Under the pieces are notes generated by a model that searched no databases, had not been told where the DNA came from, and saw only the letters and a list, made by a program, of their open reading frames with translations. Shown here one piece after another: positions 1 through 44,424 of a stretch of 44,424 nucleotides of DNA (position 1 is the first letter of the stretch; every line of letters starts with the position of its first letter). Position numbers and translations under genes: made by a program. Source of the stretch: Candidatus Pacearchaeota archaeon (lineage in GTDB: Archaea; Nanobdellota; Nanobdellia; UBA10117; JAFCGI01); the NCBI GenBank assembly GCA_017608235.1, contig JAFCGI010000002.1:1-44424 (forward strand). The letters are read 5' to 3'.

Positions 1-34
1 TTGATTGCTTCTTTTTCATTGGAGGAGCTCCCAT
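1..34 (-). CDS. 5' end of an unidentified protein (partial)
   Basis: Only the first eleven codons lie in the window (MGAPPMKKKQS, minus strand, ATG at 34-32). The start is supported by a strong Shine-Dalgarno sequence, GGAGGTG at 38-44, three bases before the ATG. In many archaea the gene after cbf5 is rps13, so uS13 is a guess from gene order, but these residues do not identify it. Confidence 0.45.
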   Translation of the reverse strand, partial: MGAPPMKKKQS

Positions 35-276
35 AAGCACCTCCACTTAGCTTTTTTAGAAATTAATAGGTAGAGCTAATACTTAAGAATTTTGATATGT
101 TTTCGACAGAGCCTATTTTGTACCACTTCAAAGTTAATACTGCGCTCGGTAATCTTTTATAATTCTAACTGCTAGCTCAAATCATGGCTAACTTTCAAAA
201 TAAATCATATAATATTCTCTATCTTTAAAAAATCAAATTTATTTAATCTTTATAACCATGCTTTTACATCCTAACC
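35..276 (-). promoter_or_regulatory. Intergenic region with putative promoter and leader of the left-edge gene
   Basis: No ORF is convincing here. On the minus strand a TATA-like AATTATAAAAG lies at 154-164, predicting transcription start near 130-135 and a leader of about 95 bases before the SD at 38-44. The sequence between about 60 and 150 is less AT-rich than its surroundings and may fold. I could not match it to a tRNA, a box C/D RNA or a known riboswitch. Confidence 0.35.
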
Positions 277-1218
277 TTATAAAAATACTGTATCTGTTTT
301 TATTGCAGTACCTTTTTGTTTCTTTACTATTTCTCCAGAATTCATTTTCGCTATGCCTAAGCCCAACAAATCACTCTCAAGATCAAAAATTGCAACTAAA
401 TCATCTTTCTTAACATTATTATCTAAAGCCACTATTCCAGGAATATAAATAGGAGATCCATGCTTCACAGGAGATATAACATCATCTTTAACAAAAACCT
501 TAGAAAGATGTTCTATTGCAGATTCTATCGGCATTATCACTTGCTGAATATATTTATCTTGCTTTGTTTTCATATAATTCTCATAGTTCTCCTCAAGCTT
601 CTCTATCGTTACTGCATCCTTAATCAAGAATGGCCCATGTTGAACTCTTCTTAATTTAATCATATGCGCCCCTACTCCAAGAGATTCACCAAAATCATGC
701 ACTAATTTTCTAACATAAGTTCCAGCTTCTGTCCCAACCTCAAATTCAACATCTCTCTTCTTAATACTAAGAATATTAAAATAATATACCTCCCTCTCCC
801 TTAATTGCCTCTTTACAGCAGATCTCACTGGAGGTAATTGCTCAATCTTACCAATAAACTTCTTTAGTTCCGCATTCAATGCCTTCTTAGAAATTTCACC
901 ATGCAAATGCATAACTCCTTCGTATTTCTTTCCACCTAAAAGCAAAGTTCTCATAACCTTTGTAGCCTTATTCAAAGCTATTGGCAATACTCCAGTAACC
1001 ATTGGATCTAAAGTTCCACCATGACCTGCTTTCCTAATTTCTAGGACTTCTTTAACACTCTCCAAAGCCATATTAGATGTTGGTCCTGAAGATTTATCTA
1101 AAATAACAATCCCTTTCCCTAAGAGTTCTTGAGCAGATTTCTTTCTAGCTACCAAGATCTTATCTTTAAGTCTAAAAAGAAGTTTTCTCTTCTCAAGTTC
1201 AAAAGGTAGTTTATTCAT
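277..1218 (-). CDS. cbf5: tRNA/rRNA pseudouridine synthase Cbf5 (archaeal TruB family)
   Basis: Catalytic subunit of the archaeal H/ACA ribonucleoprotein; it converts uridine to pseudouridine in rRNA, and can modify U55 of tRNA. The 313 residues match the usual archaeal length. The catalytic motif GHGGTLDPMVTG (about 65-76) places the nucleophilic Asp at residue 71. RLREREVYYFNI-like and GTYVRKLVHDFG segments follow, and the C-terminal 75 residues form a PUA domain. The ATG at 1218 is 26 bp from a TATA box shared with the opposite gene, so the mRNA is probably leaderless. Cbf5 often ends the archaeal spc operon; here an inverted orphan gene separates it from eL14. Confidence 0.95.
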   Translation of the reverse strand: MNKLPFELEKRKLLFRLKDKILVARKKSAQELLGKGIVILDKSSGPTSNMALESVKEVLEIRKAGHGGTLDPMVTGVLPIALNKATKVMRTLLLGGKKYEGVMHLHGEISKKALNAELKKFIGKIEQLPPVRSAVKRQLREREVYYFNILSIKKRDVEFEVGTEAGTYVRKLVHDFGESLGVGAHMIKLRRVQHGPFLIKDAVTIEKLEENYENYMKTKQDKYIQQVIMPIESAIEHLSKVFVKDDVISPVKHGSPIYIPGIVALDNNVKKDDLVAIFDLESDLLGLGIAKMNSGEIVKKQKGTAIKTDTVFL

Positions 1219-1238
1219 ATCATTAAGAATAAAAACTA

Positions 1239-1247
1239 TTATATATA
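1239..1247. promoter_or_regulatory. Shared bidirectional TATA box for cbf5 and the orphan ORF
   Basis: The near-palindromic TTATATATA lies 26 bp from the cbf5 ATG (1218, minus) and 30 bp from the ATG at 1274 (plus). Archaeal TBP sits about 25-27 bp upstream of the start site, so one element could serve both genes and give leaderless transcripts each way. No second TATA fits in the 55-bp gap. Confidence 0.5.
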
Positions 1248-1273
1248 TCTTTAACTTTTAACTACAATATATT

Positions 1274-1651
1274 ATGGATCTAAACGACTTAGAACAATTT
1301 ATCAAAAATGCAAATTTACCTGAAAAAATTATTTCAGAGCTAAAAACTGCGCATTCAGATTTCAAAAAAATTAATGACCTCTTAATAGACACTGCAAACC
1401 AAAAAAACTACTTAAATCCTACAAATGACCTTACTATATTAGGTTATGAATTAATCAGAGACAGTAATCTAAATAATATGGATATAGATAAAGACTTTAA
1501 AAAAGGTAATATCTTACTTAATTTTAAATATAAATGGTGGGATAGAGACTATAATTCTGAAACAAGCCTAGACAAACATAAATTCATACTTATAATGTCT
1601 CATCCTTTACTTTCTGAAGAAATAGAGTCAACTCAGATCTTTTATTATTAA
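1274..1651 (+). CDS. Hypothetical protein, 125 aa
   Basis: Not recognised. Acidic protein, predicted helical over residues 1-50 (MDLNDLEQF start), then beta-prone with an aromatic KYKWWDRDY segment near 87-95, ending in FYY. No signal peptide, membrane segment or Cys cluster. It stands alone on the plus strand between two minus-strand translation units; its TATA box supports expression. Codon use resembles its neighbours. Confidence 0.55.
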   Translation: MDLNDLEQFIKNANLPEKIISELKTAHSDFKKINDLLIDTANQKNYLNPTNDLTILGYELIRDSNLNNMDIDKDFKKGNILLNFKYKWWDRDYNSETSLDKHKFILIMSHPLLSEEIESTQIFYY

Positions 1652-1729
1652 AACACAATCTAAAAACAATCTAATATATTATTCTTACTATCAAATATCA
1701 ATTATTTTACTTTCTTCTTTTCAGCCTTT

Positions 1730-2146
1730 TTAGCCTTCTTTCTTTTCTGTCTTTTTCTTAGCTACTTTCTTTTCCTTTGGCTTTTTTTCTTTTTTACCTT
1801 TATCTTCTTTCTTGCCAAATAGTTTAAACCCTTTCTTTTCTTTTTTTACTTCTGGTTTTTTAACTTTTTGTGCTTCTTGAGCTTCCTGCCTTGTTTTTTT
1901 TATTTTAGCTGGAGCTTTCTTTTCTATAGTAATTTTCAGAGATTCCAAAGCTTTCTTTACTTCCTCTGAACTAGCTCCCTTCCTTAGCTCTACTTTTTTG
2001 CCAATAAACTGTAAATGCTTTAAATTACATTTTCTCCTACGAGTATTTCCATCAATAAGAACTTCATGCTTTGAAATAGTATCAACTATAATACATTCCT
2101 TACCTGCATCCCTTCCTGCAATCTTAACACATACACTTCCAATCAT
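1730..2146 (-). CDS. rpl14e: Large-subunit ribosomal protein eL14 (L14e) with Lys-rich tail
   Basis: Last gene of the superoperon. Residues 1-75 form the KOW/SH3-like L14e core (starting MIGSVCVKIAGRDAGKEC). The other ~60 residues are Lys/Glu-rich and unlike the short (~75-95 aa) archaeal homologues. It starts 11 nt after eL34. The annotated end (KKEG) may not be the original one: the next frame continues as a Lys-rich stretch to a stop at 1702-1704, suggesting a late frameshift. Confidence 0.88.
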   Translation of the reverse strand: MIGSVCVKIAGRDAGKECIIVDTISKHEVLIDGNTRRRKCNLKHLQFIGKKVELRKGASSEEVKKALESLKITIEKKAPAKIKKTRQEAQEAQKVKKPEVKKEKKGFKLFGKKEDKGKKEKKPKEKKVAKKKTEKKEG

Positions 2147-2157
2147 CTCTTACCACC

Positions 2158-2514
2158 TTATTTTTTACTTATAGGCAAAACATAGTTCTTTAATTTTAAA
2201 GGAATATCTTTTTCTTTTATAAGACCAAATTTTAACTTTGCTCTCAACTTTAACACTTCTCTTGTACATTTACTACATAGCTGCCCAGCAAAAGGTCTTT
2301 CTGGAACTCTTTGAGATTTAAGCATTTTTTTAATCTCAATAATTCTGCCTCTTGGAACCCCTAGTAATAACCCTTTACATACTGCACAAACATGCTTTGC
2401 AGTCTTCTTTTTCTTATAATGAGTTACAGTTCTAACTCCTGGAGTTCTTTTTCTAACTTTCTTACTAGCTTTTGTCTTAAATCTCGGTTGACCTTTTACT
2501 TCTATCCTTGCCAT
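2158..2514 (-). CDS. rpl34e: Large-subunit ribosomal protein eL34 (L34e)
   Basis: Archaeal/eukaryotic r-protein of the 50S subunit. A four-Cys zinc site is visible: C43/C46 (CAVC) and C80/C83 (CSKC). The N-terminus is strongly basic with the family's RTPG element. Length (118) is slightly above the ~90-residue norm because of a C-terminal extension after residue 90. It follows the EMC3-like gene by 1 nt. Adenylate and cytidylate kinase genes that often flank it in archaea are absent. Confidence 0.93.
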   Translation of the reverse strand: MARIEVKGQPRFKTKASKKVRKRTPGVRTVTHYKKKKTAKHVCAVCKGLLLGVPRGRIIEIKKMLKSQRVPERPFAGQLCSKCTREVLKLRAKLKFGLIKEKDIPLKLKNYVLPISKK

Positions 2515-2515
2515 C

Positions 2516-2950
2516 TTAAGCTACCTTCAATGCCTTCCTAAATAATCCTGTAAATACCATTGAACATAAAATATATGTTCCTAACCATCCCAATGAAGTT
2601 CCCAATAATGGTAAACTAAATGGAAAAACAATAACTTTTATACCTTCAAATACACTTCTTAAACCTGCAAATATTGCTAAAAAAGGCAGCATAGTTATTA
2701 ACATAGGCTTCATTGTTTGCGAGAGATACTTCATATTTAATTTATTCACTTTATTACTAAGCTCCATCATTTTTTCTGTATCTCCTCTATGTTCCTTCAT
2801 TTGAGCCTGATACTTTTTCATATCATTTTTAACTTCTTTCATAAGTACTTGATCTGTAGCAAACTTATAAACTAAAGTTATAATTAATGACAACAATATA
2901 CTTATACCTAAAATTGAAATTCCAGGATTTTGTTGTAGTGCTTCTATCAT
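2516..2950 (-). CDS. EMC3/TMCO1-like membrane insertase (DUF106)
   Basis: Archaeal member of the Oxa1 superfamily (Ylp1-like, related to EMC3, TMCO1 and Get1), expected to help SecY insert membrane proteins. It has a TM segment near the N-terminus (ISILGISILLSLIITLVY), a charged coiled-coil hairpin, and two more hydrophobic segments toward the C-terminus. An upstream in-frame start at 2971 is TTG; I prefer the ATG at 2950, four bases after the SecY stop and preceded by GGAG at 7-nt spacing, giving 144 aa. Position directly after secY is conserved in archaea. Confidence 0.85.
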   Translation of the reverse strand: MIEALQQNPGISILGISILLSLIITLVYKFATDQVLMKEVKNDMKKYQAQMKEHRGDTEKMMELSNKVNKLNMKYLSQTMKPMLITMLPFLAIFAGLRSVFEGIKVIVFPFSLPLLGTSLGWLGTYILCSMVFTGLFRKALKVA

Positions 2951-2954
2951 TTTT

Positions 2955-4358
2955 CTACTCCGGTGCAACAAACTTCCTCAATGCAGGATGCATATCAAAT
3001 GCATGTTGCTTTGCAATATCTTCATATAAACGATAAACAATCATCACCGCTAATAATATTCCAGTACCTCTTGCCAAGGCACCACTAAGGTCAGCAAAAG
3101 CAGCTAAAAATCCTACTGTTGCTCCTCCCATAATAGTTAGAGCAGGTATATATCGGTTTAAAATCTTTTCTAATACTCTAGGGTCCCTTCTAAAACCAGG
3201 AATCTGCAACCCAGAAGCTAATATCTGTTTTGCCTGAGCACCAGCATCCATATTAGATGTTTTAACCCATAATACACTAAATAACACTGCTCCTAACACT
3301 AAAACACTAGTATACACCACTGCCTGAATAACCATATCTCCTGATGCACTACCTCTTAACAAAGCAGATATAATATCTGGAGATGCAATCCATTTAACTA
3401 AACCAGACGCAGGCACATTTCCCGAATAAGTTCCTAATATAGGATGTCCCCAATTCTGTAGCAATCTTGCCCAAAGCTGAATATTAGCCATCAGAGCAGC
3501 AATTAAAATAACAGGAATATTACTTGTATATAAAAATCTTAAAGGCCATCTCATCCCATAACCTCTCATTCTTCCAAAACTTAACGGAATTTCTACCTTC
3601 ATAGCCTGTGCATAAACCGCCATCAAGAATACAAGAATAGTTGCAATTATCGCAGCTGCCGCTAAAATAGCAGTAGTAGGATCTCCTGCAGCCAAGGCTT
3701 GGAATAGCTGTAGTACTTTTCCTACAGAATATGTAGATCCTTCAGCACTAGCACCAATTCCTTTTATAGGATTAAATGCAGTAACAAAAATCTGATGAGA
3801 CACTCCTGCTACAATAAACAATCCAACACCAGAACCAAAACCCCATTTATTAATTACCTCATCCATTAAAAATATCATATATCCTCCAATGAATAATTGT
3901 ATAATCAATAACATTTGCATTATAACAAACACAGTAGTTCCAGCTAATGCTGGATCAGGAGCTAGACCTCCCATTAAAACATAAATTGATGCCTCAAAAA
4001 CAATGAATAATATAGTAAGAACTTTCTGCAAACCTTGAAACTTGGCCTTCCCTTCTTGAGTGGTCAGATCCATTCCTAAAAATCCAGATCCCACTAATAG
4101 CTGTAAAATAATACTAGCCATTACAATTGGACCAATACCTAAAGAGATCACAGATCCAAAATTTGCTCCTAATATGATAGAAAGTGATTCAAATTGTTCT
4201 AAAGCATTTTTCCCTAATCCATAAAGAGGCACATGATACAATACAAAATATAAAAGCAATGTCATACCAGTCCACTTTAGTTTCTCATTAAAGTTTAACC
4301 TTTTCTTTCTAGGACTTGTTATTTCTGGCAAATACCTGAGTATAGACTCCCAGCTCAT
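2955..4358 (-). CDS. secY: Preprotein translocase subunit SecY (Sec61 alpha)
   Basis: Central pore of the Sec translocon. 467 aa with about ten hydrophobic helices, the usual archaeal length. Recognisable segments include LGIGPIVMASIILQLL near TM2, the WGFGSGVGLFI loop, the conserved basic cytosolic loop PLSFGRMRGYGMRWPLRFLY, and PGFRRDPR before the last helices. Its ATG overlaps the uL15 stop by one base (TAATG), implying translational coupling to r-protein synthesis. Confidence 0.96.
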   Translation of the reverse strand: MSWESILRYLPEITSPRKKRLNFNEKLKWTGMTLLLYFVLYHVPLYGLGKNALEQFESLSIILGANFGSVISLGIGPIVMASIILQLLVGSGFLGMDLTTQEGKAKFQGLQKVLTILFIVFEASIYVLMGGLAPDPALAGTTVFVIMQMLLIIQLFIGGYMIFLMDEVINKWGFGSGVGLFIVAGVSHQIFVTAFNPIKGIGASAEGSTYSVGKVLQLFQALAAGDPTTAILAAAAIIATILVFLMAVYAQAMKVEIPLSFGRMRGYGMRWPLRFLYTSNIPVILIAALMANIQLWARLLQNWGHPILGTYSGNVPASGLVKWIASPDIISALLRGSASGDMVIQAVVYTSVLVLGAVLFSVLWVKTSNMDAGAQAKQILASGLQIPGFRRDPRVLEKILNRYIPALTIMGGATVGFLAAFADLSGALARGTGILLAVMIVYRLYEDIAKQHAFDMHPALRKFVAPE

Positions 4359-4897
4359 TACTTTTCAACCTCTTCACTTGATTCTTCCTTAGCTCTCTCA
4401 GATTTTTCTTTAGATTCCAGTTCTACTTTAGTTTCCTTAACTCTTTTCTTAATTAATTCTGTTACTTTTCCGCCAGCAGCAGTAATTTTCTCCTTGGCTG
4501 CTTTTGAAAAATACTTTGCAGTAACATCTAACTTCTCATTCATGTTTCCTGCAGATAAGAGTTTATCATAACCCAAAGCATCTAAATTAATAACATAAAC
4601 ATTCTTTTCCTTCCTAATCAAACCATTATTCACCCAAGAATCTAATTTTTGATTTAATATATTAAAATTAACAACTTTAATAGCTGGTTTCTCCCTTACT
4701 TTACTCATACCATGTTTACCAACAGGCTTAATTCCTTTAGAAAGATATTTTGTCTTTTTCTGTCCGCCTCTCTTACCTATTCCTGCAAATCCCTTTCCAC
4801 CCCTATGGCCAGCACCTCTATGTTTTTTCCTTTCTCCCCAGCCATGAGAGCTATCCCCTCTAAACTTCCTTGTCTTCTTTGATTTTCTAGCTACCAT
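4358..4897 (-). CDS. rpl15: Large-subunit ribosomal protein uL15
   Basis: 50S protein with the typical Gly/Arg/His-rich RNA-binding N-terminus (HRGAGHRGGKGFAGIGKRGG). A globular L15/L27e-like domain follows, with VINLDALGYDKLLSAG near 102-117. The last ~25 residues are a Glu/Lys/Ser tail (EESSEEVEK) beyond the core. That tail is different from the repeated module found in uL22, uS3 and eL32. It starts 8 nt after uL30. Confidence 0.93.
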   Translation of the reverse strand: MVARKSKKTRKFRGDSSHGWGERKKHRGAGHRGGKGFAGIGKRGGQKKTKYLSKGIKPVGKHGMSKVREKPAIKVVNFNILNQKLDSWVNNGLIRKEKNVYVINLDALGYDKLLSAGNMNEKLDVTAKYFSKAAKEKITAAGGKVTELIKKRVKETKVELESKEKSERAKEESSEEVEK

Positions 4898-4905
4898 TAT
4901 ATCTC

Positions 4906-5379
4906 CTAAAGCATCTTTGAAATTAATTTGTTGATTTCCTTTCCTCTATATCCTAAGACTCCACCAATAGAGAAAGGTTTCTTTATCCCTCCCCTTTCAA
5001 ATCCACCAATAGGAGGATGTAACTTAAAGAATTTCTTTAACCCAGGAACATCCTTAAAAGAAATCTTAAATTCATAAAAATCATCAGCAAATTGTTTGAA
5101 ATCCTTTTTTACTTTCTCTTTAAGATATGATTCAGTTAATTTTTGTTTAGTTGTTATTTTTCCTCTTTTTTCTAATAAACTAACAAACACATCCCTATCT
5201 AATTCGCCAAAGGTAGTATAATCCTTAATTTTTCTTAACATTCCTAGATAATCTGGAGAATCAGGAATAACAACACAAGTATTCTTTCTATATAATTTTA
5301 AGAAATTAAGAGTATCCTTAATTTTCTTATTAATTCCAATATCTCCCCTCACTCTAACAATAGCAATTATATTTTTCAT
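4906..5379 (-). CDS. rpl30: Large-subunit ribosomal protein uL30
   Basis: 157 aa, the archaeal/eukaryotic L7-type long form. The N-terminal ferredoxin-like domain starts IIAIVRVRGDIGINKKI with KDTLNFLKLYRKN following. The C-terminal extension contains LHPPIGGFERGGIKKPF. The start overlaps the uS5 stop by 4 nt (ATGA). Confidence 0.94.
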   Translation of the reverse strand: MKNIIAIVRVRGDIGINKKIKDTLNFLKLYRKNTCVVIPDSPDYLGMLRKIKDYTTFGELDRDVFVSLLEKRGKITTKQKLTESYLKEKVKKDFKQFADDFYEFKISFKDVPGLKKFFKLHPPIGGFERGGIKKPFSIGGVLGYRGKEINKLISKML

Positions 5380-6086
5380 TTCTTAACCGGACCATATACT
5401 ATTTTTTTAAGACCATGAGATTTAGTCTCAACAGTACTCTTAAGCGCCTTAAATGTAGCTTTCATCAAATTAATTTTTTTTCTTGTTTGGCCAAATGTTT
5501 TACCCCATACATCCTTAATTCCAGCTAATCTTAAGAGTTTCTTAATTTCATCATCAACTACTAAACCTGTACCTTTTGGAGCAGGCATTAAAACAACTCT
5601 AACACTTCCTTCTCCACCACTGACTTCAAAAGGTAAAGAATGAGGTTCACCACAGCCACACTCCCAAGATCCACAACCTCTAGCAACCTGAATCAACTTT
5701 AATCTAGCATTACGTAAGGCCTTCTCTTTTGAAGGTAAAGTTTCCTTAGCTGCACCAAGTCCCATTCCTACATAACCATCATTATTTCCAACTAAACCAA
5801 CAGCTGTAAAAATAGGTTTATTACCTTCCCTAGACTTCTTTTGGGTTTGCTTGAAAAGTCTTCTCTTACCTCCACCAAACTTTCCTTTAGCCTGCCCAAC
5901 CAAAACCATATCAGAATCTAACTCAGGAAGTAGCCTATCAACTATTTCCGGCTCTGATATCTTCATACTCTTATCTAAGATATCTTTTATATCTGTGATT
6001 TCTTTTGCCTTAACCTTCTTTCCCAAAAGAGTTTTTGGCTTCCAAAGGTCTTCTGCATCAAACTTTTCTTCTTCCTTAGCTACCAT
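5376..6086 (-). CDS. rps5: Small-subunit ribosomal protein uS5
   Basis: 30S protein involved in decoding fidelity. It has the double-stranded-RNA-binding fold with VGNNDGYVGMGLG near 100-112, the archaeal insertion GCGSWECGCGEPHSLPF, and the C-terminal S5 domain (GTGLVVDDEIKKLLRLAGI). 236 aa is slightly long because of an acidic N-terminal extension. One base separates it from uL18. Confidence 0.96.
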   Translation of the reverse strand: MVAKEEEKFDAEDLWKPKTLLGKKVKAKEITDIKDILDKSMKISEPEIVDRLLPELDSDMVLVGQAKGKFGGGKRRLFKQTQKKSREGNKPIFTAVGLVGNNDGYVGMGLGAAKETLPSKEKALRNARLKLIQVARGCGSWECGCGEPHSLPFEVSGGEGSVRVVLMPAPKGTGLVVDDEIKKLLRLAGIKDVWGKTFGQTRKKINLMKATFKALKSTVETKSHGLKKIVYGPVKK

Positions 6087-6087
6087 T

Positions 6088-6600
6088 TTATTTCACTATC
6101 TTTAACCTTAACTCCTCAAAATCTTTTATTATATCTGGTTTTTTAAGATATTCAAATATATGTTTACCTGAAATTCTATCTTCTGATGGTAAGTTTTTAT
6201 CAGAATGTTCAACATTTAATCCAGCATCCACAACTCCTTTCAAAAAGGAATATAACTTAGATTCTTTTGTTGATGTATACAAACCATGATCAAACACTGC
6301 TTTATCTATCTTAGATTCTTTTGCTTTCTTTCCTACTAACAATCCAGTTAGATATGCTGCTGGTAGATTTTTACAACTATATTTCCAGCCTAACTTCTTA
6401 AGAGCAGCAGAACTCACAGAAAACACAGTTCTATCTCCTTTAACATCATAATTAATAACTTGTCCCAAAATATATTTATTAGACTTTCTAACAACCAATC
6501 TTGGTAGTTTTGACTTTAGTAAAGCCAATCTAGACTTGTAATTAGTTTTACCAGCTCTTTTTCTTCTAAACTTAACTGCAAATCTTGGTCCTCTAGCCAT
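6088..6600 (-). CDS. rpl18: Large-subunit ribosomal protein uL18
   Basis: 5S rRNA-binding protein. Basic N-terminus (RRKRAGKTNYKSRL) followed by the L18 core with LVVRKSNKYILGQVINYD near 35-52 and the GLNVEHSDKNLPSEDRISG region. 170 aa matches archaeal homologues. It overlaps eL19 by one base. Confidence 0.95.
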   Translation of the reverse strand: MARGPRFAVKFRRKRAGKTNYKSRLALLKSKLPRLVVRKSNKYILGQVINYDVKGDRTVFSVSSAALKKLGWKYSCKNLPAAYLTGLLVGKKAKESKIDKAVFDHGLYTSTKESKLYSFLKGVVDAGLNVEHSDKNLPSEDRISGKHIFEYLKKPDIIKDFEELRLKIVK

Positions 6601-7046
6601 TATTTCTGTTTAATTAATTTATCAGCATACATTAGAAGATGTTTGCGATTCCTAAAAAAACCTCCCTTAGCTTTCAAATAAAGTTCTCTGTAAATCCGAG
6701 CATCAATATGCTTCTTAGCTCTTAGCTGAGATAATAATTCTCTTTGAGGCCTAATTTTATTTATCCAAGATCTTTTCTTAGGAGTTCTAGCTTTTTGTGC
6801 ACCTTTTCTCTTACCAACACCTTTTTGTCTACCTTTTCTCTTTTGGAGATGTCTTTTTCTAGCTCTTCCCCTTGAAGTACCTTCTTTATTAGATATCTTA
6901 ATCATATTTTCAGCTATCAAATCCTTGACATCTGCTTTAGTGATAGCTTCTTTTATATCAGAAAGATTAGCAGGATTAATCTTAACTCTACTTAAGCCTA
7001 CTTTTGCTGCCTTACTTGCTAATTTCTTTTGAAGTCTTAAGTTCAT
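6600..7046 (-). CDS. rpl19e: Large-subunit ribosomal protein eL19 (L19e)
   Basis: Mostly alpha-helical 50S protein near the polypeptide exit. Typical start MNLRLQKKLASKAAKVG, basic hinge (KGRQKGVGKRKGAQKARTPK) and a C-terminal helical domain with LKAKGGFFRNRKHLLMY. Its ATG overlaps the eL32 stop (AAATGA), inside a stretch that is the same in the uL22/uS3 junction. Confidence 0.95.
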   Translation of the reverse strand: MNLRLQKKLASKAAKVGLSRVKINPANLSDIKEAITKADVKDLIAENMIKISNKEGTSRGRARKRHLQKRKGRQKGVGKRKGAQKARTPKKRSWINKIRPQRELLSQLRAKKHIDARIYRELYLKAKGGFFRNRKHLLMYADKLIKQK

Positions 7047-7214
7047 TTCTTATCTTCCACCCTAGCCTCTTCTTTCTCTGCTTCTCCCGCTTTTGATGAA
7101 ACTTTTTCTAAAAGTTTCTTTTCCTCTTTCCTTGCTTCTTCCTTAGATTCTTCTTCTTTAGCTTCTTCCTTAGATTTTTCTTCTTTAGCTTCTTCTTTAA
7201 GTTTTTCTTTCTTT
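7043..7214 (-). repeat. Copy A of the r-protein tail module (in eL32)
   Basis: In-frame module read on the minus strand: three 27-bp units (7134-7160, 7161-7187, 7188-7214), a 15-bp spacer, and an inverted repeat at 7098-7118 (9-bp arms GAAACTTTT/AAAAGTTTC around TCT on the plus strand). A terminal segment ends at the TGA overlapping the next ATG. It aligns with the uL22 end with two substitutions and one 6-bp gap over about 105 bp. Confidence 0.85.
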
Positions 7215-7657
7215 TTCTCTTTCTTTTTATCTTCTTTCTTTGATTTCTCCTTCTTCCTAGCTAATTTTTCCTTTCTAATCTTTTTTCTTTTCTCAAACAT
7301 TTCTTGAATAATCTTAATATCCTTATCAATATTCTTAACATTCAAAATTTTCAAACCAAGTTCTTTGACCTTATTTAATATAGCTATTTTCTTTTTCTTT
7401 CCAAACCTACTTAAAACAATAATTTCCTTCTCTTTATCTACAAGAGCTAACTGACGAATATTAGAAATTAAAACAGGCTTCATATTATTAATCAAGAATC
7501 TAGTTTTCTTATCAGATCCATATCCAATATTAACCATTACAGGCTTACCTCTTCTCCTAAGCCTTACTTTATTCTGAATACCTCTTGGCTTACGCCAATT
7601 ATCAGATATCCTTTTTCTTCTTCTAGACTCTGATCTCAAAAATACTGGTTTTCTCAT
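7043..7657 (-). CDS. rpl32e: Large-subunit ribosomal protein eL32 with repeated C-terminal tail module
   Basis: The L32e core occupies roughly residues 1-115 (SRRRKRISDNWRKPRG, RFLINNMKPVLISN). The remaining ~85 residues are an added Lys/Glu tail. It contains three 9-residue units of the type KEExxKEEA (DNA 7134-7214), then KKLLEKVSSKAGEAEKEEAR and VEDKK. The last ~105 bp, including the stop and the overlapping eL19 start, are almost identical to the end of uL22. Homologues are normally 110-150 aa. Core function: 50S structural protein; tail function unknown. Confidence 0.93.
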   Translation of the reverse strand: MRKPVFLRSESRRRKRISDNWRKPRGIQNKVRLRRRGKPVMVNIGYGSDKKTRFLINNMKPVLISNIRQLALVDKEKEIIVLSRFGKKKKIAILNKVKELGLKILNVKNIDKDIKIIQEMFEKRKKIRKEKLARKKEKSKKEDKKKEKKKEKLKEEAKEEKSKEEAKEEESKEEARKEEKKLLEKVSSKAGEAEKEEARVEDKK

Positions 7658-8196
7658 ATTGGTTTACCTGCCTTTTCAATAATATAAATTCCATCTTGAA
7701 ATATCCTCTTATCTCTACCTTTCGGCTTTGCTATCTTCTCTATGCTAGCTGCAGTTTGTCCTGCAAGCTCCTTATCTATGGATTCAATAGTTATAATATC
7801 ACCATCAATATTCATCTTAACTTTTTCACTAGCAGAGAATATTTTCGGTTTTTTACCACCAAAATAATTTTGAACTTGTAATTCATTACCTTGTAATTTA
7901 GCACTTATTGGAAAATGAGTTGAACATATTTTTAATTTGTAAATGAAAGGTTCTTGTACCCCAGAAATCATATTTCTTATATGTGCCCTAAAAGTTCCAA
8001 CAACAGCACGATTAGTTGCCCTTTCTTCAGCAACAGTATTTACAGTAACCTTGCTATCCTTAACTTCAATCTTTAAAATATTAGTAGGATATTTTCTTTT
8101 TAGCTCTCCCTTTGGACCTTTAACTATTATCATACCCAAATTTATATTTACTTCAATTCCCTCTGGTATTTGAATAATATCCACTGCTCTTGGCAT
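7654..8196 (-). CDS. rpl6: Large-subunit ribosomal protein uL6
   Basis: 50S protein with two tandem L6 domains. The N-terminal repeat includes NLGMIIVKGPKGELKRKY and the C-terminal repeat ends with the conserved KGRDKRIFQDGIYIIEK. 180 aa is typical for archaea. Four-base overlap with eL32; one base after uS8. Confidence 0.95.
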   Translation of the reverse strand: MPRAVDIIQIPEGIEVNINLGMIIVKGPKGELKRKYPTNILKIEVKDSKVTVNTVAEERATNRAVVGTFRAHIRNMISGVQEPFIYKLKICSTHFPISAKLQGNELQVQNYFGGKKPKIFSASEKVKMNIDGDIITIESIDKELAGQTAASIEKIAKPKGRDKRIFQDGIYIIEKAGKPI

Positions 8197-8197
8197 T

Positions 8198-8587
8198 TTA
8201 GTATACGTATGCTATCAGCACACCTCCTAATTTCTTTTCTTTAGCTTCTATATGAGTCATCAATTTCTGATTTGTGGAAACTATAATTCTACCAAAATCT
8301 TTTGCTGGAAGATATCTTTTCTCAAATTTTTCATAATCTTCCAACTTAACTGGGAATCTTGGCTTTATAACTCCAATTTTATTGATGTTTCCTTTTAGTT
8401 CTACCTTAAACAAACCACCTTTTCTATCATCAACATATTCATAGCCAACAATGTATCCTTCCTTCTTTAGTAATTCAAATACATCTCTAGCTAACTTTGA
8501 AGCTGGCTTCACCAATACTATACTTTTACTAGCATTCTCTGCATTCGAAATCACAGACAATGCATTCGCTAACACATCATGTAACAT
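8198..8587 (-). CDS. rps8: Small-subunit ribosomal protein uS8
   Basis: 16S rRNA-binding protein, 129 aa, full length. Begins MLHDVLANALSVISNAE and ends with LGGVLIAYVY, both archaeal S8 signatures. A clear SD (GGTGAT, three bases before ATG) lies in the 10-nt gap after uS14. Confidence 0.95.
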   Translation of the reverse strand: MLHDVLANALSVISNAENASKSIVLVKPASKLARDVFELLKKEGYIVGYEYVDDRKGGLFKVELKGNINKIGVIKPRFPVKLEDYEKFEKRYLPAKDFGRIIVSTNQKLMTHIEAKEKKLGGVLIAYVY

Positions 8588-8597
8588 TTTATCACCA

Positions 8598-8816
8598 TCA
8601 CATATTCTTTTGGAAGTTAATCTTCTTAGCTATCTCTCTGAAACATCTCCTGCAAACATTTAAACCATACTTAGCTATATGGCCTCTCTGAGTACCACAT
8701 CTTATACATCTTTTCAAAGACGCTCCAAACTTTCTTGGCTTAGGAGAGTTATGTCTAATAAAACGTTGCCTTTTTGTTTTACCAACAATCATCTTTTCTA
8801 TTCCAATTCTATTCAT
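8598..8816 (-). CDS. rps14: Small-subunit ribosomal protein uS14 (zinc-binding type)
   Basis: Zinc-ribbon S14 with C37/C40 and C55/C58 (CIRCG and CRRCF) and the basic RFIRHNSPKPRKFG segment. 72 aa from the ATG at 8816, about 15-20 residues longer than most archaeal S14. An internal ATG at codon 9 is an alternative start. It follows uL5 by 1 nt, which favours the upstream start. Confidence 0.92.
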   Translation of the reverse strand: MNRIGIEKMIVGKTKRQRFIRHNSPKPRKFGASLKRCIRCGTQRGHIAKYGLNVCRRCFREIAKKINFQKNM

Positions 8817-8817
8817 C

Positions 8818-9366
8818 TTATCTTTCTCCCTTTAGCTTAACTCCTAATTCATTAATAGCAAAATCTATTGCATCTTGTTTTGTAATCTTATGTTTCTTTG
8901 AAATATTGTTTTTTGCTATCTTTCTTAACTTAACATGAAATCCTGGCCTCGTAAGAGTAACACACACATCAAAACCAATAATTCCTATATTAGGATCATA
9001 TTTCATATCAGGAACATCAATATATTCTTTAACTCCAAATGAAAAACCATTTTCAGTAAAGGAATTTTCTAAAATCTCATTGCTTACCGAAACTAATAAT
9101 CTTTTAAGTAAAATTAGTGCATCTTTACCTCTAACTGTTACTTTTGCACCAATTGGCAATCCAAGTCTAATCTTCCATGCTGCAATTCTTTTCTTTGATA
9201 ATGTCTTAACTGGTTTTCTTCCAGTAAGTCTTTCTAACAAAGTTAATGCTTTCTCAAGATTTTCCTGATTTGCACCTGTACCAAGATTCAAAGTAACTTT
9301 ATCTATTCTTATAGTTCTCATTATATTATTTTTCTTACTCTGACTTGTTTTTTGTTCTGTTATCAT
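8818..9366 (-). CDS. rpl5: Large-subunit ribosomal protein uL5
   Basis: 5S rRNA-binding protein of the central protuberance. 182 aa. Core starts MRTIRIDKVTLNLGTG after a ~15-residue polar extension; family features LLERLTGRKPVKTLSKKRI and KYDPNIGIIGFDVCVTL are present. ATG overlaps the eS4 stop by 4 nt. Confidence 0.94.
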   Translation of the reverse strand: MITEQKTSQSKKNNIMRTIRIDKVTLNLGTGANQENLEKALTLLERLTGRKPVKTLSKKRIAAWKIRLGLPIGAKVTVRGKDALILLKRLLVSVSNEILENSFTENGFSFGVKEYIDVPDMKYDPNIGIIGFDVCVTLTRPGFHVKLRKIAKNNISKKHKITKQDAIDFAINELGVKLKGER

Positions 9367-10073
9367 AATTTAATCTCCGGAGACTTTTCTCCAATCACAA
9401 AAACATAAGCTAAACTAGTTTCAACTTTAGCCTTATCAATAATTATAGATGCAATTTTATTTTTCTTTAGCAATCCAGTAGACTTTATTTTATCAAATAT
9501 TCCTATCTTACCTATATGTTTTCCACCTATAATATATACTGATACTCCTTTCTTAAGATTCAAAATATTCTTTATTTTACGTTCTTTTAAATCAAACAAA
9601 ATAGTATCATTAGTTGAACATTCTATTTTATCTGCTAAAAAATTCCAACCATTACTAAAGTTCAATTGAACCTTTCCTTTCTTTTGAACAGTCTTATTAA
9701 CTAATTTTAAAGGTAAAATTTCTGCATCTTTATCAGATATGTTTACAAAATTAAATTTACCTTTTGCATTGAATATTAATCTATAATATTTTTTTACTTT
9801 TGGAATACTTAAAACATCAAAAATACCTATCGGAAAACGTATATCTGTTTCAATTCTATTATTAACAAATATAGTTCTAGTATTTAGTGCCTGTTTAATA
9901 TTTTTAGATATCTTAGCAAAGCCAAGTAAATCTCTTAATGCAATAACTAATGGAATACTAGTTTCAAGATTATGCACTCCAGGTATTGGCTTAGCAACCC
10001 ACTTAATACCCTTTCTCTTAATTGGCCATGCCCTTGGTGCAGCCAACCTCGATAAATGTTGATTTCTTGCCAT
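9363..10073 (-). CDS. rps4e: Small-subunit ribosomal protein eS4 (S4e)
   Basis: S4-like RNA-binding region followed by the S4e central and KOW domains. The ATG at 10073 gives the classical start MARNQHLSRLAAPRAWPIKR; the longer in-frame extension to 10091 begins at TTG inside uL24 and is rejected. GVHNLETSIPLVIALRDLLG and VYIIGGKHIGKIG (KOW) support the family. 236 aa, one base after the uL24 stop. Confidence 0.94.
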   Translation of the reverse strand: MARNQHLSRLAAPRAWPIKRKGIKWVAKPIPGVHNLETSIPLVIALRDLLGFAKISKNIKQALNTRTIFVNNRIETDIRFPIGIFDVLSIPKVKKYYRLIFNAKGKFNFVNISDKDAEILPLKLVNKTVQKKGKVQLNFSNGWNFLADKIECSTNDTILFDLKERKIKNILNLKKGVSVYIIGGKHIGKIGIFDKIKSTGLLKKNKIASIIIDKAKVETSLAYVFVIGEKSPEIKL

Positions 10074-10074
10074 C

Positions 10075-10539
10075 TTACTTCTTCTCTCCAAGCTCTTTAG
10101 TTTCTTTCTTAACCACTTTTTTAGTTTTTGATGAAACTTCTCCTAAACGTTCCTTTGATTTAGTTTTCTCAATACTAGCAACTCTTTTTTTATCATCTAA
10201 ATTTAAACTTAATATAATAATATTAGAAGGATTAATCCCAGAACTTAGTTTTGTACCATCCTTCTTCTTAACTTCTGCGCCTTTAACAAATACTCTATTA
10301 TTTTTCCTATCTATTCTTTCAACTTCACCAATAACCCCCTTAAACTGACCTCTTAATACTTTAACTTTATCCTTTTTTCTAAGAGGAACAGCCCTTCTAG
10401 AATATTTATCTCTAAGGTCTTTTGATAAATGTGCTGATAAAAAGCTAGTCTTAACATGTAACGGAGCATTATATCTATACTTCCTCTGCTTACGAGGCTG
10501 TGCTGAACTTAACCAAGATCTACTCCATTTAATTTTCAT
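10075..10539 (-). CDS. rpl24: Large-subunit ribosomal protein uL24 with decayed tail module
   Basis: KOW-domain protein near the exit tunnel. Core ~1-120 includes SAQPRKQRKYRYNAPLHV and KDKVKVLRGQFKGVIGEVER. The C-terminal ~30 residues (RLGEVSSKTKKVVKKETK) are a diverged relative of the KKLLEKVSSK tail of uS3, uL22 and eL32. At DNA level, 16 consecutive bases match uS3 copy 1, but the inverted repeat is broken (10133-10153). Confidence 0.93.
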   Translation of the reverse strand: MKIKWSRSWLSSAQPRKQRKYRYNAPLHVKTSFLSAHLSKDLRDKYSRRAVPLRKKDKVKVLRGQFKGVIGEVERIDRKNNRVFVKGAEVKKKDGTKLSSGINPSNIIILSLNLDDKKRVASIEKTKSKERLGEVSSKTKKVVKKETKELGEKK

Positions 10540-10940
10540 AATACTATATTAGCTAACTTTGCTACCTGTGACCAGCGTGTAGCTACCTCTTTTGCAATTG
10601 GCCCTTTAATCATAGTTCCTTTAGGTAAACCTAATTTAGGATCTTTAAGTACAATAGCAGCATTATCTTCAAACTTAACCTTTCTACCATCAGGTCTAGT
10701 ATATTCTTTCTTTTGTCTTACTATAACTGCCTGAACTAACTTATGTCTCATATCTGGTTTTCCAGCAATAACTGCAGCAGTAACAAGATCAGCAATGCCT
10801 GCAGAAGCAAGTTTTCTTGTCCTTGTTTTCTGACCTCTAATACTAATTACTTGAATAATTCTAGCACCAGAATTATCAACAACATCTACTTTAGCTCCTA
10901 TCGGAAGCCCTCTTGATATATTTGCTTTTATTGCCTTCAT
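10536..10940 (-). CDS. rpl14: Large-subunit ribosomal protein uL14
   Basis: Highly conserved 50S protein at the inter-subunit interface. 134 aa with GAKVDVVDNSGARIIQVI and the C-terminal LPKGTMIKGPIAKEVATRW. Four-base overlaps on both sides (uS17 and uL24), typical of this operon. Confidence 0.96.
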   Translation of the reverse strand: MKAIKANISRGLPIGAKVDVVDNSGARIIQVISIRGQKTRTRKLASAGIADLVTAAVIAGKPDMRHKLVQAVIVRQKKEYTRPDGRKVKFEDNAAIVLKDPKLGLPKGTMIKGPIAKEVATRWSQVAKLANIVL

Positions 10941-11233
10941 TCTTTCTTTCCTAATATCTTAGTTACCACAAAAGATACTGTTTTACTTAAAGGTCTACAT
11001 TCTGAAACCAAAACTCTATCCCCTAATTTAGCATTAATACAAGGAGGATTATGTGCTTTAATCTTTGATTTTCTAGCAGCTTTTCTTTCGTATTTAGGAA
11101 CATCAACTTTATAGGTCCAGCCAACACTAATTGTGCCTTGCATTTTATCACTAACTACAGTAGCTTCAATAGCTCTACCTCTAGTCTTAAGCTTTCCATG
11201 CTCTGGACATTTTATATCAGTACATTTTTCCAT
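10937..11233 (-). CDS. rps17: Small-subunit ribosomal protein uS17
   Basis: OB-fold 16S rRNA-binding protein, 98 aa. Archaeal features: N-terminal CTDIKCPEHGKLKTRGR, KVDVPKYERKAARKSKIKAH and LGDRVLVSECRPLSKTVSF. Starts 1 nt after rnp1. Confidence 0.95.
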   Translation of the reverse strand: MEKCTDIKCPEHGKLKTRGRAIEATVVSDKMQGTISVGWTYKVDVPKYERKAARKSKIKAHNPPCINAKLGDRVLVSECRPLSKTVSFVVTKILGKKE

Positions 11234-11234
11234 T

Positions 11235-11513
11235 TTACATATTTTTTATTTTCTTAACTCGATCCCAGGGTCTTCCAACCAAAAACTTGCCCTCAACTTC
11301 TATTTTTTTCTTGTTTGGCAAGTTCATTTTCAACACAACTTGACCTTTGAACAGAGTTTTTTCGTTGCCTTTGTAATCAATCTTTATTGTGCGATATGTT
11401 TCATCGATGATTCTACCCTTAATACCAATATTTTTCTTATTAGCTGAATCAACAACTTCAACATTCAAACCAATTAATTCATGTCGAAGTATGTTATTTT
11501 CGCTTATTAGCAT
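11235..11513 (-). CDS. rnp1: RNase P protein component 1 (Rnp1/Pop4/Rpp29 family)
   Basis: Archaeal RNase P subunit helping the RNA enzyme remove tRNA 5' leaders. 92 aa with the signature RHELIGLNVEVVDS (10-23), the Sm-like barrel strand GIKGRIIDETYRTIKI, and C-terminal VGRPWDRVKK. Located between aIF1-like and uS17 as in many archaea. Its start overlaps the preceding gene by 20 nt, one of the larger overlaps in the operon. Confidence 0.92.
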   Translation of the reverse strand: MLISENNILRHELIGLNVEVVDSANKKNIGIKGRIIDETYRTIKIDYKGNEKTLFKGQVVLKMNLPNKKKIEVEGKFLVGRPWDRVKKIKNM

Positions 11514-11826
11514 AGTTTTTCTTCACCTCGATGCTGTCTTCTGAAAATCCCATATCAACCAACAAAGACTTAACTTTTTCCAAGTGGTTTCCTTGAAGTT
11601 CAATCTTGTTGTCCTTTAGTGTTCCACCACACGCCAAAGATTCCTTAAGCTTCTTAGCAAGCTGCTTTAAATTTATTTGCTTAGGATCTAATCCTTCAAT
11701 AAACGTAGCAATTTTTCCATATCTCCGTCTATCTGGATAAATGTATATCTTTTGTTTCTCCTTGGCAAGTGTTGTGCAGATACATAAGTCCTTAGGGAGT
11801 CCACATACAGCACATATATCACTCAT
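11494..11826 (-). CDS. Translation initiation factor aIF1 (SUI1 family)
   Basis: Start-codon selection factor of the archaeal 30S complex. SUI1 domain over roughly 22-105 with IYIYPDRRRYGKIATFIEGL and the ACGGTLKDNKIELQGNH loop. The N-terminus carries four cysteines (C5, C8, C15, C17), a small putative zinc knuckle seen in some archaeal SUI1 proteins. It overlaps the uL29 stop by one base. Confidence 0.93.
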   Translation of the reverse strand: MSDICAVCGLPKDLCICTTLAKEKQKIYIYPDRRRYGKIATFIEGLDPKQINLKQLAKKLKESLACGGTLKDNKIELQGNHLEKVKSLLVDMGFSEDSIEVKKNYANKRK

Positions 11827-12041
11827 TACTTACTTTGTACCTCCTTAGTTCTTTGATTCTGAATTGTGTTTATTCTAGCTAAAGTCCTTTTTATTTCCTT
11901 AACTTTTCCAGGACTTTCTGGTAAGGTTCCAGTAGATATTTGAGATCTAAGTTTCATTAGTTCTTTCTTAAGCTCAGTAACCTTATCTTCTAATTCCTTG
12001 CCTCCCAGCTTTCTTATTTCAGATGATCTTAATATTACCAT
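11826..12041 (-). CDS. rpl29: Large-subunit ribosomal protein uL29
   Basis: Small helical-hairpin protein at the exit tunnel rim. 71 aa with LEDKVTELKKELMKLRSQIS and the conserved ARINTIQNQR near the C-terminus. Starts one base after the uS3 stop. Confidence 0.95.
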   Translation of the reverse strand: MVILRSSEIRKLGGKELEDKVTELKKELMKLRSQISTGTLPESPGKVKEIKRTLARINTIQNQRTKEVQSK

Positions 12042-12042
12042 T

Positions 12043-12190
12043 CTATTCTTTCTTTACCTCTTCTGTTTTTGATGAAACTTTTTCTAAAAGTTTCTTTTCC
12101 TCTTTCTCTGCTTCTCCCACTTTTGATGAAACTTTTTCTAAAAGTTTCTTTTCCTCTTTCTTTGCTTCTTCCTTAGATTTTTTTTCTTTA
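12043..12190 (-). repeat. Copy B of the r-protein tail module, internally duplicated (in uS3)
   Basis: Two inverted-repeat cores (12074-12094 and 12128-12148), each with the same 21 bases as in eL32 and uL22, are offset by exactly 54 bp (two 27-bp units). One 27-bp unit follows at 12164-12190, 15 bp beyond the second core, the same spacing as in the other two genes. Confidence 0.85.
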
Positions 12191-13053
12191 GGCTTTTCTT
12201 CCTTAAGATTTTCTTCCCTCTTTACTTTTTTAGCAATTTTTTTTGTAGTCTTTTTCTTAGTAACTTTCTTCTCTTTTGATTTTCCTTCTTTAGCTTCTTT
12301 CTTTTCAGCCTTCTCTATATTTTTTTTCTTAGTTACTTTTTCTTTCTTTTCTTTCTTAGGAATTTCTTCTCCCTTTACCGCTTCTATTTTTTCAACTTCT
12401 TCCTCAAACTTTTTACTGTCTTGAGGTGCTACTTCCTCAACCTTAATTTCTGGTTCTTTAACTATAATTTTATCTGGTAATGGAGTATTAGGTAGCATAA
12501 TTGATACCTTAACTCCCACACTTCCAGTCTTCAAATTAGCAGTACCATATGAACTATCTATATAATGATCCGCAATATATCCACATTTCTTAATATATCC
12601 ACCATAAAATCTCCAACTATTCGCTCTTGAACCTGGAACACCTCTTCCACCAATTATAATCTCTACACCCATTGCTCCAGCTCTTAAAATATCTGCAAGT
12701 GCTCTATATCCTACAGCCCTAAATCTTGATGCTCCAAATCTTGTTAATGTAGAAACAATTCTCTTAGCCACAATACTTGAAGATAGATTTGGTTGAACTA
12801 CTTCTCTAACTTCAATTTGAGGATTTTCTAATTTATACTTAAATTTTAATATCTTAGTAAGATCATCGATTGTCTTACCTCCTCTACCAATTACTAATCC
12901 AGGTTTAACTGCATTAATAGTAACTCTCTCACCTAGAGGAGTTTTTTCAATTTCAATACTTCCACTACCAGCTTCTATTCTTATCTTCTTCTCAAGCTCC
13001 TCGATTATATTCATATATTTTATTTTATCCTTAACAAATTCTCTTTCTATCAT
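12043..13053 (-). CDS. rps3: Small-subunit ribosomal protein uS3 with duplicated tail module
   Basis: mRNA-entry-channel protein. Residues 1-~200 are the normal core: type II KH domain with VIGRGGK at 54-60, then the C-terminal S3 domain (RAVGYRALADILRAGAMGVE, GVPGSRANSWRFYGG). Residues ~207-336 are a Lys/Glu-rich extension ending in two successive copies of the KKLLEKVSSK module. Archaeal homologues are usually 210-260 aa. The start overlaps the uL22 stop by 4 nt. Confidence 0.94.
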   Translation of the reverse strand: MIEREFVKDKIKYMNIIEELEKKIRIEAGSGSIEIEKTPLGERVTINAVKPGLVIGRGGKTIDDLTKILKFKYKLENPQIEVREVVQPNLSSSIVAKRIVSTLTRFGASRFRAVGYRALADILRAGAMGVEIIIGGRGVPGSRANSWRFYGGYIKKCGYIADHYIDSSYGTANLKTGSVGVKVSIMLPNTPLPDKIIVKEPEIKVEEVAPQDSKKFEEEVEKIEAVKGEEIPKKEKKEKVTKKKNIEKAEKKEAKEGKSKEKKVTKKKTTKKIAKKVKREENLKEEKPKEKKSKEEAKKEEKKLLEKVSSKVGEAEKEEKKLLEKVSSKTEEVKKE

Positions 13054-13281
13054 TTCTTATCTTCCACCCTAGCCTCTTCTTTCTCTTTCTCTACTTCTCC
13101 CGCTTTTGATGAAACTTTTTCTAAAAGTTTCTTTTCCTCTTTCTTTGCTTCTTCCTTAAGTTTTTCTTCTTTTGTTTCTTCCTTAAGTTTTTCTTCTTTT
13201 GTTTCTTCCTTAAGTTTTTCTTCTTTTGCTTCTTCCTTAAGTTTTTCTTCTTTTGCTTCTTCCTTAAGTTTTTCTTCTTTT
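13050..13281 (-). repeat. Copy C of the r-protein tail module with five 27-bp tandem units (in uL22)
   Basis: Five units at 13147-13173, 13174-13200, 13201-13227, 13228-13254 and 13255-13281 differ only at their second base (C or T). Fifteen bases separate them from the inverted-repeat core at 13111-13131. The terminal segment matches eL32 through the stop/start overlap. Confidence 0.9.
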
Positions 13282-13841
13282 GTTTCTTTTGGAATATCTT
13301 TTGGAACTTCAATAGATTTTTCAATAGGTTTAGTTTCCTTCTTTGAAACTTCTTTTTTAGTTTCTTTTTTCTTTGCTGGCTTCTTTTCTTCTTTTTCTAC
13401 TTCCTGAGCTACCAATTGAACATGAGTCAATTTCTTTTTTCTTCTCCTTCTACCATAATGCCACCTCATACCTCCAGAAGTAGCACCCAAACTTACAGAA
13501 CCATGAATTATCTCCAATTTATCTAGATCCAAACCCTTAGCATCTGCATTCTTCTCTAAACTTTTTATTAAAGCAATAATATGAACACTAGTTTTCTTTG
13601 GAAATCTTCCTGGACCAAATCCTTTTCCTCTTTTATGAGGAACATTACCATTAAATCTTGTGTATGGAATCGGTTTCTTTAATTCAACAACTTGTTCTAA
13701 GTAAGAAATTGCCTTCTTAGTATTCATTCCTTTAATGAACTTAACAACTTCTCTAGAGGTCTTTGTAGATATTGGCAAGTCTTTGCCAGTAACTCTTGCC
13801 ATAGTTTTCTCATCAAACCTAACAAATGCATAATTAACCAT
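13050..13841 (-). CDS. rpl22: Large-subunit ribosomal protein uL22 with 27-bp repeat tail
   Basis: Core ~1-150 is archaeal L22 (KFIKGMNTKKAISYLEQVVE, KRGKGFGPGRFPKKTS, GSVSLGATSGGMRWHYGRRR), lining the exit tunnel. Residues ~150-263 are an added Lys/Glu tail with five near-identical 9-residue repeats (KEEKLKEEA/T), then the KKLLEKVSSKAGEVEKEKEE end. Archaeal L22 is usually ~150-160 aa, so the tail nearly doubles it. Confidence 0.94.
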   Translation of the reverse strand: MVNYAFVRFDEKTMARVTGKDLPISTKTSREVVKFIKGMNTKKAISYLEQVVELKKPIPYTRFNGNVPHKRGKGFGPGRFPKKTSVHIIALIKSLEKNADAKGLDLDKLEIIHGSVSLGATSGGMRWHYGRRRRKKKLTHVQLVAQEVEKEEKKPAKKKETKKEVSKKETKPIEKSIEVPKDIPKETKEEKLKEEAKEEKLKEEAKEEKLKEETKEEKLKEETKEEKLKEEAKKEEKKLLEKVSSKAGEVEKEKEEARVEDKK

Positions 13842-13842
13842 C

Positions 13843-14238
13843 TTACTTTACTGAAATATGTGCACTTGACCTTGTAGCACCTACACCTGGTGAAGAATGC
13901 TTAACCTCCTTTCTTGTTAAAACAAACTCCCCAAGATAATGTCCAATCATTTCTGATTTAAGTTCAACAGGCACAAATTCTTTTCCAGAATAAATACTTA
14001 AAGTTACCCCCACCATCTCAGGCAAAATAATCATATCTCTCAAATGAGTTTTAATTCTCTTCTTTGATTTTCCTTCTTTAACATCTTTAATCTTAACTAG
14101 TAATTTCTTTTGATTATCATTAAAACCTCTCTTTATTTTTCTTCTCTGTCTTGCTTTCAAAAGATCAGCAATCTCATTCAAGCTAAACTTATCTAATTCT
14201 GAAATTGACTTGCCCCTGTATTTAAATTCTTTAACCAT
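13843..14238 (-). CDS. rps19: Small-subunit ribosomal protein uS19
   Basis: 30S head protein, 131 aa. Conserved features: [40 protein letters not shown] and C-terminal [12 protein letters not shown]. Archaeal N-terminal extension ([18 protein letters not shown]) is present. One base from its neighbours on both sides. Confidence 0.95.
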
Positions 14239-14239
14239 C

Positions 14240-14953
<714 letters not shown>

Positions 14954-14954
14954 T

Positions 14955-15215
14955 TTATACCAATCCTAGTTGAGTTGTTATGTCAATTGCAGGTGTATCT
15001 TCACTCAACTTAATATATGCTTTCTTTCCTTTTGAGGACAAAACAGTCCTCACCTTAACAACTTGAACATCAAACGCCTTCTCTATAGCCCATTTTATTT
15101 GTTTTTTATTTGCATTCTTATCTACAATAAAGATCAAACAATTATCTGCTTCCATTTCTCTAACTGCTTTTTCTGTACTTAACGGATATTCTATAATCTT
15201 ATATGGATCCATCAT
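14955..15215 (-). CDS. rpl23: Large-subunit ribosomal protein uL23
   Basis: Exit-tunnel protein that docks SRP and translocon. The in-frame codon at 15221 is TTG. I place the start at the ATG at 15215, two bases after the uL4 stop (TGAAAATG); the next codon, ATG at 15212, is equally possible. Core: IIEYPLSTEKAVREME and KKQIKWAIEKAFDVQVVKVR. About 86 aa, family-typical. Confidence 0.93.
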   Translation of the reverse strand: MMDPYKIIEYPLSTEKAVREMEADNCLIFIVDKNANKKQIKWAIEKAFDVQVVKVRTVLSSKGKKAYIKLSEDTPAIDITTQLGLV

Positions 15216-15217
15216 TT

Positions 15218-16042
15218 TCAAAAAAACAACCTCTCCTTATCTAATGTTTCTATAGCAGATTTTGTCCAAACACTTAGTCTTCCTGCTTGAGTACCAGGAG
15301 CTAAGATTTCTGCATTTAAATTATGAACATCAATAACATCCACACCAGGAATATTTCTAGCTGCTCTTAACGCGCTACATTCCCTACTTAAAACTAAAAC
15401 TGGACCAATTTTTCTAATATATTTTCTTCCACGCATCTTTCCTCTTCCAGCTCTTATTTTCTTAGCAGAACACCTTTCAAGTTCCGATTTAAGACCTATT
15501 TTATATAGTGCATCCATAATTTCCTTTGTTTTCTTTAGATTCTCAAATTTATCTTCAACAACTACTGGAAGTTTCCTAAGCTTAGAAACATCATGCCCTC
15601 TTTCCTTAACAAAACTAGGAACTACTGTAGCAGCAATAGCAGATCTTATTGCTTTTCTTTTCTCCTTCCTATTTATCCTTTCAATAATTTCCTTTTCAAC
15701 TTTAGGAGGGAATGCTTTTCTTCCCTTAACAGCATTAGAAACAAATGCAGCAACCCAATAGAATCTTATACCACGTCTCCATAACCTCTTTCTTCTTACT
15801 CTTGAAATACCATGCCCATAAGTACCACCAAATTTCTTTCTTCTCTTTGGTGTTGCATTCCCTTGCCTTGTTCCAGCATAAGGATCTGCACCTTTAGGTT
15901 GATACCTTGTTGATTGAACAGCCAGTACAGCTCTCTTAATTAGATCTTTTCTAACCGGCTCTACAAAATGGACTGGCAGTTCTAGTTCTTCCCCCTTAAC
16001 ACCACCAACTGAATATACTTCCGTTTTCATTGCTGTTTTCAT
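15218..16042 (-). CDS. rpl4: Large-subunit ribosomal protein uL4
   Basis: Archaeal L4 (L4P/L1e family), 274 aa. It shows the basic tunnel loop (GTRQGNATPKRRKKFGGTYG, RVRRKRLWRRGIRFYW) and the C-terminal SRECSALRAARNIPGVDVID. ATGA overlap with uL3. A second ATG four codons in is an alternative start. Confidence 0.95.
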   Translation of the reverse strand: MKTAMKTEVYSVGGVKGEELELPVHFVEPVRKDLIKRAVLAVQSTRYQPKGADPYAGTRQGNATPKRRKKFGGTYGHGISRVRRKRLWRRGIRFYWVAAFVSNAVKGRKAFPPKVEKEIIERINRKEKRKAIRSAIAATVVPSFVKERGHDVSKLRKLPVVVEDKFENLKKTKEIMDALYKIGLKSELERCSAKKIRAGRGKMRGRKYIRKIGPVLVLSRECSALRAARNIPGVDVIDVHNLNAEILAPGTQAGRLSVWTKSAIETLDKERLFF

Positions 16043-17025
16043 TGTTGTGACCTCTCTGAAATATTTCTAATTTCTGGAGCTTGTAAGAATGCCTTAGATT
16101 TTACCTTAACAGCATGACTGAATACTATTGCACGTTTCTTTGGTCCAGGAATAGATCCTTTGAAAAGCGCATATTTTCCTTTAACTTCTCCATACTTAAG
16201 AAAACCACCATTTGGAGTAACATTTTTTTCTTTAGCATCTCCAATAAACAGCACTTGTTTATTATATTCTGTTCTAGCATGATATCCCATCTGTCCCGGA
16301 TGCGCCACCATCCATGTCTTAGCAGGATTTCTATTACCTAACGTTGCAATCTTTCTCCTACCTTTCTCAGCTTTATGGCTCATCAACTTAACACCAAATC
16401 TCTTAATAACTCCCTGAAATCCTTTTCCTTTGGTTACAGCATGAGCATCTAATAATTCCCCTGGCTTAAAAACATCTTCAAAGTCAATCTCTTTTCCCAA
16501 TACAGAATTAACTTGTTCCCATTGTTCTCTTACTTTACCTCCAATAGGAATTTCTAATAAATCAGGTTTATTCTTTAAGCCAATTAATTTAGGTTGAGTA
16601 TGAATAATAATTCTTAATTCTGAAAGATCATCAAGCATTGCTTCAATTCTTTTCTTTACCTCTTGATTCGCTTTCTTAGGCAAAGTAATTTTTCTTCCAA
16701 GCTCTTTATCTAATTTATTTGTATAAAACTCACCAACAGCATATGTTCCATACACATCCTTTGCATATGCTCTAGCCCCTATAACTTTAATACTTGGAAT
16801 CTCAATAACAGTAACAGCTTTTCTAATAGTTTCTCCTTTAGTAGCTGCCTTGGGTCTGTTGTCAACATAACTTACTCTAGTCATACCTGCTTTATAACCA
16901 ACAAAACCAAGAACTCCAGATTTTTTCCTTGCAAATCTAGCTCTAGCAACTGCATGTTTAGACCTTTTTCTAGGCCAAAACTGCATACTTCCTCTTCTTG
17001 GTCTTTTTCTCTTGATATGACCCAT
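16039..17025 (-). CDS. rpl3: Large-subunit ribosomal protein uL3
   Basis: First gene of the superoperon here. 328 aa, archaeal type: basic start GHIKRKRPRRGSMQFWPRKR, then LGFVGYKAGMTRVSY and the loop entering the peptidyl-transferase region (THE-like KTWMVAHPGQMGYHARTEYN). C-terminal GSIPGPKKRAIVFSHAVK. No strong SD precedes the ATG; the upstream 320 bp hold the putative promoter and leader. Confidence 0.96.
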   Translation of the reverse strand: MGHIKRKRPRRGSMQFWPRKRSKHAVARARFARKKSGVLGFVGYKAGMTRVSYVDNRPKAATKGETIRKAVTVIEIPSIKVIGARAYAKDVYGTYAVGEFYTNKLDKELGRKITLPKKANQEVKKRIEAMLDDLSELRIIIHTQPKLIGLKNKPDLLEIPIGGKVREQWEQVNSVLGKEIDFEDVFKPGELLDAHAVTKGKGFQGVIKRFGVKLMSHKAEKGRRKIATLGNRNPAKTWMVAHPGQMGYHARTEYNKQVLFIGDAKEKNVTPNGGFLKYGEVKGKYALFKGSIPGPKKRAIVFSHAVKVKSKAFLQAPEIRNISERSQQ

Positions 17026-17345
17026 TTCTCTTATCTATCAGCTTCTTTTGCTTTGGTTTAGTGCTTTTTAAACTTTCCTACTTAGGTTTTAAATTTCAAT
17101 AATCTTATCTAGAATTAGCAGCATCTTGGCTTTTCTCTGTAAAGGGGATAATTACTCCTGATCCAGCCTTTATAAAACTTATCTTTTAGAATCTATTAAT
17201 TAAATCTTTAACATAATAAAACCATCTGAAAATATTATACAAAGAAAGAACTAGCAATAAAATTTTCAGACTAACCTCACTATAAAATAATTATAAAATA
17301 ATTTTTCTCACTTTATTTATTTATTTTATTTATTATTTTTATTTA
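17026..17345 (-). promoter_or_regulatory. Promoter and putative structured leader of the ribosomal superoperon
   Basis: No convincing ORF. On the minus strand the best TATA is TTTTATAAA at 17169-17177, predicting a start near 17145 and a leader of ~120 nt. A weaker TTTAAA element near 17068 would give a ~17-nt leader. Just below the strong TATA, GGCT...AGCC and GGAT...ATCC arms (17127-17167) could pair as an interrupted hairpin, and an 11-codon ORF (MLLILDKIIEI) starts nearby without an SD. The end nearest 17345 is a TTTA-rich low-complexity tract (about 17311-17349), probably the 3' end of the next gene. Confidence 0.4.
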
Positions 17346-18134
17346 TTATTCTTTTATAACTAAATAATAAACTACATCTGCAATTAAATCTACAATCTTT
17401 GGAACTCTTGCTCCAACTATTTGTCTATCTGCATAACTAAGAGCTAATCCTGCAAATTCTCCATCTTTTATGAAAATTCCACCAGCAAAAGTTTCTATCT
17501 CATAAGAACTTGTTAAAAAACCATCAGAAACTATTACTGTAGGTTTTCTAAATGCTCTTAAATAATCATATACAAAACCAGAACATCCATATTTTATGAT
17601 TTGAGATGTCTGACTAAAAATTCTTCGATTATTTAATCTTAATATTTTAATATCTTCATTTCTCTCTAAAGGAGCTTCTGTAAGTCTAAACTCAACCGGC
17701 TCTGGACTCTTAGGAATTCTTGCTTTAATAAGTGCAATATCCTCTTCAGGATATGCTGCTAAAAAACCAACATCTATAGAATACTTAGTTCCTTGCTGGT
17801 CAGATACATAATATCTATCTTCTAATTCTTCCAAATCTATTGATCTATCATTCCAATTATTTATACTGTCTTTAATATTATGATATGCAGTTAAAATCAA
17901 ACCATCTTCTGTTAACTTTAAACCAGAACCAATATGCCTATGTCTCTCCATAAAATCAAAATGCATTCCAGGAAAATCTATTTCATCCCCAATATAAACT
18001 CTCATTAAATTATTTTTAAGATTTTTTTCTGAGTTTTGTTCTGAAAGATCTTCTTTAAGAGAATTATCTGTTGTTTTATCTAATGCACTAATACTTTTCA
18101 ATATTTCTTTTCTTCTAAAATTTTTTAATATCAT
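17346..18134 (-). CDS. Trypsin-fold serine protease homologue lacking the catalytic Ser
   Basis: Residues ~66-235 follow a chymotrypsin/DegP-like pattern: GSGLKLTEDGLILTAYHNI places the catalytic His at H85, EEDIALIKA places the Asp at D132, and the GDSGG position reads TFAGGIFI, with A217 where the nucleophilic Ser should be. GEFAGLALSY follows as the usual last strands. If the alignment is right it cannot cleave peptides by the normal mechanism and may bind a peptide or be regulatory. No signal peptide is visible, so it is probably cytoplasmic; the first ~45 residues are polar and charged. It lies 30 nt after the 181-aa unknown gene, likely co-transcribed. Confidence 0.7.
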   Translation of the reverse strand: MILKNFRRKEILKSISALDKTTDNSLKEDLSEQNSEKNLKNNLMRVYIGDEIDFPGMHFDFMERHRHIGSGLKLTEDGLILTAYHNIKDSINNWNDRSIDLEELEDRYYVSDQQGTKYSIDVGFLAAYPEEDIALIKARIPKSPEPVEFRLTEAPLERNEDIKILRLNNRRIFSQTSQIIKYGCSGFVYDYLRAFRKPTVIVSDGFLTSSYEIETFAGGIFIKDGEFAGLALSYADRQIVGARVPKIVDLIADVVYYLVIKE

Positions 18135-18164
18135 AATACTGCTCTTAATATATAATCTTCATCC

Positions 18165-18710
18165 CTAACCAAGATAATTCCTGCCAATCACAAGATAGTC
18201 TTTTTGTTTTTTAAAACCATCCTCATCAATATCCAAATCATCATCAAAAACATCTAAAGACGCTGTAAGCTTTCTTGGTCTAACTCCACCACAAGAAGCA
18301 AGCATATCAAATTCTATCTTACCCCTATCATTAAGAATAACTGCTCTTTCCTTATCCAAATCTTCTTCACCTATAACTCTTCTTGGATAAACTTGAAATC
18401 TACCATCATTACGCAGTCTAGTTATTTTAGGTTCATAAGAGAAATTTATTGCATCTATCAAATATACATTTCCCTCATCAGGAACATAAACAGTTAAAGG
18501 TAACTTAGCTTCTCCATCTTTAAAGTACTTAGTACCAATCTTTTTCACAACACATCTATATGCTCTATCTGGATTCCTAGAAAGTTCATGATTAATCAAA
18601 ACTAAATGATCTTCAAGATTAAAATCATCAAAAGATTCTGCTATCTTAGCATACTCTTTATTTATAAAAGTATTATATATAAATTTCCTTATATTGTTGC
18701 CGTTTCCCAT
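18165..18710 (-). CDS. Hypothetical protein, 181 aa
   Basis: Not recognised. N-terminal ~50 residues are predicted helical and the rest mostly beta (YRCVVKKIGTKYF, LTVYVPDEGNVYLIDAI), with an Asp/Glu-rich loop FDDDLDIDEDGF before the C-terminal KKQKDYLVIGRNYLG. No TM or signal peptide. A TATA-like CCTTAAAAAGG at 18731-18741 lies ~26 bp before the ATG (leaderless). It heads a probable two-gene unit with the protease-like gene. Confidence 0.6.
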   Translation of the reverse strand: MGNGNNIRKFIYNTFINKEYAKIAESFDDFNLEDHLVLINHELSRNPDRAYRCVVKKIGTKYFKDGEAKLPLTVYVPDEGNVYLIDAINFSYEPKITRLRNDGRFQVYPRRVIGEEDLDKERAVILNDRGKIEFDMLASCGGVRPRKLTASLDVFDDDLDIDEDGFKKQKDYLVIGRNYLG

Positions 18711-18749
18711 AACAAAGACTCTATTTCTACCTTTTTAAGGTTTTCTATT

Positions 18750-18768
18750 GTAACTACTATTAAGTTAC
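18750..18768. promoter_or_regulatory. Inverted repeat upstream of the 181-aa gene
   Basis: GTAACT-ACTATTA-AGTTAC (6-bp arms, 7-bp spacer) sits just upstream of the TATA box at 18731-18741 and downstream of the rtcB stop. It could be an operator or a weak rtcB 3' structure; too short to decide. Confidence 0.3.
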
Positions 18769-18792
18769 ATACATTCATAAAGTATCTCAAAA

Positions 18793-21708
18793 TTAACCTT
18801 TAATCACTGCCAGTGGCTTTACTTTAGCAACTAAATTTCCAATGCCTGCCTCATGACTAACTCTTACTACTTCATCTATATCTTTATAGACTCCAGGAGC
18901 TTCCTCAGCTACTCCTTTCCAAGAGGTTGACTTAAGTACTATATCTTGTTTCTCTAAAGCAGCCCTAACCGCCTCTCCCCTATATTGTTTCAAAGCAGCA
19001 TGCCTTGACATAACCCTTCCAGCGCCATGAGCAGTACTTCCAAATGAGACCTCTTCAGCTTTTTTAGTTCCAACCAAAAGATATGATGCAGTTCCCATAC
19101 TTCCAGGAATTATAACAGGTTGTCCTACTTTCCTATAAATGCTAGGAATTTCATCTCTTCCAGGACCAAAACTTCTAGTAGCACCTTTTCTATGCATACA
19201 AACTTCTTTAGTTCTACCATCAATCTTATGTTTCTCTACTTTAGCAATATTATGCGCAACATCATAAATCAAATCCATTTTAGTCTTTCCAAACACTTTA
19301 GAAAAACTCTCTCTAGTCCAATGCATTATCATTTGTCTGTTTGCCCATGCATAATTAGCAGAAGCACTCATTGCTTTGAAATATTCCTGTCCTAAATCAG
19401 AATTAAATGGAGCATTTATCAATTCTCTATCAGGCAAATGTTCATGCCCATACTCGTCTTCCATTTTTTTAATATAATCAGAAGCAACCTGATGTCCTAA
19501 TCCTCTAGAACCACAATGAATCATTAGTACAGCATCTCCTTTTTCAACACCAAATACTTTAGCAGTCTTCTCATCAAATAATTCTGAAACTTCAGAAATT
19601 TCTATGAAATGATTTCCTGCTCCTAAACTTCCTATTTGAGGACGCCCTCTTTTCAGAGCAACTTCAGACACAAGACTAGAATCTGCTGCTTTTATTCTTC
19701 CATATTCTTCATGTCTTTCAAGATCTTTTTTAGTTCCATAACCATTCTTAATAGCCCATTCAGATCCCTTATCTAATACTTCAAGAAGCTCATCTTTCTC
19801 AAGTATGGTTTTTCCACCTTTTCCTAATCCTACAGGAACATTTCTATAAATTTCATCAAGAATTGCTTTTCTTCTTTTTCTAATCTCTTCAGTTTTCAAG
19901 CCAGTAGTCAACATACGAACACCACAATTAGATACTATAAAAGAATCTGCAATGAAGTTATGATTATCTCTCATAGTAAAATCATAAACCCTCTCCACGC
20001 CTTTAGCTGAAATTTTTATAATCTTATCAAAAATAACACCATATTCAGCTAAATCCTCAAGACATTTTTTCTTAAAATCTGCAAAAGAAATAAAATCTAA
20101 ATTTATTCTTTGTCCAACATCTTCATAATAGTGCCGTTCAATAAATCTACTATTAATTTTTCCAAAAAGAAGTTTCTGAATTTCTTTAAGTTTCAGCCCT
20201 TTATTTTTATATTCTTTAATTTTATTTGCGAGATCTCTACGCTTAGCATTTTCAGCTTTCTTAAGTAAAATATAGAAAGACGCAATATTTGCTAGATTTT
20301 TTCTTTTTAGATTATACTCAAACCCAATTGTTTTCCAAAGTCGCAGCAAATTTTCTTCTTCTCCAGAAATATTCAATCTTAACCTTACAACTTCACCATA
20401 TTTATTATTTATTCCAGCTCGAGAAGTGATCTTAGAGACTTTCACACCAAGATCTTCTAGAAGCTTCATAATTTGTATTAGGAAGGTCCGCCCACTATCT
20501 TCAAGAACTTTAGCTTTGTTTTGGGATAAAACAGGCATATTAAATCCAGTCTTACTGCCTGTCCTTGGTGAACTTAACTCTGCTCCAAAGAATCCTGCCA
20601 AAAATAAGCGCTTTATCCAATTCTTTGACCGCATTACCCACTTAGGTACACTATATTTAGTAATAGCTTTAGTCCCTAAAGGCATACCCAAAGCTATTAA
20701 TAGATTTGCTAATGCCTTTGAAGGGCAATGTAATTCATAAGTCTCAGTTTCAAAGTTTACCATTCTATATTGCGTATTAATTCTATGTTTTCGTTTCCTA
20801 GAATAAATCTGTGAAGAAAAACCAATCCTTTTCAGATCCTCTTTAATAATTTCTAAATCTTCTTTTGCACCATAAAAATTCACATATCCTTTATTTTTAT
20901 AGAAATACACTAAACCATCACCATATAAATATCCTAGAATCTTAGCTAAATATGGTAATTTAGAACTTGACTCTTTCAGGGGGAGCAAATCTCTTTTTTT
21001 TAGTTCAACGAGTTGCTCTCTAGTAAACCTTGCAGAATATTCATCAATTATTACATAATCAGACGGAATCTCATATTCTACTCCAGTAAATGGGAAAATT
21101 GCAATTACTTCATCAGCACTTAGCTCTTTAAGTTCTTTCATTCCTTTTTTTGTTAAGAATGGGTGATCTTTAGTAGCTCTAATTTTTAGACCAGAAGCAG
21201 TTTCTAGCTCAAATACTTGATCCTCTTTATACATATAAGCTAAAATTTTTTTATTTTCTATTTTTTTAGCGCCAAGAGTAGGTAAAGAAAATGAAAATTG
21301 CATCATGCTATCAGACTGATTAATATTTTGTTGAAAATCTGCGATCTTTAGATTGAAACCATGCTCTGTTAAAATCTTTGTATTACCATGCAAGCAATTA
21401 ATATCATAACCAACTCCTCCTGGCGATATTATACCACTATTAAGATCAAATGCAGCCACTCCTCCAATCGGGAATCCATATCCTTGATGAGCATCAGGCA
21501 TTACCAAAGCATGCTTCTGAATTCCAGAAAGTGCAGCCATATTCTTAGCTTGCTCAAGTGACTTATCAAGTTTTATCTTCTCCATTAATTTCTCGGATGC
21601 AAAAATAATTGTAGGCACTAACATCTTCCCAGCCTTAGGAATCTTATAAGAATAATTTGTTATCTTCTCAGTCTTAATCCCAAATTCATTTCCAATTTCT
21701 TCTTTCAT
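18793..21708 (-). CDS. rtcB: RNA-splicing ligase RtcB, interrupted by an intein
   Basis: GTP- and Mn-dependent 3'-phosphate RNA ligase joining tRNA halves after intron removal. Host sequence is residues 1-104 plus 595-971 (about 481 aa, normal length). Seen motifs: MPDAHQGYGFPIGGVAA, GGVGYDIN|C (metal-binding Asp and Cys), GAGNHFIEI, IHCGSRGLGHQV, HNIAKVEKH and CMHRKGATRSFGPG with the guanylated His. The intein is inserted exactly before the active-site Cys (C595), so spliced enzyme only forms after intein excision. SD GGTGAT lies three bases before the ATG. Archease, its activating partner, is encoded ~1.2 kb away. Confidence 0.96.
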   Translation of the reverse strand: MKEEIGNEFGIKTEKITNYSYKIPKAGKMLVPTIIFASEKLMEKIKLDKSLEQAKNMAALSGIQKHALVMPDAHQGYGFPIGGVAAFDLNSGIISPGGVGYDINCLHGNTKILTEHGFNLKIADFQQNINQSDSMMQFSFSLPTLGAKKIENKKILAYMYKEDQVFELETASGLKIRATKDHPFLTKKGMKELKELSADEVIAIFPFTGVEYEIPSDYVIIDEYSARFTREQLVELKKRDLLPLKESSSKLPYLAKILGYLYGDGLVYFYKNKGYVNFYGAKEDLEIIKEDLKRIGFSSQIYSRKRKHRINTQYRMVNFETETYELHCPSKALANLLIALGMPLGTKAITKYSVPKWVMRSKNWIKRLFLAGFFGAELSSPRTGSKTGFNMPVLSQNKAKVLEDSGRTFLIQIMKLLEDLGVKVSKITSRAGINNKYGEVVRLRLNISGEEENLLRLWKTIGFEYNLKRKNLANIASFYILLKKAENAKRRDLANKIKEYKNKGLKLKEIQKLLFGKINSRFIERHYYEDVGQRINLDFISFADFKKKCLEDLAEYGVIFDKIIKISAKGVERVYDFTMRDNHNFIADSFIVSNCGVRMLTTGLKTEEIRKRRKAILDEIYRNVPVGLGKGGKTILEKDELLEVLDKGSEWAIKNGYGTKKDLERHEEYGRIKAADSSLVSEVALKRGRPQIGSLGAGNHFIEISEVSELFDEKTAKVFGVEKGDAVLMIHCGSRGLGHQVASDYIKKMEDEYGHEHLPDRELINAPFNSDLGQEYFKAMSASANYAWANRQMIMHWTRESFSKVFGKTKMDLIYDVAHNIAKVEKHKIDGRTKEVCMHRKGATRSFGPGRDEIPSIYRKVGQPVIIPGSMGTASYLLVGTKKAEEVSFGSTAHGAGRVMSRHAALKQYRGEAVRAALEKQDIVLKSTSWKGVAEEAPGVYKDIDEVVRVSHEAGIGNLVAKVKPLAVIKG
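19927..21396 (-). mobile_element. Intein with LAGLIDADG homing endonuclease in rtcB
   Basis: 490-residue intein, C105 to N594 of the precursor. Splicing blocks: N-terminal CLHGNTKILTEHGF; block B with RATKDHPFL (T179, H182); C-terminal VYDFTMRDNHNFIADSF then IVSN before extein Cys. The penultimate residue is Ser instead of the usual His, a known but less common variant. Two LAGLIDADG helices are visible, ILGYLYGDG (257-265) and LFLAGFFGAE (368-377), both ending in an acidic residue, so the endonuclease may be active. Confidence 0.93.
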
Positions 21709-21740
21709 TTTATCACCAAATTAAACAAATAAACCATACA

Positions 21741-21749
21741 TTTATATCT
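21741..21749. promoter_or_regulatory. TATA element between rtcB and the HTH gene
   Basis: TTTATATCT on the plus strand, AGATATAAA on the minus. It is ~28 bp before the HTH gene ATG (leaderless) and ~37 bp before the rtcB ATG, leaving room for the rtcB SD at 21713-21718. A single element may direct both transcripts. Confidence 0.45.
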
Positions 21750-21753
21750 ATTT

Positions 21754-21770
21754 TTGGTATATAATACCAA
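21754..21770. promoter_or_regulatory. Perfect palindromic operator candidate, TTGGTAT-ATA-ATACCAA
   Basis: Seven-base arms with a three-base centre, ending two bases before the ATG of the winged-helix gene and lying in the BRE position of the rtcB promoter. Binding there would block the HTH gene's start site and could affect rtcB. It is the natural autoregulatory site for the adjacent regulator. Confidence 0.55.
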
Positions 21771-21772
21771 AT

Positions 21773-22189
21773 ATGAAACTCAGAATAAAATACCATATTC
21801 CAATAGAACAAATAATCAAACAAATCTCCAAGCTAGAAAAAAAATCAAGAATTAACTCTAAAGAGTCTGATAGGCTTAGAGCACTAAAACAGGCACTTTC
21901 AGAATATGAAGAATCAGGAGAAACTTATTTTCTAGAAGAAAATGCCTCAGAATTAAGCATAAAGCAATTAAGACAAATCCTTACACCAAAGCGACTTAAG
22001 ATTCTAAAACATCTTAATGCACAAGAATTTAATTCTATCTCTGCCCTAGCAAGAACCCTGAATAGAGATATAAAAAACATACATCAAGATTTGTTAATAC
22101 TTAATAAATTTAACTTAATAAAAAAAATCAAACTCGGAAAGAGCATAGCAATAAAAAAAAACATAGAAGAAATTAATCTCGAATTTTAG
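21773..22189 (+). CDS. Winged-helix transcriptional regulator
   Basis: 138 aa. Residues ~66-130 form a winged helix-turn-helix (LTPKRLKILKHLNAQEFNSI, SALARTLNRDIKNIHQDLLI, NKFNLIKKIKLGKSI), close to the archaeal MarR/HVO_A0114-like pattern. The N-terminal 45 residues are charged and likely a dimerising helix. Divergent from rtcB with a palindrome at its start codon, so autoregulation and control of rtcB are plausible. Its 3' end overlaps the converging unknown gene by 17 nt. Confidence 0.8.
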   Translation: MKLRIKYHIPIEQIIKQISKLEKKSRINSKESDRLRALKQALSEYEESGETYFLEENASELSIKQLRQILTPKRLKILKHLNAQEFNSISALARTLNRDIKNIHQDLLILNKFNLIKKIKLGKSIAIKKNIEEINLEF

Positions 22190-22916
22190 TATTAAGAATT
22201 ATTTTATTAATATTATAGCCAGGACACTGAAATTTATCTTCACAGCTAGAACAATAAGTTTCAAAAAAATGCTTAAATTTTACCAAATAATACTCGCTAC
22301 TAAAATAATTATGCTCTAACACTATTGATTCACAGTGTCTTTCCAAAAAATCATCATCAGACATTATCTTATTAGCAGTAGCCCATGCTAAAAGATACTT
22401 AGATATAGTTTCTAGCCCTAACTTTCCTGAAGGATTATATGCTAACAAAATATCACTGCCAATATTAGCACCTAATATCGCAGACAATGCAGATTTGCCT
22501 TGCTCTCCACCCTTAAATATATCTATCGAAATATTTGAAATTCTAGGTTCTTCAATATAAAATGGAATATTTATCGCAAATTCATAAAGATGCTCATTAT
22601 TATAATAAAAAACTTTATGCTTAATATCCTCTCCAAGATTCGGAATCTTAATAATCTCAGTAAGATGTTCTAGCTCATTAATTAACTCATTCCTTTCATT
22701 AACCAAATCATCAAATACTTTTATATGTAATTTCACTGCTTCTGTCTGAAGATTTACTACTTCTCGCATATCCAAATTCAAATAGGACAAAACACTTAGC
22801 CCCAATAATAGATCTGCATATCTATATATAGTATCTTGATAATCAGAAATTCTCATACCTAAATCTATTATCTTACTTTCTAAAAAAGCAGCCCGATCAT
22901 TAACCATCTCCTTCAT
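22173..22916 (-). CDS. Hypothetical protein with C-terminal Cys cluster, 247 aa
   Basis: Not recognised. Helical N-terminal half with a coiled-coil-like stretch at ~60-95, and a more globular middle with IFKGGEQGKSALSAILGANI near 133-152. It ends with C222-x2-C225-x5-C231 (CSSCEDKFQCPGY), possibly a metal site. Located 38 nt after archease on the same strand, with its own TATA (TTTAAAAAATAT, ~29 bp before the ATG). Not a known RtcB cofactor as far as I can tell. Confidence 0.6.
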   Translation of the reverse strand: MKEMVNDRAAFLESKIIDLGMRISDYQDTIYRYADLLLGLSVLSYLNLDMREVVNLQTEAVKLHIKVFDDLVNERNELINELEHLTEIIKIPNLGEDIKHKVFYYNNEHLYEFAINIPFYIEEPRISNISIDIFKGGEQGKSALSAILGANIGSDILLAYNPSGKLGLETISKYLLAWATANKIMSDDDFLERHCESIVLEHNYFSSEYYLVKFKHFFETYCSSCEDKFQCPGYNINKIILNTKIRD

Positions 22917-22954
22917 AAATTTTAATTAAAAAAGATATTTTTTAAACATTACTA

Positions 22955-23377
22955 TCAAATATCAACAACAAATTGTACAACCCAGTTTCTCTGTTTCCCA
23001 GAAATATCCATATCATTATAAGTCATAGCTTTAACAACACCTGCAGTCTCATATTTTTCTACAGAGTCTCCAAGCGCAACAGCATCTAACTTAAAACCTT
23101 TCTTAGTCTTACTAATTTTAATTTTTTCAAATGAATTTAAAACAAAATTATTAATATCCAACAAAATCAATAAAGCTTCTATAAAATTATAAAGCAAACT
23201 GCCATGATCTCTTCCCTCTACAGATATTTCTTCCTTAATAATAGGTTTTACTTTTGAAGTTTTTACCATAATATCAAAAGTAGCTATAGCTGCATTTCCA
23301 AATGCTTCTTCAAGAGTCTTGCCAAATGCTTGAAACTTAGCATCTGCTGTGTGCTCTAATACTTTATATTTCTCCAT
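22955..23377 (-). CDS. Archease (RtcB-activating protein)
   Basis: Small metal-binding protein that speeds RtcB guanylylation and turnover. 140 aa, family length. Start YKVLEHTADAKFQAFG includes the conserved Asp (D12); SLLYNFIEALLILLDINNF is the central helix; the C-terminal NWVVQFVVDI carries the terminal acidic residue. It follows the glycosylase gene by 1 nt and lies in the rtcB neighbourhood. Confidence 0.95.
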   Translation of the reverse strand: MEKYKVLEHTADAKFQAFGKTLEEAFGNAAIATFDIMVKTSKVKPIIKEEISVEGRDHGSLLYNFIEALLILLDINNFVLNSFEKIKISKTKKGFKLDAVALGDSVEKYETAGVVKAMTYNDMDISGKQRNWVVQFVVDI

Positions 23378-23378
23378 T

Positions 23379-24002
23379 TTATTTTATAATTTTTCCAGTC
23401 TCTAAATACCATAAATACATATCTAACTCTGAAAGAGTTATCCCTATCTTATTAGCTATATTTCTCATCAAATTCTCAATCTCTAAATACTTAGCTTTAC
23501 TAAGATTATTAGTATGTTTAATTAACTTCTCTCTTTCTAAAAGATCAATAATATGAAAATCTATTATAGCAAAATCTCGAAATCCAATATTCCTCAGAAA
23601 ATTACTAGCAGTTTTATATCCAAGTCCTTTAATATTCTTAACTAACCACTCTCTAAGTTCTTCTCCATTTAAGTTTTCAAGAATAATTCTAAGATTATTT
23701 TTATGTTTCCTAGCTTCAAAAATATAATTAGCTCTTATATTAGGATATCTATGTCCTAATTTTGTAAGCCTATTAGCTAGCTCCTTTTCAGATAAGTTTA
23801 AAAAACCTGTCCCAATCTTTTCTTGCATCCTTAAACTTCTTTCACCATTAAAATTTGCATTTAAAATACAAAAGCAAATCTCCTGAAATAATTCTCCATT
23901 AGATCTCTCACCTAGCTCATCAAATTCTATTAGTTTATCTCTAACTAATCTTCCTATTTTACTATTTTTAAGATTTCCAACAGACTTCAACAAACTTTGC
24001 AT
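23379..24002 (-). CDS. ogg: 8-oxoguanine DNA glycosylase/AP lyase, archaeal Ogg2 type
   Basis: Base-excision repair enzyme. 207 aa matches archaeal Ogg2 (no N-terminal beta domain). Helix-hairpin-helix KNIKGLGYKTASNFLRNIG (122-140) contains catalytic K130, and the acidic partner is D148 in FAIIDFHIIDLL. C-terminal LDMYLWYLETGKI fits the Ogg2 family end that recognises the base. TATA CTTAAAAAG lies 27 bp before its ATG and is shared with the opposite gene. Confidence 0.92.
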   Translation of the reverse strand: MQSLLKSVGNLKNSKIGRLVRDKLIEFDELGERSNGELFQEICFCILNANFNGERSLRMQEKIGTGFLNLSEKELANRLTKLGHRYPNIRANYIFEARKHKNNLRIILENLNGEELREWLVKNIKGLGYKTASNFLRNIGFRDFAIIDFHIIDLLEREKLIKHTNNLSKAKYLEIENLMRNIANKIGITLSELDMYLWYLETGKIIK

Positions 24003-24024
24003 TCTATCTTAATTATTAACAAGA

Positions 24025-24033
24025 CTTAAAAAG
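24025..24033. promoter_or_regulatory. Shared bidirectional TATA for ogg and the Cys-rich gene
   Basis: CTTAAAAAG (reverse CTTTTTAAG) is centred 27 bp from both ATGs (24002 minus, 24056 plus) in a 53-bp gap with no other candidate. Both transcripts would be leaderless. Confidence 0.5.
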
Positions 24034-24055
24034 ATTTTCAGATTGCACAACAACT

Positions 24056-24559
24056 ATGGAGTCAAGACAAGATCAAATAAACAGAGTCATTAAAACCTAT
24101 TCTGAGACTCTAGATTTATTAAATGAATTTTTTGGACTTCTTTATAACGAAACATGTAAATCTCATATCGAAGAGAATGGTTATGGTTGTTGTATTGGCG
24201 GTGCTTGTATAGAGTATGGTATTTCTAATTTAGTATATATTGAATTTAGAAAAAGACGAGAGGAGATCGCTGAAAAAGCAATCAAAGAAGGTAAAAATCT
24301 TAATGATAGTTATTGTGAATACTTTGAGTCAAGAAAAGGATGCATAATTCCTAGATTAAAATCTCCAATCTGTGCAAGCTTCCTTTGTATAGATACTCCT
24401 ACCGAAAAGAAATATAGTATAGATTATAATAATACTATCATAAAAGAAACCTTAGAAAATATACTTTCAGATACTCTAGGTCCTAAAGCCATAGCACAAT
24501 TTCAAGACTATATCCAAAATATAATAAATTCTGTAAAGAAAGTCAAAAATCCTAGTTAG
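24056..24559 (+). CDS. Cys-rich protein, possible YkgJ-like metal/Fe-S cluster protein
   Basis: 167 aa with eight cysteines: C34, C45, C46, C51, C87, C96, C106 and C111. The spacing (GCCIGGAC, then YCEYFESRKGCIIPRLKSPI, C, ASFLC) resembles the CxxxxCC...GCxxxxxRPxxC pattern of YkgJ-type cysteine-cluster proteins, but I am not certain of family membership. N- and C-terminal parts are helical and charged. Stands alone on the plus strand upstream of tRNA-Ser. Confidence 0.6.
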   Translation: MESRQDQINRVIKTYSETLDLLNEFFGLLYNETCKSHIEENGYGCCIGGACIEYGISNLVYIEFRKRREEIAEKAIKEGKNLNDSYCEYFESRKGCIIPRLKSPICASFLCIDTPTEKKYSIDYNNTIIKETLENILSDTLGPKAIAQFQDYIQNIINSVKKVKNPS

Positions 24560-24563
24560 AAAG

Positions 24564-24574
24564 CTATTTAAACC
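24564..24574 (+). promoter_or_regulatory. TATA box of tRNA-Ser
   Basis: CTATTTAAACC is centred ~27 bp upstream of the first tRNA base (24597), so transcription probably starts at or near the mature 5' end. Confidence 0.5.
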
Positions 24575-24596
24575 AAAAACCATCTCTTTCTCTTGT

Positions 24597-24724
24597 GCTG
24601 GGATCGCATAACCTGGTATTGCGCAAGCCTGGAATAACCTTTCTTAGAAAGAAAGTTTAACTAAAGAAGGTTGCTGTTAGCTTGTTTCCTAACGGATGTG
24701 AGGGTTCAAATCCCTCTCCCAGCG
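24597..24724 (+). tRNA. tRNA-Ser(GGA) with a 44-nt intron
   Basis: Acceptor arms GCTGGGA (24597-24603) and TCCCAGC (24717-24723) pair fully, with discriminator G at 24724 as in serine tRNAs. D arm GCA/TGC with GG in the loop; anticodon stem CAAGC (24624-24628)/GCTTG (24680-24684); anticodon GGA at 24631-24633; long variable arm with TCC/GGA stem (24685-24699); T arm GAGGG-TTCAAAT-CCCTC. The intron lies at the canonical 37/38 site, 24635-24678. No CCA is encoded. Splicing would need the archaeal endonuclease and the RtcB encoded nearby. Confidence 0.93.
24635..24678 (+). other. tRNA intron (canonical 37/38 position)
   Basis: The intron starts TAACCTT and ends AAGGTTGCTGTT; AACCTT and AAGGTT pair to close an intron hairpin. 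Three-base bulges AAT and TTA flank the junctions at the expected bulge-helix-bulge positions, but the four-base central helix (CTGG against GCTG) pairs only in part, so the motif is relaxed. Confidence 0.75.
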
Positions 24725-24778
24725 TTATTAAATTATATATGAGATAAATTTATAAAGGAACTAAATAACTAATTTAGT

Positions 24779-25054
24779 ATGGCTTTAAGGAAATTATCAA
24801 GTGCTGGCAGATTTGGAACAAGATATGGACGTAGAATCAAGCAAAGAATTATTGCTGTTGAAAAAATCCAAAAAAGCAAACAAAAATGTCCTTTCTGTAA
24901 TAAACTTTCAGTCAAAAGAATATCTTCTGGGATTTGGTACTGCAAAGCATGTGATTCAAAATTCGCTGCCAAAGCATATGATCCGATTATTAAAGCTGAA
25001 GCTAAAGTAGAAGAAACCTCTGAAGAAAAATCTACAGAGGAAGAGGAAAAATAA
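24779..25054 (+). CDS. rpl37ae: Large-subunit ribosomal protein eL43 (L37Ae)
   Basis: Zinc-ribbon 50S protein: CPFCNKLSVKRIS and WYCKACDSKFA supply the four cysteines. Start MALRKLSSAGRFGTRYGRRI is typical. The C-terminal ~20 residues are a Glu-rich tail not related to the uL22-type module. TATA AATTTATAAAGG is ~28 bp upstream of the ATG. First gene of the eL43-RpoP-Pcc1-prefoldin operon. Confidence 0.95.
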   Translation: MALRKLSSAGRFGTRYGRRIKQRIIAVEKIQKSKQKCPFCNKLSVKRISSGIWYCKACDSKFAAKAYDPIIKAEAKVEETSEEKSTEEEEK

Positions 25055-25191
25055 TGACTTATAAATGTTTTAATTGTAAAGACGAAATTCCTGAAAAATT
25101 AATAGAAAGAAGAATAATCTGCCCAAGTTGTGGATCCAGAATATTAATAAAAACTCGCCCAGAAATAATAAAAAAAGTAAAGGCATTATGA
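25054..25191 (+). CDS. rpoP: DNA-directed RNA polymerase subunit P (Rpb12/RpoP)
   Basis: 45-aa zinc-ribbon subunit of archaeal RNA polymerase. Starts MTYKCFNCKDEIPEK; second half IICPSCGSRILIK followed by TRPEIIKKVKAL. It overlaps eL43 by one base (TAATG) and pcc1 by four (ATGA). The eL43-RpoP-Pcc1 order is conserved in archaea. Confidence 0.92.
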   Translation: MTYKCFNCKDEIPEKLIERRIICPSCGSRILIKTRPEIIKKVKAL

Positions 25192-25427
25192 CATTTAACT
25201 CTAAAATAGAAATCAAAGCGTCTCAGAGATTACTAAAAACTTATTATGATGCATTAATTCCTGAGAGCGAATCCACAAAAAGATCTAGCTACAATCTAGA
25301 TCTAAAAAAAGACAAACTTATAATCTCAATAATTGCAGAAGATGCAACTGCTCTAAGAGCAATCACAAACACACTAACGAACCTTATTGCAATTATTGAA
25401 AAAACTTGGAGGATCAAAAATGACTAA
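25188..25427 (+). CDS. pcc1: KEOPS complex subunit Pcc1
   Basis: Small dimerising subunit of the KEOPS complex that makes t6A37 in ANN-decoding tRNAs. 79 aa from the ATG at 25188 (MTFNSKIEIKASQRLLKTYY); a longer frame begins inside rpoP and is rejected. LIISIIAEDATALRAITNTL is the typical second half. The KEOPS kinase Bud32 is encoded at 37859-38500. Confidence 0.85.
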   Translation: MTFNSKIEIKASQRLLKTYYDALIPESESTKRSSYNLDLKKDKLIISIIAEDATALRAITNTLTNLIAIIEKTWRIKND

Positions 25428-25758
25428 CGAAAAAATAGATAAAAAAATTCAAGAAAAAATAGCACAACTACAATTATTCCAACAAAGATTACAAATTTTC
25501 AATAACCAAAAACAAAATTTCCAACTTCAACAACTAGAAATAGAAAACGCTCTGGCAGAATTAAAAAAAGCAAAATCCCCAGTATATAAACAAGTTGGAG
25601 AAGTGCTGGTTGAAAAAGAACCAAAACAACTAGAAACTGAGTTAAAAGAAAAGAAAAAAGATATCGAAGTTAAAATAAAAAACATAGACTCACAAGAGAA
25701 AAAAACTAAAGATAAGGCTCTTGAGTTACAGCAAGAAATAACAACACAACTCAAATAA
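25420..25758 (+). CDS. pfdB: Prefoldin subunit beta
   Basis: Cytosolic chaperone subunit. The ATG at 25420 has GGAGG at 7-nt spacing and overlaps pcc1 by 8 nt; the upstream in-frame TTG is rejected. 112 aa: two coiled-coil arms around a beta-hairpin region (AELKKAKSPVYKQVGEVLVE, residues ~43-65), the prefoldin beta signature. Codes for LELQQEITTQLK at the end. Confidence 0.92.
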   Translation: MTNEKIDKKIQEKIAQLQLFQQRLQIFNNQKQNFQLQQLEIENALAELKKAKSPVYKQVGEVLVEKEPKQLETELKEKKKDIEVKIKNIDSQEKKTKDKALELQQEITTQLK

Positions 25759-25828
25759 TCCTTTCCTAGAAAATTTTAAATATTTGTATATTACTCTTAA
25801 AGACACCTTTAAGCTATAGGGGGTTAAA

Positions 25829-25921
25829 ATGAAAAACTCACATCTGAAATTTGATGATTACGATGAAGATGATGATACTGATTATTGGGAATCTGATGAA
25901 GATGAAGATGATGAATTTTAA
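25829..25921 (+). CDS. Acidic miniprotein, 30 aa
   Basis: ATG at 25829, stop at 25919-25921. Over half the residues are Asp or Glu; starts MKNSHLKFDDYDEDDD and ends EDEDDEF, with one Trp. A TATA-like TTTTAAATATT at ~25774-25783 and a G-rich SD-like GGGGG five bases before the ATG support expression. The coding stretch fills most of an otherwise unexplained 200-bp gap between prefoldin beta and the DHH gene. No family recognised. Confidence 0.5.
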   Translation: MKNSHLKFDDYDEDDDTDYWESDEDEDDEF

Positions 25922-25956
25922 TTAAATTTGATTTTGTTTTTTCTTATTTACATAAA

Positions 25957-26904
25957 ATGAATCTTAAAAATATATTCTCCAAAAACAATTTAGTTTTAAC
26001 GCATGCTAATGCAGATATAGATGCAATTTCCTCATTAATTCTGTTCAAAGAACTAGCAACCAAGTTAAAGAAAAACATAAAATTAGAATTATGCTATACT
26101 CAATCTATAAAAAAGCCAGCTAAGAAAATAATAATTCTCTACAAAACAACAATTAAAAAACACTCTGAAATAGATTCTAACAAATTCCAAAAATTAATCT
26201 TAATAGATATGCAACCTAACAATGCTCCTGCAGAAATTCTAAGTCATTTTAAACTATCTGAAATCTTAGTAATAGATCATCACCAACTTCATCCTGATAC
26301 TAAAAAAACCAAACATATAATAGATTTAAAAGCAGTCTCAACAACAGAAATTCTATATCGCCTATTCAAAAAACATAAAATAATACTCAACAAAAAACTA
26401 GCATCTCTAATAATCTATGGCTTACTTACCGATACAGGAATACTTAGGTTTGCAAACAATCAAACATTTGAAATCATAAACAAGCTCTTAAAAGAACAAA
26501 AATTAGACTATAATAAAATTTTATTAAATCTACAAGAATCTCCAGAAAAAGCTGAAAAAATAGCCTGGATTAAAGCTGCACAAAGAGCTAAAATACTAAA
26601 AAAAGAACCCTTAATCCTAATCTCAAAGATTTCATCCTATGAATCTTCCTGCTCACAGAAATTAATTGTTTTAGGAGCAGACATCTCATTAATAATCTCA
26701 AAAAAACCAAAACTAATAAGAATCATAGCAAGAGCTAACTCAAAAACTAAAATAAATCTAGGCAAAATATTTATAGACACTGCTGAAAAGTTCAAATGTA
26801 TGGGTGGCGGACATCCAGCAGCAGCAGCAATAAATCTGCCACTAGATAAAGAAAAGCAAGCTTTTAAATACATAATTGCTAAAGTTAAAAAAGAGGCAAA
26901 ATAA
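25957..26904 (+). CDS. DHH/DHHA1 phosphoesterase (NrnA-like)
   Basis: Predicted nanoRNase/pAp-phosphatase-like or related phosphodiesterase. 315 aa. Metal-binding motifs: THANADIDA (H16, N18, D20, D22), LILIDMQ (D84), VIDHH (D107-H109), later GLLTDTGILRF, then DHHA1 with MGGGHPAAAAI. Substrate cannot be told from sequence; lack of extra domains argues against a RecJ role. Confidence 0.88.
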   Translation: MNLKNIFSKNNLVLTHANADIDAISSLILFKELATKLKKNIKLELCYTQSIKKPAKKIIILYKTTIKKHSEIDSNKFQKLILIDMQPNNAPAEILSHFKLSEILVIDHHQLHPDTKKTKHIIDLKAVSTTEILYRLFKKHKIILNKKLASLIIYGLLTDTGILRFANNQTFEIINKLLKEQKLDYNKILLNLQESPEKAEKIAWIKAAQRAKILKKEPLILISKISSYESSCSQKLIVLGADISLIISKKPKLIRIIARANSKTKINLGKIFIDTAEKFKCMGGGHPAAAAINLPLDKEKQAFKYIIAKVKKEAK

Positions 26905-26927
26905 GCTAAAATCCAAAAAACAGAAAA

Positions 26928-27173
26928 ATGGTAGAAATCAAAGACGTCCTCGAACTCATAGAACAACTAGAACAAGATAGCTCTATTCCAAAGAATGTAA
27001 GGCAATCTCTATTAAAAATAAAAGAAATTCTAGAAACAAATGAAGATATTGCCATAAAAGTAGATTCTGCAATGCAAATTCTAGAAGAACTCTCACTAGA
27101 CCCTAATTTAAGCAGTCATGCTAGAACTCAAATCTGGAATCTTACATCTACACTAGAAGCCCTAGCAGAATAA
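26928..27173 (+). CDS. UPF0147 family protein
   Basis: 81-aa helical protein of an archaeal family of unknown function. IKDVLELIEQLEQDSSIPKN and VRQSLLKIKEILE then LSLDPNLSSHARTQIWNL match the family. 23 nt after the DHH gene, probably the same transcript. Confidence 0.85.
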   Translation: MVEIKDVLELIEQLEQDSSIPKNVRQSLLKIKEILETNEDIAIKVDSAMQILEELSLDPNLSSHARTQIWNLTSTLEALAE

Positions 27174-27184
27174 TTTTAAAACTC

Positions 27185-27238
27185 ATCAACTATAATCTTC
27201 TTATCAACTATAATCTTCTTATCAACTATAATCTTCTT
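27185..27238 (+). repeat. Three 18-bp direct tandem repeats
   Basis: Copies at 27185-27202, 27203-27220 and 27221-27238 are identical. They follow the UPF0147 stop by 11 bp. Not CRISPR (no spacers). Confidence 0.95.
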
Positions 27239-27338
27239 ATATGTTTACAACAGTTTAAACAAAATTATCCTTTTAACCAAAGACAAATAACTTAACTTAA
27301 GCTACAAGTAGCAACTAAGTAGCAACATTTATATAAAT

Positions 27339-27357
27339 TTAGCATTCTAAATGCTAA
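27339..27357. promoter_or_regulatory. Inverted-repeat operator candidate for sepF
   Basis: Eight-base arms TTAGCATT/AATGCTAA around CTA. It overlaps the start site predicted from the first TATA box and lies just upstream of the second, so a bound protein could repress or switch promoters. Confidence 0.5.
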
Positions 27358-27419
27358 GTAGCAAAAGCTTTATATGTTAAGCTATAATTAAATATTTACA
27401 AAAGCGGAGGCTGATGGTT

Positions 27420-27833
27420 ATGCGAAAATTACTAGATCTTGGTAAAAAATTATTACCTAAACAAGAAAATACTGAAATCGGAGAAGAATATGTAGAACTC
27501 GAAGCAGATATAGATGATAAAAAAGCAGGAGCTAAAGTTCTCATAAGACCATTTACACTAAAAGATTTCGAAAACATAAAACCAATATTAAATTCACTAA
27601 GAGAAGGCTATACTATTGCACTAATAAATATTGCACCTTTAAAAGAAAAAGATATATCAGACCTAAAAAGAGCAATAGATAAATTAAAGAAAACAATCGA
27701 AGCTACTGACGGTGATATTGCTGGTTTTGGAGAAAACTGGATAATTGCAACACCTTCATTCGCAAAGGTGTTCAAAGGTGGAGTTGACTTAAACACCGAA
27801 GAAGAAGTTGACGAAGCTCTTGATTTAGAATAA
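27420..27833 (+). CDS. sepF: Archaeal cell-division protein SepF
   Basis: Membrane anchor for FtsZ in archaea that use FtsZ. 137 aa. N-terminal amphipathic MRKLLDLGKKLLPKQ fits the membrane-targeting helix; residues ~40-125 are the SepF core (VLIRPFTLKDFENIKPILN, GYTIALINIAPLK, ATDGDIAGFGENWIIATPS); acidic C-terminus. I prefer the second ATG (27420), nine bases after GGAGG at 27406-27410; the ATG at 27414 is only three bases away. Confidence 0.92.
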   Translation: MRKLLDLGKKLLPKQENTEIGEEYVELEADIDDKKAGAKVLIRPFTLKDFENIKPILNSLREGYTIALINIAPLKEKDISDLKRAIDKLKKTIEATDGDIAGFGENWIIATPSFAKVFKGGVDLNTEEEVDEALDLE

Positions 27834-27858
27834 AAAATAAAATAAAAAGGGAGGAAAA

Positions 27859-28059
27859 ATGGTATTTGAAGGCGACATACTAATGTGGGCCACAGTTCTA
27901 GGACTTTTAGTAGGAATAGTTTGGAGTTTAAGATATATTGTAACTCTCGATAAAAAAATCGAGAGAATGGACATAAAACTCGAGAGAATGCTGCTACACC
28001 TAGAAAAAGGGCGAGCAACCCCAAAAAAGAAAGCTATAAAAAAGAAAAAAAGAAAGTAA
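27859..28059 (+). CDS. Small membrane protein with coiled coil, 66 aa
   Basis: One TM helix (about 8-28, MWATVLGLLVGIVWSLRYIV), then a heptad-like charged stretch KKIERMDIKLERMLLHLEK and a very basic C-terminus (KKKAIKKKKRK). Strong SD (GGGAGG, five bases before ATG). 25 nt after sepF, so probably co-transcribed; a division-associated role is inferred from position only. Confidence 0.75.
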   Translation: MVFEGDILMWATVLGLLVGIVWSLRYIVTLDKKIERMDIKLERMLLHLEKGRATPKKKAIKKKKRK

Positions 28060-28108
28060 TTTTTGCTTTTAATTCATCTTAATAATTTAATAATTTTGGA
28101 GGTTCAAA

Positions 28109-28318
28109 ATGGCAATGAGTATAGAAGGTATGGTTTATTTCTTATTACTATTAGATGTAATAATCTACACAGGTATGACTATAACAAAAAACTGGCATAA
28201 GAAAAAAACACATATATTCTGGAAAAACATACCACTAGATCCCTTTCTAAATATATACTTTCTAGTGCTTGCAGGTTGGTTAGGGTTTGCTCTATATAGA
28301 TTAGGTTTCCTATTCTAA
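28109..28318 (+). CDS. Small two-helix membrane protein, 69 aa
   Basis: Two predicted TM helices (about 7-24 and 48-67) joined by a basic loop WHKKKTHIFWKNIPLD. SD GGAGG, six bases before the ATG at 28109. Third gene of the sepF cluster. No family recognised. Confidence 0.72.
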   Translation: MAMSIEGMVYFLLLLDVIIYTGMTITKNWHKKKTHIFWKNIPLDPFLNIYFLVLAGWLGFALYRLGFLF

Positions 28319-28356
28319 TAGTTAAATATAAAATTCCCTAATTTTTTATTATTTTT

Positions 28357-29379
28357 ATGAAAGTTTTATTCTCAGTCTCAGCCGAAAATCTAAAACTATC
28401 AAATCAAGAGCTAGAAGCTCTATTTGAAATATATGACCTTGATTCTAAAAAACAATCTAAGCATAAAATCACAATAATCAATAGCAAAAAAGCCACAAAA
28501 GCAAAAATAAAAAAACTGTCTAATAGATCCTCCATGCTAAAATTCTCTGGAAAATTAATATCTGAAACTTCTCCTAAAAATCTAGAAAAAGAATTCCAAA
28601 AAATAAACTGGGCCTTCATAAAATGTCCTTTCTGCCTCAGAATTAAAACAGAAAATCCTAAACTTAAAGAGAAAATTCCTGCATTAGAAAGAACCCTAAG
28701 CTCAATCATCTGGAAATCTCTTAAAAAACCTTCTGTAGATCTAGAAAACCCTATCACTCAAATAACTATAATAATAAACAAAAAAGCTTACATAACTGAA
28801 AAAATTTGGGAATTTAAAACTGGAAGATTTAAAGATAGAGATCCAAAACAAAAACCAGCATTTCATCCTACTTCTTTAAAACCAAAACTATCCAGACTCC
28901 TAGTAAACCTAAGCAGGTCCAAAAAATCCTTACTAGATCCCTTCTGCGGAGCTGGTTCTATATTAATAGAGGCTTCTCTTTTAAACATAAAGACTAAAGG
29001 CTATGACATAGACAATAGAATGATCCAAAAGGCATTCATCAACCTTATACACTATAAATGCAAAAATTTTCTTTTAAAGAAATTAGATGCTACAAAACTT
29101 CATAAAGAACTAAAGTCAGAATCAGTAGAAGCAATAGCCACAGACCCTCCATATGGACAATCTGCTTATGTTGGAGCTAAAGATATTTCTACACTTTACA
29201 AAGAATTCCTTACTTCTGCTTCAAAAGTACTAAAGAAAGGGTCTTATATTGCATTAATTCATCCTCATAAGCTTAAAAAGAACAAATTCCTAACTAAATC
29301 TCTAAAAGAAATAAGTTCCCATAGCCTATACGTTCATGGAGGTCTTACAAGAAAAATCCTTGTTTTAAAGAAAAAATAA
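28357..29379 (+). CDS. tRNA (guanine10-N2)-methyltransferase Trm-G10 (Trm11-like)
   Basis: SAM-dependent enzyme making m2G/m2,2G at tRNA position 10. N-terminal THUMP-type RNA-binding region (~1-155), then a Rossmann methyltransferase: DPFCGAG (194-200) for SAM and DPPYG (263-267) for catalysis on an amino group. 340 aa fits archaeal Trm-G10. TATA ~29 bp before the ATG, apparently leaderless. Confidence 0.9.
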   Translation: MKVLFSVSAENLKLSNQELEALFEIYDLDSKKQSKHKITIINSKKATKAKIKKLSNRSSMLKFSGKLISETSPKNLEKEFQKINWAFIKCPFCLRIKTENPKLKEKIPALERTLSSIIWKSLKKPSVDLENPITQITIIINKKAYITEKIWEFKTGRFKDRDPKQKPAFHPTSLKPKLSRLLVNLSRSKKSLLDPFCGAGSILIEASLLNIKTKGYDIDNRMIQKAFINLIHYKCKNFLLKKLDATKLHKELKSESVEAIATDPPYGQSAYVGAKDISTLYKEFLTSASKVLKKGSYIALIHPHKLKKNKFLTKSLKEISSHSLYVHGGLTRKILVLKKK

Positions 29380-29380
29380 A

Positions 29381-30193
29381 ATGTTAATAGACTGTCATGC
29401 TCACTTGGATGATAAGAAATTCTCTAAAGACTTAGATAAAGTCATAGAAAAAGCAAAAAACTCTGGAGTTAAAATAATAATAAATAATGGTACAAATCCA
29501 GAAACTAATAGAACTACTTTGCAGTTAGCTAAGAAATACAAAATAATCTATCCTGCTTTAGCTATTCATCCAACACATATTCATGAATTCTCAGATTCTG
29601 AAATAGAAAAAGAATTAAAATTCATTAAATCTAAAAAACCAATAGCCATAGGAGAAACTGGTCTAGACTATCTCTGGATTAAAAAAGTTCTCCCAAGAGA
29701 AATTGGAATCAAGAAAGCTAAGAAAGCTGGCAAAGAAAAGCAGCGCCAAATAGCTTTCTTCAAAAAACATATTCTCCTAGCTAATGAGCTTAATATTCCA
29801 GTAATCTGCCATTCAAGATGGGCAGTCAAGCGAGTCTGTGAAATTCTAACAGAACTTCATCCAAAAAAAGCAATTCTGCATGGCTTCTCTGGATCTTTAA
29901 CTCAAGCTCAAGAAATGATCTCTCTTGGATATAAAATCTCTATAAGCACAAACATCCTCTATTCAGAATATACTCAATGCTATGCTAAACATCTTCCTCT
30001 AGAAGCTCTTCTCACCGAAACAGACTGTCCATACTTGTTCAGAAAGAACAATAAAACAGCAAGAAACGAACCTGCTAATATCAAACTAGTAATTAAAGAA
30101 CTAGCCAAGTTAAAGAAAATCTCAGAAAAAAAAGTAGAGCAAGCAATCCAAGCAAGCTTTAAATCTTATTTTAAATTAAACTTAACACTCTGA
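29381..30193 (+). CDS. TatD family metal-dependent hydrolase
   Basis: Predicted DNase/phosphodiesterase-like TIM-barrel hydrolase, 270 aa. Metal ligands: DCHAHLDD (H6, H8), AIGETGLDY (E92), VICHSRWA, LHGFSGS and LTETDCPYL. Immediately follows the Trm-G10 gene. It has a small insertion (KKVLPREIGIKKAKKAGKEK) after the E92 strand. Confidence 0.92.
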   Translation: MLIDCHAHLDDKKFSKDLDKVIEKAKNSGVKIIINNGTNPETNRTTLQLAKKYKIIYPALAIHPTHIHEFSDSEIEKELKFIKSKKPIAIGETGLDYLWIKKVLPREIGIKKAKKAGKEKQRQIAFFKKHILLANELNIPVICHSRWAVKRVCEILTELHPKKAILHGFSGSLTQAQEMISLGYKISISTNILYSEYTQCYAKHLPLEALLTETDCPYLFRKNNKTARNEPANIKLVIKELAKLKKISEKKVEQAIQASFKSYFKLNLTL

Positions 30194-30240
30194 TTAAGCT
30201 ATAACACTCCAATTAAACTATAAACACTCCAATTAAGCTA
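30186..30240 (+). repeat. Three imperfect ~20-bp tandem repeats at the tatD 3' end
   Basis: CACTCTGATTAAGCTATAA (30186-30204), CACTCCAATTAAACTATAAA (30205-30224) and CACTCCAATTAAGCTA (30225-30240). The first copy includes the tatD stop codon. Confidence 0.75.
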
Positions 30241-30260
30241 AATAATAAAAAGAAAAAGAA

Positions 30261-30608
30261 TTATTTTTTCTTTTTTGTCTTTAAGAAATAAACCCAATCA
30301 TATTCTCTTCCAGTAATCGGACTCTTATCATATATCTTAGAAATTTTTCCATTCAATATATCAAACCTTACAAAAATCTTTCCTAAAGAATTCTTTAAGT
30401 AATAAGTTCCTGTAGGCCAATTCTTTGCTATAGTTAAGATATGTTTAGTAAACGCTCTCTTATCTTTCAAATCAGCTTTAGTTATAGCAAAAAACTTGCA
30501 TTTCCTATAAGGTCCTGAATAATTAGCTCTAACCCTAATAACATTTAATCTTGTCTCAAAAATAGGTTTTTCTTCCAGCACTTGCAATGCCTCCTGATGT
30601 CTAAGCAT
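30261..30608 (-). CDS. Hypothetical protein, 115 aa
   Basis: Not recognised. Basic, mixed alpha/beta (ETRLNVIRVRANYSGPYRKC, GTYYLKNSLGKIFVRFDI), ends with TKKKK. SD GGAGG is present in the leader. Promoter TATA CTTTATATAAG (minus, ~30651-30661) and a palindrome at the expected start site suggest regulated expression. Its 3' end faces tatD. Confidence 0.55.
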   Translation of the reverse strand: MLRHQEALQVLEEKPIFETRLNVIRVRANYSGPYRKCKFFAITKADLKDKRAFTKHILTIAKNWPTGTYYLKNSLGKIFVRFDILNGKISKIYDKSPITGREYDWVYFLKTKKKK

Positions 30609-30627
30609 TCAAAATTCCTCCAAATAT

Positions 30628-30645
30628 TACACAATATATAGTGTA
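30628..30645. promoter_or_regulatory. Palindrome TACAC-AATATATA-GTGTA at the start site of the 115-aa gene
   Basis: Five-base arms with an AT-rich centre. About 25 bp below the TATA at ~30656 on the minus strand, so it overlaps the predicted start site; position fits a repressor site. Confidence 0.4.
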
Positions 30646-30753
30646 TTCCTCTTATATAAAGGTGTCGCATTTTAAAATACTTCACAAAGAAACATATCAC
30701 AAAATAAGATAGATTACAAAATGCTTTTATTAATCAAAATCTAAAAATATGTT

Positions 30754-31590
30754 ATGAAACTCATATTAATTTCTAAAAAAAACTTAGCAAGCCAAAACAT
30801 TAGTAAAATTCTAATAGAAAAACTAAAACCTAAAAAATCTAAAAAAATGTTTGATTCAGAACCAATCCTAGAACTTAAAAATATAGATACTAAAATAGTG
30901 TTTGCAGAAAATGAAGTAACTCATTTAGACTATCTTGAAGAAGAATTCAAAAAGCTTAACCCAAAAATTATAATCGTGGCTTCTTCTCATAAAGCAAAAA
31001 CTAAGATTCCTACTCTAACTTGTCATTCTCCAGGAAATTGGAGTTCAGCAGACTATGGAGGAACTCCTAAGACATTAAGTATAGCTCCAGCACACTATCT
31101 AAAACATGCTTTAATTAATCTAAAAAACTTAAAAGAAGAACGAAAATTAAAATATGAAGTCTCTCTAGAAGTTACTCATCATGGTCCTTCTCTGGAATTT
31201 CCAATAATTTTCATAGAAGTAGGTTCTTCTGAAGTTCAATGGCAAGACATGAAAGCATGTGAAGCAGCAGCAGATACAATAATAGATCTGGTTACTAAAA
31301 AAATCTCTCCAAAAGATTCATTTATTGGATTCGGAGGAGGACACTATGCTCCTATTTTCACAAAACGAATACTAGAACAAAAAATAGCTATAGGCCATAT
31401 TTGTCCAAAATATCAAATTCATCATATTAACAAAGATATGTTATTCCAAGCTCTTCAGAAGACAATCCCAAAACCCAAAGCAGCAATAATTGAATGGAAA
31501 GGCCTAAACAAAGACCAACGAGATTCTATAATAAAACTTCTAGAAGCCACAAAAACTCCATGGATCAAAGACAAAGATTTAAAAAAGTAA
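30754..31590 (+). CDS. dtdA: D-aminoacyl-tRNA deacylase DtdA (GEK1 family)
   Basis: Archaeal/plant-type deacylase that frees D-amino acids from mischarged tRNAs. 278 aa. Seen: CHSPGNWSSADYGGTPKTLS, SLEVTHHGPSLEFPIIFIEV and FIGFGGGHYAPIFTKRI, all DtdA signatures with zinc-site histidines. Leaderless from a TATA-like CTTTTATTAAT ~27 bp upstream. Confidence 0.92.
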   Translation: MKLILISKKNLASQNISKILIEKLKPKKSKKMFDSEPILELKNIDTKIVFAENEVTHLDYLEEEFKKLNPKIIIVASSHKAKTKIPTLTCHSPGNWSSADYGGTPKTLSIAPAHYLKHALINLKNLKEERKLKYEVSLEVTHHGPSLEFPIIFIEVGSSEVQWQDMKACEAAADTIIDLVTKKISPKDSFIGFGGGHYAPIFTKRILEQKIAIGHICPKYQIHHINKDMLFQALQKTIPKPKAAIIEWKGLNKDQRDSIIKLLEATKTPWIKDKDLKK

Positions 31591-31606
31591 CAAGTTAAAC
31601 GGATCC

Positions 31607-32251
31607 ATGAAAAAAACCTTAGCTATAATATCTATAATTATTTTCATCTCATTTCTAATCGGACTTTATCTATATCCTAGCATGCCAGATCAGATGGCAT
31701 CTCATTGGGATATTAATGGAAAAGTAGACAACCATCTCCCAAAATTTTGGGGTTTATTCCTTATGCCATTAGTTTCTGTTGGAATGGTTTTATTATTCAT
31801 ACTAATTCCTAAGATTGATCCTTTAAAAGAGAATATAGAAAAATTCATGAAATACTATAATAGATTCATAATTGTATTAATTTCATATCTATTTTATATC
31901 TATTCCCTAACAATCCTCTGGAACATTGGCTATGAATTCTCAATGAAAAACATGATAATTCCAGCATTTGGATTCTTTTTTTTATATATAGGAGTCATGC
32001 TAGAAAATGCAAAAAGAAATTGGTTCATAGGAATCAGGACACCATGGACCTTAAGTAATGAAACTGTATGGAATAAAACCCATAAGCTAGGTGCTAAACT
32101 ATTCAAAATTTCAGGAATTATAACATTCTTAGGTTTATTATTTAATGATCTTGCTCTAACATTCTTCCTAGCTCCAATAACAATCTCTACTGCCTACCTA
32201 ATAGTTTATTCTTACTTTGAATATAAAAAACAAACTAAGAAACAGCTATAA
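31607..32251 (+). CDS. SdpI/DUF1648-like membrane protein
   Basis: 214 aa, about six TM helices. The extracytoplasmic DUF1648 signature YPSMPDQMASHWDINGKVDN (28-47) and the SdpI region RNWFIGIRTPWTLSNETVWN (~137-156) are present. Bacterial SdpI confers immunity to the SdpC toxin, but no toxin gene is nearby and archaeal homologues are common; function unknown. Converges with the P-type ATPase, stop to stop 8 nt apart. Confidence 0.85.
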   Translation: MKKTLAIISIIIFISFLIGLYLYPSMPDQMASHWDINGKVDNHLPKFWGLFLMPLVSVGMVLLFILIPKIDPLKENIEKFMKYYNRFIIVLISYLFYIYSLTILWNIGYEFSMKNMIIPAFGFFFLYIGVMLENAKRNWFIGIRTPWTLSNETVWNKTHKLGAKLFKISGIITFLGLLFNDLALTFFLAPITISTAYLIVYSYFEYKKQTKKQL

Positions 32252-32272
32252 AAAATAAACTAAGAAACAGCT
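32232..32272 (+). repeat. 16-bp direct repeat spanning two convergent stop codons
   Basis: AAACTAAGAAACAGCT at 32232-32247 (C-terminus of the SdpI-like protein) and 32257-32272 (C-terminus of the ATPase in the other orientation). A small duplication supplies the ends of both genes. Confidence 0.85.
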
Positions 32273-34977
32273 TTTCCTTTTGCTTCTTGTTTTCGCATAT
32301 ATAATTTTTCTAGCTCAATTATTACTATAACACTCATACTGACTACTAATATTTTAACCCAATCCATTAATCCAATAGCTACAGTATCAAATAATACTTG
32401 AAAGAACCCAATATATAATATCAAAACCTGTAGTCCAACAGAAGATACCAATGCTAATAATAAATACTTATTTGAAACTAAACTCTCTGAAATCATAGAA
32501 TCTTTCTCAGATCTTGAATTAAATACATTAAATATCTGAAACATAACTATTCCTGTAAATGCTATAGTTCTAGCTCTACTCAAAGATGCACCAGCCATCA
32601 ACTCTGAATTAAATAACCATAAAGTTCCAACCATCATTATGGCCCCAACTAAAGCTATCCTAAATATCATATTACTATCTATAACTCTCTCTTCTGGCTT
32701 TCTAGGTTTACGCTGCATTATATTCTTCTCTATAGGATCAACTCCTAGAGCTACCGCTGGCAATCCATCAGTCAATAGATTCATCCAAAGAATCTGAACA
32801 GCAATCAAAGGCAAAGGTAATCCTATCAATGATGCTGCAAATATAGTCATAAGCTCGCCAATATTACTAGAAAGCAAGAATCTAATGAATTTTTTTATGT
32901 TATCATAAATTCCTCTTCCCTCTTCAACAGCTTTAACAATAGTAGCAAAATTATCATCCTCAAGAATCATATCTGCTGCCTCTTTAGCAACATCAGTTCC
33001 TGCTATACCCATAGCAACTCCGATATCTGCATTCTTTAGAGCAGGTGCATCATTCACACCATCTCCAGTCATAGCAACCACATGCTTCCTAGTTTTCAGG
33101 GCCTTAATAATCTTCATCTTATGCTCTGGAGAAACTCTAGCATACACTGCTACCCTCTCAACAATCTTATCAAACTTTATATCATCATATTCTTCAATAT
33201 CCTGTCCAGTTAGCACTAATTTTCCTGGCTTCAAAATATTTAATTCTGTAGCAATAGCTTTAGCAGTAATCTTATTATCTCCAGTAATCATAACAACCTT
33301 TATTCCTGCTTTTTCACAAGTCTTTATAGCTTCCTTAGCTTCCTGCCTTGGAGGATCAATCATTCCCATCAAACCTAAGAAAACCATATCCTTTTCTACT
33401 TCCTCAGACTTATATTTTCCAGATTTCTTATCTGAAACATACTTAAAGGCCATTCCTAAAACTCTTAATGCTTTAGCACCCATAGCATCTATTATTTTCA
33501 AGATCTGCTCTTTCTCTGCCTTTTTCAAGCGCCACATTCTTCCATCTCTGTAAATATGACTACATAAATCCAAAACAATTTCTGGAGCTCCTTTCATACA
33601 AGCTATATGTTTTCCCTTATTCGTTCTATGTATTGTAGTCATCCTTTTCCTTTTAGAATCAAAAGAAATCTCCCCAACTTGTGGGTGTTGTTCTAATAAA
33701 GAAGCCCTAGCAAACCCTGCTTTAGCAGCAGCAACTATCAAAGCTGCTTCTGTAGGATCTCCTGTAATCTTCCATTCTCCTTCCTCAGAATACAAAGATG
33801 CACTATTACACAAAGCTCCTACTTTCAACATATGCAGACTATGTATATTTCTCTCAGGAACAAATACAGTTCCCTTATGCAAGAACTTTCCTTCAGGTTT
33901 GTAACCCTCCCCAGTAACACTAATAAGTTTATTATCAATAAACATCTGCCTAACAGTCATCTCATTCCTAGTTAAAGTTCCAGTCTTATCAGAACAAATA
34001 ACAGTTGCAGATCCAAGAGTCTCAACAACAGGAAGTTTTCTCACGATAGCATTATTCTTTGCCATTCTTTCTAAACCTATAGCTAAAGTAATCGTAACTA
34101 TTGCAGGCAATCCCTCTGGAACAGCAGCTACTGCTAAAGATATAGATGTAAGAAACATATCAAAAAAATCTTGACCCCGGATCACACCTAATCCAAAAAT
34201 TATAGCAGTTATTCCTATAACCACTAATCCAAGAACCCTTGCAACCTGCTCCATCTTCTTCTGTAGAGGAGTTTTTTTATCTGGAGTAGTCTCAAGCATC
34301 CTAGCAATCTGTCCCATCTCTGTTTTCATTCCAGTATTTGTCACAACTGCCATACCATGTCCATATGTAATAATAGTACCTGCAAAAATCATATTCTTTC
34401 TATCAGACAAAACTACTTCTTCCTTAAGCACCTTAACTAACTTAGTAACAGAAACAGACTCTCCAGTTAGAGCAGATTCATCAGCTGCAAGATTTACAGC
34501 TTCAAGAAGTCTTGCATCAGCAGGAACTCTATCTCCCACTTCCAAAAGAATAATATCTCCAGGAACAAGCTTATGAGCAGAAATCTTCATTTTTTTACCA
34601 TCTCTAATAACTGTAGCCCTAGGTGCAGACATCTTTTCTAATGCTTCAACAGCTTTCTCAGCTCTATACTCTTGAATAAACCCTAAAATAGAATTCAAAA
34701 TAACAATAACAGAAATAACAACAGTATCTATCATATGTCCAAGTACTGCAGAAATACCTGCAGCAAATAATAAAATCCAAATTAAAAAACTCTTAAACTG
34801 ATTAACAAAAATCTTCAACGGACTAATCTCTTTCTTCTTAACAAAAACATTAGCACCATAATTAACTAATCTCTCCTTAGCTTCATAGTCTTTTAATCCT
34901 TCTTCAGAAGTTTTTAGACTACTCAACACATCATCTATCTTCAAAGAATGCCATTTTTTCCTAATCTGAGCAACCAT
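32260..34977 (-). CDS. P-type cation ATPase, probably Ca2+ type (P2A)
   Basis: 905 aa, full length. Actuator motif TGES (171-174), phosphorylation site SDKTGTLT with D330, hinge TGDGVNDAPALK, ~10 TM helices. TM4 contains AVAAVPEGLPAIVTITLA, the PEGLP form of SERCA-like pumps, and TM6 ILWMNLLTDGLPAVALG provides cation ligands. Ca2+ is therefore the best guess, Mn2+ possible. No accessory subunit nearby. Confidence 0.92.
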   Translation of the reverse strand: MVAQIRKKWHSLKIDDVLSSLKTSEEGLKDYEAKERLVNYGANVFVKKKEISPLKIFVNQFKSFLIWILLFAAGISAVLGHMIDTVVISVIVILNSILGFIQEYRAEKAVEALEKMSAPRATVIRDGKKMKISAHKLVPGDIILLEVGDRVPADARLLEAVNLAADESALTGESVSVTKLVKVLKEEVVLSDRKNMIFAGTIITYGHGMAVVTNTGMKTEMGQIARMLETTPDKKTPLQKKMEQVARVLGLVVIGITAIIFGLGVIRGQDFFDMFLTSISLAVAAVPEGLPAIVTITLAIGLERMAKNNAIVRKLPVVETLGSATVICSDKTGTLTRNEMTVRQMFIDNKLISVTGEGYKPEGKFLHKGTVFVPERNIHSLHMLKVGALCNSASLYSEEGEWKITGDPTEAALIVAAAKAGFARASLLEQHPQVGEISFDSKRKRMTTIHRTNKGKHIACMKGAPEIVLDLCSHIYRDGRMWRLKKAEKEQILKIIDAMGAKALRVLGMAFKYVSDKKSGKYKSEEVEKDMVFLGLMGMIDPPRQEAKEAIKTCEKAGIKVVMITGDNKITAKAIATELNILKPGKLVLTGQDIEEYDDIKFDKIVERVAVYARVSPEHKMKIIKALKTRKHVVAMTGDGVNDAPALKNADIGVAMGIAGTDVAKEAADMILEDDNFATIVKAVEEGRGIYDNIKKFIRFLLSSNIGELMTIFAASLIGLPLPLIAVQILWMNLLTDGLPAVALGVDPIEKNIMQRKPRKPEERVIDSNMIFRIALVGAIMMVGTLWLFNSELMAGASLSRARTIAFTGIVMFQIFNVFNSRSEKDSMISESLVSNKYLLLALVSSVGLQVLILYIGFFQVLFDTVAIGLMDWVKILVVSMSVIVIIELEKLYMRKQEAKGKAVS

Positions 34978-35109
34978 TAACTACTAATATTATTTATTAC
35001 AAGAATAAAAACATTTCCTATTATAATGAATAAAAATTAAATCATAAAATAAGGTCACCATAATAGCTTCACCATCAAACAACATCTTTTTATTTTCACT
35101 CTTAATTAA

Positions 35110-35460
35110 TTATCTTGCACCTAACAAATTAACAAATTCAAAAAAATAATCATCTGATTTGACAAAAATAGGAACCTTATTATCAAACAGATTATTTAGT
35201 TTGAAAAAAAATACATCTTCCATAACAGATTTTCCTGAACTTAAGAAACAAACAATTTGATTATTCAAAAAAACATTGCTATAAAGCCTAAACAACCTAT
35301 ATGCTTTTTTTTCACATACAGACATAACAACTTTTATATCCTCAGATCTCACTTTAAAATCTGGTAACCGAATAACAACCATGCCTCTTTTAAAACAAAA
35401 ATCAAGTATATCTTTAACTTCGTTCGCCAAAGAATCCATCATAAGAATAATTTTACCCAT
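35110..35460 (-). CDS. Hypothetical protein, 116 aa, divergent from the TS-like operon
   Basis: Not recognised. Mixed alpha/beta, hydrophobic strands alternating with charged helices (MGKIILMMDSLANEVKDILD, GMVVIRLPDFKVRSEDIKVV, MEDVFFFKLNNLF). Rossmann-like or receiver-like fold possible, but no catalytic motif. SD GGAGGTGA (35473-35480) lies 12 bases before the ATG. It shares the twin-operator region with the wHTH/TS-like operon. Confidence 0.55.
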   Translation of the reverse strand: MGKIILMMDSLANEVKDILDFCFKRGMVVIRLPDFKVRSEDIKVVMSVCEKKAYRLFRLYSNVFLNNQIVCFLSSGKSVMEDVFFFKLNNLFDNKVPIFVKSDDYFFEFVNLLGAR

Positions 35461-35486
35461 AATAAGCCTATTTCACCTCCATACTG

Positions 35487-35505
35487 TTTCAAAAAAAATT
35501 TGAAA
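35487..35505. promoter_or_regulatory. Operator candidate 1: TTTCA-N9-TGAAA
   Basis: Inner bases extend the symmetry to TTTCAAA...TTTGAAA. Located at the predicted start site of the minus-strand gene, next to its TATA (35503-35514). Confidence 0.5.
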
Positions 35506-35539
35506 TATATATACATTCTTTACTCTATAAGTTTGAATG

Positions 35540-35558
35540 TTTCAAAAAATCTCTGAAA
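35540..35558. promoter_or_regulatory. Operator candidate 2: TTTCA-N9-TGAAA
   Basis: Same arms and spacing as operator 1, centre-to-centre distance 53 bp (about five helical turns). Just upstream of the plus-strand TATA TTTATATAA (35567-35575), which is 26 bp before the ATG at 35597. Confidence 0.5.
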
Positions 35559-35596
35559 TAAGAAATTTTATATAATTGTACTTCTTCTGAAATTTT

Positions 35597-37207
35597 ATGT
35601 CTAGAACAGAAGATAGTATCTTAAATCTGTTTAAAAAACATCCTACTAAAACATTTTCAACTACTGAAATAATAGAAAACATAGATCCTAAACATAATAA
35701 AATTAAAGAGATCATTCAAAACCAATATTCTTCTAAAGACCAAATAAAAAAAGCTAAACAACTAAAAGCAAAGCTTCACAGAAAGATACTATATTATATA
35801 AACAAATTAATAGAAAACGATGTGCTAATTCTAGAAAAACAAGGAAACAAGGGAGAAAAATATGTATCATTATCAATAAAAGATGATGAAGAATTAATAG
35901 TTAGAAAATATACAAAAAGAAAAATCACAATCTCTAAACCTCACATGCCAGCAAGTCCCATAGAAGGTTATGAACAGATAGGTATAGTTCATAAATTTGA
36001 AGCAGTAAACTGGATAAGTAGATTAAATTCCATATTAATAGAAGTTGAAAAAATTAAAGATCTATCAAAAACCTATGATCTAATAAACAACTGGTTTTCA
36101 AATGTAAATGATGCTATAGGCTTAAATAACTTTGAATACTTCATTAAAAAGAATGATAACAAAGCTATTAATTTTCTAAAAAAAATAGATGTTGATTGTA
36201 AAGATTATGGGAAAAAGCTAACTTTAATATTAGACTTAAGCAACATCACTAAAAAAGACTATAGTTCTATATTAAAATTTATTGAGAATTATAAAAAATA
36301 TACAAACTCTGTACATCTTATAATAGACTTAACTAGCAAAGAAATAAACGAACATTCAGAATTATTAGACAATGCAGTTAGCATATATTCAAAATATGCA
36401 AGTAGAATATGGATAAAAAATAAGGACGTGCATAGTGCTCCATATATAATTGGCAGGCCAGGACCATATACTTTTAATAACAAAGAATGGGAGCAATACA
36501 AGCATGAATATCCTGAAAAACTATTAGGAATTTCTTGCGGTCAAAGCACACTATCAATAGATCTAGCAAAATTCTTCTCAGAAAATAAACCTAGAATAAA
36601 AGAATTTAATGAGTTTTTAATAAATAATGCTAATACATTATTAACTGGAAATTCTCTGCAAAGAAGAAAGTCCAGCGAATACTTCAAAAATATAATCGCA
36701 CTCAATGCTCCATCTGAAAAAGGATTCTTTAATTTCTCTAGAAACTATATACGATTCTGGAATTATGGTTGGAAACAAGATAATATAGACCAAGAGCTAA
36801 TTTCTGATCTATTAAAAACAATCAAAGATAAAATAGATCAATTTTGTCTAAATGAAGAAACCATCTATATGGTATGTGGAATGCCTATGAGATTCAAAAT
36901 AGCGTTTTCATGCGCATTCAGAGGATATCATAGCCAATTCTTTACACAACCAAAATATAAAAAACTAAAAATCCAAAGTTCTGAAATATTGTATAATAAA
37001 AATATTAAAGAAATACTAAAGGCAAAAGAAAAAATAACTAATATTTTTGATGGTGGCGACACTATGAGTTTTTACAGACAACCAGAAGATCTTGATGAAA
37101 TAACAAATGAACTTAGAATAATAAATTCTTACAAACTACCTCTAATAAGCTATAAATTCGAAATGCCTAGTAAAGTTAATCTAAAACTTGATCAATTCAT
37201 AAAATAA
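35597..37207 (+). CDS. Winged-helix protein of unknown function, 536 aa
   Basis: Residues 1-~95 look like a winged helix (ILNLFKKHPTKTFSTTEIIE, KAKLHRKILYYINKLIENDV, GNKGEKYVSLSIKDDEE). The remaining ~440 residues are not recognised; hydrophobic strands LTLILDLSN and VHLIIDLTS and segments YIIGRPGPYTFNNKEWEQYK, ETIYMVCGMPMRFKIAFSCA and FDGGDTMSFYRQPEDLDEI suggest an alpha/beta enzyme-like domain. Only one base separates it from the thymidylate-synthase-like gene, so a joint function is likely. It may also bind the twin operators. Leaderless start. Confidence 0.65.
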   Translation: MSRTEDSILNLFKKHPTKTFSTTEIIENIDPKHNKIKEIIQNQYSSKDQIKKAKQLKAKLHRKILYYINKLIENDVLILEKQGNKGEKYVSLSIKDDEELIVRKYTKRKITISKPHMPASPIEGYEQIGIVHKFEAVNWISRLNSILIEVEKIKDLSKTYDLINNWFSNVNDAIGLNNFEYFIKKNDNKAINFLKKIDVDCKDYGKKLTLILDLSNITKKDYSSILKFIENYKKYTNSVHLIIDLTSKEINEHSELLDNAVSIYSKYASRIWIKNKDVHSAPYIIGRPGPYTFNNKEWEQYKHEYPEKLLGISCGQSTLSIDLAKFFSENKPRIKEFNEFLINNANTLLTGNSLQRRKSSEYFKNIIALNAPSEKGFFNFSRNYIRFWNYGWKQDNIDQELISDLLKTIKDKIDQFCLNEETIYMVCGMPMRFKIAFSCAFRGYHSQFFTQPKYKKLKIQSSEILYNKNIKEILKAKEKITNIFDGGDTMSFYRQPEDLDEITNELRIINSYKLPLISYKFEMPSKVNLKLDQFIK

Positions 37208-37208
37208 A

Positions 37209-37859
37209 ATGTACATCTCAAAAGAAACCACTTATGAAACTTGGAAAAACATTCTTAGTCAGATCTATAAAAAAGGTCAAGACTTCAAGGATCATAGAAA
37301 TAGAATATGCAGGGAAATTCTAAATGTGAATTTAGAAATACAAAATCCTGAAAAAGACATAACAAAACCAATAGACAGACTAAATAAATTTCAGATATGG
37401 AAATATCCACCATTAGAAGAAATAGAAAACATAATACTTTCAAGACATTCTATTCCAGATTACAAATATAGCTATGGCCCAAGACTTTTTAATTTTAATC
37501 AAAAAATAGATCAAGTAAATGATTTTCTAATACCTTTACTAAAAAAAGATCTGCTAACCAGAAGAGCAGTACTCTGTGTATGGGATCCATTAGAAGACTC
37601 TAACATAGAAAACAAAGAAAGTCCTGGATTAGCACTTATTGATATAAAACTAAGAAATAACAAACTTAATCTAACAACAATAATTAGATCAAATGATATT
37701 TTCTTTGGCTGGCCAGCAAACATATACCAACTATTTGCACTACAAAAATATATACAAAAAAGAATAAACTGCAAGATAGGCAAACTAAGCACTTTCTCAA
37801 CCTCAGCACACATCTATGAAGATCAATTTCCCTACATCAAAAAAATCCTAGACAAATAA
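37209..37859 (+). CDS. Thymidylate-synthase-fold protein lacking the catalytic Cys
   Basis: 216 aa, the length of archaeal (methanogen-type) thymidylate synthases. Conserved dUMP-site features: YSYGPRLF (88-94), RR at 118-119 in TRRAVLCVWDPLED, IRSNDIFFGWPANI (R160, S161, D163, G167, N171) and TSAHIYEDQ (H201, Y203). The active-site segment PPCH reads SPGL, so the nucleophilic Cys is G140. Standard methyl transfer through a Cys-C6 adduct is impossible; it may bind a pyrimidine nucleotide as a sensor or perform other chemistry. Overlaps bud32 by one base (TAATG). Confidence 0.75.
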   Translation: MYISKETTYETWKNILSQIYKKGQDFKDHRNRICREILNVNLEIQNPEKDITKPIDRLNKFQIWKYPPLEEIENIILSRHSIPDYKYSYGPRLFNFNQKIDQVNDFLIPLLKKDLLTRRAVLCVWDPLEDSNIENKESPGLALIDIKLRNNKLNLTTIIRSNDIFFGWPANIYQLFALQKYIQKRINCKIGKLSTFSTSAHIYEDQFPYIKKILDK

Positions 37860-38500
37860 TGAAAAAACTCATAGCACAAGGAGCAGAAGCAAAGATCTAC
37901 AAAGAAAATAACAAGATCATTAAAGAGCGTATCAAAAAGAACTATAGAATTCCAGAAATTGATCAAAAACTAAGAAAACAAAGAACAAAACAAGAAGCAT
38001 CCCTTATATCTAAAGCAATAAGAGCCAAAGTAGCCTCTGCCTCTGTCCTAGAATATAATCTCAAAAAGAACATTCTAGAAATAGAATATCTTCAAGGACC
38101 TAAAATCCGAGACTATCTTAATTCTCTAAATGAAAACAAAAAAAAACAAAATTTAGAAATTAAAAACACTTCTAAAAAAATTGGTTCAATAATTGGAAAA
38201 CTTCATGAAGCAAATATCATTCATGGTGATTTAACAACCTCAAACATGATATTCAAAGATAAAGAAATCTACATCATAGATTTTGGATTAGGTTCTTTTT
38301 CTGAAAAAATAGAAGATAAAGCAGTAGATTTACATCTTTTCAAAGAATGTCTAAAGAGCAAACACTATAGTATTTGGAGAATTTGTTGGCAAGAATTCAT
38401 AAAAGCATATAAAAAAGAACTCAAAAATTCAAAAAAAATTTTAGAAAGATTAGAAACTGTAGAAGCTCGAGGCAGATATAAAAAATTAGGCACTCAGTAA
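37859..38500 (+). CDS. bud32: KEOPS complex kinase/ATPase Bud32
   Basis: Minimal protein-kinase-fold subunit of KEOPS (t6A tRNA modification), separate from Kae1 here. 213 aa: LIAQGAEAKIY (P-loop-like strand), IHGDLTTSNMI (catalytic D124, N129), IIDFGLGSF (D141) and C-terminal EARGRYKKLG. Translationally coupled to the TS-like gene. Convergent 15-nt overlap with the next gene. Confidence 0.93.
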   Translation: MKKLIAQGAEAKIYKENNKIIKERIKKNYRIPEIDQKLRKQRTKQEASLISKAIRAKVASASVLEYNLKKNILEIEYLQGPKIRDYLNSLNENKKKQNLEIKNTSKKIGSIIGKLHEANIIHGDLTTSNMIFKDKEIYIIDFGLGSFSEKIEDKAVDLHLFKECLKSKHYSIWRICWQEFIKAYKKELKNSKKILERLETVEARGRYKKLGTQ

Positions 38501-38956
38501 AATAGACCTAATAATATTTAGTAATCCTTCATTAGCATAAATATTTAACTTTCTCCCATCATACTCTATAGAAAAATATCTATCTGCACTAGACTTTATA
38601 TCTGAATAGCCAAAAGTATAAGAAAAATCAGACTTTTCTCTATCTGGCTTTATATTAAATCCATAACTAGTAATAACCCAGCCTATTCTATTAGTATCAG
38701 AAATACCTGGTTTTTTAGGATCAACAATCACTCCTTTAAACTCTCCATTAATTCTAAAAACTCCATCTTTTTCCAAAATTCTTTCAACTTGAGAAGCTAG
38801 TTCTTTAATACTATTAAATTCTAGAGAAGTGTCATAGCTAGGTATATTGTCAGTTAGCCTGCCAGTATCCAAGCTATCAAAACTAAAACTCTTACTCTTA
38901 CCATTAAATAAATTCATCATATTTACTGAATCTGCTTCAAATACATATAGCGCCAT
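38486..38956 (-). CDS. Hypothetical protein, 156 aa
   Basis: Not recognised. Acidic, mostly beta (VFRINGEFKGVIVDPKKPGI, RIGWVITSYGFNIKP, YFSIEYDGRKLNIYANEG). No TM or signal. SD GGAG about nine bases before the ATG; TATA probably shared with uS15 near 39003-39011 or TTTTTAAAT near 38985. It overlaps the bud32 3' end by 15 nt. Confidence 0.55.
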   Translation of the reverse strand: MALYVFEADSVNMMNLFNGKSKSFSFDSLDTGRLTDNIPSYDTSLEFNSIKELASQVERILEKDGVFRINGEFKGVIVDPKKPGISDTNRIGWVITSYGFNIKPDREKSDFSYTFGYSDIKSSADRYFSIEYDGRKLNIYANEGLLNIIRSILLSA

Positions 38957-39001
38957 ATTCTACACTCCAAAATAAATCATTTAAAAAGCTTTCTAAACAA
39001 A

Positions 39002-39118
39002 ACCTTTAAAAACTCAAGAATTTAACAGAAAACCAATGGATAAGCCGGCTTACAGCTAACTTATACCGGGATGATTTTTATATTTTCCATCCCATTAAAA
39101 CAAACTAAAGGTGATATC
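39002..39118 (+). promoter_or_regulatory. Promoter and structured leader of uS15
   Basis: TATA CTTTAAAAA at ~39004-39012 predicts a start near 39031 and a ~88-nt leader. The leader can form two hairpins: GGATAAG (39038-39044) with CTTAT(A)CC (39060-39067), and GGGATG (39068-39073) with CATCCC (39088-39093). An SD AAAGGTGAT lies just before the ATG. Confidence 0.5.
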
Positions 39119-39574
39119 ATGGCAAGAATGCATTCAAGAGACAAAGGAAAATCTGGAAGTAAGAAACCATTATCAAAATCCCCACCAACATGGATGTCTT
39201 ACAAAAAAGATACTGTAGAACAGCTAATAACAAAACTAGCTAAACAAGGTCTAAACTCAAGTACAATCGGATTAATATTAAGAGATACTTATGGAATACC
39301 AGATACTGAAATAGTCACTGGTAAAAAAATAAGCAAAATTCTAAAAGAACAAAAACTCAGTCCAGAACTTCCAGAGGATCTTCAAAATCTAATTAAAAAA
39401 CAAGTAAAAATTACAAAACATCTTGAAGGTAATAAAAAAGATATGTCTTCTAAACGCGGATTACAATTAACAGAATCTAAAATTAGAAGGCTTGTGAAAT
39501 ATTACAAAGTTAAAGGAACCCTTCCAAAAGGTTGGAAATTCGATGCTTCAAGAGCTAGACTTATTGTAGGTTAA
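39119..39574 (+). CDS. rps15: Small-subunit ribosomal protein uS15
   Basis: 16S rRNA-binding protein of archaeal type, 151 aa from the ATG at 39119 ([20 protein letters not shown]), preceded by GGTGAT; the upstream in-frame start at 39071 is rejected. [20 protein letters not shown] and the C-terminal [20 protein letters not shown] region are typical. Confidence 0.95.
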
Positions 39575-39587
39575 ACAATACATAAAT

Positions 39588-40967
39588 ATGAAAGAATTCC
39601 TTGAAGATATATCCAATGCAGCAAAAGAATTTAAAAAAAGAAATCAAGGTTGCATTGGCATTTTATCTCACAATGATACTGATGGAATAACTTCTGCAGC
39701 AATCATTTCAAAAGCTCTAGAAAGACTAAATCAAAAATTTCATATTTCTATAATTACACGCCTTTCTAAAGAAGAAGCAAATAATAAAATTAAATTAAAA
39801 GACTACAAAACCTGGCTTCTTTTAGACTATGGTGGAAAAGAAGCAAAAGACCTAGCTAAAGCACATCCAGACAAATTCTTTATTATATTAGACCATCATC
39901 TTACAGATGGCATAAAAATAAAACATAAAAATATTATTTGTCTAGATCCTAGTTTATATGGAATTGATGGTGGGAAAGATGTCTGTGCAGCTAGTATTTG
40001 CTATCTTTTTACTGAAGCACTCTCCCCTGAAAATCTAGACTTACTTCCATTAGCTATTGTAGGTATGACTGGTGATTCTCAAATACCTCCAACTAGCATA
40101 AATAAAGAACTTTTAGATAAAGCCATAAAACACAAACTAATAGAAATTAAAAAAGGTCTAAAATTCTATGGCTGGACTTCTCGCCCAATACAAAAAGCTC
40201 TAGAGTATAGCACAGAGCCCTATATTCCAGGAATTTCTGGATCCGAATCTAAAGCAGTAGAATTCCTTCAAGAACTAGACATAAATCCTAAAAAAGAAGA
40301 TGGAAGCTGGAAAACTTTTCTAGACTTAACTGAAGATGAAAAAAAGAAACTAGCTAGCGCAATCATACTTAAAAGACACAAAGCAAAAGACGCTCAAGAG
40401 GTATTTGGAGATAAAATATTCATAACAAATCCAAAAATCTCAGAATTTAGAGAAGTCGAAATCTTTTCTGCATATCTAAACTCTTGTGCCAAACAAAATC
40501 AATTTGGAATAGCAATTGCAACTGCTCTAGGAGACCAAGAAGCTTATGAAGCAAGCAAGCAACTGGTAATAAAGTATAGAAGTTCACTATTAAATGCAAT
40601 GAGTTATTTCTATGACAATCAAGAAAACAAAGATACTGTTCTAAAAACAGAAAAAGCAATCTATTTTCTTGGAAAAGATAACCTAGACACTAATATAGTA
40701 AGTACAGTATGTACTATTCTCTCACATAATCTAGAAGAACAAGGAAAACCAATATTTTGCTTTTCTTATATAAAAGATACTAATAAAATGAAAGTATCTT
40801 CAAGAATTATTGGAGAAAACACAAAAAATATGAACTTAGGTAAAATAAATAAAAAAATAGCTGAAGAACTTGGTGGTATAGGTGGCGGACATGCACCTGC
40901 TGCTGCCTGCACAGTTCCAAAGAAAGAAGAAAACTTTATAAAGCTCGTAGAGCAAAGCATTAAGTAA
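39588..40967 (+). CDS. Archaeal RecJ-like DHH exonuclease
   Basis: Single-strand-specific nuclease of the archaeal RecJ/GAN group, some of which join the replisome via GINS. 459 aa with catalytic motifs LSHNDTDGIT (H28, N29, D30, D32), LLLDYGG, LDHH (D102-H104), GMTGDSQIP, and the DHHA1 GGIGGGHAPAAA near the C-terminus. 13 nt after uS15; the uS15-recJ link is common in archaea. Confidence 0.92.
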   Translation: MKEFLEDISNAAKEFKKRNQGCIGILSHNDTDGITSAAIISKALERLNQKFHISIITRLSKEEANNKIKLKDYKTWLLLDYGGKEAKDLAKAHPDKFFIILDHHLTDGIKIKHKNIICLDPSLYGIDGGKDVCAASICYLFTEALSPENLDLLPLAIVGMTGDSQIPPTSINKELLDKAIKHKLIEIKKGLKFYGWTSRPIQKALEYSTEPYIPGISGSESKAVEFLQELDINPKKEDGSWKTFLDLTEDEKKKLASAIILKRHKAKDAQEVFGDKIFITNPKISEFREVEIFSAYLNSCAKQNQFGIAIATALGDQEAYEASKQLVIKYRSSLLNAMSYFYDNQENKDTVLKTEKAIYFLGKDNLDTNIVSTVCTILSHNLEEQGKPIFCFSYIKDTNKMKVSSRIIGENTKNMNLGKINKKIAEELGGIGGGHAPAAACTVPKKEENFIKLVEQSIK

Positions 40968-40969
40968 AT

Positions 40970-41542
40970 ATGGTTAAGAAAAAAGAAAAAAAAGCTATAA
41001 TCAAAAGAAAGAAAAAGTGGTTCAAAGCTGTAGCTCCAGCTATTTTCAAAAACATAAATCTTGGAGAAATAATGGCTTTTGAACATAAAGATTTAGCTGG
41101 AAGGAATATCGGAGTTAATTATATGCAAATTACTTCAAATCCAAGAGACCAAAATAAAAAAGTAATACTAAAAATAAATGATATAAAAGGTGATACAGCA
41201 TACACCTCACCAACAAAATTTTTTTATCTAGATAGTTTCATTCAAAGAGCAACAAAAAGATATAAAGAAAAATTTATTTCAGTTATAAAAAAACCTTCTA
41301 AAGATAAAAAAAATATCAAAATAAAAACCTCTGTACTAATCAGGAACCATGTTACACAAAAAGTTCGTGCAGCAATACTCAAAAAAATAGAAGATCTACT
41401 AACTGAAAAAATCAAAAAAATAGATTCTGAAAACCTATTTATTCCAGAATTTGCAGACAAAACTGCTTTTGAAATAAAAAAAGAAGTTAAAAAGATTTAT
41501 CCAATAGATAAATTAACTATTTGGAAGATTTCTATTATTTAA
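40970..41542 (+). CDS. rps3ae: Small-subunit ribosomal protein eS1 (S3Ae)
   Basis: 190-aa 30S protein at the mRNA exit. KKKWFKAVAPAIFKNINLGE and the C-terminal IKKEVKKIYPIDKLTIWKI are family features. Begins 2 nt after the RecJ-like gene, so one three-gene transcript uS15-recJ-eS1 is likely. Confidence 0.94.
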   Translation: MVKKKEKKAIIKRKKKWFKAVAPAIFKNINLGEIMAFEHKDLAGRNIGVNYMQITSNPRDQNKKVILKINDIKGDTAYTSPTKFFYLDSFIQRATKRYKEKFISVIKKPSKDKKNIKIKTSVLIRNHVTQKVRAAILKKIEDLLTEKIKKIDSENLFIPEFADKTAFEIKKEVKKIYPIDKLTIWKISII

Positions 41543-41595
41543 TTATTTATTTCTTTAAAGAAAACTTTAAATGCTTATTTTCCAAAAATTACACT

Positions 41596-41829
41596 ATGAA
41601 AGAAAAATATCAGGAAATGAGATATACTGTAGGAAAAGATTCAAGTATAATAAATCACACTATAGAAAATATACAATCAACATATAATATAGAGATAACT
41701 CATTATTTTTTAAAAAACAATAGAGAATTAAAAATAAATTTAGATGATCGAATATTAGAAGACTCACAAATAACTGCTCGCGGCTCAAAGAAAAGTCTCG
41801 AAGAGTTATCAAAAAGTATCAAACTTTAA
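41596..41829 (+). CDS. Hypothetical protein, 77 aa
   Basis: Not recognised. Begins MKEKYQEMRYTVGKDSS, with pattern IINHTIENIQSTYNIEITHY then a beta strand ELKINLDDRI and helix SKKSLEELSKSI; resembles a small alpha/beta or KH-like/Alba-like fold but unproven. The longer frame from 41521 starts inside eS1 and is rejected. TATA CTTTAAATG ~28 bp upstream. 3' end overlaps taw1 by 21 nt. Confidence 0.6.
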   Translation: MKEKYQEMRYTVGKDSSIINHTIENIQSTYNIEITHYFLKNNRELKINLDDRILEDSQITARGSKKSLEELSKSIKL

Positions 41830-42771
41830 TTTTCTCCAATCATAATCTTCTTTAGCAATTAAAGCAACTCTTGATTCTTTCTTTTCATCAATAACTTTCC
41901 AAGCTAACTCTTTAGCAAGCTCTTTAGAAAACTCTATAATTTCATTATGAGCAGGCATATTTTCATGCTTTAGTCTTTGCCTAGACTTTCCTATAAACAT
42001 ATATGCTTTAACCTCCACAAAATCAGGATCTGCTTTCTTAATTAATTCCGCATATTCTTTAATATGATTGTCATTTAATCCTTTCACAACAGTTAATCTA
42101 ATAACAGTTCTAGTATCTAGCTGCTTCATTATTTCAAGACTTCGATTAAGACGTTCCCAATAATCTTTAAATATAGGTCTATCTAATTCTCTATACAATT
42201 CTTTAGTTGGTGCATCTAATGAAAGATAAAATTGTGTAGGTAAACTATCTTGTTCTTGCAAAAGTTTAATCTTCTCAGGAAGCTGACCATTAGTAACTAA
42301 GAAAGTACTCATACCTCTTGAATGAATTTCCTTAATTAACTCTCCTAATTTAGGATAAAAGAAACTATCTCCTGTAAGACTTAAAGCAAAATGTAAGGGA
42401 GTCATAGCTCCTTTAACACGATCCATATTTGCTATTGAACTTCCTTTAAACCCTTGTAAAATCTCTCTCTGTTCTCTAATACAACCATCTACAATAAACT
42501 TAGGATCATCAATTTCATCTTGCTTAATCTCTTCTGGATTTGTATATTTTAAATCACGCCAACAGTAAACACATTGATTAGAACAATTAGTTAAAGAACA
42601 GCTCATTTGCACACATCTCCAACTCTTAATCCCATAAAAATCTCCTTTATAACAAATTCCTTCACCATTCAAAGAATGCTTACACCAAGTACAAATCTTA
42701 ATAGCACTATGATTTCCCACAATTCTATATCCTTGTTTCTCTAACTCTTGTTTAACCTCATTACTAACCAT
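41809..42771 (-). CDS. taw1: Wyosine synthase Taw1 (radical SAM, TYW1 family)
   Basis: Makes the tricyclic imidazoline of 4-demethylwyosine at G37 of tRNA-Phe. 320 aa. Radical-SAM Cys motif C63-x3-C67-x2-C70 (CSNQCVYCWRDL) plus a second cluster C27, C40, C53, as in archaeal TYW1. GFKGSSIANMDRVKGAMTPL and VEVKAYMFIGKSRQRL are typical. It follows pheT by ~30 nt, fitting a tRNA-Phe theme. SD GGAG is present. Confidence 0.95.
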   Translation of the reverse strand: MVSNEVKQELEKQGYRIVGNHSAIKICTWCKHSLNGEGICYKGDFYGIKSWRCVQMSCSLTNCSNQCVYCWRDLKYTNPEEIKQDEIDDPKFIVDGCIREQREILQGFKGSSIANMDRVKGAMTPLHFALSLTGDSFFYPKLGELIKEIHSRGMSTFLVTNGQLPEKIKLLQEQDSLPTQFYLSLDAPTKELYRELDRPIFKDYWERLNRSLEIMKQLDTRTVIRLTVVKGLNDNHIKEYAELIKKADPDFVEVKAYMFIGKSRQRLKHENMPAHNEIIEFSKELAKELAWKVIDEKKESRVALIAKEDYDWRKLKFDTF

Positions 42772-42801
42772 AAAAAGACTCCAAAAAAAGTATGTTTAAA
42801 A

Positions 42802-44424
42802 TTATTTCGATCCCATTAATGCATTCAGATTAATCTCAAATAAAACAACAGGCACCTCTATTCTAAAATTATTCAAAACTTGTGGATGTATTTCTCCAAT
42901 AACACCTATATTTTTATTATCCACATAAATTCTTCCCACTCTTCCAGGAATAAAACTATCATGATCTATTTCTCTAATTTCTATATTATAGTAACCAATG
43001 CTATTCAATAAGAAATCCAAAGCCTGTCTTGCTTCAGTAAAGTTAGTAGATTTGTTTGCATCCACAAAACATGTTTTCTGTATAGTATCAGAATTTGTTT
43101 CTGCTCGAGTATTACTTATTACAGTACTTCCCACCTCAAAAATTCTTTGTGGATATTCTACTTTAGTATTCTTTGAAAGAAAATCTAGCAACCCTGGCCA
43201 TATCTCATCTCTTACAACTGCATAACTAGAACTTATTGGATTAATAAGCTCTATAAGTTTTTCATTCTTAACTAAGATTTTCTTAGTTAGTATTTCTTTA
43301 TCAGTTAATGTAAAAGTCATAACTTCTTGAGCTGAAAGGCCTAACATCAGTTCTCTTATTTTATCAGAAAATTCTGTTAATCTATCTAATTTACCAATAC
43401 TTAACACATCTAAATCTTCTGGCTGGAATTTATCATAACCATACATAATAGCAATATCTTCAATCAAATCTATACTATGAAGTATATCTGTTCTATACAC
43501 AGGCAAGTAAACATCTAAATATTTATCAGAAATTTTCTTGATACCATATCTACCTTTCTCTAGTAAAGATGCTACTTGCTTTCCAGATAAATCCAAACCA
43601 AGTCTTTTGTTAACATCATACACATTTAATCTCCAATTTCTTTCTTGAAAGATAGGCGTTACCTCTTTTTTCCTATAAGGATAATTTATTTTAACTGAAT
43701 AAAGCTTACCTCCTCTATCTACCAGCGTTAAAGCAATCATAATTAACACATTTTGAACTGCTTCATAATCTGTACCAGTAACCTCAATCAAAACATTTTT
43801 TGTCTTATTAGTTAACTTTCCTAAATCATTAGAATTAATAATTGGAGGCATACTCAAAACCCTTCCTTTAGAATCTACAAACAAAGGATACTCTTTCATC
43901 CCCTCAAGCAAATGAGCATATTCCTTTCCTTTAGGATGCTCCTCAAGAATTTCAGAAGGAGTCATCTTAACTTTAAAATCTAAAGGTACAAATTCTATTC
44001 CTCTCGGTTTAACTGCCTTATAAGTTAAAGGAAATTTAATTAAATCAAAATCATACAATCCAATAGATGTTTTTCTACGTTTTCTACCATAAGTACCATC
44101 TACTTTATCCTGCTGTTGCATTATTTGTCTAATAACTTCATCACTTAATTTTATATCTTTAACAACCGCACATGCTATAAAGGGACGTTTATCCTTAAGA
44201 TTCTTATCAACATTTACTACAAATTTAGAAGCTTCTGCTTTATATTTAGCTAGTCCTCTTTCCTTACCTAAAACACCTCTTAATTCTCTAGCTATTCCTT
44301 CTACACTCCAAAGATCTGGACGATTCCTGCATTTAATCTCTAGCTGGATATTATCTCCATCCAGTGCTTCTGTTTCTCCACCAACATACTGAAAGAACTC
44401 TGTAAGTTTATCTGCATCTCTTGG
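42802..44424 (-). CDS. pheT: Phenylalanyl-tRNA synthetase beta subunit (5'-truncated by window edge)
   Basis: At least 540 codons, open to the right edge; the ATG at 44121 is internal and not the start. From the edge: PRDADKLTEFFQYVGG, CRNRPDLWSVEGIAREL (start of the B3/4 region), B5 domain RLGLDLSGKQVASLLEKGRYG, synthetase-like core SIDLIEDIAIMYGYDKFQPE, and C-terminal VVLFEINLNALMG. Archaeal/eukaryotic PheT is ~550 aa, so only a few N-terminal residues are missing. Confidence 0.96.
   Translation of the reverse strand, partial: PRDADKLTEFFQYVGGETEALDGDNIQLEIKCRNRPDLWSVEGIARELRGVLGKERGLAKYKAEASKFVVNVDKNLKDKRPFIACAVVKDIKLSDEVIRQIMQQQDKVDGTYGRKRRKTSIGLYDFDLIKFPLTYKAVKPRGIEFVPLDFKVKMTPSEILEEHPKGKEYAHLLEGMKEYPLFVDSKGRVLSMPPIINSNDLGKLTNKTKNVLIEVTGTDYEAVQNVLIMIALTLVDRGGKLYSVKINYPYRKKEVTPIFQERNWRLNVYDVNKRLGLDLSGKQVASLLEKGRYGIKKISDKYLDVYLPVYRTDILHSIDLIEDIAIMYGYDKFQPEDLDVLSIGKLDRLTEFSDKIRELMLGLSAQEVMTFTLTDKEILTKKILVKNEKLIELINPISSSYAVVRDEIWPGLLDFLSKNTKVEYPQRIFEVGSTVISNTRAETNSDTIQKTCFVDANKSTNFTEARQALDFLLNSIGYYNIEIREIDHDSFIPGRVGRIYVDNKNIGVIGEIHPQVLNNFRIEVPVVLFEINLNALMGSK

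Follow-up and report, generated by a model that had tools for sequence, protein, structure and literature searches.

A conserved gene pair of Nanoarchaeia with RNR-fold and Cys-less thymidylate-synthase-fold products as a candidate nucleotide-sensing regulator

Genes at the locus and conservation of the pair

The window, that is, the whole stretch of 44,424 nucleotides analysed here, holds a three-gene operon in surroundings of translation and tRNA genes. All three ORFs lie on the + strand, spaced by +1 base between P0001 and P0002 and by −1 base between P0002 and bud32, and a shorter ORF is encoded divergently upstream.

35110–35460, − strand: divergent ORF of 116 aa, in the slot that an Lrp-like regulator occupies in relatives
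35597–37207, + strand: operon gene 1, P0001, a 536-aa winged-helix/RNR-fold protein
37209–37859, + strand: operon gene 2, P0002, a Cys-less thymidylate-synthase (TS)-fold protein of 216 aa
37859–38500, + strand: operon gene 3, Bud32 (213 aa), a co-transcribed neighbour in the window's genome only and outside the conserved unit

These coordinates and gaps agree with the three-gene operon and co-translated pair described in the initial annotation, and its naming of the third gene as the KEOPS kinase Bud32 is confirmed by a TIGR03724 match above cutoff (214 bits; cutoff 125). Two ORFs that flank the operon, 38486–38956 (−) and 35110–35460 (−), belong to no Pfam family. Elsewhere in the window, a 971-aa ORF at 18793–21708 resembles, as recognised by eye, an RtcB-type RNA ligase with an intein inside.

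P0001 was found by search in 15 of 280 genomes of the class, and a profile search yielded 36 strong cases of the large gene among 371 genomes, or about 10% of the sampled Nanoarchaeia. A scan of GTDB genome contigs gave 28 loci titled Woesearchaeota, Nanoarchaeota, Nanoarchaeia, Pacearchaeota or unassigned archaea. Weak matches in the genome search were set aside, two of them (G263 and G348) being an ATPase and one (G028) an unrelated HTH-type match. The distribution is patchy, and the window's genome is the only carrier among the sampled members of its order. Of 43 loci examined, 34 are distinct, and the TS-like gene directly follows P0001, in the same order, in every one (34/34 distinct, 43/43 examined), usually within ~35 bases or with an overlap. 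The pair is therefore widespread, not the single occurrence that the initial annotation had allowed for. The distance matrices of P0001 and P0002 correlate with r 0.91, which is limited as evidence since common ancestry alone could yield such a correlation.

Whether the pair travels without bud32 had been posed at the outset; bud32 adjoins it in the window only and is absent there in all 33 other distinct loci, so that the suggested tie to tRNA modification is unsupported. The locus survey found no cofactor, activase or β-subunit gene in the conserved neighbourhood of the pair, and no conserved defence neighbours. Nothing on the pair, on fusions of HTH and RNR or on TS without the Cys appeared in the portion of the open-access literature that was covered.

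Predicted folds and the missing catalytic residues

Family searches say little about P0001, which has no match in Pfam, NCBIfam or PDB sequences, only two weak matches in PHROGs, and falls below detection for the RNR sequence families PF13597 and PF02867; 34 relatives scanned singly gave just three isolated weak Pfam matches. The AlphaFold model (mean pLDDT 86.8, from 34 aligned sequences) is far more telling. Among the matches listed by Foldseek against the PDB, 50 of 50 are RNRs, spanning classes I, II and III; the best is T. maritima class III RNR (E 4e-9, probability 1.00), and the TM-scores to RNRs are modest, at 0.44–0.50. In a library of viral structures, RNRs take ranks 1–4 and account for most other matches up to E 1e-3, one of which is unnamed. 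Thus the description of the large domain as unrecognised, given in the initial annotation, stands as far as Pfam and NCBIfam families go and had overlooked an RNR fold, while the winged helix placed in the same protein reappears in the model as an N-terminal region ending at about residue 93. The domain does not match a known family with an explained role either; its fold is known and its catalytic residues are lost.

35597–35875, + strand: winged-helix region of P0001, residues 1–93 (AlphaFold secondary structure)
36023–37159, + strand: RNR-like ten-stranded α/β barrel of P0001, residues 143–521 (model and structure matches)
36422–36526, + strand: finger loop of P0001, residues 276–310, placed by strand order in the model
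37626–37628, + strand: codon for Gly140 of P0002, where TS has its catalytic Cys (alignment of 34 sequences)

In the model, the winged-helix region is built from helices at residues 3–14, 22–29, 32–41 and 47–73 followed by strands 77–82 and 88–92, and its conserved residues are R62, L65, Y66, L71, G86 and K88. The barrel strands (143–149, 170–177, 207–213, 239–245, 270–275, 311–322, 382–388, 435–439, 490–494 and 516–521) are arranged as two half-barrels, and the finger loop connects strand five to strand six. P282, G286 and G289 of this loop are invariant (34/34). No conserved Cys that could correspond to the radical cysteine of RNR occurs at residues 276–310 in the 34 sequences, the exact residue equivalence to the RNR finger loop resting on strand order and motif context. 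The glycyl-radical tail is also absent, the modelled protein terminating after strand ten. The NrdD profile matched weakly, in the C-terminal register that would be expected, and P moved from 0.07 to 0.004 when a deeper NrdD profile was used; sequence-only comparisons with NrdJ and with an HTH-NrdD family were not significant. Collinear motifs seen by eye (NrdD 'DVRSMCCRL' and P0001 'DVHSAPYIIGR'; EETKNIYNLEATP and NEETIYMVCGMP) serve as a lead and not as a test. Taken together, the model and its structural matches support a winged-helix head on an RNR barrel that is predicted to lack both the radical cysteine and the glycyl-radical tail. Two other cysteines are retained, C427 in 97% of members and C314 in 71%, and so P0001 may still carry out some chemistry.

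P0002 is a TS homologue without the catalytic Cys, as the initial annotation had it. Its sequence matches PF00303 (62.7 bits) and the methanogen TS family TIGR03283 (145.6 bits, below the cutoff of 174.6), and its fold is that of TS, with a TM-score of up to 0.85, to the CMP hydroxymethylase MilA. It also matches the short TS-fold dCMP hydroxylases 9iqu and 9iqc (TM 0.78), the latter described with FAD. The nucleotide-binding residues R32, R118, R119, R160, S161, D163, N171 and H201 are kept in 30–34 of 34 sequences, and the catalytic Cys is replaced in all 34 (Gly in 21, Ser in 10, Ala in 3); canonical ThyA and the MtrA-TS-DUF4346 fusions of relatives retain it. These data support a TS fold that has kept the residues binding the phosphate and base of a dNMP and has lost its catalytic Cys. 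As such, P0001 and P0002 form an apparently inactivated pseudo-RNR/pseudo-TS pair with a predicted DNA-binding head.

All pair genomes examined have an RNR match, two of them marginal, and most carry a separate TS (PF00303) or ThyX (PF02511) match, so neither activity is likely to depend on the pair alone. The idea that it is the genome's only TS was rejected for most genomes on these separate matches, and RNR presence proved uninformative as a correlate of the pair, nearly all sampled genomes having an RNR.

Several related architectures were encountered. A protein of the window's own genome (L126 910–2817, from G000:C32) fuses an ArsR-type HTH to an NrdD barrel (PF13597, 78 bits); its family (L126, L234–L241), represented in some ten of the genomes sampled from the window's order, the window's genome included, lacks the radical-Cys motif and the glycyl-radical tail and is a second candidate for an RNR-derived regulator. 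P0001 is therefore not the only case of an RNR barrel that carries a DNA-binding head. At L116 1408–3720 (from G000:C19), an NrdR-like Zn-ribbon (TIGR00244, 58 bits, below cutoff) is fused ahead of the ATP-cone of a full NrdD, and this RNR may carry its own repressor head. Proteins of ~520–600 aa with two tandem ThyX-like (PF02511) segments occur in several Nanoarchaeia (L048, L049, L050 and G000:C19:54362–55798). Nanoarchaeia without the pair (L004–L014) have TS joined to the pterin-binding DUF4346, often with MtrA as well, in varying domain orders and with the catalytic Cys kept.

A conserved palindrome at the pair promoter

The initial annotation had missed a 21-bp palindrome, GTTTCA-N9-TGAAAC, that is common to the sequences upstream of the pair and lies in the promoter.

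35486–35506: predicted operator 1, GTTTCA-N9-TGAAAT, one mismatch to GTTTCA-N9-TGAAAC (palindrome scan)
35539–35559: predicted operator 2, a second copy of the palindrome at a distance of 53 bp from operator 1 and just upstream of the TATA box
35566–35575, + strand: archaeal TATA box, TTTTATATAA, ~30 bp before the start codon and at the same position in most relatives

At two mismatches or fewer the palindrome is present in 26 of 32 upstream regions of 250 bases each, several of them from close relatives. Controls fell well short of this count, as 119 arm-permuted palindromes reached at most 6/32 and other spacings at most 7/32. Of 31 pair genomes, 13 have the exact palindrome; 35 genomes lacking the pair have no exact copy. 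Exact sites number 15, with nine at the pair promoter and one at a stand-alone Lrp-like gene. Twelve regions, at least seven of them from near relatives, have a second palindrome at a distance of 51, 52 or 53 bp, or roughly five helical turns. The window contains only its two sites, against 0.19 expected from dinucleotide shuffles, and its genome contains three. The third, also with one mismatch, is on a virus-like contig that carries a stand-alone ThyX as well (L272, G000:C49:16866). These observations support a conserved palindromic operator at the pair promoter; that a protein binds it we infer from sequence. One-mismatch sites elsewhere in the genomes are at control level, and the promoters of RNR, TS and ThyX genes had no operator at one mismatch or fewer. 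Autoregulation is therefore all that can be seen of the circuit, and no regulon wider than the operon plus Lrp-like genes is apparent.

An Lrp/AsnC-like gene (PF01037; NF041396 below its cutoff) is encoded divergently upstream of the pair in 24 of the 34 distinct loci. The operator also precedes Lrp-like genes standing apart from the pair (L040/L091 and L257), and at L040 the pair promoter has none. Pair promoters with no adjacent Lrp-like gene (the window, L018, L038, L044, L092 and L104) keep the operator. The 116-aa divergent ORF of the window was considered as an Lrp relic and dismissed, its profile score being not significant (−0.4 bits, E 0.05).

Proposed function and relation to known systems

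The data support the RNR fold, the loss of catalytic residues, the obligate pairing and the conserved operator. Since both nucleophiles are lost from conserved pockets, P0001 bears a winged-helix head, pairing is obligate and the operator is dedicated to the unit, we lean modestly towards reading the pair as an autoregulated deoxynucleotide-sensing regulator derived from retired deoxynucleotide enzymes. P0001 and P0002 would associate in a complex, with (deoxy)nucleotides bound in the pockets of the barrel and of the TS fold. Pocket occupancy would alter how the winged helix, or else the Lrp-like protein encoded divergently, binds DNA, putatively at the 21-bp palindromes that precede the TATA box, thereby letting the nucleotide pool autoregulate the operon. 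The complex, its ligand, the operator-binding partner and any further targets are our inferences here. Features of a one-component regulator are present, namely a winged helix with a putative ligand-binding domain and a conserved palindrome at its own promoter, the binding being predicted. One guess of the initial annotation, a nucleotide-sensing regulator with Bud32 as a mere neighbour, coincides with this modestly favoured reading.

An enzyme with unfamiliar nucleotide chemistry, for example a TS-fold base modifier that makes no use of Cys together with an RNR-fold partner, is an unlikely alternative that deserves weight. The winged helix would then be a nucleic-acid or dimerisation module and the operator a mere promoter switch of the operon. 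The strongly conserved TS pocket, the near-universal C427 and the good matches, by fold, to MilA and the dCMP hydroxylases all point this way, yet one unit has lost the canonical nucleophiles of both RNR and TS, P0001 bears a winged-helix head, and the conserved neighbourhood has no associated cofactor or activase gene. It is rather improbable that the Lrp-like protein itself binds the palindrome and senses the signal, leaving the pair as a downstream effector such as a protein inhibitor tuning the true RNR or TS. Such a division of labour is in keeping with the frequent divergent Lrp-like gene, with operators before Lrp-like genes away from the pair and none at the L040 pair promoter, and with the want of a wider regulon at one mismatch or fewer; retention of the operator at six pair promoters with no adjacent Lrp-like gene argues against it, with the proviso that one could lie elsewhere in the genome.

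The patchy distribution, with a single carrier sampled in the window's order, would suit genes of anti-virus defence or of a mobile element acting on nucleotides. We think this very unlikely, as PADLOC matches neither P0001 nor P0002, IMG/VR viral contigs gave no related pair and defence genes are not conserved nearby. Least credible is a nucleotide or tRNA modification system linked to Bud32, to which the overlapping genes point in the window's genome only; the survey of other loci already contradicts it, and the window's translation and tRNA genes are a natural home for bud32.

Returning to the regulator reading, this two-gene unit, carried by many very small archaea that are for the most part uncultured, suggests a form of nucleotide-sensing control not described so far. 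It is conceivable, and somewhat short of probable, that inactivated copies of RNR and TS together serve as the sensor with which a DNA-binding complex reads the dNTP state, and that they constitute a new class of transcriptional regulator. What would be new is the system; taken singly, its parts are divergent forms of folds already known. RNR and TS are the defining enzymes of the DNA-precursor pathway; if the reading is true, the pair would be a new means of sensing dNTP pools and a rare RNR barrel outside catalysis, in a small control circuit of one 21-bp operator and two proteins.

Among known proteins, class III RNR NrdD (PF13597/TIGR02487) gives the best structural matches to P0001 and shares with it the ten-stranded barrel, the finger loop and a weak C-terminal sequence match. 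Unlike NrdD, P0001 carries a winged helix in place of the ATP-cone, lacks the glycyl-radical tail and has a loop without a conserved radical Cys; it is also below Pfam detection. The HTH-NrdD-like proteins (L126, L234–L241) likewise combine a DNA-binding head with an RNR barrel devoid of radical Cys and tail; in contrast to P0001, their head is of ArsR type, their similarity to PF13597 is clear, no TS partner lies within the few kb examined and the operator is absent. P0002 shares its TS-domain sequence family and nucleotide-binding residues with methanogen-type TS (TIGR03283) and the MtrA-TS-DUF4346 fusions, from which it differs in having neither the Cys nor the pterin-binding domain and in its pairing with P0001. 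Lrp/AsnC regulators are represented by the divergent partner gene, but as a separate protein that is not required beside the pair. NrdR senses ATP/dATP and binds paired boxes, with a whole number of helical turns from centre to centre (PMC9110341, PMC12051234). It is built from a Zn-ribbon and an ATP-cone, neither of which the pair has by Pfam or NCBIfam; no domain is homologous, and its boxes sit at RNR genes, whereas the palindromes of the pair occur only at its own operon and at Lrp-like genes. In its proposed logic of nucleotide sensing through spaced palindromic boxes, the pair would nonetheless find its closest functional analogy in NrdR.
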